From contig JALCHN010000008.1 in the NCBI GenBank assembly GCA_022644775.1, positions 1 to 55,134 of the forward strand: a stretch of DNA of 55,134 bases, in the 5' to 3' direction. Below the pieces are notes generated by a model, which had not been told where the DNA came from, did not search any database, and saw only the letters and a program-made list of their open reading frames with translations. Below are positions 1 through 55,134 of this stretch, in pieces. The DNA is from Eggerthellaceae bacterium (GTDB lineage: Bacteria > Actinomycetota > Coriobacteriia > Coriobacteriales > Eggerthellaceae). Numbering within the stretch: position 1 is the first letter of the stretch; every line of letters begins with the position of its first letter. Both the position numbers and the translations under genes were made by a program.

Positions 1-10
1 CACGCATAGC

Positions 11-39
11 GGTGACAACATCACGCGCCCCCGTTGTCA
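11..39 (-). repeat. Palindromic intergenic repeat, copy 1
   Basis: Read on the minus strand, this is TGACAACG, an 11-base core GGGGCGCGTGA, then TGTTGTCA followed by CC. The 8-base arms are inverted repeats with one imperfect pair. The same core and arms recur at 37945-37970, 37982-38010 and 55090-55116. It lies upstream of the HAD phosphatase gene. Confidence 0.8.
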
Positions 40-115
40 TCAACCGCCCCCTTTCGCATATAACGAGGCGGCAACCGGTTTCCGGCGGGCCGCGCGCGGG
101 CGCGCTTTCTGGTTG

Positions 116-121
116 TATAAT
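116..121 (+). promoter_or_regulatory. Candidate -10 box for the HAD phosphatase gene
   Basis: A perfect TATAAT stands about 50 bases before the ATG at 171. No convincing -35 box is visible at the usual spacing, so this is called on the -10 alone. Confidence 0.4.
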
Positions 122-170
122 GGCGAGCTCGAGAGTACACGACGATAGGGCGATAAGGATCAAGTCATAC

Positions 171-881
171 ATGGGCAGCGACGCGCAGACGCCTTCACAA
201 CAGCAGCCGGCTCACCTGGCGGTCTACGATTTCGACGGCACCTGCATCACGGGTAATTCTCCTGCGATGCTTGTTCCGTACCTCCTCGCTCATCGTATGC
301 TGCCCTTCCACCGTGCGATCGAGATCGGCTTCTGGGCCCTTGCATACAAGCTGCGCCTGCCCCAGAACGAAAGCTGGGTGCGCAGCAAGGTCTTCAGCGC
401 TTTCGAAGGCAAGCCCAAGGCCGACGTCGACGCCTTCCTCGCCGCCTTCTACGACGAGAAGATCGCCCCGCGCGTGCGCCCTGCGGCGCTCGCCTCCATG
501 CGCCGCGACAAGGAAGCGGGCCGTCTCGTCGTGATCGTGTCGGCCAGCTGGTCGGGCATCGTGGCCCGCGCCGCCCGTGACCTGCCCTTCGACCATGCCC
601 TCACCACCCGCATGGTCGTCGACGATGAGGGGCGCTACACCACCCAGGTCGACGGGGTGCCCGTGGAAGGCGAGGAAAAGGTGCGGGCCCTCACGCGCTT
701 CGCGAACGCAGCCTTCGCGCCGGGCGCCTGGTGCGTCGATGCCGCCTACGGCGACCATCATTCCGACGTCCCCCTGCTCAAGACCGCCGCCCGCCCCTGC
801 GCCGTCTGCCCCGACAATCCGCTCGAGCGCGAGGCCAAGCGCCGCGGCTGGCAGATCGAGGACTGGTCCCAAGGCGCCTAA
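171..881 (+). CDS. HAD-superfamily (subfamily IB) phosphatase
   Basis: A 236-residue soluble phosphohydrolase of the HAD-IB type (phosphoserine phosphatase/SerB-like architecture). Motif I is YDFDGT (nucleophile Asp near residue 20, acid Asp near 22), the serine of motif II lies in IVSASW, and motif IV is the acidic stretch GDHHSD near the C-terminus. Family members remove phosphate from small metabolites through an aspartyl-phosphate intermediate. The substrate cannot be read from the sequence. The frame is open upstream to base 12, but the ATG at 171 is preferred because an AAGGAT ribosome-binding site precedes it and homology begins just after it. It stands alone, with a promoter-like TATAAT upstream and a 134-base gap to the next gene. 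Confidence 0.85.
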   Translation: MGSDAQTPSQQQPAHLAVYDFDGTCITGNSPAMLVPYLLAHRMLPFHRAIEIGFWALAYKLRLPQNESWVRSKVFSAFEGKPKADVDAFLAAFYDEKIAPRVRPAALASMRRDKEAGRLVVIVSASWSGIVARAARDLPFDHALTTRMVVDDEGRYTTQVDGVPVEGEEKVRALTRFANAAFAPGAWCVDAAYGDHHSDVPLLKTAARPCAVCPDNPLEREAKRRGWQIEDWSQGA

Positions 882-1015
882 GCGCCCCGTTGCGGGACCG
901 TTACGATTTCATGGCGTTGCCCGTTTGCCGCCCGCACGCGCGCGGCGACGCACGTACTATGGAACAAACAGCATTGCTAAACTATCAATGAACTCGTTCA
1001 TATAAGGGAGGTCAC

Positions 1016-2491
1016 ATGTTCGGAAGGAACATCCGGGCCAACGGCTCCGACGATCTCGATCGTTCTCAGGCTTGCTCTCCCAGCGTGTATTTGGAACGCG
1101 CCGATCGCGCGTGGAGCGGTGGAGACCGCTCGCTGGCCATGCATCTCTATCTTGCGGCGTTCGAAAAGGCCCGCGAACAGGGCGACGATCCGGCGCCCGG
1201 CTTCGTGGAAGGGCTCAAGCGCGCTTGGGAAGAGGCGTGCGAGCAGAAGGAGCGCGCTCTGGCGGCCTACGTGTTCGAAAAGCTCGAGCCGTACCAGGAC
1301 GAAGAGGAATCGGCCGAAAACGCCAAGCGCCTGCACGAGCTCGACGTGGAAGGTGCCGAAGACGAGGCGAAAGCCGCGCCCAAGGACATGGGCGACCTGG
1401 CCGACCTCATTTCCAACCACCTTTCGGGCATCCAGGCCCTTATGGACCTGCCGGGCGCCGCGAACGTGGCCGCCTTCATCCCGCAGACAGACGCCGCCAA
1501 GGCCTCTGCGGAAGCAGCCGGCGAGTCGAAGGGGGAGGGCGACGCCGCGTCTTCCGATACGGGCATCGGCGTCGATTACGCCTCCCTCGTGGGCTACGGC
1601 CGCGCGATCGAGCTTATGCGCCCCTACGGGGTCGGCGTCCAGCGCGACGCCGCCTTCGAGAAGTTCGTCGCCGACATGCGCGCCCGCCACGGCATCGACG
1701 CCACGCCCCGCACCGACACGCTTCTGCTGCGCTCGGAATCCCGCGAAGACGCCAACGAGTTCATGCTCGCCACCGCCGGCGAGATCGGCCAGGACGCCGT
1801 GCGCATGTACATGGATGAAACGCCCCAGGGCTTCCCGGTCCTCTGCGTCATGACCTCGCCGGGCTTCAGGCACCGCGCACGCGTGGCGCGCAACGGCTTC
1901 GAGGGCCCCGGCGTGCTCATGCTCGAAGACATCGATCTGTGGGAAGTGCCCGCCGTGGGCGACGACGTGCCTGAAGGAATGGTGCCCCAGCTGTCGCGCG
2001 GCGCCCGCGAGGCGGTGGCCTTCATTCAGACCGCCGTGGAAAACCCGCAGGTCACCGTCCTGGCGACGGCGGCTGCCGACTCACGCCCCCAGGGCTTTTT
2101 CGCGACGCTTCTGGGTCCCATCGCCCCGATTGACATCGACCTGCCCGATGCGGCCGAGCGCACCCAGATCTGGGAGCACGAGATCGGCGCCCATGGGTCG
2201 CTTTCCGACCTCGACCCGGCGACGTTGGTGGCCTACACCAACGGGCTCTCGCGCTTCGAGATCGCCGAAGCCGCGCGCGTCGCGGTCGAGGAAGCCTACC
2301 GTGAAAGCATCGAGCGCCGCGCCTACGTGCCCGTGTCGAAGGACAACGTTATCGACAAGATCGCGGCCTTCCAGCCCTTCGATTCGCCTGAGTACCGCGC
2401 GCTTGAAGACGCGGCCGTAGTCGAGCTCATGCGCGCGATCGACGAGGACGAAGGCGGCGCCTCCGCCAGAGAAGAAGAGGGGAACCGATAA
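1016..2491 (+). CDS. Degenerate AAA+-like protein, probable pseudo-ATPase
   Basis: A 491-residue cytoplasmic protein not recognised as a named family. Residues 1-110 look helical and repeat-like (TPR-type composition), then comes an acidic, low-complexity linker to about 185. Residues 225-430 follow the AAA+ layout: a beta-strand reading LLL where the P-loop should start, a Walker-B-like LMLEDIDLW near 302-309, a sensor-1-like strand VTVLATAAA near 346-354, the typical IDLPDAAERTQIWEHEI segment near 374-390, and a sensor-2-like helix LSRFEIAEAARVA. The P-loop itself is replaced by RSESREDAN (239-247), so the Lys and Thr needed for ATP binding are missing. It overlaps the start of the Rrf2 regulator by one base (TAATG), so the two are probably translated together. 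A role as scaffold or regulator is inferred. Confidence 0.75.
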   Translation: MFGRNIRANGSDDLDRSQACSPSVYLERADRAWSGGDRSLAMHLYLAAFEKAREQGDDPAPGFVEGLKRAWEEACEQKERALAAYVFEKLEPYQDEEESAENAKRLHELDVEGAEDEAKAAPKDMGDLADLISNHLSGIQALMDLPGAANVAAFIPQTDAAKASAEAAGESKGEGDAASSDTGIGVDYASLVGYGRAIELMRPYGVGVQRDAAFEKFVADMRARHGIDATPRTDTLLLRSESREDANEFMLATAGEIGQDAVRMYMDETPQGFPVLCVMTSPGFRHRARVARNGFEGPGVLMLEDIDLWEVPAVGDDVPEGMVPQLSRGAREAVAFIQTAVENPQVTVLATAAADSRPQGFFATLLGPIAPIDIDLPDAAERTQIWEHEIGAHGSLSDLDPATLVAYTNGLSRFEIAEAARVAVEEAYRESIERRAYVPVSKDNVIDKIAAFQPFDSPEYRALEDAAVVELMRAIDEDEGGASAREEEGNR

Positions 2492-3021
2492 TGGAGCTCA
2501 CCCGACGCTGCGATTACGCCTGCCGCATCCTGCGCTCCGCCTACCGCCATCGCGAGCGCTACGTGTCGATCGCCGAAATCTCCGAAGAAGAGGACATTCC
2601 CTACGCCTTCGCGCGCACGATTCAGCACGACCTGGCCACCACCGGCTACGTGCGCACCGTGCGCGGATCGCGCGGCGGCCTGCAACTGGCGATCGACCCG
2701 AAGACGGTCACCGTGCTCGACCTGCTCCATGCCCTGCAGGGCCCGGTGTCGGTATCGGCCTGCGCAGCCGATCCCGACACCTGCCCCAAGAACTCCGCCT
2801 GCGCCTTCAACCGCATGTGGCAGGCCGCCGACCGGGCCCTCGCCGAGCTCTTCGGCTCGATCACCCTCTATGAAGTGCTCGAGGCCGACGCCGACCTGCC
2901 CGGGTTCAAACAATCCGTCGACCGTAAGGCCGACGAGGCGGTCGACTTGAGCATGCAGGAGCTCATCAGCGGGCGCGGGCCGGGCTCATGCCCGGCGTCT
3001 CGGCAGATCGCGAGCGCCTAG
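2491..3021 (+). CDS. Rrf2-family iron-sulfur transcriptional regulator
   Basis: A 176-residue winged-helix regulator of the Rrf2 family (IscR/NsrR/RirA relatives). The N-terminal helix-turn-helix spans about residues 1-65 (start MELTRRCDYACRIL, wing SRGGLQLA). A cysteine cluster CAADPDTCPKNSAC near 87-100 matches the region where family members bind a [2Fe-2S] or [4Fe-4S] cluster, which they use to sense iron-sulfur status, nitric oxide or redox state. It is coupled to the upstream pseudo-AAA gene by a one-base overlap, and its C-terminus overlaps the start of the mutY-like gene, so the three probably form one transcript. Its targets are unknown; autoregulation is usual in the family. Confidence 0.88.
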   Translation: MELTRRCDYACRILRSAYRHRERYVSIAEISEEEDIPYAFARTIQHDLATTGYVRTVRGSRGGLQLAIDPKTVTVLDLLHALQGPVSVSACAADPDTCPKNSACAFNRMWQAADRALAELFGSITLYEVLEADADLPGFKQSVDRKADEAVDLSMQELISGRGPGSCPASRQIASA

Positions 3022-3902
3022 TGGCGGGGAAGCGGGCGAGCGCGCCTGCGCCCCTGCCCGGCAGGGAGCGCCTGGCGGCCTTCGAAGCGCGCGTGTGGGA
3101 AGCCGGCGAGCGCTACGGCCGTCCCGACCTGCCCTGGCGCTATGTGGACGACCCCTATGCGGTGTACGTGTCGGAGGCCATGCTCCAGCAGACCCAGGTC
3201 GCGCGCGTGCTTTCGTACTGGCCGCGCTTTCTGCACGCCTTTCCCACCATCGACGCCCTGGCGAGCGCCTCGACCTCCGACGTGCTCGAGATGTGGCAGG
3301 GGCTCGGCTACAACCGCCGGGCGCTCGCGCTGTTGCGCACGGCCCAGATCTGCGCCCGTGACTACGCAGGCGCCATGCCCGCCACGGCCGAAGAGCTCGA
3401 GGCCCTGCCCGGCATAGGCCCGGCCACGGCGGCCGGTATCGTGGCCTTCGCCTATCAGCGGCCTTCGGTCTACATTGAAACCAACGTGCGCGCCGTCTTC
3501 ATCCACGAGTTCTTCCCCGATGTCGCCGACAAGGTCTCCGATGCCGACCTTCGCCCGCTCGTTGCGGCCACCTGTTCGCGCGAGGACGCGCGCGGCTGGT
3601 ACTACGCCCTGCTCGATTGGGGCGCGCAGCTGAAGAAAGACCAGGTCAACCCTTCGCGCAAGGCCAAGGCCTACCACCGCCAGTCCCGGTTCGAAGGATC
3701 AAAGCGCCAGAAGCGGTCCTTCCTCTTGCGCGAGGTGCTCGCCCAGCCGGGCGTGTCGGCGGCAGAGCTCCATCGCCTGCTCGACGCCGAGGAGGCGTCC
3801 CATGGCCGCGAGCCGGTCGACGACGGAGCCTTCGCGGCTATCCTGGCCGAAATGGAAGCGGAGGGCTTTTTCTCCCGCGACGGGGAAGGGTATCGCGCCT
3901 AG
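2988..3902 (+). CDS. mutY: MutY-like A/G-specific adenine glycosylase lacking the Fe-S cluster
   Basis: A 304-residue DNA glycosylase of the HhH-GPD superfamily, expected to remove adenine mispaired with 8-oxoguanine. The MutY signature SEAMLQQTQV (catalytic Glu near 63), QGLGYNRRA and the helix-hairpin-helix LPGIGPATAAG near 140-150 are clear. The catalytic Asp site reads IETNVRAV, with Glu-Thr where the usual motif has Asp-Gly. The loop after LDWGAQ contains none of the four cysteines that hold the [4Fe-4S] cluster in standard MutY and EndoIII, and the C-terminus is a short winged-helix-like segment rather than a NUDIX-type 8-oxoG recognition domain. The ATG at 2988 overlaps the Rrf2 gene by 34 bases; an in-frame GTG at 3021, overlapping the Rrf2 stop by one base, is an equally good start. 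Confidence 0.82.
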   Translation: MPGVSADRERLVAGKRASAPAPLPGRERLAAFEARVWEAGERYGRPDLPWRYVDDPYAVYVSEAMLQQTQVARVLSYWPRFLHAFPTIDALASASTSDVLEMWQGLGYNRRALALLRTAQICARDYAGAMPATAEELEALPGIGPATAAGIVAFAYQRPSVYIETNVRAVFIHEFFPDVADKVSDADLRPLVAATCSREDARGWYYALLDWGAQLKKDQVNPSRKAKAYHRQSRFEGSKRQKRSFLLREVLAQPGVSAAELHRLLDAEEASHGREPVDDGAFAAILAEMEAEGFFSRDGEGYRA

Positions 3903-3922
3903 CGGTCTGGCGCCGGCGCGCC

Positions 3923-4768
3923 CTACGCGACCGGGTAGCTCCCGAGCACCTTCACCTCGCGCAGCTTGAGCCGCAGGCAGTTGAGCGCCGTCTGCACCTC
4001 GGGCTGCTCGAGCCGGCCTTCCAGGTTCACGAAGAACATGTAGCTGCCCAGGCCCTGTTTGGTGGGACGCGACTGGATCATCGACAGGTCGAGGTCGGCG
4101 TAGACGAATTCCGAAAGGATCATGCTCAACGTGCCCTTGCGGTTGTCGTGCGGGAAGAGGGCGAGCGAGGTGATGTAGCGGTCGCTGTCGAACACGGGCC
4201 GCGCTCCTGTGCGCCCGATGAGGGCGAACGAGGTCTGGTTGCCTATGCGGTCGCCGATTTCGCGCTCGTGCACTTCGGCCCCGTAGAGGTTGGCGGCGAA
4301 CTCGTTGGCGATGCCGGCGACGGTGGGGTCCTCGGCGGCCATGCGGGCGCTTTCGGCCGTGCTCGACGCGGTGACGATGCGCCGGCCGGGCAGGTTGGCC
4401 TGGATGTAGCGGCGGCACTGGGCGAGCCCCTGGGGATGCGACACGACGGTCTTCACGTCGGCCACATGCGAGCCGGGGTGGAGGAGCAGGCAGTGGTGGA
4501 TGTCGAGGATCGTTTCCCCGATCACGGTCGTGCTGCTGTGGAAGGCGAAGTTGTCGAGCGTGCTCGTCACTGCGCCTTCGAGCGAGTTTTCGGTCGCGAC
4601 GACGCCGTAGTCGGCCTTGCCGCGCTCGACGGCCTCGAACACGTCGGCGAAGGAGTCGCAGGGCTGGAAGGCGACCTCTTGCCCGATCTTGTCGGCGAAC
4701 ACGCGCGCCGCTTCGTCGCAGTTGGTGCCGAAGGGCCCTAGGAACGCCATGGAGATTCCAGCCGTCAT
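3923..4768 (-). CDS. pheA: Prephenate dehydratase
   Basis: A 281-residue monofunctional prephenate dehydratase, converting prephenate to phenylpyruvate in phenylalanine synthesis. The catalytic domain starts at MAFLGPFGTNCDEAA and carries the ASSTAESA segment and NQTSFALIG, which holds the position of the catalytic Thr (the usual TRF reads TSF here). A C-terminal ACT domain follows, with KGTLSMIL and SRPTKQGLGSYMFF, the phenylalanine-binding regulatory motifs, so feedback inhibition by phenylalanine is expected. The frame is open to 4849, but the ATG at 4768 is chosen because GGAAGGAT precedes it at good spacing and homology starts a few residues later. It is divergent from hyaA and convergent with mutY. 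Confidence 0.93.
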   Translation of the reverse strand: MTAGISMAFLGPFGTNCDEAARVFADKIGQEVAFQPCDSFADVFEAVERGKADYGVVATENSLEGAVTSTLDNFAFHSSTTVIGETILDIHHCLLLHPGSHVADVKTVVSHPQGLAQCRRYIQANLPGRRIVTASSTAESARMAAEDPTVAGIANEFAANLYGAEVHEREIGDRIGNQTSFALIGRTGARPVFDSDRYITSLALFPHDNRKGTLSMILSEFVYADLDLSMIQSRPTKQGLGSYMFFVNLEGRLEQPEVQTALNCLRLKLREVKVLGSYPVA

Positions 4769-4795
4769 TGCACGATCCTTCCGAATGAGCAAAAT

Positions 4796-4819
4796 CCCCA
4801 CATTCATATGAATTTGGGG
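4796..4819 (-). promoter_or_regulatory. Near-perfect 24-bp palindrome in the pheA leader
   Basis: On the minus strand, CCCCAAATTCAT pairs with ATGAATGTGGGG (one mismatched pair), followed by ATTTTG, 28 bases before the pheA start codon. It could be an operator or a weak attenuator-like hairpin. No leader peptide rich in phenylalanine is convincing. Confidence 0.4.
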
Positions 4820-4876
4820 TCGAATAATGCAAAACGTTGCAAAAGCCATAGGAATATTTCAGTCTGGTAAATAGTT

Positions 4877-5060
4877 AGCACCCAAAAATACGCTTATGTG
4901 GGTGCTTGCCCTATGAAATTGAACATATAATCTTGTCTTGCAACGTAATGGGTATAATTATTACGTTTAGGCAACGGCTAAGGACGTTTGCACGGGATTA
5001 TTGTCAGGCGGTACGCGGAAGAATCACGGAAGTGTTACTTGTTTCCTACAATGTAACACT
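4877..5060 (+). promoter_or_regulatory. Divergent pheA-hyaA control region with three inverted repeats and -10 boxes
   Basis: This AT-rich stretch lies inside the 400-base gap between pheA and hyaA. It holds AGCACCCA-N14-TGGGTGCT (4877-4906), CGTAAT-N10-ATTACG (4944-4965) and AGTGTTAC-N14-GTAACACT (5031-5060). TATAAT boxes lie at 4926-4931 and 4953-4958, the second inside the N10 spacer of the middle repeat; a TACAAT lies inside the last one. The two outer repeats share the same 8-14-8 geometry. This looks like a regulated hydrogenase promoter with operator sites; the regulator is not identified. Confidence 0.6.
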
Positions 5061-5149
5061 CTAACAAACTTTCACCGTCTGTTCAACGGCAATCATCGCG
5101 CGCAGCCGTATCTCAGCAAGAAGCTATTTTCCGTGCACTGCAGTCGAGA

Positions 5150-5168
5150 ACACCAAGGAGGTGTGCAC
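5150..5168 (+). promoter_or_regulatory. hyaA ribosome-binding site in a small hairpin loop
   Basis: A strong AAGGAGG (5155-5161) precedes the ATG at 5169. ACACC (5150-5154) can pair with GGTGT (5160-5164), putting AAGGA in the loop. The site fixes the start codon; a translational control role is only a possibility. Confidence 0.5.
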
Positions 5169-6491
5169 ATGGAAAAAGAGGCCATCGGAACAGAGTTCGA
5201 GCAGATGCTGAACGCGCGTGGTGTTACGCGCCGCAGCTTCATGAAGCTCTGCGGCACGCTGGTGGCGGCTGCTGGGTTGTCCCAGCTCACCGTTCCCCAG
5301 GTTGCCCAGGCTCTCGAAGAATCTGTGATTGGCGCGAAGGAGGGCAACCTCTATCCGGTCATCTGGATCGAGGGCGCTTCGTGCACGGGTTGCACCGAAG
5401 CGTTTGCACAGAGCACTGAGCCCGACCCCGCGACGGTCGTGCTTGAAATGATCTCGCTCAACTACAGCGAGACCCTTTCCGCAGCCGCCGGCTATTCCAT
5501 GGAAGAAGCCAAGGAACAGACGATCGAAGCAGGCAACTACCTGCTCGTCTACGAAGGCGCCGTGCTCGAGGGCTGGGGCGGCAACGCCCTGCGCGTGGCC
5601 GGCAAGCCCGGTACCGAGCACCTGATCGAAGCCGCCGGCAAGGCCAACGCGGTCGTCGCTCTGGGCTCCTGCGCCGTCAACGGCGGTTGGATGGGCGCCC
5701 ATCCCAATTCGGCCGGCGCTGTGGGCGTGCAGAAGTACCTGCAGGAAGCGGGCATCTCCACCCCGGTCGTCAACATCCCCGGCTGCCCGGCCAATCCCGA
5801 ATGGCTCGTGGCCGTGCTCGTCGACGTTGTCATGATGAGCAAGCTGCCCGACCTCAACGAGGACAACAAGCCCTCGCTGATCTTCAACGAGACGATCCAC
5901 GACAACTGCGAGCGCCGCGGCCACTTCGAGAACGGCGAATTCGTCTATCAGTTCGGCTCCGAAGAGGAAGCCAAGAACTACTGCCTCTACGCGGTGGGCT
6001 GCCGCGGTCCCCAGACCAAGGCCAACTGCGGCATCGTCCGCTACAACGACCAGCGCTCCTGGTGCGTTGAGTCCGGCGCTCCCTGCATCGGCTGCTGCGA
6101 GGCGGCCCCCATGGATCCGGGCCACAACTGGGTCGAGGTCAACACCCCGTTCTACAAGCGCCATCGCGACCTGCGCATCGGCGACTGGGTCGTGCAGCCC
6201 GAAGCCATCTGCTTCGGCCTCACCGGCATCGTTGCCGCTGCGTTCGTGATCCACGGCTTCTGCTGGAAGGCCTCCAAGCGCATGAAGGGCAACGTCCGCA
6301 TCGAGCCCAAGCGCGCCTGGGACGCCAAGCATCCCGATCAGTCGATCGGCGACTACAGCCAGCCGAAGACGATCGTCCACGAAGACGGCACCAAGGAAAC
6401 CATGTCGGCCGAAGACTTCGAGAAGAAGCTCCAGGCAGACTATGAAAAGCGCCACGAGGCGCTCACGGGCAAGAAGGGGGGCAACGAGTAA
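5169..6491 (+). CDS. hyaA: [NiFe]-hydrogenase small subunit, Tat-exported
   Basis: The 440-residue electron-transfer subunit of a group 1 membrane-bound uptake hydrogenase. An N-terminal twin-arginine signal (TRRSFMKL, Arg 21-22, followed by a hydrophobic stretch) sends the folded complex across the membrane. The mature part carries the cysteine and histidine pattern of three Fe-S clusters: EGASCTGC and GSCAVNGG for the proximal cluster, then NIPGCP, and the later cysteine-rich segments between about 275 and 325. A hydrophobic C-terminal helix (GIVAAAFVIHGFCW) anchors it to the outer face of the membrane, followed by a charged tail of about 70 residues, longer than usual. The start at 5169 follows a strong AAGGAGG. 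The stop is directly followed by hyaB. Coriobacterial enzymes of this kind are often placed in group 1i; that placement is inference here. Confidence 0.95.
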   Translation: MEKEAIGTEFEQMLNARGVTRRSFMKLCGTLVAAAGLSQLTVPQVAQALEESVIGAKEGNLYPVIWIEGASCTGCTEAFAQSTEPDPATVVLEMISLNYSETLSAAAGYSMEEAKEQTIEAGNYLLVYEGAVLEGWGGNALRVAGKPGTEHLIEAAGKANAVVALGSCAVNGGWMGAHPNSAGAVGVQKYLQEAGISTPVVNIPGCPANPEWLVAVLVDVVMMSKLPDLNEDNKPSLIFNETIHDNCERRGHFENGEFVYQFGSEEEAKNYCLYAVGCRGPQTKANCGIVRYNDQRSWCVESGAPCIGCCEAAPMDPGHNWVEVNTPFYKRHRDLRIGDWVVQPEAICFGLTGIVAAAFVIHGFCWKASKRMKGNVRIEPKRAWDAKHPDQSIGDYSQPKTIVHEDGTKETMSAEDFEKKLQADYEKRHEALTGKKGGNE

Positions 6492-8138
6492 ATGGCACGT
6501 ACTGTTATCGACCCGATTACCCGTATCGAGGGCCATCTGCGCGTAGAGATGGAAGTCGAAGACGGCGTGATCACCAACGCGTGGTCGTCGGGCGGCTGCT
6601 TCCGCGGCATGGAGCTCGTCGTGCGCGACCGCACGCCTGAAGACGCTGCCCAGATCGTGCAGCGCATCTGCGGCGTGTGCCCGGTTTCGCACGCTCACGC
6701 GGCTTCGATTGCCGGCGAGAAGGCCTACGGCATCACCATTTCCAACAACGCGCGCATCATCCGCAACCTGGTTGAAGGCGCCCAGTTCCTGCACAGCCAC
6801 ATCCTGTGGTTCTACAACCTCTGCGCGCTCGACTACGTCAACCCGCTCAACGGCCTGAAGGCGAACATCTCCGACGCCATCGACCTGGGCAAGCAGCTCG
6901 GTCTGGCCATGAACACCGACCTCAACCAGCTCGCGAGCCGTCTCACGACGTTCGCCGACAACAAGCAGCTGTCCATTTTCAGCGGCAACTGGTTCGATTC
7001 GGAAAACGGCACCGGCTACAAGCTGCCGGCCGAAGTCGACCTCATCCTCACGGGCCACTACCTGGAAGCCCTCACGATGCAGGCCAAGTCGTCTGAGATC
7101 GCCGGCCTCCTGGGCGGCAAGATGCCCCACATCATGACCTCCACGGTGGGCGGCACGATGTTCGTCCCGACCGAAGAGAAGCTCGACGACCTGTGGGGTC
7201 TCGTCAACGAGGTCTACAACTGGGTTGCCGCGACCATGATCCCCGACACCCTGGCGCTCGTGCCCTACTATCAGGACGCGCTCACCTGGGGCAAGGGCTG
7301 CGGCCGCTACGGCGCTTGGGGCGTGTTCAACGACCCGAGCTTCGAGATGAGCAAGCGCTACCTGCCTTCCGGCGTCCTCGACGAGAACCTCAATCTTTCC
7401 GAGGTCGACGAGGACAAGATCTCCGAATACGTGGGCCATTCCTGGTACGAAGGCGACTCCGACCTCAACCCGCGCGAAGGCGAGACCAAGCCCCTGTTCA
7501 CCGAATACGACGTCAACGATCGCTACACCTGGGTCAAGGCGCCGACCTACGACGGCAAGGCCATGGAATGCGACTCCCTGGCGCGCATCCTCGTCGCTTA
7601 CAAGCGCGGCGTGCCCTTCATCGTCGAGCAGGTCGACGATTTCCTGGAAAAGGTCGGCGCGCCCGGCCAGATTTCGCTCGCTCAGTCGACGCTCGGTCGT
7701 ACCGGCCTGCGTCAGATCGAGACGCTCTACGTCGCCAAGCTCATGAAGGACTGGACGCAGGAGCTCATCGAGGCCGTCAAGAGCGGCGACTCCGAGTACT
7801 TCCGCGAGCCGGAACGCGCGGCGGGCGAAGGCACCGGTTTCTGGGAGGCCCCGCGCGGCGCTCTCTACCACACCGAAAAGGTCAAGGACGGCAAGATCAC
7901 CGATTACCAGATCATCATCCCGTCCACCTGGAACCTGGCCCCGATCAACGGCAACGGCGAGCACGGCCCGCTGGAACAGGCCCTTATCGGCGTGCCGGTG
8001 ACCGACATGGAAAAGCCGATCAACGCCCTGCGCACGGTCCACAGCTTCGACCCGTGCACCGCGTGCTCTGTGCACATCACCGAGCCGAAGACCGGCAAGA
8101 AGTTCGAGACGGTAACCAGCCCGTGGGGGGTGAAGTAG
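6492..8138 (+). CDS. hyaB: [NiFe]-hydrogenase large subunit
   Basis: The 548-residue catalytic subunit that oxidises H2 at a Ni-Fe(CN)2CO centre. The N-terminal nickel motif is RICGVCPVSHAH (Cys 60 and Cys 63) and the C-terminal motif is DPCTACSVH (Cys 522 and Cys 525). The 20 residues after that final His are the extension that a maturation protease, presumably HyaD encoded nearby, removes after nickel insertion. It has no export signal and would travel across the membrane with HyaA. The start codon immediately follows the hyaA stop, and hyaC begins one base after the hyaB stop, so the three are a single translational unit. No hyp maturation genes are in this window. Confidence 0.96.
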   Translation: MARTVIDPITRIEGHLRVEMEVEDGVITNAWSSGGCFRGMELVVRDRTPEDAAQIVQRICGVCPVSHAHAASIAGEKAYGITISNNARIIRNLVEGAQFLHSHILWFYNLCALDYVNPLNGLKANISDAIDLGKQLGLAMNTDLNQLASRLTTFADNKQLSIFSGNWFDSENGTGYKLPAEVDLILTGHYLEALTMQAKSSEIAGLLGGKMPHIMTSTVGGTMFVPTEEKLDDLWGLVNEVYNWVAATMIPDTLALVPYYQDALTWGKGCGRYGAWGVFNDPSFEMSKRYLPSGVLDENLNLSEVDEDKISEYVGHSWYEGDSDLNPREGETKPLFTEYDVNDRYTWVKAPTYDGKAMECDSLARILVAYKRGVPFIVEQVDDFLEKVGAPGQISLAQSTLGRTGLRQIETLYVAKLMKDWTQELIEAVKSGDSEYFREPERAAGEGTGFWEAPRGALYHTEKVKDGKITDYQIIIPSTWNLAPINGNGEHGPLEQALIGVPVTDMEKPINALRTVHSFDPCTACSVHITEPKTGKKFETVTSPWGVK

Positions 8139-8139
8139 C

Positions 8140-8832
8140 ATGGCTATGGCACATTACCGGGAATCCCACCCGCTCGCGTTCGTCGTCACGCACTACATCA
8201 ACTTGGTCGCGATGATCCTGCTCATTTGCACGGGCTTCATCATCCACTATCCGTTCGCTCCGTTCTTGAGCATGGGCGTCTGCCGCGGCGTGCATATCTT
8301 CTGCGGCTTCGTCCTGGTCATCAACGTGATCGTCCGCGTCATCCTCGCCTTCGTCATCGATGCGGCGCCGACCAACGGCACCCGTCAGCTGCAGAAGGAA
8401 TACAAGACCTGGCTGCCCCAGAAGGACAACAAGCACCAGGCCGGCGCGTGGATCAAGTTCTACCTGTTCACCAAGAAGGACGAGCCCCTGTCGGGCAAAT
8501 TCAACCCGATGCAGAAGATCGCCTACCTGCTCATCCCGATCCTGATCCTGCTCATGGGCTACACGGGCCTGGCTCTCTGGAGCCCCACGGCTCAGATGCC
8601 CTTCTTCGCGGCCGGCGTGGCTGCGGTGGGCGGCGCGATGAGCATGCGCATCATCCACTACTTCGGCATGTTCGTGTTCATCATCTTCATGATCATCCAC
8701 ATCTACATGGCCGTGGCGGAAGGCGGTAAGCCGCTCGTCAAGCTGATGTTCTGCCGCAAGGAGCATGGCGGTATCACCTACGATATCAACACCCATGCGC
8801 TTGCCGGTGAAGATCATTCCATCAAGGACTAG
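8140..8832 (+). CDS. hyaC: Hydrogenase b-type cytochrome subunit
   Basis: A 230-residue integral membrane cytochrome b that passes electrons from the hydrogenase to menaquinone. Four hydrophobic helices are visible (about residues 12-35, 45-70, 122-145 and 165-200), with membrane histidines in SHPLAFVVTHYIN, CRGVHIFCGF and IIHYFGMFVFIIFMIIHIYM that fit haem b ligation. Family members are of similar length. It starts one base after the hyaB stop. A hairpin followed by T residues lies just after the gene, which may set a lower level for the two genes that follow. Confidence 0.92.
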   Translation: MAMAHYRESHPLAFVVTHYINLVAMILLICTGFIIHYPFAPFLSMGVCRGVHIFCGFVLVINVIVRVILAFVIDAAPTNGTRQLQKEYKTWLPQKDNKHQAGAWIKFYLFTKKDEPLSGKFNPMQKIAYLLIPILILLMGYTGLALWSPTAQMPFFAAGVAAVGGAMSMRIIHYFGMFVFIIFMIIHIYMAVAEGGKPLVKLMFCRKEHGGITYDINTHALAGEDHSIKD

Positions 8833-8856
8833 ACTGTTTCTACAATCGGTCCAGGC

Positions 8857-8890
8857 GAAGGAGCTCGCTTTCGGCGGGCTCCTTCTTTTT
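8857..8890 (+). terminator. Intrinsic terminator (possibly partial) after hyaC
   Basis: GAAGGAGC (8857-8864) pairs with GCTCCTTC (8878-8885) across a 13-base loop, followed by TTTTT. It lies between hyaC and the membrane-protein gene and could reduce read-through into the accessory genes. Confidence 0.65.
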
Positions 8891-8909
8891 CTCTGAAAGG
8901 GTAGTGCAC

Positions 8910-9347
8910 ATGAGCCAACTTGGAGACCTCACCGACGAAGCGGCGGCGCGCGAGACGGCCCTGCTCGAAGGGGTGCCGTACCTGAACGTGGGCGCCCTGT
9001 TCCTGCCGCCCATCTGGGGCCCGGCGCATGGCCAGTGGTGGACGATCCTCTGGTACCCCCTCTGGCTGCTCGCCGACAACCTCTTCTACCTGGCCTACTC
9101 ACAGCCGAGCGTGCTTTCGGTCGCCCTCGCCGCGATCGTGGGCGTCCTACTTGCGGGCTTCACCGTGGTCTACGCGCGCCTCTCGCAGCCCTTCGGTCTG
9201 CATCGGGCGCTCGAAAAGAAGCACGTGACCAAGGAACGCTACCTGGAAGTCGAGCGCCGCTGGGCGGTGGCGTCGGTTGCGGTGGGCGTCCTGCTCATTG
9301 CGGTTGCCACCTATTACAATCTCGTCATCAGGCCTACGGTCGGCTAA
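8910..9347 (+). CDS. Small membrane protein in the hydrogenase operon, function unknown
   Basis: A 145-residue protein not assigned to a family. The N-terminal 25 residues are acidic and soluble (start MSQLGDLTDEAAARE). Three hydrophobic segments follow: around 44-66 (rich in Trp and Leu), 68-90 and 117-137, with a basic loop (ALEKKHVTKERYLEVERR) between the last two. It sits between hyaC and hyaD, with only 10 bases to hyaD, so a role tied to the hydrogenase (assembly, anchoring or maturation) is inferred from position only. GAAAGG serves as its ribosome-binding site. An in-frame GTG two codons upstream at 8904 is a less likely start. Confidence 0.75.
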   Translation: MSQLGDLTDEAAARETALLEGVPYLNVGALFLPPIWGPAHGQWWTILWYPLWLLADNLFYLAYSQPSVLSVALAAIVGVLLAGFTVVYARLSQPFGLHRALEKKHVTKERYLEVERRWAVASVAVGVLLIAVATYYNLVIRPTVG

Positions 9348-9357
9348 GGGGGACCAC

Positions 9358-9891
9358 ATGAAAATCGCCGTGTTTTGCGTAGGCAACAAGCTCGAGCTCG
9401 ATGACGGGCTGGGCTGTGCCGTCTACGACGAGCTGTCGCAAGGCTACGAGTTCGACGAGGACGTCGACCTCTTCGATGTGGGCTGCATGAGCCTCGACCT
9501 CATCGATTGCGTCCGCACCTACGATTTCATCGTGACGGTCGATGCGGTCGATGGCTCGGGCGAAGAGGTGGGCACCGTCTTCCGCTACGCGCCCGGAGAC
9601 ATGGCCGGCCGGTCCTTCGGAAGCCAATCTTTGCACGATCTGCGCTTGTCCGACCTGTTCGAGAACGCGGCCCTGCTGGGGTATTCTGCCGAGGGCATCT
9701 GCTTCGGCATGCAGGTGGAGAACATCTCGCCGGCCGACCTCACGATCGGCCTCACGCCCCGGGTCAACGAGCGCTTGCCCTACCTGGTCGACTGCGTGCT
9801 CGCCGAGCTCGTGCGCCAGGGGGCGCACATCGTGAGCAAGCGCACGGGAGAAGTCGTGGCGCCGGGCTACACCCACGAGCCGGTGGCCTAG
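9358..9891 (+). CDS. hyaD: Hydrogenase maturation endopeptidase
   Basis: A 177-residue protease of the HyaD/HybD family (peptidase M52), which clips the C-terminal extension of the hydrogenase large subunit once nickel is in place. The N-terminal GNKLELDDGLGCAVYDEL matches the conserved GN-x-L-x-x-DDG motif, DAVDGSG follows near residue 63, and a histidine in SQSLHDLRLSDLF is the expected third metal ligand. The ATG at 9358 follows AAGGGGGA; the frame is open further upstream but overlaps the preceding gene. Its substrate should be the HyaB made by the same operon, as each protease is usually specific for one large subunit. Confidence 0.9.
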   Translation: MKIAVFCVGNKLELDDGLGCAVYDELSQGYEFDEDVDLFDVGCMSLDLIDCVRTYDFIVTVDAVDGSGEEVGTVFRYAPGDMAGRSFGSQSLHDLRLSDLFENAALLGYSAEGICFGMQVENISPADLTIGLTPRVNERLPYLVDCVLAELVRQGAHIVSKRTGEVVAPGYTHEPVA

Positions 9892-9963
9892 CACTGACGG
9901 GTCGGCGCGAGCGGGGTAGGGCCCCGGCGCGAGAGCGGGCGGCCTGCCGGTGCGCGTCGAATC

Positions 9964-10623
9964 TCAGAGCTTGCCGAACGAGGGGCAGAGGTCGTTGATG
10001 ATGCAGTCGGCGCACAGCGGGTTGCGGGCGCGGCAGAAGTCGCGGCCGAAATGCACCCACTGGTGGTTGATATAGAGCCAGTCGCTTTCCGGGTAGACCT
10101 TCAGAAGGCAGGCTTCGGTCTTGGCGGGCGTGTCGGCCGAAGGGCCGGCGAACTTCAGGCGATGGGCGATGCGAAAGACGTGGGTGTCCACGGCGATGCC
10201 CTGGGCCTTCTTGAAGGCCTCGCACATGACGACGTTGGCGGTCTTGCGGCCCACGCCCGGCAGTTTCTGCATCTCGTCGACGTCTTGGGGCACCTCGCCG
10301 TCGAATTCTGCGATCAAGACCTGCGAGAGCTCGATGAGGTGGCGGGCCTTGGAATGGTAGAAGCCCAAGGAGTGGATAATCCGCTCGACGTCTTCAAGCG
10401 GGGCGCCGGCCATGTCCTGTGGGGTGCCGTAGCGCGCAAAGAGCTCGGGGGTGACGCGGTTGACCGAGGCGTCGGTAGTCTGGGCCGACAGCATGACCGC
10501 GCAGACCAGCTGGAAGGGCGTGAGGTAGTCGAGCGAGCATTCGCCTTCGCCGTAGCGTTCCAACATGCGGGCCTCGATTGCCTGGGCGCGCTGTTTCTTG
10601 TCTGCCATCTTCTCGCGGGGCAT
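9964..10623 (-). CDS. nth: Endonuclease III (DNA glycosylase/AP lyase)
   Basis: A 219-residue base-excision repair enzyme acting on oxidised pyrimidines. The helix-hairpin-helix LPGVGRKTANVV carries the catalytic Lys, and AVDTHVFRIAHR carries the catalytic Asp. The C-terminus CRARNPLCADCIINDLC gives the C-x6-C-x2-C-x5-C ligands of the [4Fe-4S] cluster, in contrast to the clusterless MutY relative at 2988-3902. Length and motif order are standard. An AGGAGG precedes the ATG. It is divergent from mfd, another repair gene. Confidence 0.95.
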   Translation of the reverse strand: MPREKMADKKQRAQAIEARMLERYGEGECSLDYLTPFQLVCAVMLSAQTTDASVNRVTPELFARYGTPQDMAGAPLEDVERIIHSLGFYHSKARHLIELSQVLIAEFDGEVPQDVDEMQKLPGVGRKTANVVMCEAFKKAQGIAVDTHVFRIAHRLKFAGPSADTPAKTEACLLKVYPESDWLYINHQWVHFGRDFCRARNPLCADCIINDLCPSFGKL

Positions 10624-10714
10624 GGCTCCTCCTTCGGCCGGCGGCTGCGGGCGGGCGCTTGGGGGACACCTGTGCAGCCTGGGTGGCCCGCGCCGGTGCG
10701 GCGGGCCCGCGTGC

Positions 10715-10720
10715 TACAAT
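10715..10720 (+). promoter_or_regulatory. Candidate -10 box for mfd
   Basis: TACAAT lies 72 bases before the mfd start codon. No clear -35 box is seen in the surrounding GC-rich sequence. Confidence 0.35.
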
Positions 10721-10791
10721 CCTACCGCAAAACAAACCAACCGCCGCCGCTCCAACGCGGCTTTTCGTGCGTGTACGGAAAGGGGAGCGCA

Positions 10792-13700
10792 ATGCTCATC
10801 GATGCCCTGGTCCACCCGCTGGACCGCTGCGAGGACGTGAAGGCCTTTTGGGGCAAGCTCGATGCGGGCCAGGATGCCACGATGGGCCTGGCGTCGTCGG
10901 CGCGCCCCTTCTTCACGGCCGCCCGCTTCGCACGCACCCCGCAGCCCACGTTCGTGGTGGTCTCTGGCGAAGAGGCCGCCAACGATTTCGCCCGCAACGT
11001 GGGCGCCTATATTGGCGACGATAAGGTCCTGCGCTTCTTCGAGCGCACCGACTATCCCTTCGCGGCCGCGCCGTGCGACGCTCATGCGGCGGCCAGCCGC
11101 ATGGAGGCCCTGCACGCCCTGGCGAGCGGGCGCGAATGCGTCGTGGTGGCGAGCGCCCGGTCGCTTCTGCGCATGCTGCCCCCGGCGGCGACCAAGGCCT
11201 ACCTGCCGCTCGATTTCGTTGCCGGACGCGAGGTGGCCGATTCGCCGCGGGCCGACCTCACCGATTTCGAAAGCATCGCCCGTGCCCTGCAGAACGCCGG
11301 CTACGAGAACACTGGCGAGCTCGAAGGACCGGGCACCTTCTGCGTGCGGGGCGGGGCGGTCGACGTGTACCCGGGAAACCTGTCCTACCCGGTGCGGGTC
11401 GACTGCTTCGGCGACGAGGTCGACGAAATCCGCCGCATCGTGCCCTCGACCGGCCAGACCATCGCCAATCTCGACGCGGTGACCGTCTATCCGGTGCGCG
11501 AGTTCGCCACGACCGCCAAGGGCCTCGCCCGCGCCAAGAAGGCCCTCTACAAGCCCGCCCAGAACAACGCCGTGATGCGCGAGATCTTGGACAAGCTGGA
11601 AGGCGGCGTCTTCGACACCCAGACCGACGCGGTCCTGCCCCTGCTCTTCGACCATACGGTGACGCTGGGCGCCTACCTGGGCCCCGACTGCCTCACGGTC
11701 ATGATCGAGCCGCGCTCGCTCATCGACGACGCCCTGCACGCCTATGACGACATCGCCGGGCGCGCGAGCGGGTCGAGCATCGCGCTCGACGGCCTCTACT
11801 GCCCGGCCGCCCAGCTCGACTTCGGCAAAAACCAGCGCTGCGTCTACCAGTCGATCATGCGGGTGGGCGCCGCCGTCGACGCCGAAATCCCCGTCAAGCG
11901 CACCGACGTGGCCGGCAGCGGCGACAAGCTCTTCGGCAAGCTCATCAGCCTCACGCAGGCCAACTACACGGTGGTCTTCAGCGCGGCCAACAACCGGGCC
12001 CGCGAAGACATGAAGCTCGCCTTCGTGGAGCACGGCCTGCCGATCGAAGAGGTCCTCGACGTGCGCGGCGACAACCCCGAAAAGCTGCGTCGCGGCATCG
12101 TCAACGTGGTCGACGTCGACATCCCGCTGGGGCTGATCGTTCCCAAGGCCAAGCTCGCCCTGGTGAGCATCGCCGACACCCAGGGGGCGGGCGCCCTGCG
12201 CCGTCACAAGCACGTCGACATCACCCAGGTCACCTTCCCCTTCAAGCCGGGCGACTACGTGGTGCACGCCTCGCACGGCATCGCCTTCTTCAAGGACCTC
12301 GTGCAGCAGGAGGTCAACGGGGTCGTGCGCGACTACCTGCTCTTGCAGTACGCCGACGACGACAAGCTCTTCGTGCCCGTGGAACAGCTCGACCGCGTGA
12401 CCCGCTACGTGGGACCCGAAGGTTCGAGTCCGCGCCTCACGCGCCTGAACACGAGCGACTGGTCGCGGGCGATGAACAAGGCGCGGAAGGCGAGCAAGAA
12501 GCTGGCCTTCGACCTGGTCGACGTCTACACGCGCCGCGCGGCGAGCAAGGGCTTCCGCTACTCGCCTGACACGCCCTGGATGCGCCAGATGGAAGAGGAC
12601 TTCCCCTACGAGGAAACGCCCGACCAGCTGGCCGCGATCGCCGACGTGAAGGCCGACATGCAGTCGAGCCGGCCCATGGACCGCCTGATCTGCGGCGACG
12701 TGGGCTTCGGAAAAACCGAAGTGGCCCTGCGCGCGGCCTTCAAGGCCACCCAGGACAAGAAGCAGGTCATGGTCCTGTGCCCCACGACCATTCTGGCCCA
12801 GCAGCACTACGCCAACTTCAAGGACCGCTTCGACCCCTACGGCGTCGAGGTCGAGGTCCTCAGCCGTTTCCGCACGCCTGCCCAGCAGAAGCGGGCGCTC
12901 GAAGGCTTCGCCGACGGCACCGTGCAGGTCCTTGTGGGCACCCATCGCCTGCTCTCGCGCGACGTGAATTCCCACGATCTGGGGCTCGTGATCATCGATG
13001 AGGAGCAACGTTTCGGCGTGCAGGCCAAGGAGCAGATGAAGAACCTGCGCGAGTCGATCGACGTGCTCACGCTTTCGGCCACGCCCATCCCGCGCACGAT
13101 GCAGATGTCGCTTTCGGGCGTGCGCGACATGAGCCTGATCCTCGCTCCGCCCGACGACCGCCTGCCGGTCGAGGTGCACGTGGGGGAGTGGGACCCCGAC
13201 GTGGTGAGCGACGCGATTCGCCACGAGCTCGCCCGCCACGGCCAGGTCTACTACGTGAGCAACCGCGTGCAAGACATCGACGACGCCGTGCAGCGCGTGC
13301 AGGAGGCCGCGCCCGAAGCCCGCATCGGCATCGCCCACGGCAAGATGTCCAAAGAAGAGCTCGAAGGCGCGATGGAGGAGTTCGCGGCGGGCACGGTCGA
13401 CGTGCTCGTGGCCACGACGATCATCGAAAGCGGCATCGACAACCCCCACAGCAACACGCTCATCATCGAGGACGCCCACCGGCTGGGGCTCGCGCAGATG
13501 TACCAGTTGAAGGGCCGCGTGGGCCGGTCGAACCGCCAGGCCTACGCCTACTTCATGTTCCCCGAAAACGTGCCCCTCACCGAAGAGGCTACAAGCCGCC
13601 TGGAAGCGATCAACGAGTACCAGGATCTGGGCAGCGGCATGCGCGTGGCCATGCGCGACCTGGAAATCCGCGGCGCCGGCAGCATGCTGGGCGCCGAGCA

Positions 13701-14250
13701 GAGCGGCAACTTGAGCCAGGTGGGCTTCGACCTGTTCGCGCAGATGCTGCAGGAAGCGGTGACGGCCACGCGCGAGGGGACGGCCGAAGGCAACGACTTT
13801 CTGCCCGATGCTCTCTCCGACATCACGGTCAACGTGCCGGCGAGCACCTACCTGCCCGAAGAGTACATCCCCGACGCCGACGAGCGCGTGCTCGTCTACC
13901 GCAAGGCGGCCTTCGCCGAAGAGGTGGAAGACGTCGACGCCCTTGCAAGCGAAGTGGAAGCGGCCCACCCGGGCATGCCGGCCGCCGCGGCCAACTTCTT
14001 CGAACGCGCCCGCGTGCGCGCCTTGGCCCACAAGATGCACGTGCACACGGTGAGCGTGGTCGCCGGCAAGCTCAACATCGAGCCCGTCGCCGCGCCTACC
14101 GGCGACGTCGCCGCCCGCCTGCGCCGCGCCAAGGCCCGCTACGTGAAGCAGACCCGCAAGCTGCAGGTGCCCCTGAAGTTCTTCGATTTGGGCGAAGACG
14201 ATTCCCTGCTCGTAGCGGTCTACGCCCTGCTGCACGACCTGAAGGGCTAG
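10792..14250 (+). CDS. mfd: Transcription-repair coupling factor
   Basis: A 1152-residue superfamily 2 DNA translocase that removes RNA polymerase stalled at lesions and recruits UvrA. Order of domains: an N-terminal UvrB-like region (to about 380), the CarD-like RNA-polymerase-interacting domain starting at FKPGDYVVHASHGIAFF near 485, a helicase core with Walker A GDVGFGKTEVALRAAF near 635, the DEEQ box (IIDEEQRFGVQAK) and SATPIPRTMQMSLSG, a second RecA-like lobe with TTIIESGIDNPHSN and QLKGRVGRS, and the C-terminal UvrA-masking domain. The frame is open far upstream, but AGGGGAGCG before the ATG at 10792 and family alignment fix the start. Full length, no disruption. Confidence 0.96.
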   Translation: MLIDALVHPLDRCEDVKAFWGKLDAGQDATMGLASSARPFFTAARFARTPQPTFVVVSGEEAANDFARNVGAYIGDDKVLRFFERTDYPFAAAPCDAHAAASRMEALHALASGRECVVVASARSLLRMLPPAATKAYLPLDFVAGREVADSPRADLTDFESIARALQNAGYENTGELEGPGTFCVRGGAVDVYPGNLSYPVRVDCFGDEVDEIRRIVPSTGQTIANLDAVTVYPVREFATTAKGLARAKKALYKPAQNNAVMREILDKLEGGVFDTQTDAVLPLLFDHTVTLGAYLGPDCLTVMIEPRSLIDDALHAYDDIAGRASGSSIALDGLYCPAAQLDFGKNQRCVYQSIMRVGAAVDAEIPVKRTDVAGSGDKLFGKLISLTQANYTVVFSAANNRAREDMKLAFVEHGLPIEEVLDVRGDNPEKLRRGIVNVVDVDIPLGLIVPKAKLALVSIADTQGAGALRRHKHVDITQVTFPFKPGDYVVHASHGIAFFKDLVQQEVNGVVRDYLLLQYADDDKLFVPVEQLDRVTRYVGPEGSSPRLTRLNTSDWSRAMNKARKASKKLAFDLVDVYTRRAASKGFRYSPDTPWMRQMEEDFPYEETPDQLAAIADVKADMQSSRPMDRLICGDVGFGKTEVALRAAFKATQDKKQVMVLCPTTILAQQHYANFKDRFDPYGVEVEVLSRFRTPAQQKRALEGFADGTVQVLVGTHRLLSRDVNSHDLGLVIIDEEQRFGVQAKEQMKNLRESIDVLTLSATPIPRTMQMSLSGVRDMSLILAPPDDRLPVEVHVGEWDPDVVSDAIRHELARHGQVYYVSNRVQDIDDAVQRVQEAAPEARIGIAHGKMSKEELEGAMEEFAAGTVDVLVATTIIESGIDNPHSNTLIIEDAHRLGLAQMYQLKGRVGRSNRQAYAYFMFPENVPLTEEATSRLEAINEYQDLGSGMRVAMRDLEIRGAGSMLGAEQSGNLSQVGFDLFAQMLQEAVTATREGTAEGNDFLPDALSDITVNVPASTYLPEEYIPDADERVLVYRKAAFAEEVEDVDALASEVEAAHPGMPAAAANFFERARVRALAHKMHVHTVSVVAGKLNIEPVAAPTGDVAARLRRAKARYVKQTRKLQVPLKFFDLGEDDSLLVAVYALLHDLKG

Positions 14251-14283
14251 CCGCCGCGCGGACGCCCGCCCGCGCTCGGTATG

Positions 14284-14320
14284 AAAAACGCCGCGGCCCA
14301 TGCGGGCGGCGGCGCTTTTT
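14284..14320. terminator. Bidirectional intrinsic terminator between mfd and the thioesterase gene
   Basis: The stretch runs AAAAACGCCG ... CGGCGCTTTTT, with a GC-rich stem and A/T tracts on both sides. It can end the mfd transcript on the plus strand and the convergent gltX-operon transcript on the minus strand. Confidence 0.75.
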
Positions 14321-14343
14321 CATGCGCTGTAGGGTCCGGGCGG

Positions 14344-14754
14344 CTAGGCCAGGGGGCGGTGCATGTAGGTGAAGCTCCCCTGGGCCACGAGCGTGCCTGC
14401 GCCGTCGGTGATGTCGACCCGATAGAAGCCGATCGTGCGTCCCGTGCGCTGAGCGCGCGCCACGGCGCGCAGGTGGCTGTCCTTGGCGCCGTGCAGGTAC
14501 TGCATCGAGGCGTCGACGGTCATGTTGACCTCGCCTTCCTTCCAGTCGGCGATCGAGGTCGCCAGGTCGGCCATCGTGAACAGGACCCCGCCCATCACGC
14601 CGCCCTTGGCGTTGGAGTGGCGCGCGCTCCAATCGAGCGTGACGGTGGCTTCGCCGGGTGCGGCGTCTTCGATCGCGATGCCCGTGGTTTCCATAGCGAA
14701 CGTGTCGTGTCCGAAGAAGTCGCGCACGCGTTCCAGATACTCGTTGCTTGTCAT
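14344..14754 (-). CDS. PaaI-family hotdog-fold thioesterase
   Basis: A 136-residue single hotdog domain. The catalytic region reads HSNAKGGVMGGVLFTMADLA, matching the H-N-x-x-G-x-x-H/M-GG pattern of PaaI/YbgC-like acyl-CoA thioesterases, although the second His of that motif is Met here. The later YRVDITDGAGTLVAQGS completes the fold. It would hydrolyse an acyl- or aryl-CoA; the substrate is not predictable. It is the last gene of the minus-strand run that starts with the DUF1461 gene, 15 bases after the ferredoxin-like gene. Confidence 0.82.
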   Translation of the reverse strand: MTSNEYLERVRDFFGHDTFAMETTGIAIEDAAPGEATVTLDWSARHSNAKGGVMGGVLFTMADLATSIADWKEGEVNMTVDASMQYLHGAKDSHLRAVARAQRTGRTIGFYRVDITDGAGTLVAQGSFTYMHRPLA

Positions 14755-14769
14755 AGCCGATCCTTCGTC

Positions 14770-15915
14770 TTAGGCGCGCTTGTGCTGGCGCCCCTCTTTG
14801 AGTTCGCCCACTTCGCCTTCGGCGGTGAGCGTGGGCAGGTAGGCTTCCGCCGTGGCCTCTTCCACCGAAGCGGCGCCGCGCGGACAGGCGTCGACGCAGA
14901 TGCCGCAGCCCACGCACAGGGTGGGGTCTAAGGCCACTTTGCCGTTGGCGCGGTCGATCTGGCGCGCCCCGGTGGGGCAGGCGTCGACACAGGCGTGCGA
15001 CCCGTCGCAGAGACTCATATCGGTCGTCGAAAGCGCTATGGGCACGCGCGGGGCGATTTCGGGCTTGCGGCCCACGGCTTCCAGCAGCCATTTCTGCCGC
15101 GGGAAGAGGCAGGTGCTCACGAAGCCTTCGGGCGACAGCTGGGGCAGCGGGTTCTCGCTTGCCAGGTTGAGTTTGGATATGGCCCGCATCCGCTCTTTCT
15201 TCTGGTAGTAGTCGGCGAGCACTTCGGAATTGCGCAGGCGGCGCTTGCCCGAAGCGATTTCGGTCACGTCGGAAAACAGCCCCTCGAAGGCGGCGCGGCG
15301 GTCGGTGGTTTCGTTGTCGCGGGCGTACTTGTCGACGAGGGACTTCTTTTCGGGGATGCGGTAGGAGAACTTCACCTCGCCGCCCGTGCGCGCTTCGGCC
15401 ATTTCGATCGCGCGGGGAAAGAGCGCCGCCCCAATCGCGCCGGCGCGGGCGCAGTCCTCGCAGTACTTGAAGTCGCAGGCCACCGAAAGCCGGATGTTTT
15501 CGGCCAAGAGCAGGGTCCACAGCTCGGGCGGGACCATCGAGATGCAGGGCAGCACGATAACGTTGCTGTCGACGGCAAGGCCGGGGAAGACGTTCTCGCG
15601 GCAGGTGAGGTAGGCCCGCCGGCCCGACGTCGCGATGCGGCGGATGCGGGCGTGCAGGTCGGCCATCGTGAGGTGGGTCGAGGCGAAGGCGTCGCAGATG
15701 CCGAAGCACACGCCGCAGCCGTTGCAGGCGGCGTGGTCGATTTCGGGCGCGTGTGTGCCTTCGGGCAGGAGAATCGCCCCGTGCGGGCAGATGCGCGCGC
15801 AGCGGGCGCAGTCCGACCCGGCCGCGCGCGTGCAGTAGGCGGCCTCGACGACCACCCGCTGCTTGGGCGCGGCCTCCTGCGAAGCGCGTTCGTTCTGTGC
15901 GCGCTCGCTAGTCAC
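14770..15915 (-). CDS. Multi-cluster ferredoxin-like protein of unknown function
   Basis: A 381-residue soluble iron-sulfur protein. The N-terminal third has a CARCARICPHGAI motif and CNGCGVCFGICDAF, two [4Fe-4S] sites. The middle holds a cysteine-bearing domain with VIVLPCISMVPPELW and ACDFKYCEDCARAG, which resembles the MvhD-like electron-transfer fold, and then a region without clusters. The C-terminal part has SHACVDACPTGA and CVGCGICVDACPRGA, another ferredoxin pair. It overlaps the end of gltX by 8 bases. A role in shuttling electrons between ferredoxin-type partners fits, but no partner is in the operon. Not a recognised named family. Confidence 0.78.
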   Translation of the reverse strand: MTSERAQNERASQEAAPKQRVVVEAAYCTRAAGSDCARCARICPHGAILLPEGTHAPEIDHAACNGCGVCFGICDAFASTHLTMADLHARIRRIATSGRRAYLTCRENVFPGLAVDSNVIVLPCISMVPPELWTLLLAENIRLSVACDFKYCEDCARAGAIGAALFPRAIEMAEARTGGEVKFSYRIPEKKSLVDKYARDNETTDRRAAFEGLFSDVTEIASGKRRLRNSEVLADYYQKKERMRAISKLNLASENPLPQLSPEGFVSTCLFPRQKWLLEAVGRKPEIAPRVPIALSTTDMSLCDGSHACVDACPTGARQIDRANGKVALDPTLCVGCGICVDACPRGAASVEEATAEAYLPTLTAEGEVGELKEGRQHKRA

Positions 15916-17401
15916 CGAAGACGTCCTTCAGGGTCTGGTCGATGCGGGCCACCACGTCGGTGCGGTCCATGAGCTCGATGCTCTCGAACAGCGGCGGCGA
16001 GACCATGTTGCCGCACACGGCCACGCGGATGGGCTGGAAGACGAACTTGGGCTTGAGCTCGAAGGTGTCGCAGAGGGTGTGCACGGTGTCCTGCAGGGGG
16101 TCGCAGGCCCACTCGATCGATTCGTCGGCGATGATCGCGCGGGCTGCGCGCAGGACCTCGTCGGCGCGGGCGCCTTCCTTCTTCAGGACCTTCTTCACGC
16201 TCTTCTCGTCGAGCTCGACGCGCGGGCCCCAGAAGAGGTAGGCGAGCTTGGTCGGAATCTCGTTCAGGCGGGAAAGGCGCTCGGACACGAGCGGGTAGAT
16301 GCGCTCGTACCATTCGGGGCGCGCGGCGATGTCTTCGGCCGTGGCGCCGGCTTCGATAAGCCACGGTTCGGACGCCTTGACCCAGGCGGGAGCGCCCATG
16401 GCCTGGATGTAGTGGCCGTTCATCCAATCGAGCTTCTTCTCGTCGAACACGGCGTCCTTGCGGGTGATGCGCTCCAGGCTGAACTCGCGGCAGAGCACGT
16501 CGCGCGGGATGATCGTGGTCTCGCCGTCGAGCGACCAGCCCAGAAGGGCCAGGAAGTTCACGAGCGCGTCGGGCAGGATGCCCTGGTCGCGGTACTCTTC
16601 GACCGACGTGGCCCCGTGGCGTTTGGAAAGCTTCTTGCCATCGGCGCCCAGGATCATCGACAGGTGGGCAAAGGTGGGCACCGGGTAGCCCAGGGCCTCG
16701 TAGATGAGGATCTGGCGCGGGGTGTTCGAAAGGTGGTCGTCGCCGCGGATCACGTGGGTGATGCGCATGTTGGTGTCGTCGCAGACCACGGCGAAGTTGT
16801 AGGTGGGCGTGCCGTCGGAGCGCACCAGGATCATGTCGTCCATCACGTCGGCGGGGAAGGACATGTGGCCGTAGACCGCATCGTCGAACTCGATGGGCGC
16901 ATGGTCTTCGGGCACCTTCAGGCGCCACACGTGCGATTCGCCAGCGTCGATGCGGCGCTGGGCTTCGGCCGGGTCGATCGAACGGCAGGTGCGGTCGTAA
17001 CCGGTGTAGCTGCCGCCGTTGGCTTCGGCCGCGGCGCGCTTGGCGTCGAGCTCTTCCTTGGTGCAGAAGCAGGGGTAGACCTTGCCTTCGGCCTTGAGCT
17101 TTTCGAGCGCCGCGGCGTAGGTGTCGAGGCGGTCGGTCTGCTTGTAGGGGCCGTAGGGGCCGCCCACTTCGGGGCCCTCGTCCCAGTCGAGGCCCAGCCA
17201 GCGCAGGGCGCGCAGGATGATCTGGGTGTTCTCTTCGGTGGAGCGCGTGGGGTCGGTGTCTTCGATGCGCAGGATGAATTTCCCGCCGTTGGCGCGGGCG
17301 AACGCCCAGTTGTCGATCGCCGTGCGGGCGCCGCCGATGTGCAGCTTGCCCGTGGGCGAGGGGGCGAATCGTACGCGTACGTCTTGATCAGGTGCAGTCA
17401 T
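15908..17401 (-). CDS. gltX: Glutamyl-tRNA synthetase
   Basis: A 497-residue class I aminoacyl-tRNA synthetase that charges tRNA with glutamate. The HIGH-type signature is RFAPSPTGKLHIGGARTA at the N-terminus and the KMSKS-type loop is KLSKRHGATSV near residue 255. A cysteine pair (YPCFCTKEELDAK) followed by YDRTCRS lies in the zinc-binding-like insertion. The C-terminal helical anticodon domain is present, and length is typical for the bacterial enzyme. It is the second gene of a minus-strand operon and overlaps the downstream ferredoxin-like gene by 8 bases. It is probably transcribed with the upstream DUF1461 gene, 27 bases away. Confidence 0.96.
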   Translation of the reverse strand: MTAPDQDVRVRFAPSPTGKLHIGGARTAIDNWAFARANGGKFILRIEDTDPTRSTEENTQIILRALRWLGLDWDEGPEVGGPYGPYKQTDRLDTYAAALEKLKAEGKVYPCFCTKEELDAKRAAAEANGGSYTGYDRTCRSIDPAEAQRRIDAGESHVWRLKVPEDHAPIEFDDAVYGHMSFPADVMDDMILVRSDGTPTYNFAVVCDDTNMRITHVIRGDDHLSNTPRQILIYEALGYPVPTFAHLSMILGADGKKLSKRHGATSVEEYRDQGILPDALVNFLALLGWSLDGETTIIPRDVLCREFSLERITRKDAVFDEKKLDWMNGHYIQAMGAPAWVKASEPWLIEAGATAEDIAARPEWYERIYPLVSERLSRLNEIPTKLAYLFWGPRVELDEKSVKKVLKKEGARADEVLRAARAIIADESIEWACDPLQDTVHTLCDTFELKPKFVFQPIRVAVCGNMVSPPLFESIELMDRTDVVARIDQTLKDVFGD

Positions 17402-17428
17402 TTCGTTCCTTCTTGCTTGAGCGGGGCG

Positions 17429-18226
17429 CTAGCGAACGGGCGCGGAAGCGCCGCGCTTCATGAGCCTATGCCCTATAACCATCGATACTATACAGGCCGC
17501 AAGGGTGACCGCCAACCAAAGGGCGCCCATGCCCATCCAAAAACCCTCGGGCAGCATGCAGATGAGCAGGCTGTCGGCGGGGAAGGTCCAGTTGCCCTGA
17601 GGGAAGAGCACGCCGTGGAAGACGGCGAAGAAGCCTTCGAAGTCGATCGCGGCGGCGATGCCGCAGACGGCCATGAAGGCGAGCAGGGCGGCCGGCCCCG
17701 CGAAGAGGGCGGCCCCTGCGGTGCGCAGGCGTCCCGCGCGCAACAGGGCGATAAGGCTCGCGGCGGCGAGCACGGCGGCGGCGGTAAGCCAGGGCACCGC
17801 GCCGCTGATGAGGGCGTAGCAGTCGTCCAAGTGAGAAAAGACCTCGTCGTCGAGCCCGAAGGCCGGCCAAGCGCCGAGCGCGGCGGCGACCGCGCTTGCA
17901 GGCTGCGTGTCGTCTGCCAGGTCGACGGCGGCGGCCACCCGCTTCCACTGGGCCGTCTTGCCCAGGCTCTCGTCGAAGGTCGAGGCGCGGGCGGCGTCGA
18001 CGATGGCCTGGTCGACCTCTTCGCGCGGGATATGGTCGACCGTGTAGTCGCGCGTGAGCACGGCAAGGTCGATGAGCTGGTCGTGGCCGTAGGGGGTGGT
18101 GTCGAAATCCCCGAAGGCGGTCGTGAGCGCCCGGGTGGTGGGCGGCGCGGCGCAGACCGCGAACCCCGCGGCCAGGCAGGTCACGGCGAGCCCCAGGCTG
18201 CAGATGACGGCGAGAATGCGCTTCAT
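17429..18226 (-). CDS. DUF1461 (TIGR01906-type) integral membrane protein
   Basis: A 265-residue membrane protein with an N-terminal hydrophobic segment (ILAVICSLGLAVTCLAAGF), an extracytoplasmic region of about 130 residues, and three further membrane helices. The family signature FHGVLFPQGNWTFPADSLL followed by MLPEGFW is clear. Function of the family is not established. The ATG at 18226 is chosen over the longer open frame (to 18343) because GGAAAGAAG precedes it and the signal-like helix begins at once. It heads the gltX operon and is divergent from metK. Confidence 0.85.
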   Translation of the reverse strand: MKRILAVICSLGLAVTCLAAGFAVCAAPPTTRALTTAFGDFDTTPYGHDQLIDLAVLTRDYTVDHIPREEVDQAIVDAARASTFDESLGKTAQWKRVAAAVDLADDTQPASAVAAALGAWPAFGLDDEVFSHLDDCYALISGAVPWLTAAAVLAAASLIALLRAGRLRTAGAALFAGPAALLAFMAVCGIAAAIDFEGFFAVFHGVLFPQGNWTFPADSLLICMLPEGFWMGMGALWLAVTLAACIVSMVIGHRLMKRGASAPVR

Positions 18227-18315
18227 ACGGGCTTCTTTCCGCAGATCGGGCGGGCGCGCAAGGCGGTGCGCGCGCCGAAAAACAGGCAAATGCCCTACGA
18301 TTGCCCACTGCTTGG

Positions 18316-18343
18316 TTGGCTTTTTCCGTCGAAAGTGTATCAT
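18316..18343 (+). promoter_or_regulatory. metK promoter
   Basis: TTGGCT (18316-18321) and TATCAT (18338-18343), spaced 16 bases, give a plausible housekeeping promoter. The leader is about 50 bases, too short for a SAM riboswitch, and none is seen. Confidence 0.55.
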
Positions 18344-18401
18344 TGTGCGGAAAACTCAAGGCAGCTTTGCCTTACTGCCATCCCTGAAAAAGGAGCACTG
18401 A

Positions 18402-19670
<1,269 letters not shown>

Positions 19671-19694
19671 GCGGCTCGCTTACAGAGAGCGCAC

Positions 19695-19730
19695 AAGCGC
19701 CCCGGCGGGATTCCCGTCGAGGCGCTTTTT
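19695..19730 (+). terminator. Intrinsic terminator after metK
   Basis: AAGCGCC (19695-19701) pairs with GGCGCTT (19721-19727), with an inner CGGG/CCCG stem, followed by a run of T. Confidence 0.85.
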
Positions 19731-19862
19731 CGTGTCTGAAAGTGACAAATCAGTGCCATGTGGCGTGAAATGGCACATTGCGACTTGACTGTGGCGCTGG
19801 TAAGAAAATTTTACCTGTTAAAGGTAGGGGGAATTAGTACAAATAGCATGTGTGGGGAAGTC

Positions 19863-20361
19863 ATGATAAGGGGATACGTGCGCGCACATCGGATGACTCC
19901 CGTCAACCTAGCCAAGGGCATCGGGGACAACCTGGCCGAATCGACCGATGCCTACACGGTGGGACAGTCGGTGCCCTTTACGGTGAAGACCAGCGTGCCC
20001 AATTACCCTCTACGACAACAATGGCAATGCGGTGACCGACGAGAACGGCACGGCTATCACGTCGACCGAAGTGGTTCTGCCCACGGAAACCGACAGCCTC
20101 TGCGTGCGGGACGGGAAAGACCTCGTCACGCTCGTCACCTGCACGCCCTACGGCGTCAACACCCATCGCCTTTTGGTGCACGCCGAACGCTGCGAGGTGC
20201 CTGCCGAATTCTACGACCGCGACGGCGACCGCCAGGTGCCCCTGCTGCCGTCCCACGACCACGGGGCCCCGTTCAAAATCGCCGCCCTCCTGGGCGCGGG
20301 CGCTGGGCTCGGCATCGTCATCGCCCAGCTTATCCGTCGGCGGAAGCGGGCGCGCTCCTAG
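19863..20361 (+). pseudogene. Remnant of a sortase-assembled pilus locus (pilin fragment joined to sortase tail)
   Basis: Three pieces of once separate genes lie in two frames. First, the frame from the ATG at 19863 gives a fimbrial-subunit-like piece: LAKGIGDNLAESTDAYTVGQ, then SVPFTVKTSVPNYP. Second, after a shift near 20000, the other frame reads TLYDNNGNAVTDENGTAIT, typical of Cna-B/SpaA pilin domains. Third, it runs directly into a class C sortase C-terminus: VVLPTETDSLCV, then the catalytic-Cys motif TLVTCTPYGVNTHRLLV with its Arg, then a hydrophobic membrane helix and a basic tail. The sortase half containing the catalytic His is absent. Deletions and a frameshift fit a decayed, formerly adjacent pilin-sortase pair. 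The sequence just upstream (19740-19860) is AT-rich and non-coding. Confidence 0.8.
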
Positions 20362-20412
20362 GGCTTCTTTGCGCCAGGCCCTTACGGGCCCGGCGCCGCC
20401 CGCGCAATCGGG

Positions 20413-20418
20413 TACACT
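20413..20418 (+). promoter_or_regulatory. -10 box suggesting a leaderless priA transcript
   Basis: TACACT ends 7 bases before the priA ATG, and no ribosome-binding site precedes that codon, so transcription may start at or next to the ATG. There is no clear -35 box. Confidence 0.4.
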
Positions 20419-20425
20419 GGTGCGC

Positions 20426-22756
20426 ATGAACATCGCGCGCATCGTTTTGGACATACCCACCCAGGCCCTCGACGAGGCCTACACCTACGCCGTGCCCGAA
20501 GGCATGGACGGCATCGCCGTGGGCTGCGCGGTGGTCGTGCCCTTCGGCGGCCGGCGGGCTGTGGGCTTCGTGGTCGACGTGCGCGAACCCGACGAGCGCG
20601 AGGCGGACCTCTTTGCGGGCGACCAGCTTACCCTTACGGGCATTCCTGCGAAGATGAAGCCGGTCGAGCGCGTGGTGAGCCGGTCCTTCTTCGACGCCGA
20701 CGGGGCGGCCTGCGCCGAATTCCTCTCGCAGCGCTACCTGGCGCCCCTTTCGAGCTGCGTGCGCCTCTTCACGCCTCCGGGCGGGGTTCCGCGCATGGTG
20801 CGCGGCCGTGACGGCTGGCGTTTGGAAGAACCCGCCACCAAGGAGGTCGACGTGCGCTGGGTGCGCCTGGCTCCGGGCGCCGCCGCCTTCAAGCCGCGCA
20901 AATCGGCCGTGAAGCAGATCGCGATTTTGCAGGCCCTCGCCGCCGGCGAGCTGCGCGTGTCCGACCTCACGGCCGAATACGGGGCCGTGTCGTCGACGCT
21001 CAACTCGCTTGCCAAGCATGGCGCCATCGAGATCTTCGAGCGCCGCAGCCTGCGCGGGGCGCCCACCGGCGCCGAATACGCCGCCACAGCCATCTCGCAG
21101 GCGGCAAAGCCCCAGCTCACCGATGGCCAGCAGCGCGCGGTCGAGGCGATCGACGCCGCCTACCACGCCCATGCGGGCGGCTGCGTCGTCGTCGACGGCG
21201 TCACCGGGTCGGGCAAGACCGAAGTCTATTTGCGCGCGATCGAAACCTGCGTGCGCGAGGGCAAATCGGCCATCGTCCTCGTGCCGGAAATCTCGCTTAC
21301 CCCGCAGACGGTGGCCCGGTTCCGCGGCCGCTTCGGCGACATGGTGGCCGTCCTCCATTCGCGCATGAGCGCCGGCGAGCGCTTCGACCAATGGGACGTG
21401 ATCCGCAGCGGGGCGGCCCGCGTGGTGGTGGGTGCCCGCAGCGCCCTGTTCGCGCCCGTGCACGACCTGGGCCTCGTCGTGATCGACGAGGAGCACGAAA
21501 GCAGCTACAAGCAGGACCAGGCGCCCCGCTACGTCTCGCGCGACGTGGCCGCCTGGATGGTGGCCCGCCGCGGCGCCGCCCTGGTATTGGGGTCGGCCAC
21601 GCCGTCGATCGAAACCCTCTATCGCGCCCGCCACGACCCGTCCTGCCAGCTGGTGCGCCTGCCCGAACGCGCCAACGGCAAGCCCATGCCCCAGATCACC
21701 GTGGTCGACATGGCCCGCGAGTTTTCGGGCGGCGGCAGCCGCCGCATGTTCTCGCGCACCTTGAGCGCGGCCCTGCACGAAACCTTAAAGGCCCGCCACA
21801 AGGCCGTCCTCATGCTCAACCAGCGCGGGTTCGCCTCCTTCGTGCTCTGCCGGGCCTGCGGCTACGTGCCCACCTGCCCCAACTGCTCCACGTCGCTTAC
21901 CTATCACGAGCGGGGCAACTGGCTCGTGTGCCACCATTGCGGCTATAAGGTGCACACCCCGCCCACCTGCCCCGAATGCGGCAGCCCCTACCTGAAGAAA
22001 TTCGGCGCCGGCACCCAGCGGGTCGAAGCCGAGCTCGTGCGCCTCATCGACGAATTCGGGGACGTCACGGCCGACGTGGTGCGCATGGACGCCGACACGA
22101 CCTCGCGCAAGGGCGCCCATGAGGCTCTGCTCGAGAAATTCGGCTCGTCGGAGTGCGCGGTCCTTCTGGGCACCCAGATGATCGCCAAGGGCCTCGACTT
22201 CGACGAGGTCACGCTCGTGGGCGTGATCAACGCCGACACCCAGCTGCGCCTGCCCGACTTCCGCAGCGGCGAGCGCACCTTCGATCTGATCGAGCAGGTG
22301 GCCGGCCGCGCGGGCCGCGCCGACTTGCCGGGACGGGTGATCGTGCAGACCTATTCGGCCGATTCGGTGCCCATCCGCGCCGCCGCCCGCTACGACCGCG
22401 AGAGATTTCTTGCTGACGAGCTCGGCAAACGCAAGGCGCTGGGCTATCCGCCCTACGTGCGCCTGGCCGACGTGCTCGTGTGGGGCAAGCGGGAAGACCA
22501 GGTGCAGGAAGAGGCCCGCACGGTCTATGCGGCCCTACGCGCCCAGGTGACCGAAGCCGGTGTGACGGGCTGGCTCATGCTGCCGCCCGTGCCCTGCGTG
22601 CTCTCGCGCCTGCGCGGGGCATTCCGCTACCACATCACGGTGAAGGCCCCGCTCGACGCCGACATCGGGGCGGTGCTCGCGCCCGTCTTCCGTTCGCGCA
22701 AGGCCAACCGCTACGTCAACGTCGCCGTCGACGTCGACCCTACGAGCATGCTCTAG
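20426..22756 (+). CDS. priA: Primosomal protein N', replication-restart helicase
   Basis: A 776-residue superfamily 2 helicase that reloads the replisome at collapsed forks. The N-terminal DNA-binding domain is followed by Walker A GVTGSGKTEVYLRA near 261, the DEEH box VIDEEHESSYKQDQ, and the zinc-binding region with paired cysteines (CRACGYVPTCPNC, CHHCGYKVHTPPTCPECG, about 489-530). The helicase lobe ends with EQVAGRAGRAD. All motifs needed for activity are present. The ATG at 20426 matches family N-termini (MNIARIVLDIPT). It has no Shine-Dalgarno sequence but a TACACT box just upstream. Confidence 0.95.
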   Translation: MNIARIVLDIPTQALDEAYTYAVPEGMDGIAVGCAVVVPFGGRRAVGFVVDVREPDEREADLFAGDQLTLTGIPAKMKPVERVVSRSFFDADGAACAEFLSQRYLAPLSSCVRLFTPPGGVPRMVRGRDGWRLEEPATKEVDVRWVRLAPGAAAFKPRKSAVKQIAILQALAAGELRVSDLTAEYGAVSSTLNSLAKHGAIEIFERRSLRGAPTGAEYAATAISQAAKPQLTDGQQRAVEAIDAAYHAHAGGCVVVDGVTGSGKTEVYLRAIETCVREGKSAIVLVPEISLTPQTVARFRGRFGDMVAVLHSRMSAGERFDQWDVIRSGAARVVVGARSALFAPVHDLGLVVIDEEHESSYKQDQAPRYVSRDVAAWMVARRGAALVLGSATPSIETLYRARHDPSCQLVRLPERANGKPMPQITVVDMAREFSGGGSRRMFSRTLSAALHETLKARHKAVLMLNQRGFASFVLCRACGYVPTCPNCSTSLTYHERGNWLVCHHCGYKVHTPPTCPECGSPYLKKFGAGTQRVEAELVRLIDEFGDVTADVVRMDADTTSRKGAHEALLEKFGSSECAVLLGTQMIAKGLDFDEVTLVGVINADTQLRLPDFRSGERTFDLIEQVAGRAGRADLPGRVIVQTYSADSVPIRAAARYDRERFLADELGKRKALGYPPYVRLADVLVWGKREDQVQEEARTVYAALRAQVTEAGVTGWLMLPPVPCVLSRLRGAFRYHITVKAPLDADIGAVLAPVFRSRKANRYVNVAVDVDPTSML

Positions 22757-23001
22757 CGCTCTGGGCCCGGGGCCCCGGGCAGCCGTCCTTCGCTGCGCTG
22801 TCGCGCTCGACTGCGTTCTCGCGTGCGTGCAGCAGCGCGCCGCTTGGGCTCCCTGCACACCGCATCCTTATGCGCGGCCTCCCGTCCGGTGCGCTTCGGT
22901 AACGGCTCGCGCACAATCCCGTCCGTTTCGGCCGTTCGGCGTCGTGCAGGTATAGAAGAGTAAACTGATAGCAAACAACTCATATAGCAACGGGGGAATC
23001 C

Positions 23002-24801
23002 ATGGCATCACGTTCGGGGGACAGCGCGTCGGTCACGCGGCGGTCGCTTTCGTACTTCTGGCAGGCGACCAAGCACCACAAGGGCATCTTCGCCCTTTCG
23101 ATCATCTCTACGCTGGGCTTCATCTTCTTGCTGTCCTACGCCAACCCGCTTATCGTGGGCCGCATCGTCGACCTGGTGAGCGCCGGCGGGGTAGGGCCCG
23201 ACCAGGTGCTTGAGGTCTTCGGGCCCTACATCGCCCTTATGATCGCGGTCAACGTCGTGGGCCAGGTGTGCAGCAAGCTTCAGGACTACAGCGTCTGGAA
23301 GCTCGAGATCAAGGTCAACTACGAGCTCGACACCAAGATCTTCGACCGCCTGAGCAACCAGTCGATGACCTTCCACACCAACCGTTTCGGCGGGTCGCTC
23401 GTGAGCCAGACCTCCAAGTTCGTCAACGCCTACGCGGCCCTGCTCGAGCAGCTGGTCTACGCGATCGTGCCCATCGCTTCGGCGGCGGTCTTCACGATCT
23501 GCCTGCTCGCGCCCCTGGTGCCCCTCTACGTGGCGATCCTTTCGGTCTTGCTCGTCATCTACCTGGTGGTGGTCTACACCCTCTTCAAGCGCCTGCTGCC
23601 CATGAACACCAAGGCCGCCGGCGCCCAGAACAGCCTTTCGGGCGAGCTTTCCGACGCGATCACCAACATCCTGGCCGTGAAGACCTACGGGCGCGAATCC
23701 TACGAGCACGCGCTTTTCGACAAGGCCAACCGCGAGGTCGTGGCGGCCGACTCCCTGCGCATGCGCTCGAGCGTGCTGCGCGGGGCCGTGGCGGCGTCGC
23801 TGATCCTGGTGATCATGATCGTGCTCATCGTCTTTATCGCGGGCGGAAACGCATGGTTCGGCATTTCGGCCGGCACCGTGGTCATGATGTTCACCTACAC
23901 CTATTCGCTCACGATGCAGTTCAACCGCGTGAACCAGGTCCTGCAGGCCGTGAACCGCGCCCTGGGCGACGCCCACGACATGACGGTCATCTTAGACGAG
24001 CCGGTGCTCGTGCAGGACGCGCCCGACGCGCCCGACCTGGCGGTGCGCCACGGGGCCATCGATTTTCGCGACCTGGAGTTCTACTACACCGACGGCGACG
24101 CCGAAACGCCCGTCTTCGAGGGCTTCAACCTGCAGATCCCGGCTGGCCAGCGCGTGGGCCTGGTGGGGAAGTCGGGCTCGGGCAAGACCACGCTCACCAA
24201 GCTGCTTCTGCGCCTCACCGACATCCAGAAGGGTGAGATCTCGATCGACGGTCAGAGCATTTCGAGCGTAGCCCAGGTGAGCCTGCGCCGCCAGATTGCC
24301 TACGTGCCCCAGGAGCCCCTGCTCTTCCACCGCACGATCGCCGAAAACATCGCCTACGGCAAGCCGGGCGCCACGATGGAGGAGATTCGCCGGGCGGCCG
24401 ACCAGGCCAACGCGACCGAATTCATCGAGGCCTTCCCCGAAGGCTTCGATACGGTGACCGGCGAGCGGGGCGTGAAGCTTTCGGGCGGTCAGCGCCAGCG
24501 CATCGCGATTGCCCGCGCCATCCTGGCCGACGCGCCCATCCTCGTGCTCGACGAGGCTACGAGCGCGCTCGACAGCGAAAGCGAGCAGCTCATCCAACAG
24601 GCCCTGGAAAACCTCATGCGGGGCCGCACCTCGATCGTGATCGCCCATCGCCTGTCGACGGTGGCGAGCCTCGACCGCATCGTCGTGCTCGCCCACGGGA
24701 AAATCGTCGAAGACGGCACGCATGACGAGCTCTTGGCCGAGGGCGGCGAGTACGCCGACCTGTGGGACCGCCAGACGGGCGGCTTCCTCGACGCGGAATA
24801 G
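23002..24801 (+). CDS. ABC transporter, fused permease and ATPase (exporter type)
   Basis: A 599-residue half-transporter that would work as a homodimer, since no partner gene is adjacent. Six membrane helices occupy about residues 25-310. The nucleotide-binding domain has Walker A GLVGKSGSGKTTL near 395, the Q-loop IAYVPQEPLLF, signature LSGGQRQRIAIARAIL, Walker B ILVLDEATSALD and the H-loop IVIAHRLSTVAS. The family exports lipids, peptides or drugs; the substrate is not predictable. A 245-base GC-rich gap separates it from priA, and it is convergent with the LysR gene. Confidence 0.92.
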   Translation: MASRSGDSASVTRRSLSYFWQATKHHKGIFALSIISTLGFIFLLSYANPLIVGRIVDLVSAGGVGPDQVLEVFGPYIALMIAVNVVGQVCSKLQDYSVWKLEIKVNYELDTKIFDRLSNQSMTFHTNRFGGSLVSQTSKFVNAYAALLEQLVYAIVPIASAAVFTICLLAPLVPLYVAILSVLLVIYLVVVYTLFKRLLPMNTKAAGAQNSLSGELSDAITNILAVKTYGRESYEHALFDKANREVVAADSLRMRSSVLRGAVAASLILVIMIVLIVFIAGGNAWFGISAGTVVMMFTYTYSLTMQFNRVNQVLQAVNRALGDAHDMTVILDEPVLVQDAPDAPDLAVRHGAIDFRDLEFYYTDGDAETPVFEGFNLQIPAGQRVGLVGKSGSGKTTLTKLLLRLTDIQKGEISIDGQSISSVAQVSLRRQIAYVPQEPLLFHRTIAENIAYGKPGATMEEIRRAADQANATEFIEAFPEGFDTVTGERGVKLSGGQRQRIAIARAILADAPILVLDEATSALDSESEQLIQQALENLMRGRTSIVIAHRLSTVASLDRIVVLAHGKIVEDGTHDELLAEGGEYADLWDRQTGGFLDAE

Positions 24802-24847
24802 GCCTTGCCGTGACGACGACCTCCGTCCCCCTGTCACGCCCCGCCCG

Positions 24848-25777
24848 CTAGTCGCCCAAGTAGGATTCCACCTGGTCGCTTTCGCGGGCGATCTTCTTCA
24901 GGTTCTCTATGTAGTTCGCCAACAGGTCGCTCGGGCGGCGGTCTTTGTTCATCGCGTAGCCCACGCGCATGGTCTCCTTCACGGCGAGCGGCTTGCTCAC
25001 GATGCCCGAATACATCTCGTTGGAAAGGATGCCGGTCGAGATCGTGTAGCCGTTGAAGTCGGCGAGCAGGTTGGTCAAGGTGCCGCGGTCGGAAATGCGG
25101 AAGTTCTTCTTGTGGGACAGGTGGCCGAAGGGCTCTTCGGCGAAGTAGAAGGAGTTCTCCACGCCCTGCTCGAAGGAGTAGCGGGGGTAGGGCTCCAAAT
25201 CGTCGAGCGTGATGACGTCCTTGTCTGCCAGCGGGTGGTTGGCGCCTATGAAGACGTGGGCGTTGGCTTCGAAGAGGGGGTAGAACATGAGCCCCGCCTC
25301 GTCGAAGGCCTTCCACATCACGCGGGAATTGAAGTCGTCCAAGAATAGGATGCCCAAATCGCTGCGGAAGGTCTTCACGTCCTGGATGATCTGGCTCGTG
25401 GCCGTTTCGCGCAGGATGAAATCGTACTGGTCGTTGGCGCAGGCTTCGGCCGTGGCGATGAAGGCCTGCACGCTGAAGGCGTAGTGCTGGGTCGACACGG
25501 CCAGACGGGCATGGGCCTCGCGGGTGTGGGCGTAGCGCGATTCGAGCATGTCGGCCTGCTCGACCACCTGGCGGGCGTAGGCCAGAAGCTCGGCGCCCTC
25601 GTTGGTGAGGGTCACGCCCCGGTTCGACCGGCGGAAGATCGAAATCGCGAACTCGTTTTCCAGATCTTTGATAGCCGTCGACAGATTCGACTGGGACGCG
25701 TAGAGGTTGTGGGCCGCGGCGTTGATCGAGCCGTATTCGGCGATAGCGATAAGGTATCGAAGCTGTTGGAGTGTCAT
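24848..25777 (-). CDS. LysR-family transcriptional regulator
   Basis: A 309-residue LysR regulator. The N-terminal winged helix-turn-helix (MTLQQLRYLIAIAEYGS ... NLSTAIKDLENEFAISIFRR) spans residues 1-60, with a linker helix to about 88. The effector-binding domain begins LAVSTQHYAFSVQAF. It is divergent from an acyl-CoA ligase gene, with inverted repeats of LysR-operator type in between, so it very likely controls that operon and itself. Its effector domain is clearly similar to the free-standing protein encoded at 27463-28116. The ligand may be a carboxylic acid or CoA ester handled by the operon; that is inference. Confidence 0.93.
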   Translation of the reverse strand: MTLQQLRYLIAIAEYGSINAAAHNLYASQSNLSTAIKDLENEFAISIFRRSNRGVTLTNEGAELLAYARQVVEQADMLESRYAHTREAHARLAVSTQHYAFSVQAFIATAEACANDQYDFILRETATSQIIQDVKTFRSDLGILFLDDFNSRVMWKAFDEAGLMFYPLFEANAHVFIGANHPLADKDVITLDDLEPYPRYSFEQGVENSFYFAEEPFGHLSHKKNFRISDRGTLTNLLADFNGYTISTGILSNEMYSGIVSKPLAVKETMRVGYAMNKDRRPSDLLANYIENLKKIARESDQVESYLGD

Positions 25778-25861
25778 AAGCGGCTTTCTGCGTGAAAACG
25801 ATTAACGATGGTGGTGTACCACAGCCGCGGGCGCTCCTGCAATGGGACGCATGGCCTGGGC

Positions 25862-25934
25862 TTACGGGAAAACGTGCCGTAAATCACCTCTGAACAGGGC
25901 TTCTTTGTGCGTTATCGTTTGCACCGATAACGCA
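25862..25934 (+). promoter_or_regulatory. Candidate LysR operators between the regulator and the ligase operon
   Basis: Two inverted repeats lie in the 272-base divergent gap. TTACGG-N9-CCGTAA (25862-25882) fits the general T-N11-A LysR form. TGCGTTATCG-N7-CGATAACGCA (25908-25934) has perfect 10-base arms. Confidence 0.6.
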
Positions 25935-26049
25935 GCTTCGGAACTCCGAATGACGTATCCCCTTGTGAATGACTAGGCCGGGTTGTTTAATCGTCCTCAT
26001 GGAAATCGCGCCCCGTCCGCTGGCGCCGCTATTCAGAGGAGCACCCTAC

Positions 26050-27447
26050 ATGCCGAAGAAGAACATTCCCTACGACCAGAAGTACTACGATCCCGAAATC
26101 GAGACGATGCCGCGCGAAGAGCTCGAAAAGCTCCAGCTCGAGCGTCTGAACGAAGAACTCAAGTTCGCCTACGAAAACGCCCCCTACTACAAGCGCACCT
26201 GGGACGAGCTCGGGATTGAGCCCCATGTGGACACGCTGAAGGACCTGGAAAAGTTCCCCTTCATCAACAAGCAGACCGAGCGCTCCACCCAGGGCGTGGG
26301 CTCCTTCTTCGGCGAGCTGTGCGGCGTGCCCGAAGACGACGTCGTCTACATGGCCACCTCGTCGGGCTCCACGGGCGTGCCCACGATGAGCCCCTTCACC
26401 CAGAAGGACTTCGACGACTTCATGGACGCCGAATCCCGCCTTTTCTGGCAGGTCGGCATGCGCCCCAACGACCGTTACCTGCACGGCATGAACTTCGCCC
26501 TCTACGTGGGCGGTCCCTGCGTCATCGGCGCGCAGAACCTGGGCGCTCTGGGCATCTGGGTCGGCGCCGTCCCGTCGAGCCGCCTGCTGTGGGCCATGAA
26601 GCACTACCAGCCCACCTTCATGTGGTCGAGCCCGTCGTACGCATGGCTGCTGGGCCAGAAGGCCATCGAGCAGGGCTACGATCCCATTAAGGACTTCCCC
26701 AACCTGCAGCACATCATCATCTCCGGCGAGCCGGGCGGTTCGATCGACACGACCCGCAAGGCCATCGAAGACATCTGGGGCGCGAGCGTCTACGACTTCT
26801 TCGGCCTGTCCGACATCTACGGCGCCTGCGCCGGCATGTGCGACGAGAAGGACGGCCTGCACCTCATCGAGGACCAGATCCTGGTCGAGACGGTCGACCC
26901 GGTCACCGGCGAGGTCCTGCCCGACGGCGAGAAGGGCGAGCTGGTCTACACCACGCTTCTGAAGCACGCCCGTCCCATGATTCGCTTCCGCACCGGCGAC
27001 ATCGGCTGGGTCGACAAGACCCCCTGCGCCTGCGGCCGCACCATGGCCCGCATCCACGTGCTCGGCCGTAAGGACGAGATGTTCATCGTGTCCGCCGTCA
27101 ACGTCTTCCCGAGCGACATCGAATACGTGGTCCGCAACGACAAGGGCCTCGACGGCGAGTACCGCATCCGCGTCTACGACGAGAACTACACGACCAAGTA
27201 CGAGGTGTCGGTGGAGCGCGTCTTCGGTTCCGACGAGCCCTTCGACGAAATCGCCAAGCGCGTGGAAGGCGCGCTGAAGGCCCACTGCGGCGTGCGCCCG
27301 GCCAAGGTCATCGTCTACGATACCGACCAGATGGGCGTTTCCGCCGAGCACAAGGCCAAGCGCTTCATCGACGAGCGCACGTCCACCGATGCGGCCAAGG
27401 CCGTGGAAAAGCAGTTCGAAAAAGCCGACGGCGTGAAGCAGAACTAG
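26050..27447 (+). CDS. Phenylacetate-CoA-ligase-like acyl-CoA synthetase (AMP-forming)
   Basis: A 465-residue adenylate-forming ligase of the PaaK type, joining a carboxylic acid to CoA with ATP going to AMP and pyrophosphate. The family start MPREELEKLQLERL, the phosphate-binding loop YMATSSGSTGVPTMSPFT (about 101-118), the adenine motif FFGLSDIYG and the hinge region MIRFRTGDIGWVDKTPCACGRT with GRKDEMFIVSAVNVFPSDIE are all present. Substrate is probably an aryl-acetic, short-chain or branched acid. The ATG at 26050 follows AGAGGA; the longer frame to 25969 lacks homology. It is first in an operon with a LysR-effector-domain protein and porGDAB, and divergent from a LysR regulator. Confidence 0.87.
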   Translation: MPKKNIPYDQKYYDPEIETMPREELEKLQLERLNEELKFAYENAPYYKRTWDELGIEPHVDTLKDLEKFPFINKQTERSTQGVGSFFGELCGVPEDDVVYMATSSGSTGVPTMSPFTQKDFDDFMDAESRLFWQVGMRPNDRYLHGMNFALYVGGPCVIGAQNLGALGIWVGAVPSSRLLWAMKHYQPTFMWSSPSYAWLLGQKAIEQGYDPIKDFPNLQHIIISGEPGGSIDTTRKAIEDIWGASVYDFFGLSDIYGACAGMCDEKDGLHLIEDQILVETVDPVTGEVLPDGEKGELVYTTLLKHARPMIRFRTGDIGWVDKTPCACGRTMARIHVLGRKDEMFIVSAVNVFPSDIEYVVRNDKGLDGEYRIRVYDENYTTKYEVSVERVFGSDEPFDEIAKRVEGALKAHCGVRPAKVIVYDTDQMGVSAEHKAKRFIDERTSTDAAKAVEKQFEKADGVKQN

Positions 27448-27462
27448 GAAGAGGTAACCCCT

Positions 27463-28116
27463 ATGGCAACGAAATTCGCAGTATCCGGCCAGCACTATCT
27501 GTTCAGCGTCCAGGCCTTCGCGCACACGATCTTCGCGGGCGGCGGCACCGAGTACGCTTACGCCTTCCGCAACGGCACGACCCGCAGCGTGATCGAGGAC
27601 GTCTACAGCGGCCGCAGCAACTTGGGCGTGATCTTCGAGACGACCGAAAACGCCGCGACGATCGAAAAGGCCTTGGACGAAGCCGGGCTGGAATTCAACC
27701 CGATCATCTCCTCGAAGCCCTACGTGGCCGTGCCTTCGAGCCACCCGCTGAGCAACGCGACGAGCCTGTCGATCGAGGACCTGTCCGACTACCCCTACGT
27801 CTACTTCGAGCAGGAGGCCGGCGATTCGGCCGACTTCTACGAAGAGGCCCTTTCGGGCGTGCCGCGCGACCGCCGCGTGGCCACGACCGACCGCGCGAGC
27901 CTTACCGAGCTCATCAGCGCGCTGAACGGCTACACGATCACGAGCGGCATCCTGGTGGGCATCACCGACGGCTCCTCGCTGCAGACCATTCCGCTGCAGA
28001 CCGACGTGACGCTCAAGCTGGGCTACATCGCCCGCAAGGACGAGCGCCTGGAGGGCCTGGCGGAAGTGTTCGTGAAGAGCCTCACCAAGAACCTCTCGCG
28101 CTACGTGCAGCTCTAG
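27463..28116 (+). CDS. Free-standing LysR effector-binding domain protein (no DNA-binding domain)
   Basis: A 217-residue protein that begins directly with a LysR-type ligand-binding domain: FAVSGQHYLFSVQAF at residues 4-18 against LAVSTQHYAFSVQAF in the LysR protein encoded at 24848-25777. Further shared blocks are DEAGLEFNP/DEAGLMFYP, SSHPL/ANHPL, YFEQ/SFEQ and ALNGYTITSGIL/DFNGYTISTGIL, in the same order across the whole length. There is no helix-turn-helix, no signal peptide and no room upstream for one: it starts 15 bases after the ligase stop, with GAAGAGG as ribosome-binding site. It is intact, so not simply a decayed regulator. It could compete for the inducer, form mixed oligomers with the LysR protein, or sense the ligase product. 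Confidence 0.85.
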   Translation: MATKFAVSGQHYLFSVQAFAHTIFAGGGTEYAYAFRNGTTRSVIEDVYSGRSNLGVIFETTENAATIEKALDEAGLEFNPIISSKPYVAVPSSHPLSNATSLSIEDLSDYPYVYFEQEAGDSADFYEEALSGVPRDRRVATTDRASLTELISALNGYTITSGILVGITDGSSLQTIPLQTDVTLKLGYIARKDERLEGLAEVFVKSLTKNLSRYVQL

Positions 28117-28142
28117 GGCTACCATTTAAGAATCGAACCCGA

Positions 28143-28183
28143 GCAGAGGGCATCCGTTTCGCGTCGAGGCGGGTGCCTTCTGC
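28143..28183 (+). promoter_or_regulatory. Hairpin between the LysR-domain gene and porG
   Basis: GCAGAGGGCATCCG (28143-28156) pairs along 14 bases with CGGGTGCCTTCTGC (28170-28183), counting two G-U pairs. No T-run follows, so an RNA-processing or stability element fits better than a terminator. Confidence 0.5.
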
Positions 28184-28202
28184 GTGGCGTGGGAGGAGCA
28201 TC

Positions 28203-28733
28203 ATGATAGAGGTAATCTGGCACGGCCGCGGCGGCCAGGGCGCGTTCACGGCCGCCCGCCTGCTCGGGGCGGCCTGGTGCGCCGAAGACGGGCGCTACGC
28301 GCTCGCCTTCCCGTCCTTCGGGCCCGAGCGGCGCGGCGCCCCCATGCGGGCCTTCACCAAGCTGTCGACGGCGCCGGTGGGGGACCGCAGCGCTTCTGCG
28401 CGCGGCAACGTGGTCGTCTACCTGGACGAGACCTTGTTCGCCCCCGGCTTCGAAGCCGAGCTCGCGTCCGGCGGCACGGTGCTCGTGAACTCCGAGCGCG
28501 CCTTCGACGACGCCCGCGTGCACGTGATCGACGCCAACGGGATCTCGCAGGCGGTGCTCGGCCGGGCCATTCCCAACACGGCCCTGCTCGCGGCCCTTCT
28601 GCCCCTGGTACCGGGCCTTTCGCGCGAGAGCCTGGTGGCGGCCGTGCGCTCGAACATGCCCGCCCGCCTGCAAGACAAGAACATCGCCGTGATCGACACG
28701 GTGCTCGCCGCGAGGGAAGGAGAGGCGCTGTGA
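28203..28733 (+). CDS. porG: 2-oxoacid:ferredoxin oxidoreductase, gamma subunit
   Basis: A 176-residue gamma subunit of the pyruvate/2-ketoisovalerate:ferredoxin oxidoreductase family. It opens with the family signature EVIWHGRGGQGAFTAARLLG and has FPSFGPERRGAPM near residue 42. Together with the next three genes it makes the four-subunit enzyme that interconverts a 2-oxoacid and CoA with an acyl-CoA, CO2 and reduced ferredoxin. The gamma subunit lies near the CoA-binding part of the complex. GGAGGAG precedes the ATG at 28203. Its stop overlaps the porD start (GTGA). Confidence 0.92.
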   Translation: MIEVIWHGRGGQGAFTAARLLGAAWCAEDGRYALAFPSFGPERRGAPMRAFTKLSTAPVGDRSASARGNVVVYLDETLFAPGFEAELASGGTVLVNSERAFDDARVHVIDANGISQAVLGRAIPNTALLAALLPLVPGLSRESLVAAVRSNMPARLQDKNIAVIDTVLAAREGEAL

Positions 28734-29113
28734 GCGACTATTCGGAAGGGAAGGGGCTGCGCATCCCGCGCCTGCGCACGGACGCGCTCGAACCCGGCGA
28801 CTACGCCGATTCCACCTGCTTTCCGGCGGGCTGGCTCGCCGAAACCAACGCGGGCTGGCGCCTGAAGCGGCCCGTCATCGACGCGGAAACCTGCGCGGGC
28901 TGCCTGCAGTGCTACCTCTACTGTCCCGACGGGGCCATCCGCAAGACCCACACCGACGACGTGGCGGTCTTCGTCGACGTCGATTTCTGCAAGGGCTGCG
29001 GCATCTGCAAAACGGTCTGCGCCTTTGGCAGCATTTCCATGGTCGACGAAGGCGAAGCCAAGAAGACCGACGCCGCCCGCGCCGCGGCGCGAGGGGAAGG
29101 GGAGCGCGCATGA
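28730..29113 (+). CDS. porD: 2-oxoacid:ferredoxin oxidoreductase, delta (ferredoxin) subunit
   Basis: A 127-residue two-cluster ferredoxin subunit. Motifs CAGCLQCYLYCPDGAI and CKGCGICKTVCAFGSI hold two [4Fe-4S] clusters that carry electrons from the thiamine site to external ferredoxin. The N-terminal 40 residues contain the usual PorD lead-in that embraces the complex. The start is the GTG at 28730, overlapping the porG stop by three bases; the open frame upstream is a shadow of porG. The stop overlaps the porA ATG (ATGA), so all four subunits are translationally coupled. Confidence 0.9.
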   Translation: MSDYSEGKGLRIPRLRTDALEPGDYADSTCFPAGWLAETNAGWRLKRPVIDAETCAGCLQCYLYCPDGAIRKTHTDDVAVFVDVDFCKGCGICKTVCAFGSISMVDEGEAKKTDAARAAARGEGERA

Positions 29114-30306
29114 GCGAGAAGAAGTTCCTTTCGGGCGACGAGGCTTTCGCCGAAGGCGTGCGCCTGGCCCGCCCGCAGGTCATCAGCGCCTACCCGATCA
29201 CGCCTCAGACGGTCGTCGTCGAACGGCTGAGCGAAATGGTAGAACGGGGCGACCTCGATGCTGACTACCTCCACGTCGAAAGCGAGCATTCGGCCTTGTC
29301 GGCGGCCATCGGCGCCGCGGCGGCCGGGGCCCGCGCCTTCACGGCGACCTCGAGCCAGGGCCTGCTCTACATGGCCGAATGCCTCACCTATGCGGCGGGC
29401 GGCCGCTTTCCGATCGTGATGATGAACGCCAACCGGTCGACCTGCCTGCCCTGGAACATCTACGGCGACCAGCGCGATTCGCTCTCGCTTCTGGATCACG
29501 GCTGGATTCAGGTCTATGCCGAAAACGCCCAGGAGGCGCTCGATCTGGCTCTCATGGCCTACCGCCTGGGCGAAGATGCGCGCGTGCGCACGCCGGTCAT
29601 GGTCTGCCTCGACGGCTTCGCGCTCACCCACACCTACGAAACGGTCGATGTGCCCAGCCCTGCCGAAGCCGACGCCTTCCTGCCGCCTTACGAGACGTCC
29701 AACCGCTTCGACTTCGAGCATCCGGTGAGCATCGGCTACACGGCCGGCCCCGCCTACAACCGCTACTACAAGCAGCGCGAGCACCTCGATATGCTGGCCG
29801 CGGCCCAGGTGGTGGACGAGGTCGAAGGCGAATTCGCCCGCACGATCGGGCGCGCCTACCCGGGCGTGGTCGACGCCTGGCACTGCGAAGACGCTGAAGA
29901 AATCGTGGTCACCCTGGGCTCGATCGCCGGCGAGGTGCGCGACGTGGCCAGCCGCCTGCGCGCGGCGGGCCGCAAGGTCGGCGTGCTGCGCATCCGCTAT
30001 CTGCGCCCCCTGCCGGGGCCCGAAATCGTGGCTGCCGTGAGCGGCGCCCGGGCCGTGGCGGTGCTCGAAAAGGACGTGAGCTTCGGCGCCGAGGGCACGG
30101 TCTTCACCAACGTGAACTCGGCCCTGCACCGCGCCGGCTGTCCGGTGCCCACCCGCAACTTCATCGGCGGCCTGGGTGGCGACGACATCACTGAAGGCCA
30201 GGTCATGCAGATCTTCGACGCCCTGCACCAGGTGGCGGGCAGCGACGCCGCGCGCGTGCCCGACGTCACCTTCCTCAACATCGCGGACCAAGGAGGCGAG
30301 CGGTAA
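29110..30306 (+). CDS. porA: 2-oxoacid:ferredoxin oxidoreductase, alpha subunit
   Basis: A 398-residue alpha subunit, binding the pyrimidine side of thiamine diphosphate. The motif SAYPITPQT near residue 26 is diagnostic, followed by VESEHSALSAAIGAAAAGAR and TATSSQGLLYMAE. The C-terminal domain includes LRIRYLRPLPGPEI and the cofactor-proximal NFIGGLGGDDIT. Sequence alone does not settle whether the substrate is pyruvate, a branched-chain or an aromatic 2-oxoacid. It overlaps porD by four bases and porB by one. Confidence 0.92.
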   Translation: MSEKKFLSGDEAFAEGVRLARPQVISAYPITPQTVVVERLSEMVERGDLDADYLHVESEHSALSAAIGAAAAGARAFTATSSQGLLYMAECLTYAAGGRFPIVMMNANRSTCLPWNIYGDQRDSLSLLDHGWIQVYAENAQEALDLALMAYRLGEDARVRTPVMVCLDGFALTHTYETVDVPSPAEADAFLPPYETSNRFDFEHPVSIGYTAGPAYNRYYKQREHLDMLAAAQVVDEVEGEFARTIGRAYPGVVDAWHCEDAEEIVVTLGSIAGEVRDVASRLRAAGRKVGVLRIRYLRPLPGPEIVAAVSGARAVAVLEKDVSFGAEGTVFTNVNSALHRAGCPVPTRNFIGGLGGDDITEGQVMQIFDALHQVAGSDAARVPDVTFLNIADQGGER

Positions 30307-31202
30307 TGGCCCTGAACGCCAAGACCCTTTCCGAAGACGAGTACTTCTTCGGCCACAAGGCCTGCGCCGGCTGCGGCGCCGCGCTCGTGGTGCGCCATGC
30401 CCTCAAGGTGCTCGGCCCCAACGCCGTGTGCGCCCTGCCGGCCGGCTGCATGAGCGCCGTGGGCTTCAACTTCCCCCAGATGAGCTTCGCCAACAACGCG
30501 ATGATCACGCCCTTTGCCGCCACGGCCAGCGTGCTTTCCGGCATCGAGGCGGGCCTGCGGGCCCGCGGCGGCGCGCCGGACGACGCGATCGTGGTGGGCT
30601 TCGCCGGTGACGGCGGCACGGCCGACATCGGCCTGCAGGCCCTTTCGGGCGCGATCGATCGCAACGACGACATCCTCTACATCTGCTACGACAACGAAGC
30701 CTACATGAACACGGGCATCCAAAAGAGCTCGTTGACGCCCTACGGCGCGCGCACCACGACGACTCCGGCGGGCGCCCACGCCCATGGCTGCCTCACCGAA
30801 AAGAAGCGGCTCTTCGAAATCGTCGCCGCCCACGGCATCCCCTATGCGGCTACGGCGAGCATCGGCTACCTGAACGACTTCATCCGCAAGGTCGACCGCG
30901 CCAAGGGCATTCACGGCACCCGCTTCATCCATGTGATCGCCCCCTGTCCCACAGGCTGGGGCTGCGCCGAGGATGCGACTATCTCGGTCGCGCGCGAGGT
31001 GGTAGACTGCGGCTTATGGTACCTGGCCGAATACGAGGGGGGCCGGTTCCGCATCAACAAGAAGCCGAAGGAGTTCTCGAGCGTGGCGCATTACCTGCGG
31101 GGGCAGGGGCGTTTCCGCGCGCTGACCGACGGCGAGATCGAGCGGGTCGAGGCAGGTCGCGACGAAACCTGGAGGAGGCTCGCCAAACTCGAGGAACTCT
31201 AG
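30306..31202 (+). CDS. porB: 2-oxoacid:ferredoxin oxidoreductase, beta subunit
   Basis: A 298-residue beta subunit carrying the thiamine diphosphate and proximal [4Fe-4S] sites. CAGCGAALVVRHALK near residue 19 and a downstream GCMSAVG supply cluster cysteines; the thiamine/Mg motif is GDGGTADIGLQALSGAIDRN near 101-120, ending with CYDNEAYMNTG. The stretch TPYGARTTTTPAG is typical of pyruvate and 2-ketoisovalerate enzymes. The start overlaps the porA stop by one base. Confidence 0.93.
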   Translation: MALNAKTLSEDEYFFGHKACAGCGAALVVRHALKVLGPNAVCALPAGCMSAVGFNFPQMSFANNAMITPFAATASVLSGIEAGLRARGGAPDDAIVVGFAGDGGTADIGLQALSGAIDRNDDILYICYDNEAYMNTGIQKSSLTPYGARTTTTPAGAHAHGCLTEKKRLFEIVAAHGIPYAATASIGYLNDFIRKVDRAKGIHGTRFIHVIAPCPTGWGCAEDATISVAREVVDCGLWYLAEYEGGRFRINKKPKEFSSVAHYLRGQGRFRALTDGEIERVEAGRDETWRRLAKLEEL

Positions 31203-31218
31203 CGAGGAGGACCGCGAC

Positions 31219-32568
31219 GTGCTGAGCCGCGCCGAATTCAAAGTCTATCTGCACTACATCCTGCCGTCGATGGCGTCGTTTTTGCTCACGGGCATCTACA
31301 GCATCATCGACGGCTTGTTCGTGGGCCAGGTGGTGGGCGACGCCGGCCTGGCCGGCATCAACGTGGCCTGGCCGCTCGTCGCCTTCATGATGGCCACGGG
31401 CACGGGCATCGGCATGGGCGGCGCCGTGATCAGTTCGATCTGTGCGGGCGTGGGCGATATGCGATCGGCCAACCGGGCGATCGCGCACACGCTCACCATG
31501 CTTTTGCTGGCCACGCCCGTGATCATGGTCGTCCTGCTCGTCTTCGGTCAGCAGCTGCTCATCCTCATCGGCGGCCGCGACGAGATCCTGGCCCAAGCCC
31601 AAGGCTACCTTTCGGTCATGGCCTGGGGGTCGCTGTTCCAGGTGATGGCGTCGGGCTTCATTCCGCTCATGCGCAACAAGGGCAAGGTCGTGCTGGCCAT
31701 GTGCGTGCTCGTCGCAAGCGGCATCGTCAACGTGATCTTGGACTACGTCTTCATCTGCCGTCTCTACTGGGGCGTGGAAGGCGCGGCGCTTGCCACGATC
31801 ATCGCCCAAGGTTTCGTCTTCGCGAGCGGCGTGCTCTTCTTCCTGAAGAAGGAGAACCGCCTGCGCCGCGGCGACTTCGCCCCGAGCGGCAAGTTCATCG
31901 CCCGCACCCTGCGCGGCGGCTTCGCGCCCTTCGCGCTCACCCTGCTGCCCGAAGTCACCACGCTCGTGATCAACGTCGCCTCCGTCGCCAACGGAGGGGC
32001 CACGGCCCAGGCGGCTTTCGCCGTGATTTCCTACGTGGCGGTGGCCGTGCAGTGGCTCATCCAAGGCGTCAACGACGGTTCGCAGCCGCTCATCAGCGTG
32101 AAGTTCGGCGAGGGCGACGTGCGCGCCATGCGGGCCCTGCGCCGCACCAACTACGTGTTCGCGATTGCGATCGGCCTGTTGGGCATGTGGGCCCTCACCG
32201 CCTTCCGCGTGCAGCTCGCCCAGCTTTTCGGCAGCTCGCCGGAAACGAGCGAGGTCTTCTACCGGGGCGTGTCGCTGTTCTCGCTCGTGCTGGGCTTCTA
32301 CGGCATCACGCACGCGACGACTTCGTTCTTCTACGCGGTGGAATCCAACCGCAATTCGAGCATCGTGATCGTGGGCGAAGTGGTGCTCATGGTCTTCTTC
32401 GCGATCGTCCTGCCGCAGTTTATTGGCCTCGACGGCGTGTGGCTTACCGTAGTGGCCACCCAAGCCGTGCTCTCGGTCCTGTCGCTGTGCCTCCTGCAGG
32501 CATCGAAACCCAAGATTCGCGCCCAAGCGGCTGCCTACGCGGCCAAGAAAACGGAAGAAGGGGAATGA
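31219..32568 (+). CDS. MATE-family multidrug/toxin exporter
   Basis: A 449-residue membrane protein with about twelve hydrophobic segments arranged as two six-helix halves (MatE repeats). The opening YILPSMASFLLTGIYSIIDG and the GTGIGMGGAV loop fit the family, which exports drugs or metabolites in exchange for Na+ or H+. It starts with GTG at 31219 behind AGGAGG, 17 bases after porB, so it is probably the last gene of the ligase/por operon; export of a product of that pathway is possible but unproven. Its stop codon lies inside a palindrome. Confidence 0.9.
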   Translation: MLSRAEFKVYLHYILPSMASFLLTGIYSIIDGLFVGQVVGDAGLAGINVAWPLVAFMMATGTGIGMGGAVISSICAGVGDMRSANRAIAHTLTMLLLATPVIMVVLLVFGQQLLILIGGRDEILAQAQGYLSVMAWGSLFQVMASGFIPLMRNKGKVVLAMCVLVASGIVNVILDYVFICRLYWGVEGAALATIIAQGFVFASGVLFFLKKENRLRRGDFAPSGKFIARTLRGGFAPFALTLLPEVTTLVINVASVANGGATAQAAFAVISYVAVAVQWLIQGVNDGSQPLISVKFGEGDVRAMRALRRTNYVFAIAIGLLGMWALTAFRVQLAQLFGSSPETSEVFYRGVSLFSLVLGFYGITHATTSFFYAVESNRNSSIVIVGEVVLMVFFAIVLPQFIGLDGVWLTVVATQAVLSVLSLCLLQASKPKIRAQAAAYAAKKTEEGE

Positions 32569-32596
32569 GTCAAAGGGGTCACATCTCTTTGACTCA
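32566..32596 (+). repeat. Palindrome overlapping the MATE stop codon
   Basis: TGAGTCAAAG (32566-32575) is the exact inverse of CTTTGACTCA (32587-32596), spaced by 11 bases and followed by CC. The spacing and the trailing CACC echo the repeat seen at 37982-38010. It may act as a transcript end. Confidence 0.6.
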
Positions 32597-33012
32597 CCTT
32601 TGCCCAGAAATGACGTAAAAGTAGCTATTTCGCACAAAGCAACAATGATGTCGGTTCAGTAATGAACAGAATATTAAGCGCTGTACAATAACGCTTCAGA
32701 AATTGGCGAATTGTTCAGCGAGAACCCCTCATCTCCGCGAATTAGCGATATTTACGTCAAAACCCCGTCATCAGCACGCAGGAAGTTGCATCCAAAGCCC
32801 CACCTTCATCGCGAAGACGCTTTCAACAACAACCCCTATACAAAAACGGTCCCGTGCCGCTGCGGGCGGGCGCGCGGGCGCCGCCTGGCGCCCCGCCAAA
32901 GAAGCGCGCGTGAAGGGGCGCGCCTCGTAAGACCTGTCGGTCGTGCGTATGATGTCGTGGTGACGCCCGTCCCGACCCATCGGCGCGCCCCCAAGCGCGC
33001 TTCGACGCGGGT
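32597..33012. other. Intergenic region without recognisable genes
   Basis: The first 250 bases are distinctly AT-richer than the surroundings, and the rest is GC-rich. Short frames here (such as 32711-33091) have no family resemblance and no ribosome-binding site. No RNA gene or terminator was recognised. Confidence 0.5.
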
Positions 33013-33447
33013 TCAGCGCGAGCCGGCGCCCGCGCGCCCGCCCGCAGCGGCTTCCCGTTCCACCCAGGTCATGATCACGTCCACCACGTAATCGATTTCC
33101 GCTTCCGTAAGCTCCCGGCCGGCCGGAATCCCGTGCCACTTCTCCAGGCATCCCCGGCAGCAGGTGGCCGTGGCGTGTTGGGCCACAAACACCGGATGCC
33201 CCTTGGGCGCTCCGCGCATGGGCGTCTGCTTGCCGTCGTTGGGGATCTGCGCCGGGGCGAGCCGCTTGCGCACGAGGTCGTAGGCGTGACTGCGCACCGT
33301 GTCCATCCCGCGCTTCTCGATGTAGGCGCGGTCGGCGGCGGAAAGGTGGAAACGGCTGCGGAAGGCGGACCGGGACAGGCGCTCGAAGAGGTCGATTTCC
33401 AACCATTGCTCGCGCGGCAGGTAGCCGGTGCCGTTCGTGTCCTTCAT
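33013..33447 (-). CDS. DUF4186 family protein
   Basis: A 144-residue protein with the strongly conserved DUF4186 core: SRSAFRSRFHLSAADRAYIE, then NDGKQTPMRGAPKGHPVF, AQHATATCCRGCLEKWHGI and the final VDVIMTWVE. The paired Cys and His suggest a metal site. Biochemical function is unknown. The frame stays open far upstream, but the ATG at 33447, preceded by GGAAGGGA, is the correct start by family length. It stands alone, divergent from lemA. Confidence 0.87.
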   Translation of the reverse strand: MKDTNGTGYLPREQWLEIDLFERLSRSAFRSRFHLSAADRAYIEKRGMDTVRSHAYDLVRKRLAPAQIPNDGKQTPMRGAPKGHPVFVAQHATATCCRGCLEKWHGIPAGRELTEAEIDYVVDVIMTWVEREAAAGGRAGAGSR

Positions 33448-33639
33448 CGTGATGCGTCCCTTCCGCGTCGCCCGCTCGGCACGCATGTCAAAGGCGGGAA
33501 AAAGTTTGGCCGTTCGGCCGCCGCGCATGTTGGATGTGCGACACAAGCGGCCCCTCGACCTGCTACATTGGAAGCATCGTACCACGCCCGTGCTCCCGGC
33601 GCGCATCCGCCCGAGGAGGCCGACGCGCAAGGAGGAACC

Positions 33640-34194
33640 ATGATCGCAGGCATCGTCATCGCAGTCATCGCGGCCATCGTCGTCATCTGGGCGATCGCCG
33701 CCTACAACGGCCTCGTGGGCCAGCGCAACAAGGTCGAAGAGGCCTTTTCCACGATGGACGTCTATATGAAGAAGCGCTACGACCTCATTCCCAACGTGGT
33801 CGAATCGGTGAAGGGCTATGCCGCCCACGAGAAGTCGACGCTCGACGCGCTCGTGAAGGCCCGCAGCGCGGCCGCCGCGGCCGGCGACCTTGTCGAGCGC
33901 TTCGCAAGCGAAAACGAGCTCACGGGCGCCCTGCGCCAGCTCTTCGCCCTGGCCGAAAGCTACCCCGACCTCAAGGCCAACCAGAACTTCCTCGACCTGC
34001 AGAACCAGCTGCAGCGGGTCGAAGAGGACATCGCCAACGCCCGCAAGTACTACAACGGCAGCGTGCGCGAATACAACAACAAGGTGCAGATGTTCCCCTC
34101 GTCGATCATCGCGGGGATGTTCCACTTCGAGCGCAAGCCCATGTACGAAGTGACGAACGCGGCCGAACGCGAGAACGTGCAGGTGTCGTTCTAG
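33640..34194 (+). CDS. lemA: LemA family membrane protein
   Basis: A 184-residue protein with one N-terminal membrane helix (IAGIVIAVIAAIVVIWAIAA) and a long cytoplasmic helical domain. The motif YNGLVGQRNKVEEAFSTMDV, then KKRYDLIPNVVESVKGYA and NARKYYNGSVREYNNKVQMF are diagnostic of LemA. Its role is poorly understood. GGAGGAA precedes the ATG. It is followed by a DUF2207 gene, a pairing seen in many bacteria, so the two products probably act together at the membrane. Confidence 0.92.
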   Translation: MIAGIVIAVIAAIVVIWAIAAYNGLVGQRNKVEEAFSTMDVYMKKRYDLIPNVVESVKGYAAHEKSTLDALVKARSAAAAAGDLVERFASENELTGALRQLFALAESYPDLKANQNFLDLQNQLQRVEEDIANARKYYNGSVREYNNKVQMFPSSIIAGMFHFERKPMYEVTNAAERENVQVSF

Positions 34195-34339
34195 CTTGCA
34201 GCGGCGGGCCCGGTGCCCGCCGTCGTTTCGATTGCGCGGGCGGCAAGCGCCTGCCTGCCGCCCGCGCGAGGGGAGGGGCCGAACGGCTCCCGCATGATGC
34301 CGCGCCGGCGCCGCAGCCCGCGCGGGGGAGGGGGTTTCC

Positions 34340-36280
34340 ATGGACGCTGGTTTGCGCGCCGTCCGCCGGTGGGCGTGCGCCCTCGCGCTGGCGCTGGCGG
34401 CGCTCGCGCTCGCCTGCGCGCCCGCGGCCTTCGCCGATTCGAGCGACGAGGACGACCCGGGCTTCACAATCGATTCCTACGACGTGGCGGCTACCGTGCA
34501 TGCCGACGACACCGTCTCCGTGACCGAAACGATCGCGGTCGATTTTTACGTGCAAAAGCACGGGCTTTACCGCGACATCCCCACGGTCTTCTACGTGGGT
34601 TCGGGCATCACGGGCGCACCGGGCCAATCGTACCCGTACGAGGCCTGGGTGACCGACATCGACACCGGGCTCGACCCGGTCGACGTTTCAGACGAGGAAA
34701 GCGCCGTCCGCCTGCGCCTGGGGTCGGAAGACGAGACGGTCACTGGGCCGAAAACCTACACGATCTCCTACGTCTACCATTTCCCCAACGACCGGCTCGA
34801 CACCCTCGACTTCCTCTACTTTTCGGTGCTCGGCACCGGCTGGGGCATGCCGGTGCGGAACTTCACCTTCAACGTGGCCTTCGACGAGGCGTTGCCGCAG
34901 GATGCGGTGGAGAACATGCGCGTCTACAGCGGCGACGCCGCGAGCGAGACCGATGCCGTGGGCGTCGACGCCCAGGTGAGTGCGAACGGCGTGCAGGGCG
35001 CGGTGGAACGCGTGCCGGCCAACCAGGCCGTGACCCTGTTCGGCGTCCTGCCCCAGGGCTACTTCGACGAACCGCCGGCGACCTCAGCCGTGCCCGCCGC
35101 CGTCCTCCTCGCGCTTTCGGTGCCGGCTGCCCTGGCCGCGGTCGTGCTCATGGTGCGCCGGTCGCGCGTGAAACCCACGAAAACCGTCGAATTCTATCCG
35201 CCCGAAGGCCTTCTGCCCGCCGAAGTGGGCGTCGTCATCGACGATTCGGCCGACCTGCGCGACTTGATCGCCCTCATCCCCTGGTGGGCCGAGCGGGGCT
35301 ACCTTGAAATCGAGCGACAGGCGGGCAAGAAGCGCCTCATCGGCCAGGCCAAGGACCGCATCGTGTTGAAACCGCTTTCGGCGCTGCCCGCCGATGCGGC
35401 CGATTTCGAGCTCGCCTTCTTCAACGCCCTCTTCCGCGAAGTGCCGGGCGGCCCTCTGCGCGACCGCGACCTGGGGGAGACCGACGAGAACCTGGGCGAT
35501 GCCGTCGAGGACGCCAAGACCCTTCTGCGCAAGAGCTTCACCGGCGACCGTACGCTGGTGAAGCATTCCAGCCAGGCCTTTGTGTTGAGCGCGCTGCCCC
35601 TGGTCTTGGTTGCGGCGGCGATCGCGGTGGGGTCGGAGGTGTCCTACACCTATAACCTGGTCGCGGGCGCGGCCATCGCGGTCGTCGCCCTCCTTATTGC
35701 GCTCTTCCTCTTCTACTGGCATCGCAGCGGGCATTCGGTGGCCATGGCCGTTATCACGGTGGCAGCCGCCGTGTTCGAAGCGGGGATGGTCATCTACGCG
35801 TGCGCCGATTATCTCCTGTTGCCTGAGGGCCTGGTGGATTCGATGGCGATCGCCTACCTCGTCTTGGCCTTCTTCCAACCCAAGCTGCTCGAGAACACGC
35901 CCTATCGCGTGGCCCTGCTCGGCAAGCTCTGGGGCTTGCAGGAGTTCATCCGCACGGCCGAGCTGCCGCGATTGAAGATGCTCTTGAAGGAGAACGAGAG
36001 CTACTTCTACGATGTGCTGCCCTTTGCGATTGCGCTGGGTTTGGAAGACGAATGGGCGCGCGACTTCGAGGGCATCGAGCTCGCGAGCCCGGGCTGGTAC
36101 GGCGATTCGACGGGTGCGGCGTGGAGTTCGGTATGGATCGCTCAGGCGGTCGGGTCGGACATGGTCACGAGCATTTCCGACAGCGTGGCGTCGAGCATCA
36201 GCGCAGCCCAGGCGGCCAGTACGGCATCGGGCGCCGGCGCGGGCGGCGGAGGCGGCGGCGGGGGAGGCGGCTCCTGGTAG
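34340..36280 (+). CDS. DUF2207 membrane protein with glycine-rich tail
   Basis: A 646-residue protein: an N-terminal signal helix (residues 9-33), an extracytoplasmic beta-rich DUF2207 domain (about 40-235, beginning FTIDSYDVAATVHADDTVSV, with VQKHGLYRDIP), a membrane helix near 250-270, a cytoplasmic section with IALIPWWAERGYLEIER near 313-329, a helix pair around 415-460, further hydrophobic stretches to about 510, and a C-terminal run of glycines ending in SW. This layout matches the family partner of LemA. Function is unknown. The start at 34340 follows GGGGGAGGGGG at a plausible distance. Confidence 0.88.
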   Translation: MDAGLRAVRRWACALALALAALALACAPAAFADSSDEDDPGFTIDSYDVAATVHADDTVSVTETIAVDFYVQKHGLYRDIPTVFYVGSGITGAPGQSYPYEAWVTDIDTGLDPVDVSDEESAVRLRLGSEDETVTGPKTYTISYVYHFPNDRLDTLDFLYFSVLGTGWGMPVRNFTFNVAFDEALPQDAVENMRVYSGDAASETDAVGVDAQVSANGVQGAVERVPANQAVTLFGVLPQGYFDEPPATSAVPAAVLLALSVPAALAAVVLMVRRSRVKPTKTVEFYPPEGLLPAEVGVVIDDSADLRDLIALIPWWAERGYLEIERQAGKKRLIGQAKDRIVLKPLSALPADAADFELAFFNALFREVPGGPLRDRDLGETDENLGDAVEDAKTLLRKSFTGDRTLVKHSSQAFVLSALPLVLVAAAIAVGSEVSYTYNLVAGAAIAVVALLIALFLFYWHRSGHSVAMAVITVAAAVFEAGMVIYACADYLLLPEGLVDSMAIAYLVLAFFQPKLLENTPYRVALLGKLWGLQEFIRTAELPRLKMLLKENESYFYDVLPFAIALGLEDEWARDFEGIELASPGWYGDSTGAAWSSVWIAQAVGSDMVTSISDSVASSISAAQAASTASGAGAGGGGGGGGGGSW

Positions 36281-36414
36281 GGGGCGTCGGCGCGCGGGTG
36301 AGCCGCGGGCCCGTCGCTGCGGCTCACCCGCATCGGCTGTGCGCGCCGCCCGGTCGGGCTTCGCTTTCTCCCTGCGTCTTCGCGCGCGGCGGCTGCGCGG
36401 CGCGCACGACCTGA

Positions 36415-36420
36415 TATGAT
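36415..36420 (+). promoter_or_regulatory. Candidate -10 box for mscS
   Basis: TATGAT lies 26 bases before the mscS start codon, with AGAAAGAAG as the ribosome-binding site in between. No -35 is convincing. Confidence 0.35.
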
Positions 36421-36446
36421 GGGCGCATTCCAACAGAAAGAAGACC

Positions 36447-37253
36447 ATGGCCGATTTCTTCACCACGCTCAACAACGATTTCCCCATCCTGCAGAAGATC
36501 TTCTGGGGGCTGGTCATTTTCGGCATCACCTATGTGGTGCAGCATTATCTCTTCCGCGTGGTGCGCAAGATTTCGAACAGCGATGCGACGCCGCTGCCGG
36601 CGGGCTCGATCCTCGCCAATATCGTGCGCTGGACGGTGTGGCTCACCGGTGCGGCGATCATTTCGAAAACCTGTTTCAACTACGACCTCACGGCCTTCAT
36701 CACCGCCCTGGGCGTCGGCGGCATCGCCGTGTCCCTCGGCTTTCAAGACACCCTGTTGAACCTCTTCGGCGGCCTGCAGGTGTCGATGGGGCGTTTGGTG
36801 GAGCCCGGCGAGTACATCGAGGTGCTGGGCCAGTCGGGCCGCGTGAGCGACATCACCTGGCGGCACACGGTGATCATCGACGCCAACGGCTGTGCCCACA
36901 TCGTTCCCAACTCTCTGATGAACAAGAACTCCTTGGTGCATTTAAGCGACGCCTACACGTTGGAGATTCCCATCCTCGTGCCTGTCCAGACCGATTTCGC
37001 CCAGTTCAGCGAGCGGGCGACTGCCAAGCTGCGCGCCACCTTCCCTCAGCATGCCGACCCGGCCAAGGTGCGCGTGGTGTTCACCGGGGAAGAGATCGGC
37101 GGCATGGCCGGCGTGGTGCGCGTCGACATCGAGCGCGGCACGATTCCCCTGGAAGAGGCGCAGACGCGGGCGATCCGCGCGATCGACCCGCTGCTCAAAG
37201 AGGCGGCCGCTCTGGGCCCGGAAATGAAAAAGGTCAGCGAAGAGCTTCGCTGA
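36447..37253 (+). CDS. mscS: MscS-family small mechanosensitive channel
   Basis: A 268-residue channel protein that opens under membrane tension to release solutes on osmotic downshock. Helices near residues 15-35 and 50-70 lead to the pore helix ALGVGGIAVSLGFQDTLLNLFGG, followed by the beta domain GRLVEPGEYIEVLGQSGRVSDITWRHTVI and a C-terminal alpha-beta domain. Length and order fit compact MscS homologues. Its last codons form a perfect inverted repeat that, on the other strand, looks like the terminator of tRNA-Thr. The separate mscL gene lies just beyond, so two osmotic-relief channels are neighbours. Confidence 0.92.
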   Translation: MADFFTTLNNDFPILQKIFWGLVIFGITYVVQHYLFRVVRKISNSDATPLPAGSILANIVRWTVWLTGAAIISKTCFNYDLTAFITALGVGGIAVSLGFQDTLLNLFGGLQVSMGRLVEPGEYIEVLGQSGRVSDITWRHTVIIDANGCAHIVPNSLMNKNSLVHLSDAYTLEIPILVPVQTDFAQFSERATAKLRATFPQHADPAKVRVVFTGEEIGGMAGVVRVDIERGTIPLEEAQTRAIRAIDPLLKEAAALGPEMKKVSEELR

Positions 37254-37256
37254 CCT
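37226..37256 (-). terminator. tRNA-Thr terminator embedded in the 3' end of mscS
   Basis: AGGTCAGCGAAG (37231-37242) and CTTCGCTGACCT (37245-37256) are exact inverses. On the minus strand the stem is followed by TTTT, 10 bases past the tRNA 3' end. It overlaps the final codons and stop of mscS. Confidence 0.85.
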
Positions 37257-37266
37257 GGGAAAACTC

Positions 37267-37341
37267 TGGAGCCAGTGACAGGACTCGAACCTGCAACCGA
37301 TTGATTACAAATCAATTGCGCTACCATTGCGCCACACTGGC
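37267..37341 (-). tRNA. tRNA-Thr (anticodon TGT)
   Basis: A complete 75-base cloverleaf on the minus strand. The acceptor stem GCCAGTG pairs with CACTGGC. The anticodon stem ATTGA/TCAAT encloses loop TTTGTAA with anticodon TGT, and the T-loop TTCGAGT is standard. The 3' CCA is encoded, after a T discriminator base. Confidence 0.97.
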
Positions 37342-37406
37342 ATGTGCAGAGAACTAGATTATGCCATACTGTGAGGTGAAATTCATCTCTTAGAGGAGGA
37401 GATCTG

Positions 37407-37880
37407 ATGAGCAAGAGCAAGGGCTTCATCGCGGAATTCCGCACTTTCATCGCCCGCGGGAACGTGATGGACATGGCCGTCGGCGTTATCATCGGCGGCG
37501 CCTTCACCGCCATCGTGACGTCGCTCACCACCGACATCATCAATCCCCTGATCACGCTGGTCAGCGGCGGCAACGGGGCCGACATGGGCGCCCTCAACAT
37601 CAAAATCACCGACACCGTGTCGATGAACTTCGGGTCCTTCATCGGCGCCGTAATCAACTTCCTGATCATCGCGCTCATCGTGTTCTGCTTGGTCAAGGCC
37701 TTCAACAAGGTCGAAGAGGCCGGTCGCAAACTCGCGGGCAAGGAAGAGGAGGCCCCCGTGGCCGCGCCGACCTGCCCCTACTGCCTGGAAGAGGTCAAGG
37801 CGGGCGCCGTGCGCTGCTCGCATTGCGGCGGCGAGTTCGCGGCCCCCGCGAAGGCCGGCAGCCCCGCCCAGGCCAAGTAG
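37407..37880 (+). CDS. mscL: Large-conductance mechanosensitive channel with zinc-ribbon tail
   Basis: A 157-residue MscL: an amphipathic N-terminus (GFIAEFRTFIARGNVMDMAV), first pore helix GVIIGGAFTAIVTSLTTDII, periplasmic loop, second helix INFLIIALIVFCLVKAFNKV, then a C-terminal extension. The tail has CPYCLEEVKAGAVRCSHCG, a four-cysteine zinc ribbon not found in classical MscL. The channel opens at high membrane tension. GAGGAGG precedes the ATG. It has its own terminator downstream. Confidence 0.94.
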   Translation: MSKSKGFIAEFRTFIARGNVMDMAVGVIIGGAFTAIVTSLTTDIINPLITLVSGGNGADMGALNIKITDTVSMNFGSFIGAVINFLIIALIVFCLVKAFNKVEEAGRKLAGKEEEAPVAAPTCPYCLEEVKAGAVRCSHCGGEFAAPAKAGSPAQAK

Positions 37881-37909
37881 CTGCAAAGCGACAAGGCAAC
37901 CGTATGCAT

Positions 37910-37942
37910 GCGAGCCCGCATCTGCGGGCTCGCTCTCGTTTT
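37910..37942 (+). terminator. Intrinsic terminator after mscL
   Basis: GCGAGCCCGCA (37910-37920) pairs with TGCGGGCTCGC (37923-37933), followed by TCTCGTTTT. Confidence 0.75.
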
Positions 37943-37944
37943 GG

Positions 37945-38010
37945 TGACAACAGGGGCGCGTGACGTTGTCCCCTTTTCACGTGACAACAGGGGCGCGTGA
38001 TGTTGTCACC
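37945..38010 (+). repeat. Palindromic intergenic repeat, copies 2 and 3 in tandem
   Basis: Copy 2 is TGACAACA, core GGGGCGCGTGA, CGTTGTCC (from 37945). Copy 3 is TGACAACA, the same core, TGTTGTCA and CC (37982-38010). They are offset by 37 bases, in the same orientation, between mscL and the glycosyltransferase gene. Confidence 0.85.
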
Positions 38011-38083
38011 TTTTGGCCCCGGCGGCTGTCGCGGTCATTTGTCGCGTTTTCCCGTTCTTGCGCGTGGCCCCGTGCGTGCCCGC

Positions 38084-38089
38084 TATAAT
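38084..38089 (+). promoter_or_regulatory. Candidate -10 box of the glycosyltransferase gene
   Basis: A perfect TATAAT stands 34 bases before the GTG start; a TTGCGC at 38059 is a possible but widely spaced -35. Confidence 0.45.
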
Positions 38090-38123
38090 ATGTCCGTTTA
38101 TGCAACGAGAAGAGGAGGCCCTG

Positions 38124-39101
38124 GTGGCAACCTTCATGGTTAACGATATCGACGGCACGGTTGCCGTTCTCATTCCCTGCTACAACGAATCCGTCACGAT
38201 CGCCAAGGTCGTCGACGACTTCAAGCACGTCCTGCCCGACGCCGACATCTACGTCTACGACAACAACTCCACCGACGGCACGGCCGACATCGCCCGCGCC
38301 CACGGCGCGATCGTGCGCCACGAGGGCCGCCAGGGCAAGGGCAACGTCGTCCGCCAGATGATCCGCGACATCGACGCCGATTACTACCTCCTGGTCGACG
38401 GCGACGACACCTACCCGGCCGAGGCCGCACTCGACCTGCTCCGCCCGCTCGTCGAGGACGAGGCCGACATGACGGTGGGCGACCGCCTGTCGAACGGCTC
38501 CTACGGCGAGGAGAACGACCGCGCCTTCCACGGCTTTGGCAACAACCTGGTGCGCGGGCTCATCAAGCACATCTACGGCTTCGAGTTCAACGACGTCATG
38601 ACCGGCTACCGCGGCTTCAACGAGGTCTTCGCCAAGACGATGCCGGTGATCTCGCCCGCCTTCGAGATCGAGACCGAGCTCTCGATCCACGCGGTCGACA
38701 AGCGCTGGCGCATCGCCCAGGTGCCCATCGAGTACCGCGACCGCCCCGAGGGCAGCTACAGCAAGCTGTCGACCTTCGGCGACGGCTACAAGGTGCTCAA
38801 GTGCATCGGCCAGCTCTTCAAGGACTACCGCCCGCTGCGCCTGTTCGGCTGGCTTGCCCTGGTCCTCATCGTTATCGGCCTTTGCATCGGCGTGCCCGTG
38901 ATCGCCGAGTTCGCCCATACGGGGCTCGTGCCGCGCCTGCCCTCGGCGGTGCTCGCCGTGGCCTTCGTGGGCGCCGGCATGCTGAGCTTCACCTGCGGGC
39001 TTATTCTCGATACGAGCGTTTCGAACGCCCGCAAGACCTACGAGCTGCAGGTGCTCGAAGCCTATCAGCGATACGGCAAGCGGAACAAGGGCGGCAAATA
39101 G
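38124..39101 (+). CDS. Family 2 glycosyltransferase (dolichol-phosphate-mannose-synthase-like)
   Basis: A 325-residue GT-A fold enzyme. The nucleotide-sugar region starts VAVLIPCYNES, the metal-binding motif is LLVDGDDTYP near residue 92, and the acceptor region has MTGYRGFNEVFAK and EIETELSIHA. Two C-terminal membrane helices (near 245-268 and 280-305) anchor it. Such enzymes load a sugar onto a polyprenyl phosphate for cell-surface glycan or protein glycosylation. The GTG at 38124 is preferred, with GAGGAGG before it; an ATG at 38100 in the same frame lacks a ribosome-binding site. It is a single-gene unit with its own terminator. Confidence 0.88.
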   Translation: MATFMVNDIDGTVAVLIPCYNESVTIAKVVDDFKHVLPDADIYVYDNNSTDGTADIARAHGAIVRHEGRQGKGNVVRQMIRDIDADYYLLVDGDDTYPAEAALDLLRPLVEDEADMTVGDRLSNGSYGEENDRAFHGFGNNLVRGLIKHIYGFEFNDVMTGYRGFNEVFAKTMPVISPAFEIETELSIHAVDKRWRIAQVPIEYRDRPEGSYSKLSTFGDGYKVLKCIGQLFKDYRPLRLFGWLALVLIVIGLCIGVPVIAEFAHTGLVPRLPSAVLAVAFVGAGMLSFTCGLILDTSVSNARKTYELQVLEAYQRYGKRNKGGK

Positions 39102-39198
39102 GCCGGCTGACCGCGCCCCGAACGGCCGCCTGCTCGCTAGGGCGCGTTCCCGAGCGCCCGCCTGCAGCTGGGTGCCCCAAAGCCCCCTGAAACGCACG

Positions 39199-39229
39199 AC
39201 GCCCCGATGCATCGCATCGGGGCGTTTTT
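39199..39229 (+). terminator. Intrinsic terminator after the glycosyltransferase gene
   Basis: ACGCCCCGATGC (39199-39210) pairs with GCATCGGGGCGT (39214-39225), followed by TTTT. Confidence 0.88.
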
Positions 39230-41044
39230 CTATCCCTCGAGTTTTTCGCTCGCTTCAAGCCAGGCGTCTTCCAAATCGGATAGGGCGTCTTGCGCGGCCT
39301 GCACCTTGGCCTGCGCTTCGCCTAACGCCTCGAAATCGTAGGGGTCGGCGGCTTCGAGCGCAGCCTGGGCCTTTTCGATGCGTTCGCGCTGCGACTTCAT
39401 CTTCCGCTCGAGGCTGTGCACCTGCTTCTTCAGCTCGTGGCGTTCGGCGTTGGACAAGCCTGTGGGCGCGTCGGCAGCCGGTGCGCTGGGTGCCGCGCCC
39501 GCGGCCTGCGCCTGAGCCCGCCCGGCCTTGGCCTTCTGCAGGGCCGCGAGCTTTTCCAAATACTCGTCGACGCCGCCGGGCACGTGCTCGATGTGGGTGT
39601 CGAGGATCGCGTACTGGTTGTCGGTCACGCGCTCGATGAAGTAGCGGTCGTGGCTCACTACGATGAGCGTGCCCGGCCAGGTGTCGAGCAGGTCTTCGGT
39701 CACGGCGAGCATGTCGGTGTCGAGGTCGTTGGTGGGCTCGTCCATGATGAGCACGTTGGGCTCGTCGAACAGGATGAGCAGCAACTGCAGCCGGCGGCGC
39801 TGGCCGCCCGAAAGGTCCTTCACGCGGGCGTTGATCTCGTCGCGCGTGAAGCCGAGCCGCTCGCACAGGGCCACGGGGGAGAGCTTGCGGCCTTCCACCA
39901 CGTAGTAGGTTTTGTAGCGGCCGAGCACCACGCGGATGACGTCGTCTTCGATGTCGGCGAGCTCGGTGAGGTTCTGCGACAGGGTGGCGAACTTCACGGT
40001 CTTGCCGATCTTGATGTGCCCCAGGGTGGGTTTCAGCGTGCCGTTGAGCACCGACAGCAGGGTCGTCTTGCCCGTGCCGTTTTCGCCCAGGATGCCGATG
40101 CGGTCGCCCGGCCCGATGTTCCAGGTCACGTCGGAAAGGATGCGCCTGCCGCCGCGGTCGACGCACACGTCGTAGAGCTCGAGACACTGCTTGCCCAGGC
40201 GGGCCGTGGCCATCTGCTTGAGCTCGATCGGGTCGCGCAGGGTGGGGACGTCGGCGATGAGCTCTTGGGCCGCTTCCACGTGGAATTTGGGCTTGCTGCG
40301 CCGGGCCTGGGCGCCGCGCGAAAGCCAGGCGAGTTCGCGCCGCAGCTGGTTTTCGTGCTTCTGCTTGGCGAGCGCCGCAAGCCGGTCGCGCTCGACGCGC
40401 TGCATGATGTAGGCCGAAAAGCCGCCTTCGAAGGGGTCGACCTGACCGTCGTGCACTTCCCACATGTGCTCGCAGACGGTGTCGAGGAACCAGCGGTCGT
40501 GGGTGACCACGAGCAGGGCGCCTTCGTTGGGTCGCCAGCGGTGCTTCAAGTGGTCGGCCAGCCAGCTGATCGCGCCCATGTCCAGGTGGTTGGTGGGCTC
40601 GTCGAGCATGATGATGTCCCAGTCGCCGATGAGGATGCGAGCCAGGTCGACGCGGCGGCACTGGCCGCCCGAAAGCGCGCCCACCGTGGCGCCGGGGTCG
40701 ACGTCGCCCAGCAGCTCGTCGACGATGTCGCGCGCTTTGCGGTCGGCCTGCCAGACGTAGGCGGCCGTGCGGGCTCCGGCCAGGATGTCCTCGACCGTGT
40801 CGTCGTCGGCGAAGGAGTCGGTCTGGCCCAGCACGCCCACCGTGGCGTTGCCGCTGGGGATGACCTGTCCGCCGTCGGGCTCGATGTGTCGCGAGAGCAC
40901 CTTGAGCAGGGTCGATTTGCCATCGCCGTTCTTGCCCACGATGCCGATGCGGTCGCCGGTGTTCACGCCGAGCGTGACGTCGCGGAACAGCTCCTTCGAG
41001 GGGTATTCGAGCCGCACGTCTTTGCAGGTGAGCAGAACCGCCAC
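39230..41044 (-). CDS. ABC-F family ATPase (ribosome-associated type)
   Basis: A 604-residue protein with two ABC domains and no membrane helices. Domain 1 has GIVGKNGDGKSTLLKVL and LSGGQCRRVDLARIL; domain 2 has GILGENGTGKTTLLSVL and LSGGQRRRLQLLLILF. The interdomain linker is the charged helical type that enters the ribosome, and the C-terminus (about 505-604) is a lysine- and glutamate-rich coiled coil as in Uup/EttA relatives. Members act on stalled ribosomes or give antibiotic protection; which applies cannot be told here. The start is GTG at 41044, preceded by AAGGAGAT; the open frame continues upstream without homology. Confidence 0.9.
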   Translation of the reverse strand: MAVLLTCKDVRLEYPSKELFRDVTLGVNTGDRIGIVGKNGDGKSTLLKVLSRHIEPDGGQVIPSGNATVGVLGQTDSFADDDTVEDILAGARTAAYVWQADRKARDIVDELLGDVDPGATVGALSGGQCRRVDLARILIGDWDIIMLDEPTNHLDMGAISWLADHLKHRWRPNEGALLVVTHDRWFLDTVCEHMWEVHDGQVDPFEGGFSAYIMQRVERDRLAALAKQKHENQLRRELAWLSRGAQARRSKPKFHVEAAQELIADVPTLRDPIELKQMATARLGKQCLELYDVCVDRGGRRILSDVTWNIGPGDRIGILGENGTGKTTLLSVLNGTLKPTLGHIKIGKTVKFATLSQNLTELADIEDDVIRVVLGRYKTYYVVEGRKLSPVALCERLGFTRDEINARVKDLSGGQRRRLQLLLILFDEPNVLIMDEPTNDLDTDMLAVTEDLLDTWPGTLIVVSHDRYFIERVTDNQYAILDTHIEHVPGGVDEYLEKLAALQKAKAGRAQAQAAGAAPSAPAADAPTGLSNAERHELKKQVHSLERKMKSQRERIEKAQAALEAADPYDFEALGEAQAKVQAAQDALSDLEDAWLEASEKLEG

Positions 41045-41165
41045 AGATATCTCCTTACTCGTGGGTAACCCGTATATCCTAGCGCAACGGGGCCGCAGGG
41101 CAAGGCGCGGAGCATGGCGGGATGCAAGAGGGGGGCAACGCGCAGGTCGGAGCGCATCGGGTTCC

Positions 41166-41191
41166 TGCGGGGTTCCTGCAGGAACCCCGCA
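41166..41191. repeat. Perfect 26-bp palindrome
   Basis: TGCGGGGTTCCTG (41166-41178) is directly followed by its exact inverse CAGGAACCCCGCA (41179-41191). A partial direct copy of GGTTCCTGCGG precedes it. Confidence 0.75.
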
Positions 41192-41265
41192 CAAGGTGCG
41201 GCCGCATCGCTCATGCGTCGCGAGCCGCTCGAAGGGGGAGCGGCCCTTGCGTATGCGAAATGTAT

Positions 41266-41388
41266 GCAAGTGTCGAACTGAATCGCGGGTTGTGCGGTAG
41301 CTCGATTTTGTGCGTGCTTTTGACCTGCGGTTTTGCTGCGGCTGATCGCTCGTCTACTCGCCCGAAGCGGTTTCAGTTCAACACTTGC
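41266..41388. repeat. 17-bp inverted repeat flanking 89 bp
   Basis: GCAAGTGTCGAACTGAA (41266-41282) matches the inverse of TTCAGTTCAACACTTGC (41372-41388) at 16 of 17 positions. It could bound a small mobile element or form the base of a structured RNA. Confidence 0.55.
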
Positions 41389-41494
41389 GGGATATGGGAG
41401 GGCGGGACGCCGCCATATCCGGGCGCGCGGCTCGCAGACTGCCGCGCAGCTGATCGGCAGTCGGCCGGTTGTCGTTTTGCCCGCACCCGCCCGC

Positions 41495-41522
41495 AAAAAA
41501 GCGCCCCCGTCGCCGGGGGCGC
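41495..41522 (-). terminator. Terminator of the nifU-like/GGGtGRT operon
   Basis: GCGCCCCCG (41501-41509) pairs with CGGGGGCGC (41514-41522). On the minus strand the stem is followed by six T, downstream of the GGGtGRT gene. Confidence 0.88.
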
Positions 41523-41584
41523 TTGCTCGCTTGCGTTGTGGTCGACGGCGCTGGCCGCTCTGGCGCTGCTCTCTTGTGCGCAGT

Positions 41585-42586
41585 CTAGTGGTTGAGCGCC
41601 TCGTCGACGGCGACGGCCACGGCCACCGTGGCGCCCACCATCGGGTTGTTGCCCATGCCGATGAGCCCCATCATCTCCACGTGCGCCGGCACGCTCGACG
41701 AACCCGCGAACTGGGCGTCGGAGTGCATGCGGCCCATCGTGTCGGTCATGCCGTAGCTCGCCGGGCCGGCGGCCATGTTGTCGGGGTGCAGGGTGCGGCC
41801 CGTGCCGCCGCCCGACGCCACGCTGAAGTAGGGCTTGCCCGCCTCCAGGCGCTCCTTCTTGTAAGTTCCCGCCACCGGGTGCTGGAAGCGCGTGGGGTTG
41901 GTGGAGTTGCCCGTGATCGAGATGTCCACGTTCTCGTGCCACATGATGGCCACGCCTTCGCGCACGTCGTCGGCGCCGTAGCAGTTGATCTTGGCGCGCG
42001 GGCCCTTCGAATAGGGGATGCGCTCGACTTCGGTGAGCTCGCCGGTGTAATAGTCGTAGGAGGTCTTCACGTAGGTGAAGCCGTTGATGCGGCTGATGAT
42101 CTGCGCGGCGTCCTTGCCCAGGCCGTTCAGGATCACGCGCAGCGGCTCCTTGCGCGCCTTGTTGGCGTTGTTGGCGATGCCGATCGCGCCTTCGGCCGCG
42201 GCGAACGATTCATGGCCGGCCAGGAAGGCGAAGCACTTGGTCTCGTCGCGCAGGAGCATGGCGCCCAGGTTGCCGTGGCCCTGGCCCACCTTGCGGCTAT
42301 CGGCCACCGATCCGGGCACGCAGAAGGCCTGCAGGCCGATGCCGATCGCCTCGGCGGCTTCGGAAGCGGTCTTGACGTTCTTCTTGATGGCGATCGCGGC
42401 GCCCACCGTGTAGGCCCAGGCCGCGTTCTCGAAGCAGATGGGCTGCACGCCCTTCACGATTTCGTAGGGGTTGAAGCCCTTCTCCTTGCAGATGTCGAGG
42501 CACTCTTCCACGGAGCCGATGCCGTATTCTGCGAGCACGCCGTTGATCTTGTCGATGCGGCGTTCGTAACTTTCGAACAAAGCCAT
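41585..42586 (-). CDS. GGGtGRT protein
   Basis: A 333-residue cytoplasmic protein of the family named for its glycine motif, seen here as SVASGGGTGRTLHPDN at about residues 265-280. Other features are GQGHGNLGAMLLRDETKCFAFLAGHE split around residue 105, and a C-terminus rich in small residues (GMGNNPMVGATVAVAVAVDE). Biochemical role is unknown. It regularly accompanies an iron-sulfur scaffold-like protein, as it does here: the NifU-like gene is 12 bases upstream, so the two are one operon and probably act in the same Fe-S-related process. AGGAGG precedes the ATG. Confidence 0.9.
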   Translation of the reverse strand: MALFESYERRIDKINGVLAEYGIGSVEECLDICKEKGFNPYEIVKGVQPICFENAAWAYTVGAAIAIKKNVKTASEAAEAIGIGLQAFCVPGSVADSRKVGQGHGNLGAMLLRDETKCFAFLAGHESFAAAEGAIGIANNANKARKEPLRVILNGLGKDAAQIISRINGFTYVKTSYDYYTGELTEVERIPYSKGPRAKINCYGADDVREGVAIMWHENVDISITGNSTNPTRFQHPVAGTYKKERLEAGKPYFSVASGGGTGRTLHPDNMAAGPASYGMTDTMGRMHSDAQFAGSSSVPAHVEMMGLIGMGNNPMVGATVAVAVAVDEALNH

Positions 42587-42598
42587 TGCCGGCTCCTC

Positions 42599-43291
42599 CT
42601 ATTCTTCGCGCGGGTCGATGTACTTTACCGCTTCGTCGAAGCGGCCGTACGTGCCCGAAGCGTCTTCCAGGGCCTGGTTGGCGTCGACGCCCTTCTTGAT
42701 GGCGTCCATCATGCGGCCGAAGTTCACGTACTCGTAGCCGATGATCTGGTCGTGCTCGTCGAGCGCGAGGCGCTTGATGTAGCCCTCGGTGAGCTCGAGA
42801 TAGCGCGGGCCCTTGGCCTTGGTGCCGTAGGTGGTGCCCACCATCGAGCGCGAGCCCTTGCCCAGGTCGTCGAGGCCGGCGCCCACGGGCAGGCCGCCTT
42901 CGGAAAACGCCGTCTGGGTGCGGCCGTAGACGATCTGCAGGAACAGCTCGCGCATGGCCACGTTGATCGCGTCGCATACCAGGTCGGTGTTGAGCGCTTC
43001 GAGAATGGTCTTGCCGGGAAGGATTTCGGAAGCCATGGCCGCCGAATGGGTCATGCCCGAGCAGCCCACCGTTTCGATCAGGCATTCCTGGATGATGCCG
43101 TCCTTCACGTTGAGGGACAGCTTGCAGCAGCCCTGCTGGGGCGCGCACCAGCCGATGCCGTGCGTGAGGCCGCTGATGTCCTCGATTTCCTTGGCCTTGA
43201 CCCACTTGCCCTCTTCGGGAATGGGCGCCGGGCCGTGGTATGCGCCCTGCGCGACCGGGCACATGTGCTCCACTTCAGCTGAATACAGCAT
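42599..43291 (-). CDS. NifU/IscU-like iron-sulfur scaffold-type protein
   Basis: A 230-residue protein whose first 120 residues resemble the NifU N-terminal/IscU fold: GWCAPQQGCCKLSLNVKDGI, then TVGCSGMTHSAAMASEIL and GKTILEALNTDLVCDAIN, giving the three cysteine positions used to build clusters. The C-terminal half (about 130-230) is specific to the GGGtGRT-associated type. The ATG at 43291 follows AAAGGATT. No SufBCD or cysteine desulfurase gene is near, so it may serve a specialised target rather than general cluster assembly. Confidence 0.88.
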   Translation of the reverse strand: MLYSAEVEHMCPVAQGAYHGPAPIPEEGKWVKAKEIEDISGLTHGIGWCAPQQGCCKLSLNVKDGIIQECLIETVGCSGMTHSAAMASEILPGKTILEALNTDLVCDAINVAMRELFLQIVYGRTQTAFSEGGLPVGAGLDDLGKGSRSMVGTTYGTKAKGPRYLELTEGYIKRLALDEHDQIIGYEYVNFGRMMDAIKKGVDANQALEDASGTYGRFDEAVKYIDPREE

Positions 43292-43366
43292 TGCGGAATC
43301 CTTTCGGTTCGCTACAGAAGTAGGACGCCGGGCGCACTCGTCGCTGCGCCGTGGGCGTACCTGGGC

Positions 43367-43372
43367 ATTATA
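43367..43372 (-). promoter_or_regulatory. -10 box for the nifU-like/GGGtGRT operon
   Basis: On the minus strand TATAAT lies about 75 bases before the start codon. The -35 region is GC-rich and unclear. The rest of the 330-base gap to xpaC (43292-43622) shows no gene. Confidence 0.5.
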
Positions 43373-43567
43373 AGGGAAACGGCGCTGACGGGCGCGCGCG
43401 TAGCGCCACTGGGGGCGCGTGCGGCGCGGGCGGCGGATTGGCGACGGATGCGCCGGCTGCCGCGACGGCGGCCCTGTGGCAGGCGCGAGCCGGCTGGCGA
43501 GGCGTCCCGTTGGGTGACGGGTGCTTGTCGGCTGGCGCGATGGCGGACGGGTGCGCGGGGCCTGGGA

Positions 43568-43573
43568 TAGAAT
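43568..43573 (+). promoter_or_regulatory. Candidate -10 box for xpaC
   Basis: TAGAAT lies 49 bases before the xpaC ATG, with AAAGGA as the ribosome-binding site. No -35 box was identified. Confidence 0.35.
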
Positions 43574-43622
43574 GGCGGAAAGACCGAATGCGAACGAGGC
43601 GCCCAGCGCGGAAAGGACTCCG

Positions 43623-44831
43623 ATGACATCTTCGAAATCTAGCGCCGACGACGTGCGCGAGGCGATTGAGAACGCGGTGAGCTCGTTCGATTTCAACGGC
43701 CTGCGCGATGCGGTCGAGCAGGGACTCGCCTCTGCGGGCCGCGCTGCGGGCACGGCGGTGGGCAGGGCCGCGCAGGCCGCCCAGCAGGCCGTGGCCGAAC
43801 AGAAACGGCGCGCCCTGCTGCAGGACCGGTTCGGAAACGCCGCCGGCATGAAGACGGGCGGCATCGCGGCGAGCGTTGCCGGCGGGGCGATCGCGTTGGT
43901 GTTCGGCGGCGCTACTGCGCTGTTGGGCGCAATCGCGACGGGGTTCGCGGGCGCGCTCGTGCTGGCCTGTGTGTGCGCGGGCGCTGCGGCGGGCGGCGTG
44001 GGTCTGCTCGTTTCGGGCGTGAAGCGCTCGGGGCTCGCGGATCGGTTCGGGGCCTACCAGCGCGTGATCGACCTGCGCGAACAGGCGCCCATCGCCGAAC
44101 TGGCCGGTGCGGTGGGCAAGCCCGACGCCGACGTGCGCAAGGACGTCGGCCGGCTCATCGACGCCGGGCTCTTCCGTCAGGGGCACGTGAGCGACGACGG
44201 GCAGATCGTCATGGTGACCGATGCGTCGTGGAGCCGCTACCGTACCGAGCAGGACGAGGCCCGGGCGCGCGCCGCGCGCGATAGGGCCCGCCGCGCAGCC
44301 GTTGGCGATTTGTCGCCCGAAGAGTGCGCTCTCGTTGAGAAAGGCGAGGGGTATCTGCGACAGATCCGCGACCTCAATGCGGCCATTCGCGACGCGGACC
44401 TCACGGCGACCGTCCGCCGCATCGAGCACGCGGTCGACGCGATCCTGCGCCGGGCGCGCGAGCATCCCGAAGTTGCCCGCGACCTGGGCAGCCTGCTCGA
44501 CTACTACCTGCCGCTTACCGTCAAGCTCCTTGGCGCCTACCGCGATTTGGACGCCCAGGGCGTCGAAGGCGAGACGATCGCCTCTTCCAAACGCGAGATC
44601 AAAGACACGCTCGACACGCTTTCGGACGCGTTGGAGAAGTTCCTCGATACCACCTTCCAGTCGGTGGCGTGGGACGTGCAGGCCGACGCCCAGGTCCTCC
44701 ACGCGGTGCTCGCGCAGGAGGGCCTTGTGGACGACCCCTTTGCAGGCGGCGCGGGAGCTTGCGGCTCGCGCGCGGGGGCGGCGGCTCCGAGCGCGCCGGG
44801 CGGTACGGCCCCGGGCGGCCAGAGGGGCTAG
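43623..44831 (+). CDS. XpaC-like (5-bromo-4-chloroindolyl phosphate hydrolysis) family protein
   Basis: A 402-residue protein. The first 75 residues are helical and alanine-rich, followed by a hydrophobic hairpin (GGIAASVAGGAIALVFGG ... GAIATGFAGALVLACVCAG, about 79-125), then a long cytoplasmic helical domain with LLDYYLPLTVKLLGAYRDLD near 298-317, which is characteristic of XpaC. The C-terminus is low-complexity. Function is uncertain despite the family name. It pairs with a TelA-like gene three bases downstream, the usual arrangement for these families. Confidence 0.83.
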   Translation: MTSSKSSADDVREAIENAVSSFDFNGLRDAVEQGLASAGRAAGTAVGRAAQAAQQAVAEQKRRALLQDRFGNAAGMKTGGIAASVAGGAIALVFGGATALLGAIATGFAGALVLACVCAGAAAGGVGLLVSGVKRSGLADRFGAYQRVIDLREQAPIAELAGAVGKPDADVRKDVGRLIDAGLFRQGHVSDDGQIVMVTDASWSRYRTEQDEARARAARDRARRAAVGDLSPEECALVEKGEGYLRQIRDLNAAIRDADLTATVRRIEHAVDAILRRAREHPEVARDLGSLLDYYLPLTVKLLGAYRDLDAQGVEGETIASSKREIKDTLDTLSDALEKFLDTTFQSVAWDVQADAQVLHAVLAQEGLVDDPFAGGAGACGSRAGAAAPSAPGGTAPGGQRG

Positions 44832-44834
44832 GCC

Positions 44835-45758
44835 GTGGAAGAGACACACGCGCAGGCGAGCGCGGCGTTTTCGGAAGAAGAGCGGCGCATGGTCGCCGCA
44901 TACGCGGGGCAGATCGACCTGGCCGATGCGGGGCTCGTCCTGCGCTACGGGGCGGGCGCCCAGCGCCAGGTGGCCCAGTGTGCCTCGCGGGCGCTTGCGG
45001 TTGCTCAACACAGCACACTCGACGATGCCGTGCGCCTCGTGGCCGAAGCGACCGACGAGCTGCGGGCCTTTTCCGCGGGCGGGCGCGGCCCCTTCGCGCG
45101 TCTGCGCGGGCGGGCGCAGCGGCCGGCCGCCCTGCGCAAGCGCTGCGTGGCCATGGCGGCCCGCGTCGACGACATCGCCGCCGCGCTGCGCACCGTGCAG
45201 CGCGCGCTCATGAAGGACGCGGCCCTGCTCGACCAGATGCATGCGGCCAACGATGGATACGTCCGCGAACTCGAGCTCTACCTGGCCGCCGGCAGGCAGG
45301 CGCTCGCGGCGGCGCCGGCCGAGGGCGGCGCGCGGCAGGCGGGCGACCGTGTGGACGCTGGGCGCGAGCGCTTCGAGAAGAAGCTCCACGACCTCGACCT
45401 TTCCCGCATGGTGGCCCTGCAGACGGGCCCGCAGATTCGCCTGCTCCAGCGCGCCCAACAGACCATGGTCGACAAGATCCAGACCACGTTGGTGACCACG
45501 ATTCCCCTGTGGAAGAACCAGGCGGCGATCGCCCTGGGGCTGGCCGACGCCCAGGCGGCCCGCGCGGCCCAGGAGACCTTCGAAGCGGCTTCCGACGAAG
45601 CACTCGTCGCCCACGCCGAGGACCTGCGCCGCGAGGCGGCCTCGCTCGCCGACGCCCTCGCCGACGTCGCCCGCGCCCAGAGCGAAGAGCGCGGCCGTAT
45701 GGACCGGGCCCAGGCCGAAATCGAGCGCCTGCAGCTCCCGGCGGCGCCCACGGCCTAG
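44835..45758 (+). CDS. TelA-like toxic-anion-resistance family protein
   Basis: A 307-residue, almost fully helical cytoplasmic protein. The core LQTGPQIRLLQRAQQTMVDK, then IQTTLVTTIPLWKNQAAIAL near 200-235 is the hallmark of the TelA/KlaA family. It is shorter than the 350-400 residues common in the family, mainly at the N-terminus. The family is named for tellurite resistance but is often chromosomal and of unknown role. It begins with GTG at 44835 behind AGAGGGG and forms an operon with the XpaC-like gene. Confidence 0.85.
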   Translation: MEETHAQASAAFSEEERRMVAAYAGQIDLADAGLVLRYGAGAQRQVAQCASRALAVAQHSTLDDAVRLVAEATDELRAFSAGGRGPFARLRGRAQRPAALRKRCVAMAARVDDIAAALRTVQRALMKDAALLDQMHAANDGYVRELELYLAAGRQALAAAPAEGGARQAGDRVDAGRERFEKKLHDLDLSRMVALQTGPQIRLLQRAQQTMVDKIQTTLVTTIPLWKNQAAIALGLADAQAARAAQETFEAASDEALVAHAEDLRREAASLADALADVARAQSEERGRMDRAQAEIERLQLPAAPTA

Positions 45759-45892
45759 CTACAGGGCACGTCAGCCCCGCGCCCAGACGCGCGGCGATTT
45801 TCAACGACTCCTCCGCTTGCGTTGCATTTCCCCTCAAAACCGTAACAGATGCGCGCTATGGTGGAGGGCCGTATACCGAGGAGGAACCCCAT

Positions 45893-46945
45893 ATGGCACA
45901 AGCATCTGAATCGACCGCTTCCGCCGAAGCCGCCGCCCCAGCCGACTCGAAGGCGTCGCGCTGGGCTGACAAGCGCTTCCTGCTGCACGCGCTGCGCACC
46001 ACCGTGCGTGCGATCGTGCTGCTCCTGTTCACGGTGGACTGCGTCCGTCTGGCCCTGCTCTACCTCTGGGTGCAGGGCTCCGTCGACGTGAACTTCGGCC
46101 GTCCCCAGCTTTCCGCGGGCTTGTCGCCCCTGTCGGGCCTGTTCGACCTGTGGACCTGGGTGAAAACGGGCCAGGTCGACCCGGCTCTGCCTGCGTCGAT
46201 GGTGATCGTCGTCATCGGTCTGCTCATGTCGATCTTCGCCAAGCGGTCCTTCTGCAGCTGGATGTGCCCGGTGGGCACCCTCTTCGACGCGATGGGCGTC
46301 GTGGGCCGCCGCATCTTCCCGGGCGTGCACGTGAGCCCCAAGGTGCAGCGCGTCATCCACGCTCCCAAGTTCGTGCTGGGCCTGTTCGTGATCGGCTTCG
46401 TGCTCTTCCTGGTGCCCACGTCCACGATCCTCATGGCTTGGAACGCCCCCTACTGGCGCGTGTCCGACATGGCCGTGCTCAAGCTCTTCATCCAACCGGG
46501 CGTTCCCATCGCGGTGGTGGGCCTGGTGGTGCTGGGCCTCAGCCTGCTTCTGGGCCGCAACTACTGGTGCCACGGCCTGTGCCCCCTGGGCGGCATCTAC
46601 GGCATCGCGTCGAAGGCGTCGCCCCTCGTGGTGGCGCGCGACCCCAAGGCCTGCATCAACTGCAAGGCCTGCTCGAAAGCCTGCGGCGCCCACATCGCCG
46701 TCGCCGAATCCACCCGCCCCATCCGCACGGGCGACTGCACGGGTTGCATGGAATGCGTGGCGGCCTGCCCGGCCGAAGGCGCCCTGCAGCTTCACTTCTT
46801 CAAGAAGCCGGTGCCCCTGTGGACGGTGCCGTGTGCTGTTCTGGTAATTTGGATCGCTGTCTGGGTCGCCGCGGTCCTGCTGGGGGTATGGTATGGCACC
46901 GTAACTCCCGAACAGATCATCATGGGTATGCGTACCCTGGGCTAG
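45893..46945 (+). CDS. Membrane-bound polyferredoxin (NapH/YccM-like)
   Basis: A 350-residue integral membrane iron-sulfur protein. Five hydrophobic stretches are visible (about 33-58, 100-118, 160-180, 200-222, 305-330). Two membrane-side cysteine motifs, CSWMCPVGTLFD and CHGLCPLGGIYG, precede a ferredoxin pair CINCKACSKACGAHI and CTGCMECVAACPAEGA near 255-300. NapH-like proteins take electrons from quinol and hand them to soluble redox proteins. Downstream genes include a molybdoenzyme and small ferredoxins, so this may be the quinol-facing entry point. GAGGAGGAA precedes the ATG. Confidence 0.88.
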   Translation: MAQASESTASAEAAAPADSKASRWADKRFLLHALRTTVRAIVLLLFTVDCVRLALLYLWVQGSVDVNFGRPQLSAGLSPLSGLFDLWTWVKTGQVDPALPASMVIVVIGLLMSIFAKRSFCSWMCPVGTLFDAMGVVGRRIFPGVHVSPKVQRVIHAPKFVLGLFVIGFVLFLVPTSTILMAWNAPYWRVSDMAVLKLFIQPGVPIAVVGLVVLGLSLLLGRNYWCHGLCPLGGIYGIASKASPLVVARDPKACINCKACSKACGAHIAVAESTRPIRTGDCTGCMECVAACPAEGALQLHFFKKPVPLWTVPCAVLVIWIAVWVAAVLLGVWYGTVTPEQIIMGMRTLG

Positions 46946-46984
46946 GCAGCCGTGCGCGGCGCCGCCCGCGACGAAAGGACGCTC

Positions 46985-47410
46985 ATGTACGGTTTGAAGA
47001 CCGAAAGCTGCTTCGACAGCGCCCATTTTCTTTCCGAATACAACGGCAAGTGCGAAAACCTCCACGGCCATCGCTGGCGCGTCGTGGCGTATCTGGAGCA
47101 GGAAACCCTGCGCACCGAAGGCGACATGAAGGACATGGTCGTCGACTTCGGTCCCTTCAAGGCCGCCGTGCGCGGGCTCACCGAAGCCTTCGACCATGCC
47201 TTCCTGGTGGAAGAGGGATCGCTCATGCCCGAAACGATCGACTGCCTGCAGCGCGAGGGCTTCAAGCTCATCATGCTGCCCTTCCGCACCACGGCCGAAA
47301 ACCTGGCCGCGTATTTCTTCAACCAGCTGGCCGCCAAGGGCTTCCCAGTCTCGCAGGTCGACGTGTACGAAACCCCCAACAACTGCGCGATGTACCGCGC
47401 CGATAGGTAG
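46985..47410 (+). CDS. queD: 6-carboxytetrahydropterin synthase/6-pyruvoyltetrahydropterin synthase family
   Basis: A 141-residue T-fold enzyme. Zinc-binding histidines are in CFDSAHFL and NLHGHRW, and the catalytic Cys is in GKCENLHGH. VVDFGPFKAAV and a histidine in AFDHAFLV complete the active site, and VYETPNNCAMY near the C-terminus fits pterin binding. QueD makes the 6-carboxy-tetrahydropterin precursor of queuosine. No other queuosine genes are here, so a general PTPS-family call is safest. GAAAGGA precedes the ATG. Confidence 0.88.
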   Translation: MYGLKTESCFDSAHFLSEYNGKCENLHGHRWRVVAYLEQETLRTEGDMKDMVVDFGPFKAAVRGLTEAFDHAFLVEEGSLMPETIDCLQREGFKLIMLPFRTTAENLAAYFFNQLAAKGFPVSQVDVYETPNNCAMYRADR

Positions 47411-47416
47411 GTACTC

Positions 47417-47863
47417 ATGAGAGTCCAGGTGTATACCGACGGCGGCTGCCGCGGCAACCAGGCCCGCACCAATGTTGGCGCGTGGGCGTGCTATCTGGTA
47501 TACGGCCAGCATACGCGCGAGCACTACGGGGCCGAACGCAACACCACCAACAACAAAATGGAGCTCATGGGCGCCATTATGGGGCTGCGTTCAGTAAAGA
47601 ACAAAAACGTGGGCGTCGACCTCTACACCGACAGCGCATACGTGTACAACGGCATCAACCAGTGGGTCTACGGCTGGCTCAAGCGCGGCTGGGTCAACTC
47701 GAAGAAGGAGCCGGTGGCCAACAAGGAGCTGTGGCTGGCGCTGCTCGAAGAGAAGAAGAAGTTCTCCGACCTCACGATCAACAAGGTGAAGGGCCATGCC
47801 ACCAACGAAGGCAACAATCGGGCCGACTTCCTGGTGAACAAGGCCATGGACGAGCTCAAGTAA
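47417..47863 (+). CDS. rnhA: Ribonuclease HI
   Basis: A 148-residue RNase H that cuts RNA in RNA-DNA hybrids. The four acidic catalytic positions are visible: VYTDGGCRGN (first Asp), NNKMELMGAI (Glu), LYTDSAYVYNGI (Asp) and HATNEGNNRADFLV (last Asp, with the conserved His). The basic handle region (WLKRGWVNSKKEPVANKELW) is present. It begins six bases after queD and 17 bases before the molybdoenzyme gene, so it is probably co-transcribed. Confidence 0.95.
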   Translation: MRVQVYTDGGCRGNQARTNVGAWACYLVYGQHTREHYGAERNTTNNKMELMGAIMGLRSVKNKNVGVDLYTDSAYVYNGINQWVYGWLKRGWVNSKKEPVANKELWLALLEEKKKFSDLTINKVKGHATNEGNNRADFLVNKAMDELK

Positions 47864-47880
47864 GCGAAGGGGCTTTTCGA

Positions 47881-50472
47881 ATGTCGAGCGAGTACCGACG
47901 GGTGCGCACGCACTGCCATGTGGACTGCGGGGCCGCCTGCGCGCTCGAATTCGTGATGCGGGGCGATACCATCGTCCGTGTGGAAACCGATGCGACGCCC
48001 GGCGATTTCCAGGCCCGGGCCTGCGTGCGGGGCCGGGCAATCGACCAGTGGCTCGACGCTCCCGACCGGGTGAATTGGCCCCTGCGCCGCGTGCCCGGCA
48101 CCAAGCGCGGGGAAGGGGCCTACGAGCGCATCTCCTGGGACGAGGCGCTCGACCTGTACGCGCGGGAATTCACCCGCATCCGCGCGGCGCACGGCAACGA
48201 AGCTATCTTCGTGCAGCAGTGCTCGTCGCCCTCGCAGAGCGCGATACGCCACCTGCCCCTCATCCGCCTGTTCAACCTGGCGGGCGGCTGCCTGCTCTCC
48301 TACGGCAACTATTCCAACATGGGGCTTTTCAAGGGGGGCCTGCGCTACACCTACGGGGGCAACTGGGCCGTGCGGTCCTTCCGCAGCTTGCAGGAAGGGC
48401 AGCTCGTCGTCCTCTTCGGCAACGCGGTTGCCGATACGCGTATGGCGGGCGATGGGTCGGTGAAGGACCTCATCGACGCCATCGCCGAAAAGCACGTAAA
48501 GGTCATCTGCATCGACCCGCGCATGAGCCGCCTGTGCGCCAACGGGCGCGCGGAATGGGTGCCGGTGAATCCCGGTACCGATGCGGCCCTCGTGGCGGGC
48601 ATTGCGCACGAGTTACTCGCCGCCGGCCTGGCCGACCGCCGTTTCCTGGACGCGTATTGCGCGGGCTTCAGCGAGGATACGCTGCCCGAGGGCGCGGCTC
48701 CCGGCTCGTCCTACGAAGCCTATATCGCGGGGGAGGGGCCCGATGGCATCGAGAAGACGCCCGCCTGGGCGGCCTCGATCACGGGCGTGCCGACCGAAAA
48801 GATCGTCGAGCTCGCCCATAGCATCGGCGAGGCCAAGCCCTGTTACATCGGCCAGGGGTACGGGCCCCAGCGCCGCGTGAACGGGGAAGCGGCTGCACGT
48901 TCGGTGCTCTTGCTCGCCCAGATGGTGGGCCAGGTGGGCGCGCCGGGCACCAACAACGGGTCGCGCGAGGCCGCCTCGCCGATCGAGATGCCGGGCATGC
49001 CGGTGGGCAACAATCCTATACGCGTATCGTTCCCAGCGTTTTCCTGGGTGCAGGCCATCGAAGACGGGCCCGCGCTCGATCGCCTGCATAACGGCGTGCG
49101 CAACGCCGACCGCTTGTCTGCGAGCGTGAAGATGATGGTCTCCTACGGCAACGACCTCATGGCTTCCCAGCACGGCGACCTCAACCATACGGCGCACGTC
49201 CTGCGCGACGAATCCCTGTGCGAGTTCATCGTCTGCCATGAAGTGGTCATGACGCCTTCTGCGCGTTATGCCGATCTGATCCTGCCCGACCTGACGCCCC
49301 AGGAAACCCATAGCCTCACGGCGACGGGGGAGAACTGCCGGTCTTGCGGGCTTGTGTTCGGCTCGCCCATTCGTCGGCCTCAGTTCGAGCGTCGCGACCT
49401 CTACGACGTGTGCGCCGACCTTGCCCGCCGCTTGGGCGTGGAAGAGGCCTTCACGGAGGGACGCACGCGCCGCGACTGGCTTGAATACGTGTATAGGAAA
49501 TTCTGTGGCGAGATGGCGGGCGCACCTGGCTTCGAGCAAATGCCCACCTACGACGAAGGCGAGCGCATCGGCTTTTGGAAGACCGCGACGCCTGCGGAGG
49601 CCGCCTCTGAGGATTTCCTTGACGACCCTGCCGCCCATCCGCTCCCTACGCGTACGGGCAAGATTCAGGTCTATGCGCCTGAAATCGCCGAACGCATCCA
49701 GGAAAACCCTGCTCTCGCATCGACCGTTTCGCCGTTGCCTATCTACATACAGGAATACGGCGAACGCGATGATGCTGCACCGGGCACCTTCGATGTGTTC
49801 GCCTTCCATACCTCGGCGCGCACCCATTCCACCTTCGGCAACGTACCCGTCCTGCGCGACGTGGCGCCCGATGCCCTGTGGATCAACGCGGAAGACGCGC
49901 GTGCGCGGGGCATCGGCGAAGGCGATATGGTGCGTGTCGTCAACGAGCGGGGGAGCGTGGTGATCCCCGCTCATCCCACGGCGCTCATCTGCCGCGGTTC
50001 GGTTGCGATGCAGGAGGGTGCCTGGCCCGACCTGGCGGTCGACCGCGACGGGCGGGGGACGATCAACGACCTCACGAGCTTCGCCGAAGCGCCTCTTTCG
50101 CACGGCAACGCCCAGCATTCGGCCCGCGCCTGCGTCGAGCTCGTTGCGCATGCCGCCCTAAACGCCGCCTCCCCGGCACCCACTGGCGGTCGCGGCTCGC
50201 GTGCGGTCGTGTGCGAGCCGGTGCGCTGCACGGGGTGCGCGGCCTGCACGGTCGCCTGCGCCGACGCCCACCATTGCGCAGCGGATGAGGCCCGCATCAA
50301 AGTGGTTGCGCGCGAATCGACGCGCGCCGGGGAGCCGGGTCTTGCCCTGGTCGCCGTGGCGCGGCCCGGCTGCGACCGGTGCGCTTCGGTCGTGCCCGCT
50401 GCGGCCGGCCCCCTCTGCGTGGCCGCCTGTCCCACGCGCGCCCTGCGCGTTCCCTCAATGGAAAGAAGGTAG
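47881..50472 (+). CDS. DMSO-reductase-family molybdoenzyme fused to a DmsB-like ferredoxin domain, cytoplasmic
   Basis: An 863-residue protein. The N-terminal [4Fe-4S] site is C-x3-C-x3-C-x27-C at Cys 12, 16, 20 and 48 (CHVDCGAAC ... RACVRGR), as in DmsA. The molybdenum ligand is probably Ser 145 in YGNYSNMG. The bis-guanine-dinucleotide domains follow, ending near residue 755. The last 95 residues are a ferredoxin-like domain, CTGCAACTVAC, then CDRCASVV and CVAACPTRAL, as in DmsB, fused in one chain. There is no twin-arginine signal: the Fe-S site starts 12 residues in. So, unlike exported DmsABC, this should act in the cytoplasm. The substrate is unknown. No DmsC anchor or chaperone gene is beside it. 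A dicluster ferredoxin gene follows at two bases. Confidence 0.9.
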   Translation: MSSEYRRVRTHCHVDCGAACALEFVMRGDTIVRVETDATPGDFQARACVRGRAIDQWLDAPDRVNWPLRRVPGTKRGEGAYERISWDEALDLYAREFTRIRAAHGNEAIFVQQCSSPSQSAIRHLPLIRLFNLAGGCLLSYGNYSNMGLFKGGLRYTYGGNWAVRSFRSLQEGQLVVLFGNAVADTRMAGDGSVKDLIDAIAEKHVKVICIDPRMSRLCANGRAEWVPVNPGTDAALVAGIAHELLAAGLADRRFLDAYCAGFSEDTLPEGAAPGSSYEAYIAGEGPDGIEKTPAWAASITGVPTEKIVELAHSIGEAKPCYIGQGYGPQRRVNGEAAARSVLLLAQMVGQVGAPGTNNGSREAASPIEMPGMPVGNNPIRVSFPAFSWVQAIEDGPALDRLHNGVRNADRLSASVKMMVSYGNDLMASQHGDLNHTAHVLRDESLCEFIVCHEVVMTPSARYADLILPDLTPQETHSLTATGENCRSCGLVFGSPIRRPQFERRDLYDVCADLARRLGVEEAFTEGRTRRDWLEYVYRKFCGEMAGAPGFEQMPTYDEGERIGFWKTATPAEAASEDFLDDPAAHPLPTRTGKIQVYAPEIAERIQENPALASTVSPLPIYIQEYGERDDAAPGTFDVFAFHTSARTHSTFGNVPVLRDVAPDALWINAEDARARGIGEGDMVRVVNERGSVVIPAHPTALICRGSVAMQEGAWPDLAVDRDGRGTINDLTSFAEAPLSHGNAQHSARACVELVAHAALNAASPAPTGGRGSRAVVCEPVRCTGCAACTVACADAHHCAADEARIKVVARESTRAGEPGLALVAVARPGCDRCASVVPAAAGPLCVAACPTRALRVPSMERR

Positions 50473-50474
50473 CG

Positions 50475-50789
50475 ATGCGCGCTCGCCTCGAAGAGGATGC
50501 CGCCCGCGCCGGCGCGGGCACGGTGCTCTGCCGCAACTGCCGGTTCTGCACCACGGTCTGTCCGGTGGGCGTGCGCATCCCCGACGTGATGACGATGATC
50601 AACCTTTCCGTCGCCGCGGGTTCCGACGACGTGCGGTCGGGCGACCTGTTGCGCCGTGCCTATGAGGCGCGCACCGCCGGCGGTCCCGCTTCGGCCTGCG
50701 TGGGCTGCCACGCCTGCGACGGACGCTGCCCCCAGGGCATCCCCATCATCTGGCAGATGGCCCGCGCGACCCTGCTCTTCGAGCGCTAG
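50475..50789 (+). CDS. Small dicluster 4Fe-4S protein, likely partner of the molybdoenzyme
   Basis: A 104-residue soluble ferredoxin-like protein with two well-separated clusters: CRNCRFCTTVCPVGVRIPDV near 19-38 and CVGCHACDGRCPQGIPI near 77-93. The spacing resembles HdrC-type and GlpC-type redox subunits more than bacterial ferredoxins. It begins two bases after the molybdoenzyme stop, so translation is coupled and electron delivery to that enzyme is the likely role. GAAAGAAGG lies before the ATG. Confidence 0.85.
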   Translation: MRARLEEDAARAGAGTVLCRNCRFCTTVCPVGVRIPDVMTMINLSVAAGSDDVRSGDLLRRAYEARTAGGPASACVGCHACDGRCPQGIPIIWQMARATLLFER

Positions 50790-51015
50790 CGGCGAGCAGG
50801 CAGCTTGCCCCCCCTTGCCGGCGCGCATGCGTTCGACACGCCCGCTCGTCCCTTCCTTCCTGCGTACGGCACGCTCTCGCGCATACGCGGCGCAGCGCCC
50901 ACATGCGCGCTGCGCTTTGCCGCCGTGCTCCTGCGAGCGGCTCGACGCTCGCTCGCGATTGCCTCATTCCGTGCTCGCCCCGGCCCGTTTCCGCCGCACG
51001 CGCCCTCGCCTTCGG

Positions 51016-51021
51016 TATAAT
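51016..51021 (+). promoter_or_regulatory. -10 box of the NSS transporter gene
   Basis: A perfect TATAAT, 53 bases before the GTG start. No -35 box is clear. The stretch 50790-51015 is GC-rich and shows no gene. Confidence 0.5.
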
Positions 51022-51073
51022 TGCGACCGTTGTGCAATCAATACTGTCTCCTCGACAGCTATCGGCAAGGAAC

Positions 51074-52522
51074 GTGGTCACCATCGCTACCGAACAAGCG
51101 CCCGCCGTCGCGGGCAACCCCCAGCGCGAAAAATTCGCCTCGCGCCTGGGCTTCATCCTCATCTCTGCCGGCTGCGCGATCGGCCTGGGCAACGTCTGGC
51201 GCTTCCCCTACATCACCGGCGAATACGGTGGCGCCGCCTTCGTGCTCATGTATTTGGTCTTCCTGGTCATTCTGGGCCTGCCCGTGATGGTCATGGAATT
51301 TTCGGTGGGCCGCGCGAGCCAGAAGAGCGCCGCGCTCGCCTTCGACAAGTTGCAGCCCAGCGGCCGCTTCCACTGGTTCGGCTGGTGGGGCTACATCGGC
51401 TGCCTGGTCCTCATGATGTTCTACACCACGGTCTGCGGTTGGATGCTCGCCTACATCGTCAAGCTCGGCGTGGGCGAATTCAACGGGCTCGACGCCGCGG
51501 GCATCGGCGAGCAGTTCAACGTGTTCCTGGCCGACCCCGTGCAGCAGGTGGGCTGGATGCTCGTCGCCTGCCTGCTCGGCTTCCTCGTGGTGAGCTTGGG
51601 CCTGCAGAAGGGCGTGGAACGCATCACCAAGGTCATGATGGTGTGCTTGCTCGGCATCCTGGTGGTGCTCGTCTTCCGCGCCGTCACCCTGCCCGGCGCC
51701 GAAGGGGGCCTGAAGTTCTACCTGGTGCCCGATTTCGGCCATCTATTCGCCGGCGACACGCCCGCCGAGCAGTGGGCCAACTTCGGCGACGCGGCCTACG
51801 CGGCCATGGGCCAGGCCTTCTTCACCCTGTCGCTGGGCATTTCGGCCATGGAGGTCTTCGGCAGCTACATCGGCAAGGACCACTCGCTCACCGGCGAGGC
51901 CCTGCGCATCATGGGGCTCGACACCTTCGTCGCGATCATGGCCGGCCTCATCATCTTCCCGGCCTGCTTCGCCTTCGGCGTGAATCCGGGGCAGGGGCCC
52001 GCGCTCGTGTTCGTCACGCTGCCGAGCGTCTTCGACCAGATGCCCTTGGGCCAGCTGTGGGGCGCCCTCTTCTTCGTGTTCATGAGCTTCGCGGCCCTGT
52101 CGACGATCATCGCGGTATTCGAGAACCTCGTGGCCTTCACGATCGACAAGTGGGGCATCTCGCGCAAGCGGGCCGTCGCCCGCACGGCGGTGCTCGTCGT
52201 GATCCTCAGCCTGCCTTGCGCGCTCGGCTTCAACGTGTGGAGCGGCGTGACCCTGCCCGGCATCGGCGACATCCAGTCGATCGAGGACTTCGTGGTGTCG
52301 AACAACCTTCTGCCGCTCGGCAGCTTGATCTACGTGATCTTCTGCGTGACGAAGAAGGGCTGGGGCTGGGACAACTTCATCGCGGAAGCAGACGCCGGCA
52401 ACGGCGTGAAGTTCCCGGCCCGCATCCGCGGCTGGGTCACCTTCGGCATCCCCGCTCTCATCCTGGTCATCTTCGTGATGGGCTACATCCCGAAGATCGC
52501 CGTGTGGGCGGGCCTGGCGTAA
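51074..52522 (+). CDS. Sodium-dependent NSS-family amino-acid transporter
   Basis: A roughly 482-residue secondary transporter of the neurotransmitter:sodium symporter family (LeuT/MhsT type) with 11-12 helices. The first-helix signature SAGCAIGLGNVWRFPYITGE carries the unwound substrate- and Na+-binding site. VMEFSVGRASQKSA and the helix-6 region AFFTLSLGISAMEVFGSYI follow. Substrate is probably an amino acid, perhaps hydrophobic. The start is uncertain: the GTG at 51074 has AAGGA only two bases away, and the conserved region begins 18 codons later. Confidence 0.88.
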   Translation: MVTIATEQAPAVAGNPQREKFASRLGFILISAGCAIGLGNVWRFPYITGEYGGAAFVLMYLVFLVILGLPVMVMEFSVGRASQKSAALAFDKLQPSGRFHWFGWWGYIGCLVLMMFYTTVCGWMLAYIVKLGVGEFNGLDAAGIGEQFNVFLADPVQQVGWMLVACLLGFLVVSLGLQKGVERITKVMMVCLLGILVVLVFRAVTLPGAEGGLKFYLVPDFGHLFAGDTPAEQWANFGDAAYAAMGQAFFTLSLGISAMEVFGSYIGKDHSLTGEALRIMGLDTFVAIMAGLIIFPACFAFGVNPGQGPALVFVTLPSVFDQMPLGQLWGALFFVFMSFAALSTIIAVFENLVAFTIDKWGISRKRAVARTAVLVVILSLPCALGFNVWSGVTLPGIGDIQSIEDFVVSNNLLPLGSLIYVIFCVTKKGWGWDNFIAEADAGNGVKFPARIRGWVTFGIPALILVIFVMGYIPKIAVWAGLA

Positions 52523-52587
52523 CCCGGCGCTACAATAAGTTCTGCGCGCGATGCGCGCCATCGCCGCGACACACAGGAAGGACAGCT

Positions 52588-53313
52588 ATGCAGAAATTCA
52601 TCGCCGAAGAATCGTTCTGGGACCTCTTCCCCGAAGCCGCCATCGGCATCGTCGTCGCCAACGGCATGAAGAGCACCGACGAGGTGCCCGAAGCCGACGC
52701 CCAGGCCATCGCCGGCCTGCTGCGCGAGGCCAACGCCGCCGCCGACCAACACTTGGAAAGCAACACGATCTCGCAGAACGAGGTCGTCGCCGTGTGGCGC
52801 GAGGCCTATCGCAAATTCAAGACCAAGAAAGGCGCGCGCTGCTCGGTTGAAAACCTGCTCAAGCGCGTGCTCAAGGGCAACCCCGTGGGCAGCATCACGC
52901 CGTCGGTCGACATCTACAACGCGATCTCGCTGAAATACGCCCTGCCCGTGGGCGGCGAGGACGTCGACACCTTCGAAGGCGACGTGCGCCTGGGCATCAC
53001 CGAAGGCGGCGACGCCTTTCGCCCGCTGGGGGAGGACGAGGACGAGCCCACTCTGCCCGGCGAGCTGTGCTACCGCGACGACGCGGGCGCGATCTGCCGC
53101 TGCTGGAACTGGCGCGACGGCGTGCGCACGGCGCTCACCGACGATTCCAAGAACGCCTTCCTCATCATCGAATGCGTCGACCCGGCGCGCGTGGACGACC
53201 TGCGCGCGGCGATCGACGAGTTCGCCGGCCTCATCGAGCGCTACCTGGGCGCCACGATCGCGGCCAAGAAGATCGTGACCAAAGACGATCCCGAAATGAC
53301 GATCGTCGCCTAA
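52588..53313 (+). CDS. B3/B4 domain protein (PheRS beta-like tRNA-binding/editing fold)
   Basis: A 241-residue protein with the B3/B4 domain found in the beta subunit of phenylalanyl-tRNA synthetase: YRKFKTKKGARCSVENLLKR near 72-91, VDIYNAISLKYALPVGGEDV near 108-127, then a strand-rich region ending in the acidic C-terminus. Free-standing copies are thought to edit mischarged tRNA or bind amino-acid-like ligands; none of that is shown here. GGAAGGA precedes the ATG. It follows the NSS transporter by 65 bases and may share its transcript. Confidence 0.86.
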   Translation: MQKFIAEESFWDLFPEAAIGIVVANGMKSTDEVPEADAQAIAGLLREANAAADQHLESNTISQNEVVAVWREAYRKFKTKKGARCSVENLLKRVLKGNPVGSITPSVDIYNAISLKYALPVGGEDVDTFEGDVRLGITEGGDAFRPLGEDEDEPTLPGELCYRDDAGAICRCWNWRDGVRTALTDDSKNAFLIIECVDPARVDDLRAAIDEFAGLIERYLGATIAAKKIVTKDDPEMTIVA

Positions 53314-53381
53314 ACCCTTCTTGCGCGTTCGCGCCCGGTTTGCGGTAGAATCCCTACTGTTGCGCGATTGCGCGCACCTTT

Positions 53382-53458
53382 GCGCCCATGGCTCAGCTGG
53401 ATAGAGCATCGGACTTCTAATCCGACGGTCGTAGGTTCGAATCCTACTGGGCGCACCA
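53382..53458 (+). tRNA. tRNA-Arg (anticodon TCT)
   Basis: A complete 77-base cloverleaf with encoded CCA. The acceptor GCGCCCA pairs with TGGGCGC. The anticodon stem TCGGA/TCCGA encloses loop CTTCTAA with anticodon TCT, and the T-loop is TTCGAAT. A TAGAAT about 30 bases upstream (53346-53351) may be its -10 box. Confidence 0.97.
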
Positions 53459-53466
53459 GATTCATC

Positions 53467-53503
53467 CCAGCTCAGAGGCGGTTCGCGCTTCTGGGCTGGT
53501 TTT
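53467..53503 (+). terminator. Terminator after tRNA-Arg
   Basis: CCAGCTCAGAGGCG (53467-53480) pairs, with two G-U pairs, with CGCTTCTGGGCTGG (53486-53499), followed by TTTT. Confidence 0.8.
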
Positions 53504-53661
53504 GTGTTGGCGGGATGCGCAGGCCCCGCGCGGCTTCGGCGCCTGCGCTGCGTCTTTTCCGCGCGCCCGCTGCGCGTGTAGGGGGCGTCTGCGCGGGCGT
53601 CCAACGCACCATTTCGCGTGCGCTGCGTGAAATGCCGCAGCGCTTCGTAGGGGAGGTTCGC

Positions 53662-54387
53662 ATGCCGGGCTTGGGCACGCTCATCAACATGGCCGCCATC
53701 GTCGTGGGCGGCTTGGCCGGCATGTTTGTGGGGGAGCGCATGTCGACCCACATGCGCGAGGCCCTGCTCAAGGCCAACGGCGTCGTGGTGCTCTTCATCG
53801 GCATTTCGGGCGCGGTGGCGGGCATGCTCACCGAAAGCGGCGGCGCCTACGGCACCCAGCACACCATGCTCGTGGTGGTCTGCATCGTGTTGGGCACGCT
53901 CATCGGCGAGGCCTTCGGCTTCGACGCCTGGGTCACGCGATTCGGGGAATGGCTCAAAACGAAAACGGGCAATGCGAGCGACGTGTCCTTCGTCGACGGC
54001 TTCGTCACCGCGTCGATGACGGTCGCCGTGGGCGCAATGGCCGTGGTAGGGGCCGTGGACGACGCCCTGCTCGGCGACATTTCGGTCCTTTGCACCAAGG
54101 CGATCCTCGACTGTGTGATCGTGCTCTCGATGGCCTGCACGCTGGGTCGCGGCTGCGTGTTCTCGGCCCTTTCGGTAGGTGCAGTGCAGGGGACGGTGAC
54201 GGCGCTCGCCCTGCTCGCGGGGCCTTTCTTCACTGATACCGCGCTTGCCTACCTTAGCTTGGTGGGTTCGGTCGTGATCTTCTGCGTGGGCGTGAACCTG
54301 GTGTGGGGCAATAAGATCACCGTGCTCAACATGTTGCCGGCGCTCATTCTGGCGCCTGTGTGCGCCTACCTTCCCATCGCGCTGTAG
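53662..54387 (+). CDS. DUF554 family membrane protein
   Basis: A 241-residue integral membrane protein with six or seven hydrophobic segments. The first, LGTLINMAAIVVGGLAGMFV, is the family lead-in; SFVDGFVTASMTVAVGAMAVVGAVDD and LAGPFFTDTALAYLSLVGS (split by loops) are typical of DUF554/YdfK-like proteins. Function is unknown. The ATG at 53662 is preceded by GGGGAGG, so the longer open frame (through the tRNA-Arg) is not coding. Single-gene unit. Confidence 0.87.
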   Translation: MPGLGTLINMAAIVVGGLAGMFVGERMSTHMREALLKANGVVVLFIGISGAVAGMLTESGGAYGTQHTMLVVVCIVLGTLIGEAFGFDAWVTRFGEWLKTKTGNASDVSFVDGFVTASMTVAVGAMAVVGAVDDALLGDISVLCTKAILDCVIVLSMACTLGRGCVFSALSVGAVQGTVTALALLAGPFFTDTALAYLSLVGSVVIFCVGVNLVWGNKITVLNMLPALILAPVCAYLPIAL

Positions 54388-54468
54388 CGGGGCGGCCCGG
54401 TCGCCGGTCCTTTTGCTTGCCAACGTTGGGATGGCCAGGGACCGCAGGCGCTTTGCGGCACGGATTGC

Positions 54469-54681
54469 GCGCTTTGTAGCGATTAATCCCTGTGAGTGGC
54501 AGTGATTGTCAGCTTTGCGGGGTAGCGACTTCAGCGAGTGTCGGATATCGGCAGCTTTGTAGTGTGTGTGCATACTACAAAGCGGGGTTTCGCTGCCACG
54601 AGCCAAATGAGCGCACTACAAAGCTGCGCATCAGTGCCATGGCGTGCGAAAACATGCTACAAAGCGCGTCATCACTGCCAT
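54469..54681. repeat. Cluster of CTACAAAGC-type repeats in both orientations
   Basis: The core CTACAAAGC or its inverse recurs at about 54472, 54554-54563, 54574-54583, 54615-54624 and 54656-54664, with a degenerate copy near 54512. The last two belong to longer direct repeats of about 25 bases running into TCAGTGCCAT and TCACTGCCAT. Copies at 54554 and 54574 face each other and form a 10-base inverted repeat. Confidence 0.7.
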
Positions 54682-54716
54682 CGGGCGGGGCGTCAGCGCG
54701 CTTGCGCATCGAGCGG

Positions 54717-54776
54717 GTGTGCCTGCCGAGCGCGTGGCTGCCAAGTGCGTGGCTGCCAAGTGCGTGCCCGCTGAGC
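54717..54776. repeat. Four 15-bp tandem repeats
   Basis: Units 54717-54731, 54732-54746, 54747-54761 and 54762-54776. The middle two are identical (GCGTGGCTGCCAAGT) and the outer ones diverged. Confidence 0.75.
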
Positions 54777-54897
54777 GCAGAAATCGTTCCTGCGCGTCGT
54801 CCACCCTCGTGCCGGTTTGAGACGGAACCGGTAGTTCGCTGCAGTCGGACGGTTTGCGTCCCGTCTTTTCGCGAAGGCGTTGGCTGGGTAGTTGAAC

Positions 54898-54929
54898 AAA
54901 AAATCCCCGGTTGGAAACCAACCGGGGAT
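54898..54929 (-). terminator. Terminator of tRNA-Gly
   Basis: ATCCCCGGTTGG (54903-54914) and CCAACCGGGGAT (54918-54929) are exact inverses around AAA. On the minus strand the stem is followed by T6, 11 bases past the tRNA CCA end. Confidence 0.92.
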
Positions 54930-54940
54930 AAGCGATGCAA

Positions 54941-55016
<76 letters not shown>

Positions 55017-55030
55017 GTGCGCAAGGAAGT

Positions 55031-55058
55031 ATTATACGTGACCGGAAGAATCGCGCAA
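55031..55058 (-). promoter_or_regulatory. tRNA-Gly promoter
   Basis: On the minus strand TTGCGC (55053-55058) and TATAAT (55031-55036) are spaced 16 bases, with the tRNA starting 14 bases later. Confidence 0.7.
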
Positions 55059-55089
55059 GCCCCCAATTTCAAAAACTTTGCGACAACGC

Positions 55090-55116
55090 TGACAACGGGG
55101 GCGCGTGATGTCGTCA
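55090..55116 (+). repeat. Palindromic intergenic repeat, copy 4
   Basis: TGACAACG, core GGGGCGCGTGA, TGTCGTCA. Its right arm is shared with a second hairpin: TGTCGTCACTC (55109-55119) and GAGTGACGACA (55124-55134) pair perfectly around a GAAA loop and reach the window end. Confidence 0.8.
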
Positions 55117-55134
55117 CTCGAAAGAGTGACGACA

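Follow-up and report, generated by a model that had tools for sequence, protein, structure and literature searches.

How does a DMSO-reductase-type enzyme work when it has neither a signal for export nor a partner to anchor it in the membrane? The question is raised by a gene within the window, by which we mean the whole stretch of 55,134 nucleotides of Eggerthellaceae DNA analyzed here. Enzymes of the DMSO reductase family are greatly expanded in the gut Coriobacteriia, and most of them have no known substrate. The gene lies on the forward strand at 47881..50472, beginning with an ATG at 47881 and ending with a TAG stop at 50470-50472. It encodes a single chain of 863 amino acids lacking a Tat signal, in which a DmsA-type catalytic part (aa 1-755) is followed by a two-cluster 4Fe-4S module (about aa 774-858). 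A preliminary description had read this as DmsA- and DmsB-like modules in one chain. The single reading frame stands, but the module amounts to about half of a DmsB, with cysteine groups I and IV rather than all four. Among the genomes searched the sole close relative of the window's genome is Hugonella massiliensis (Eggerthellaceae), and the two species are compared throughout.

The catalytic part has the three molybdopterin-oxidoreductase domains in their customary order. In Pfam these are Molybdop_Fe4S4 (aa 7-56), Molybdopterin (PF00384; aa 63-516, forward strand 48067..49428) and Molydop_binding (PF01568; aa 642-747, forward strand 49804..50121). The chain scores 739.3 bits against the NCBIfam profile TIGR02166 (dmsA_ynfE) over residues 7-753, where the curated cut-off is 777.7 bits; with this full-length near miss it is classed by sequence as a divergent relative of DmsA/YnfE, outside TIGR02166 itself. 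The FS0 cluster motif C12-x3-C16-x3-C20...C48 (forward strand 47914..48024) is invariant in all 35 aligned relatives. So is Ser145 (forward strand 48313..48315), the probable molybdenum ligand, which aligns with Ser205 in the 814-residue record of E. coli DmsA; we take this to be the published ligand Ser176 in an older numbering. One departure is seen in the alignment, where the WHDADM motif that is conserved in the relatives reads WPDL in both Hugonella chains. A full-length structure model gives a confident catalytic fold, with MtsZ and DMSO/TMAO reductases as the top structural matches; there is no DmsA structure among the matches listed, and such matches are expected for any relative of DmsA. 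The E. coli DmsA row was left out of the alignment behind this model, in which the fused module is poorly modelled (pLDDT <50).

The module contains eight cysteines in two groups on the forward strand. Group I comprises C783, C786, C789 and C793 within CTGCAACTVAC (50227..50259), and group IV comprises C831, C834, C846 and C850 within CDRC-x11-CVAAC (50371..50430). When the module is aligned with DmsB, no counterpart of groups II and III is seen. Pfam places a 4Fe-4S dicluster domain (Fer4_9) at aa 782-854, below threshold, and the DmsB profile TIGR02951 (NCBIfam) gives a weak match of 23 bits over residues 831-858, against a cut-off of 214.1. Having two of the four cysteine groups and falling short of the profile cut-off, the module is not, on these measures, a DmsB. 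FdnH and NarH are examples of B subunits with four clusters; there, the two clusters closest to the catalytic subunit are bound by groups I and IV, and the two closest to the membrane by groups II and III. When the module is modelled alone the mean pLDDT is 69, and the model aligns with FdnH (91 residues across 29-194, Z 6.8), with PsrB (89 residues across 4-148, Z 5.8) and also with HycB, the Z scores being moderate overall at 5.8-7.2. Since so few residues align across such wide spans, the module appears to skip the middle half of a B subunit.

What, then, are the closest relatives of the module? When the module by itself is used as query, separately encoded proteins of 108-144 residues outrank any DmsB (46 versus about 28 bits). 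In Coriobacteriia these small subunits are encoded directly downstream of molybdenum enzymes, nearly all of which lack a Tat motif. Nine columns, seven of them cysteines, are invariant over the 21 rows of the module alignment. With groups I and IV and a core of about 90 residues, the module would thus be placed with the two-cluster 4Fe-4S small subunits of soluble molybdenum enzymes. A set of 137-144 amino acids among these scores 93 bits against DmsB, and its partners are Tat-less DmsA-like chains of 856 residues (L179 3727-6720, L180 1399-4404, L173, L187 and L189); soluble pairs of this kind apparently recur in Coriobacteriia. The arrangement of a Tat-less enzyme with a small iron-sulfur subunit agrees with that published for soluble dehydroxylases of Gordonibacter (PMC7028382). 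A plain internal deletion of DmsB was considered as the source of the module and rejected, given the better match to the stand-alone subunits. In the module tree the Dms-type fused modules are not placed with support inside either DmsB or the small subunits, while the small subunits outscore DmsB, so that an origin of the module in either would be tentative. In layout, the chain in the window is best described from its sequence as a fused version of the soluble two-part arrangement, built on a catalytic chain of the DmsA clade.

The absence of a Tat signal and of a membrane anchor had both been claimed in the preliminary description, and both are borne out. The RNase HI gene ends at 47863, just 17 bases ahead of the ATG, leaving no room for a longer start, and no twin-arginine or hydrophobic stretch is found in frame upstream of 47881, where the frame is simply the wrong frame of RNase HI. 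The gap is similarly short in H. massiliensis, whose chain also lacks the signal. Neither a separate four-cluster DmsB nor DmsC is encoded beside the fused gene. This is plainly different from the exported DmsABC enzymes of the relatives, as had been proposed. A Tat motif is present in 48 of the 51 relatives without the fusion (L050 and L154 being called by eye), and 49 of the 51 have a separate DmsB-like neighbour; the 51 are the 56 DmsA-type loci less those of Hugonella, the fused chain of a further genome (G045) and one duplicate. In the catalytic tree the Hugonella pair is nested among ordinary DmsABC systems, to which it is 47-52% identical. With most unfused relatives keeping Tat and DmsB, and the pair so nested, the loss of Tat, DmsB and DmsC in Hugonella is a derived state. 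A bare DmsA-type chain of 767 amino acids without Tat, DmsB or DmsC was also observed in another genome (L152/L161, G043:C14; L161 6699-9002), immediately after an operon of Psr type that encodes an NrfD-like membrane protein.

How general is the fusion? H. massiliensis (L021/L025) has the same fused chain at 79% identity, with no stop between the parts, and the fusion is present in a separate public assembly, LN908986.1. The two species are well diverged at this locus, with dS of about 0.9; by the Nei-Gojobori method dN/dS comes to 0.14 in the catalytic part and 0.22 in the fused module, all eight of whose cysteines are kept. On these ratios the Hugonella fusion is held under purifying selection, the module included. 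Beyond the genus, the same kind of fusion is found in a Tat-less DmsA-type chain of 932 amino acids from another family (L036, in G045). On the catalytic tree the fused state must be placed twice, the lineages being joined in 0% of bootstraps. The Hugonella pair sits on a long branch (1.49), and both it and the G045 chain are long-branched with odd composition; as such features tend to draw lineages together, their separation is if anything conservative. A single common fusion event was rejected on this tree, with the long branches and composition borne in mind. The Dms-type fused modules nevertheless group weakly in the module tree (77/66), so that the module may have been captured either a single time or on two occasions.

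These are the only three DmsA-type fused chains found in about 400 Coriobacteriia genomes, and the top matches from 396 genomes at class level and 396 at phylum level include no others. A pattern-based search of GTDB contigs reaches close relatives only, and fused chains may exist outside the Actinomycetota. A full-text literature search found no described DmsA-DmsB fusion. A third fusion was seen in another subfamily, where a Tat-less molybdenum enzyme of 900 amino acids carries a C-terminal two-cluster module (L178, G379:C57, 6259-8961). At the G045 locus an ABC transporter with permease and ATPase, NitT/SsuB-like by eye, is divergent from the fused gene (L036 4600-6355, G045:C142), and is possibly an importer of the substrate of that enzyme.

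The fused gene is followed on the same strand by that of a 104-residue 2x[4Fe-4S] ferredoxin, P0002 (50475..50789), 2 bases past the stop. In H. massiliensis the two genes overlap by 11 bases, and they are probably co-translated. The preliminary description had pointed to this adjacent ferredoxin; it is indeed a two-cluster protein, with two CxxCxxCxxxCP motifs, and its family can now be corrected. Over residues 10-103 it matches the C-terminal domains of PF00248 proteins at 40-47%, the aldo/keto reductase domain itself being absent. Matches occur in 251 of 396 genomes of the class, the best homologues sit in frames about 380 residues long, and those inspected are C-terminal ferredoxin domains of aldo/keto reductases. 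P0002 is thus classed, by homology, as a stand-alone relative of the ferredoxin domain of iron-sulfur aldo/keto reductases. Its dN/dS between the Hugonella species is 0.10, and this genus is the only one, of those covered by the search, in which it is encoded on its own. The one candidate elsewhere, of 99 amino acids (G027:C4), was dismissed as the end of an aldo/keto reductase broken by a frameshift; at that locus (L160 6549-7717) an iron-sulfur aldo/keto reductase is apparently split by a frameshift ahead of its ferredoxin domain. No copy of P0002 adjoins the fused gene of G045, so not every fused enzyme of this kind depends on the ferredoxin.

The two genes close a run on the forward strand that begins with a NapH-like membrane polyferredoxin (45896..46945) and continues with a gene of the 6-pyruvoyl-tetrahydropterin-synthase family (46952..47410) and RNase HI (47417..47863), directly upstream of the fused gene. 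Both Hugonella species have the five genes closely spaced and in the same orientation. A Na+:neurotransmitter-symporter-family transporter (PF00209; forward strand 51074..52522) lies 284 bases downstream of P0002, again conserved in H. massiliensis. A TATAAT-like box precedes its start by about 55 bases, so that it probably has its own transcript.

Taken together, we think it reasonably probable that the fused chain is a soluble, cytoplasmic relative of DmsABC fed by P0002, and most plausibly a reductase of S- or N-oxides. A DmsA-type chain would have lost its Tat signal, four-cluster DmsB and DmsC anchor, and have a two-cluster C-terminal module instead. Electrons would most likely enter from P0002, as its adjacency suggests, and pass through the two fused clusters to FS0 and thence to molybdenum, if the clusters are arranged as we suppose. 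Reduction would then occur in the cytoplasm at a serine-ligated Mo-bisPGD, and clade and predicted fold point most plausibly to a small S- or N-oxide as substrate. The way the chain is built agrees with the earlier reading of a soluble, ferredoxin-linked reaction, donor and substrate being inferred. In view of the change from WHDADM to WPDL and the long branch, the enzyme may act on a substrate other than that of DmsA.

An enzyme facing the cytoplasm might still be respiratory, if the NapH-like polyferredoxin oxidized quinol and passed electrons through P0002 to the fused chain. The NapH-like gene heads the same closely spaced run in both species, and there is a precedent in that NapG/NapH-like ferredoxins are co-induced with the dopamine dehydroxylase of E. 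lenta and have been modelled onto the same enzyme (PMC11887054). Yet synteny at the locus is generally conserved in the genus, so that adjacency is weak evidence, and no NapG partner is present at the Hugonella locus. The NapH-like gene is moreover no fixed partner, since in other genera (G009, G010, G018) its homologues have different neighbours, with no molybdoenzyme among them. We regard this quinol-linked route as rather unlikely.

The substrate could alternatively be aromatic or catechol-like, the enzyme being a soluble dehydroxylase or transhydroxylase instead of an S- or N-oxide reductase. Gordonibacter has soluble catechol dehydroxylases of the DMSO reductase family that lack a Tat signal and have a small 4Fe-4S partner protein (PMC7028382), and in Coriobacteriia relatives of the fused module occur as small two-cluster subunits encoded beside Tat-less molybdenum enzymes. 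The catalytic chains of those pairs are, however, only about 23-27% identical to that of the window, which falls in the DmsA clade with ordinary DmsABC enzymes as its nearest relatives, and a dehydroxylase seems quite improbable. It is far harder to believe that the fusion is an accident, whether a lost stop codon, an assembly error or a gene in decay. The rarity of such chains in Coriobacteriia is what favours an accident, but a stop codon lost in this genome alone, an explanation that the preliminary description had allowed for, is ruled out along with misassembly by the H. massiliensis fusion in its independent assembly and by purifying selection that extends to the module and its cysteines.

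Returning to the ferredoxin-fed oxide reductase, neither MsrA (PF01625) nor MsrB (PF01641) was detected in the whole genomes of the two Hugonella species (G000, G001). The lack is consistent with a requirement for some other sulfoxide reductase, but it is only a lead because several unfused relatives lack both enzymes too; for the same reason their absence was discarded as a marker of the fusion. A more speculative proposal, to which we would give only a small chance, is that DmsA-type reductases became cytoplasmic on more than one occasion, each time giving up Tat, DmsB and DmsC and gaining a two-cluster module within the chain, and that the Hugonella enzyme, with its aldo/keto-reductase-derived ferredoxin, takes the place of MsrA and MsrB in repairing an S-oxide of the cytosol, for instance methionine sulfoxide or biotin sulfoxide. 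If the substrate is a cytosolic sulfoxide, the enzyme would bear on how anaerobes lacking MsrA and MsrB handle oxidized methionine. An exported quinol-linked enzyme turned into a self-contained cytoplasmic one would show that the electron input of the family is exchangeable, and such a chain with its ferredoxin would be easier to produce and test for activity than a membrane-bound complex.

The elements of this enzyme can be recognized in several known systems. ActB of alternative complex III likewise has A-like and B-like modules in one chain, but it lies in a membrane complex, without Moco in the A-like part and with four cluster sites retained in the B-like part. Biotin sulfoxide reductase BisC is a cytoplasmic single-chain S-oxide reductase with serine-ligated molybdenum. 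MtsZ, the top structural match, is also a single-chain S-oxide reductase with a serine ligand, though periplasmic, and both it and BisC lack a fused iron-sulfur module. The DmsABC and YnfEFGH DMSO and selenate reductases (TIGR02166) share the catalytic chain, the FS0 motif and the serine at the molybdenum position, and include the closest catalytic relatives; the chain of the window differs in lacking Tat, the four-cluster DmsB and DmsC, and in its C-terminal two-cluster module. The pairs at L179, L180, L173, L187 and L189 have no Tat signal on the chain starts seen, cysteine groups I and IV only and the same CxxC-x11-CxxxCP spacing, but are made of two genes, an 856-residue chain and a 137-144-residue subunit, with about 27% catalytic identity. 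Soluble enzymes of the family with a small iron-sulfur partner are already known from Gordonibacter (PMC7028382). Its catechol dehydroxylases are, like the Hugonella enzyme, Tat-less proteins of the Coriobacteriia; their partner is encoded by a separate gene and their catalytic chains belong to another subfamily, whereas in the window the iron-sulfur module is fused to a chain of the DmsA clade.
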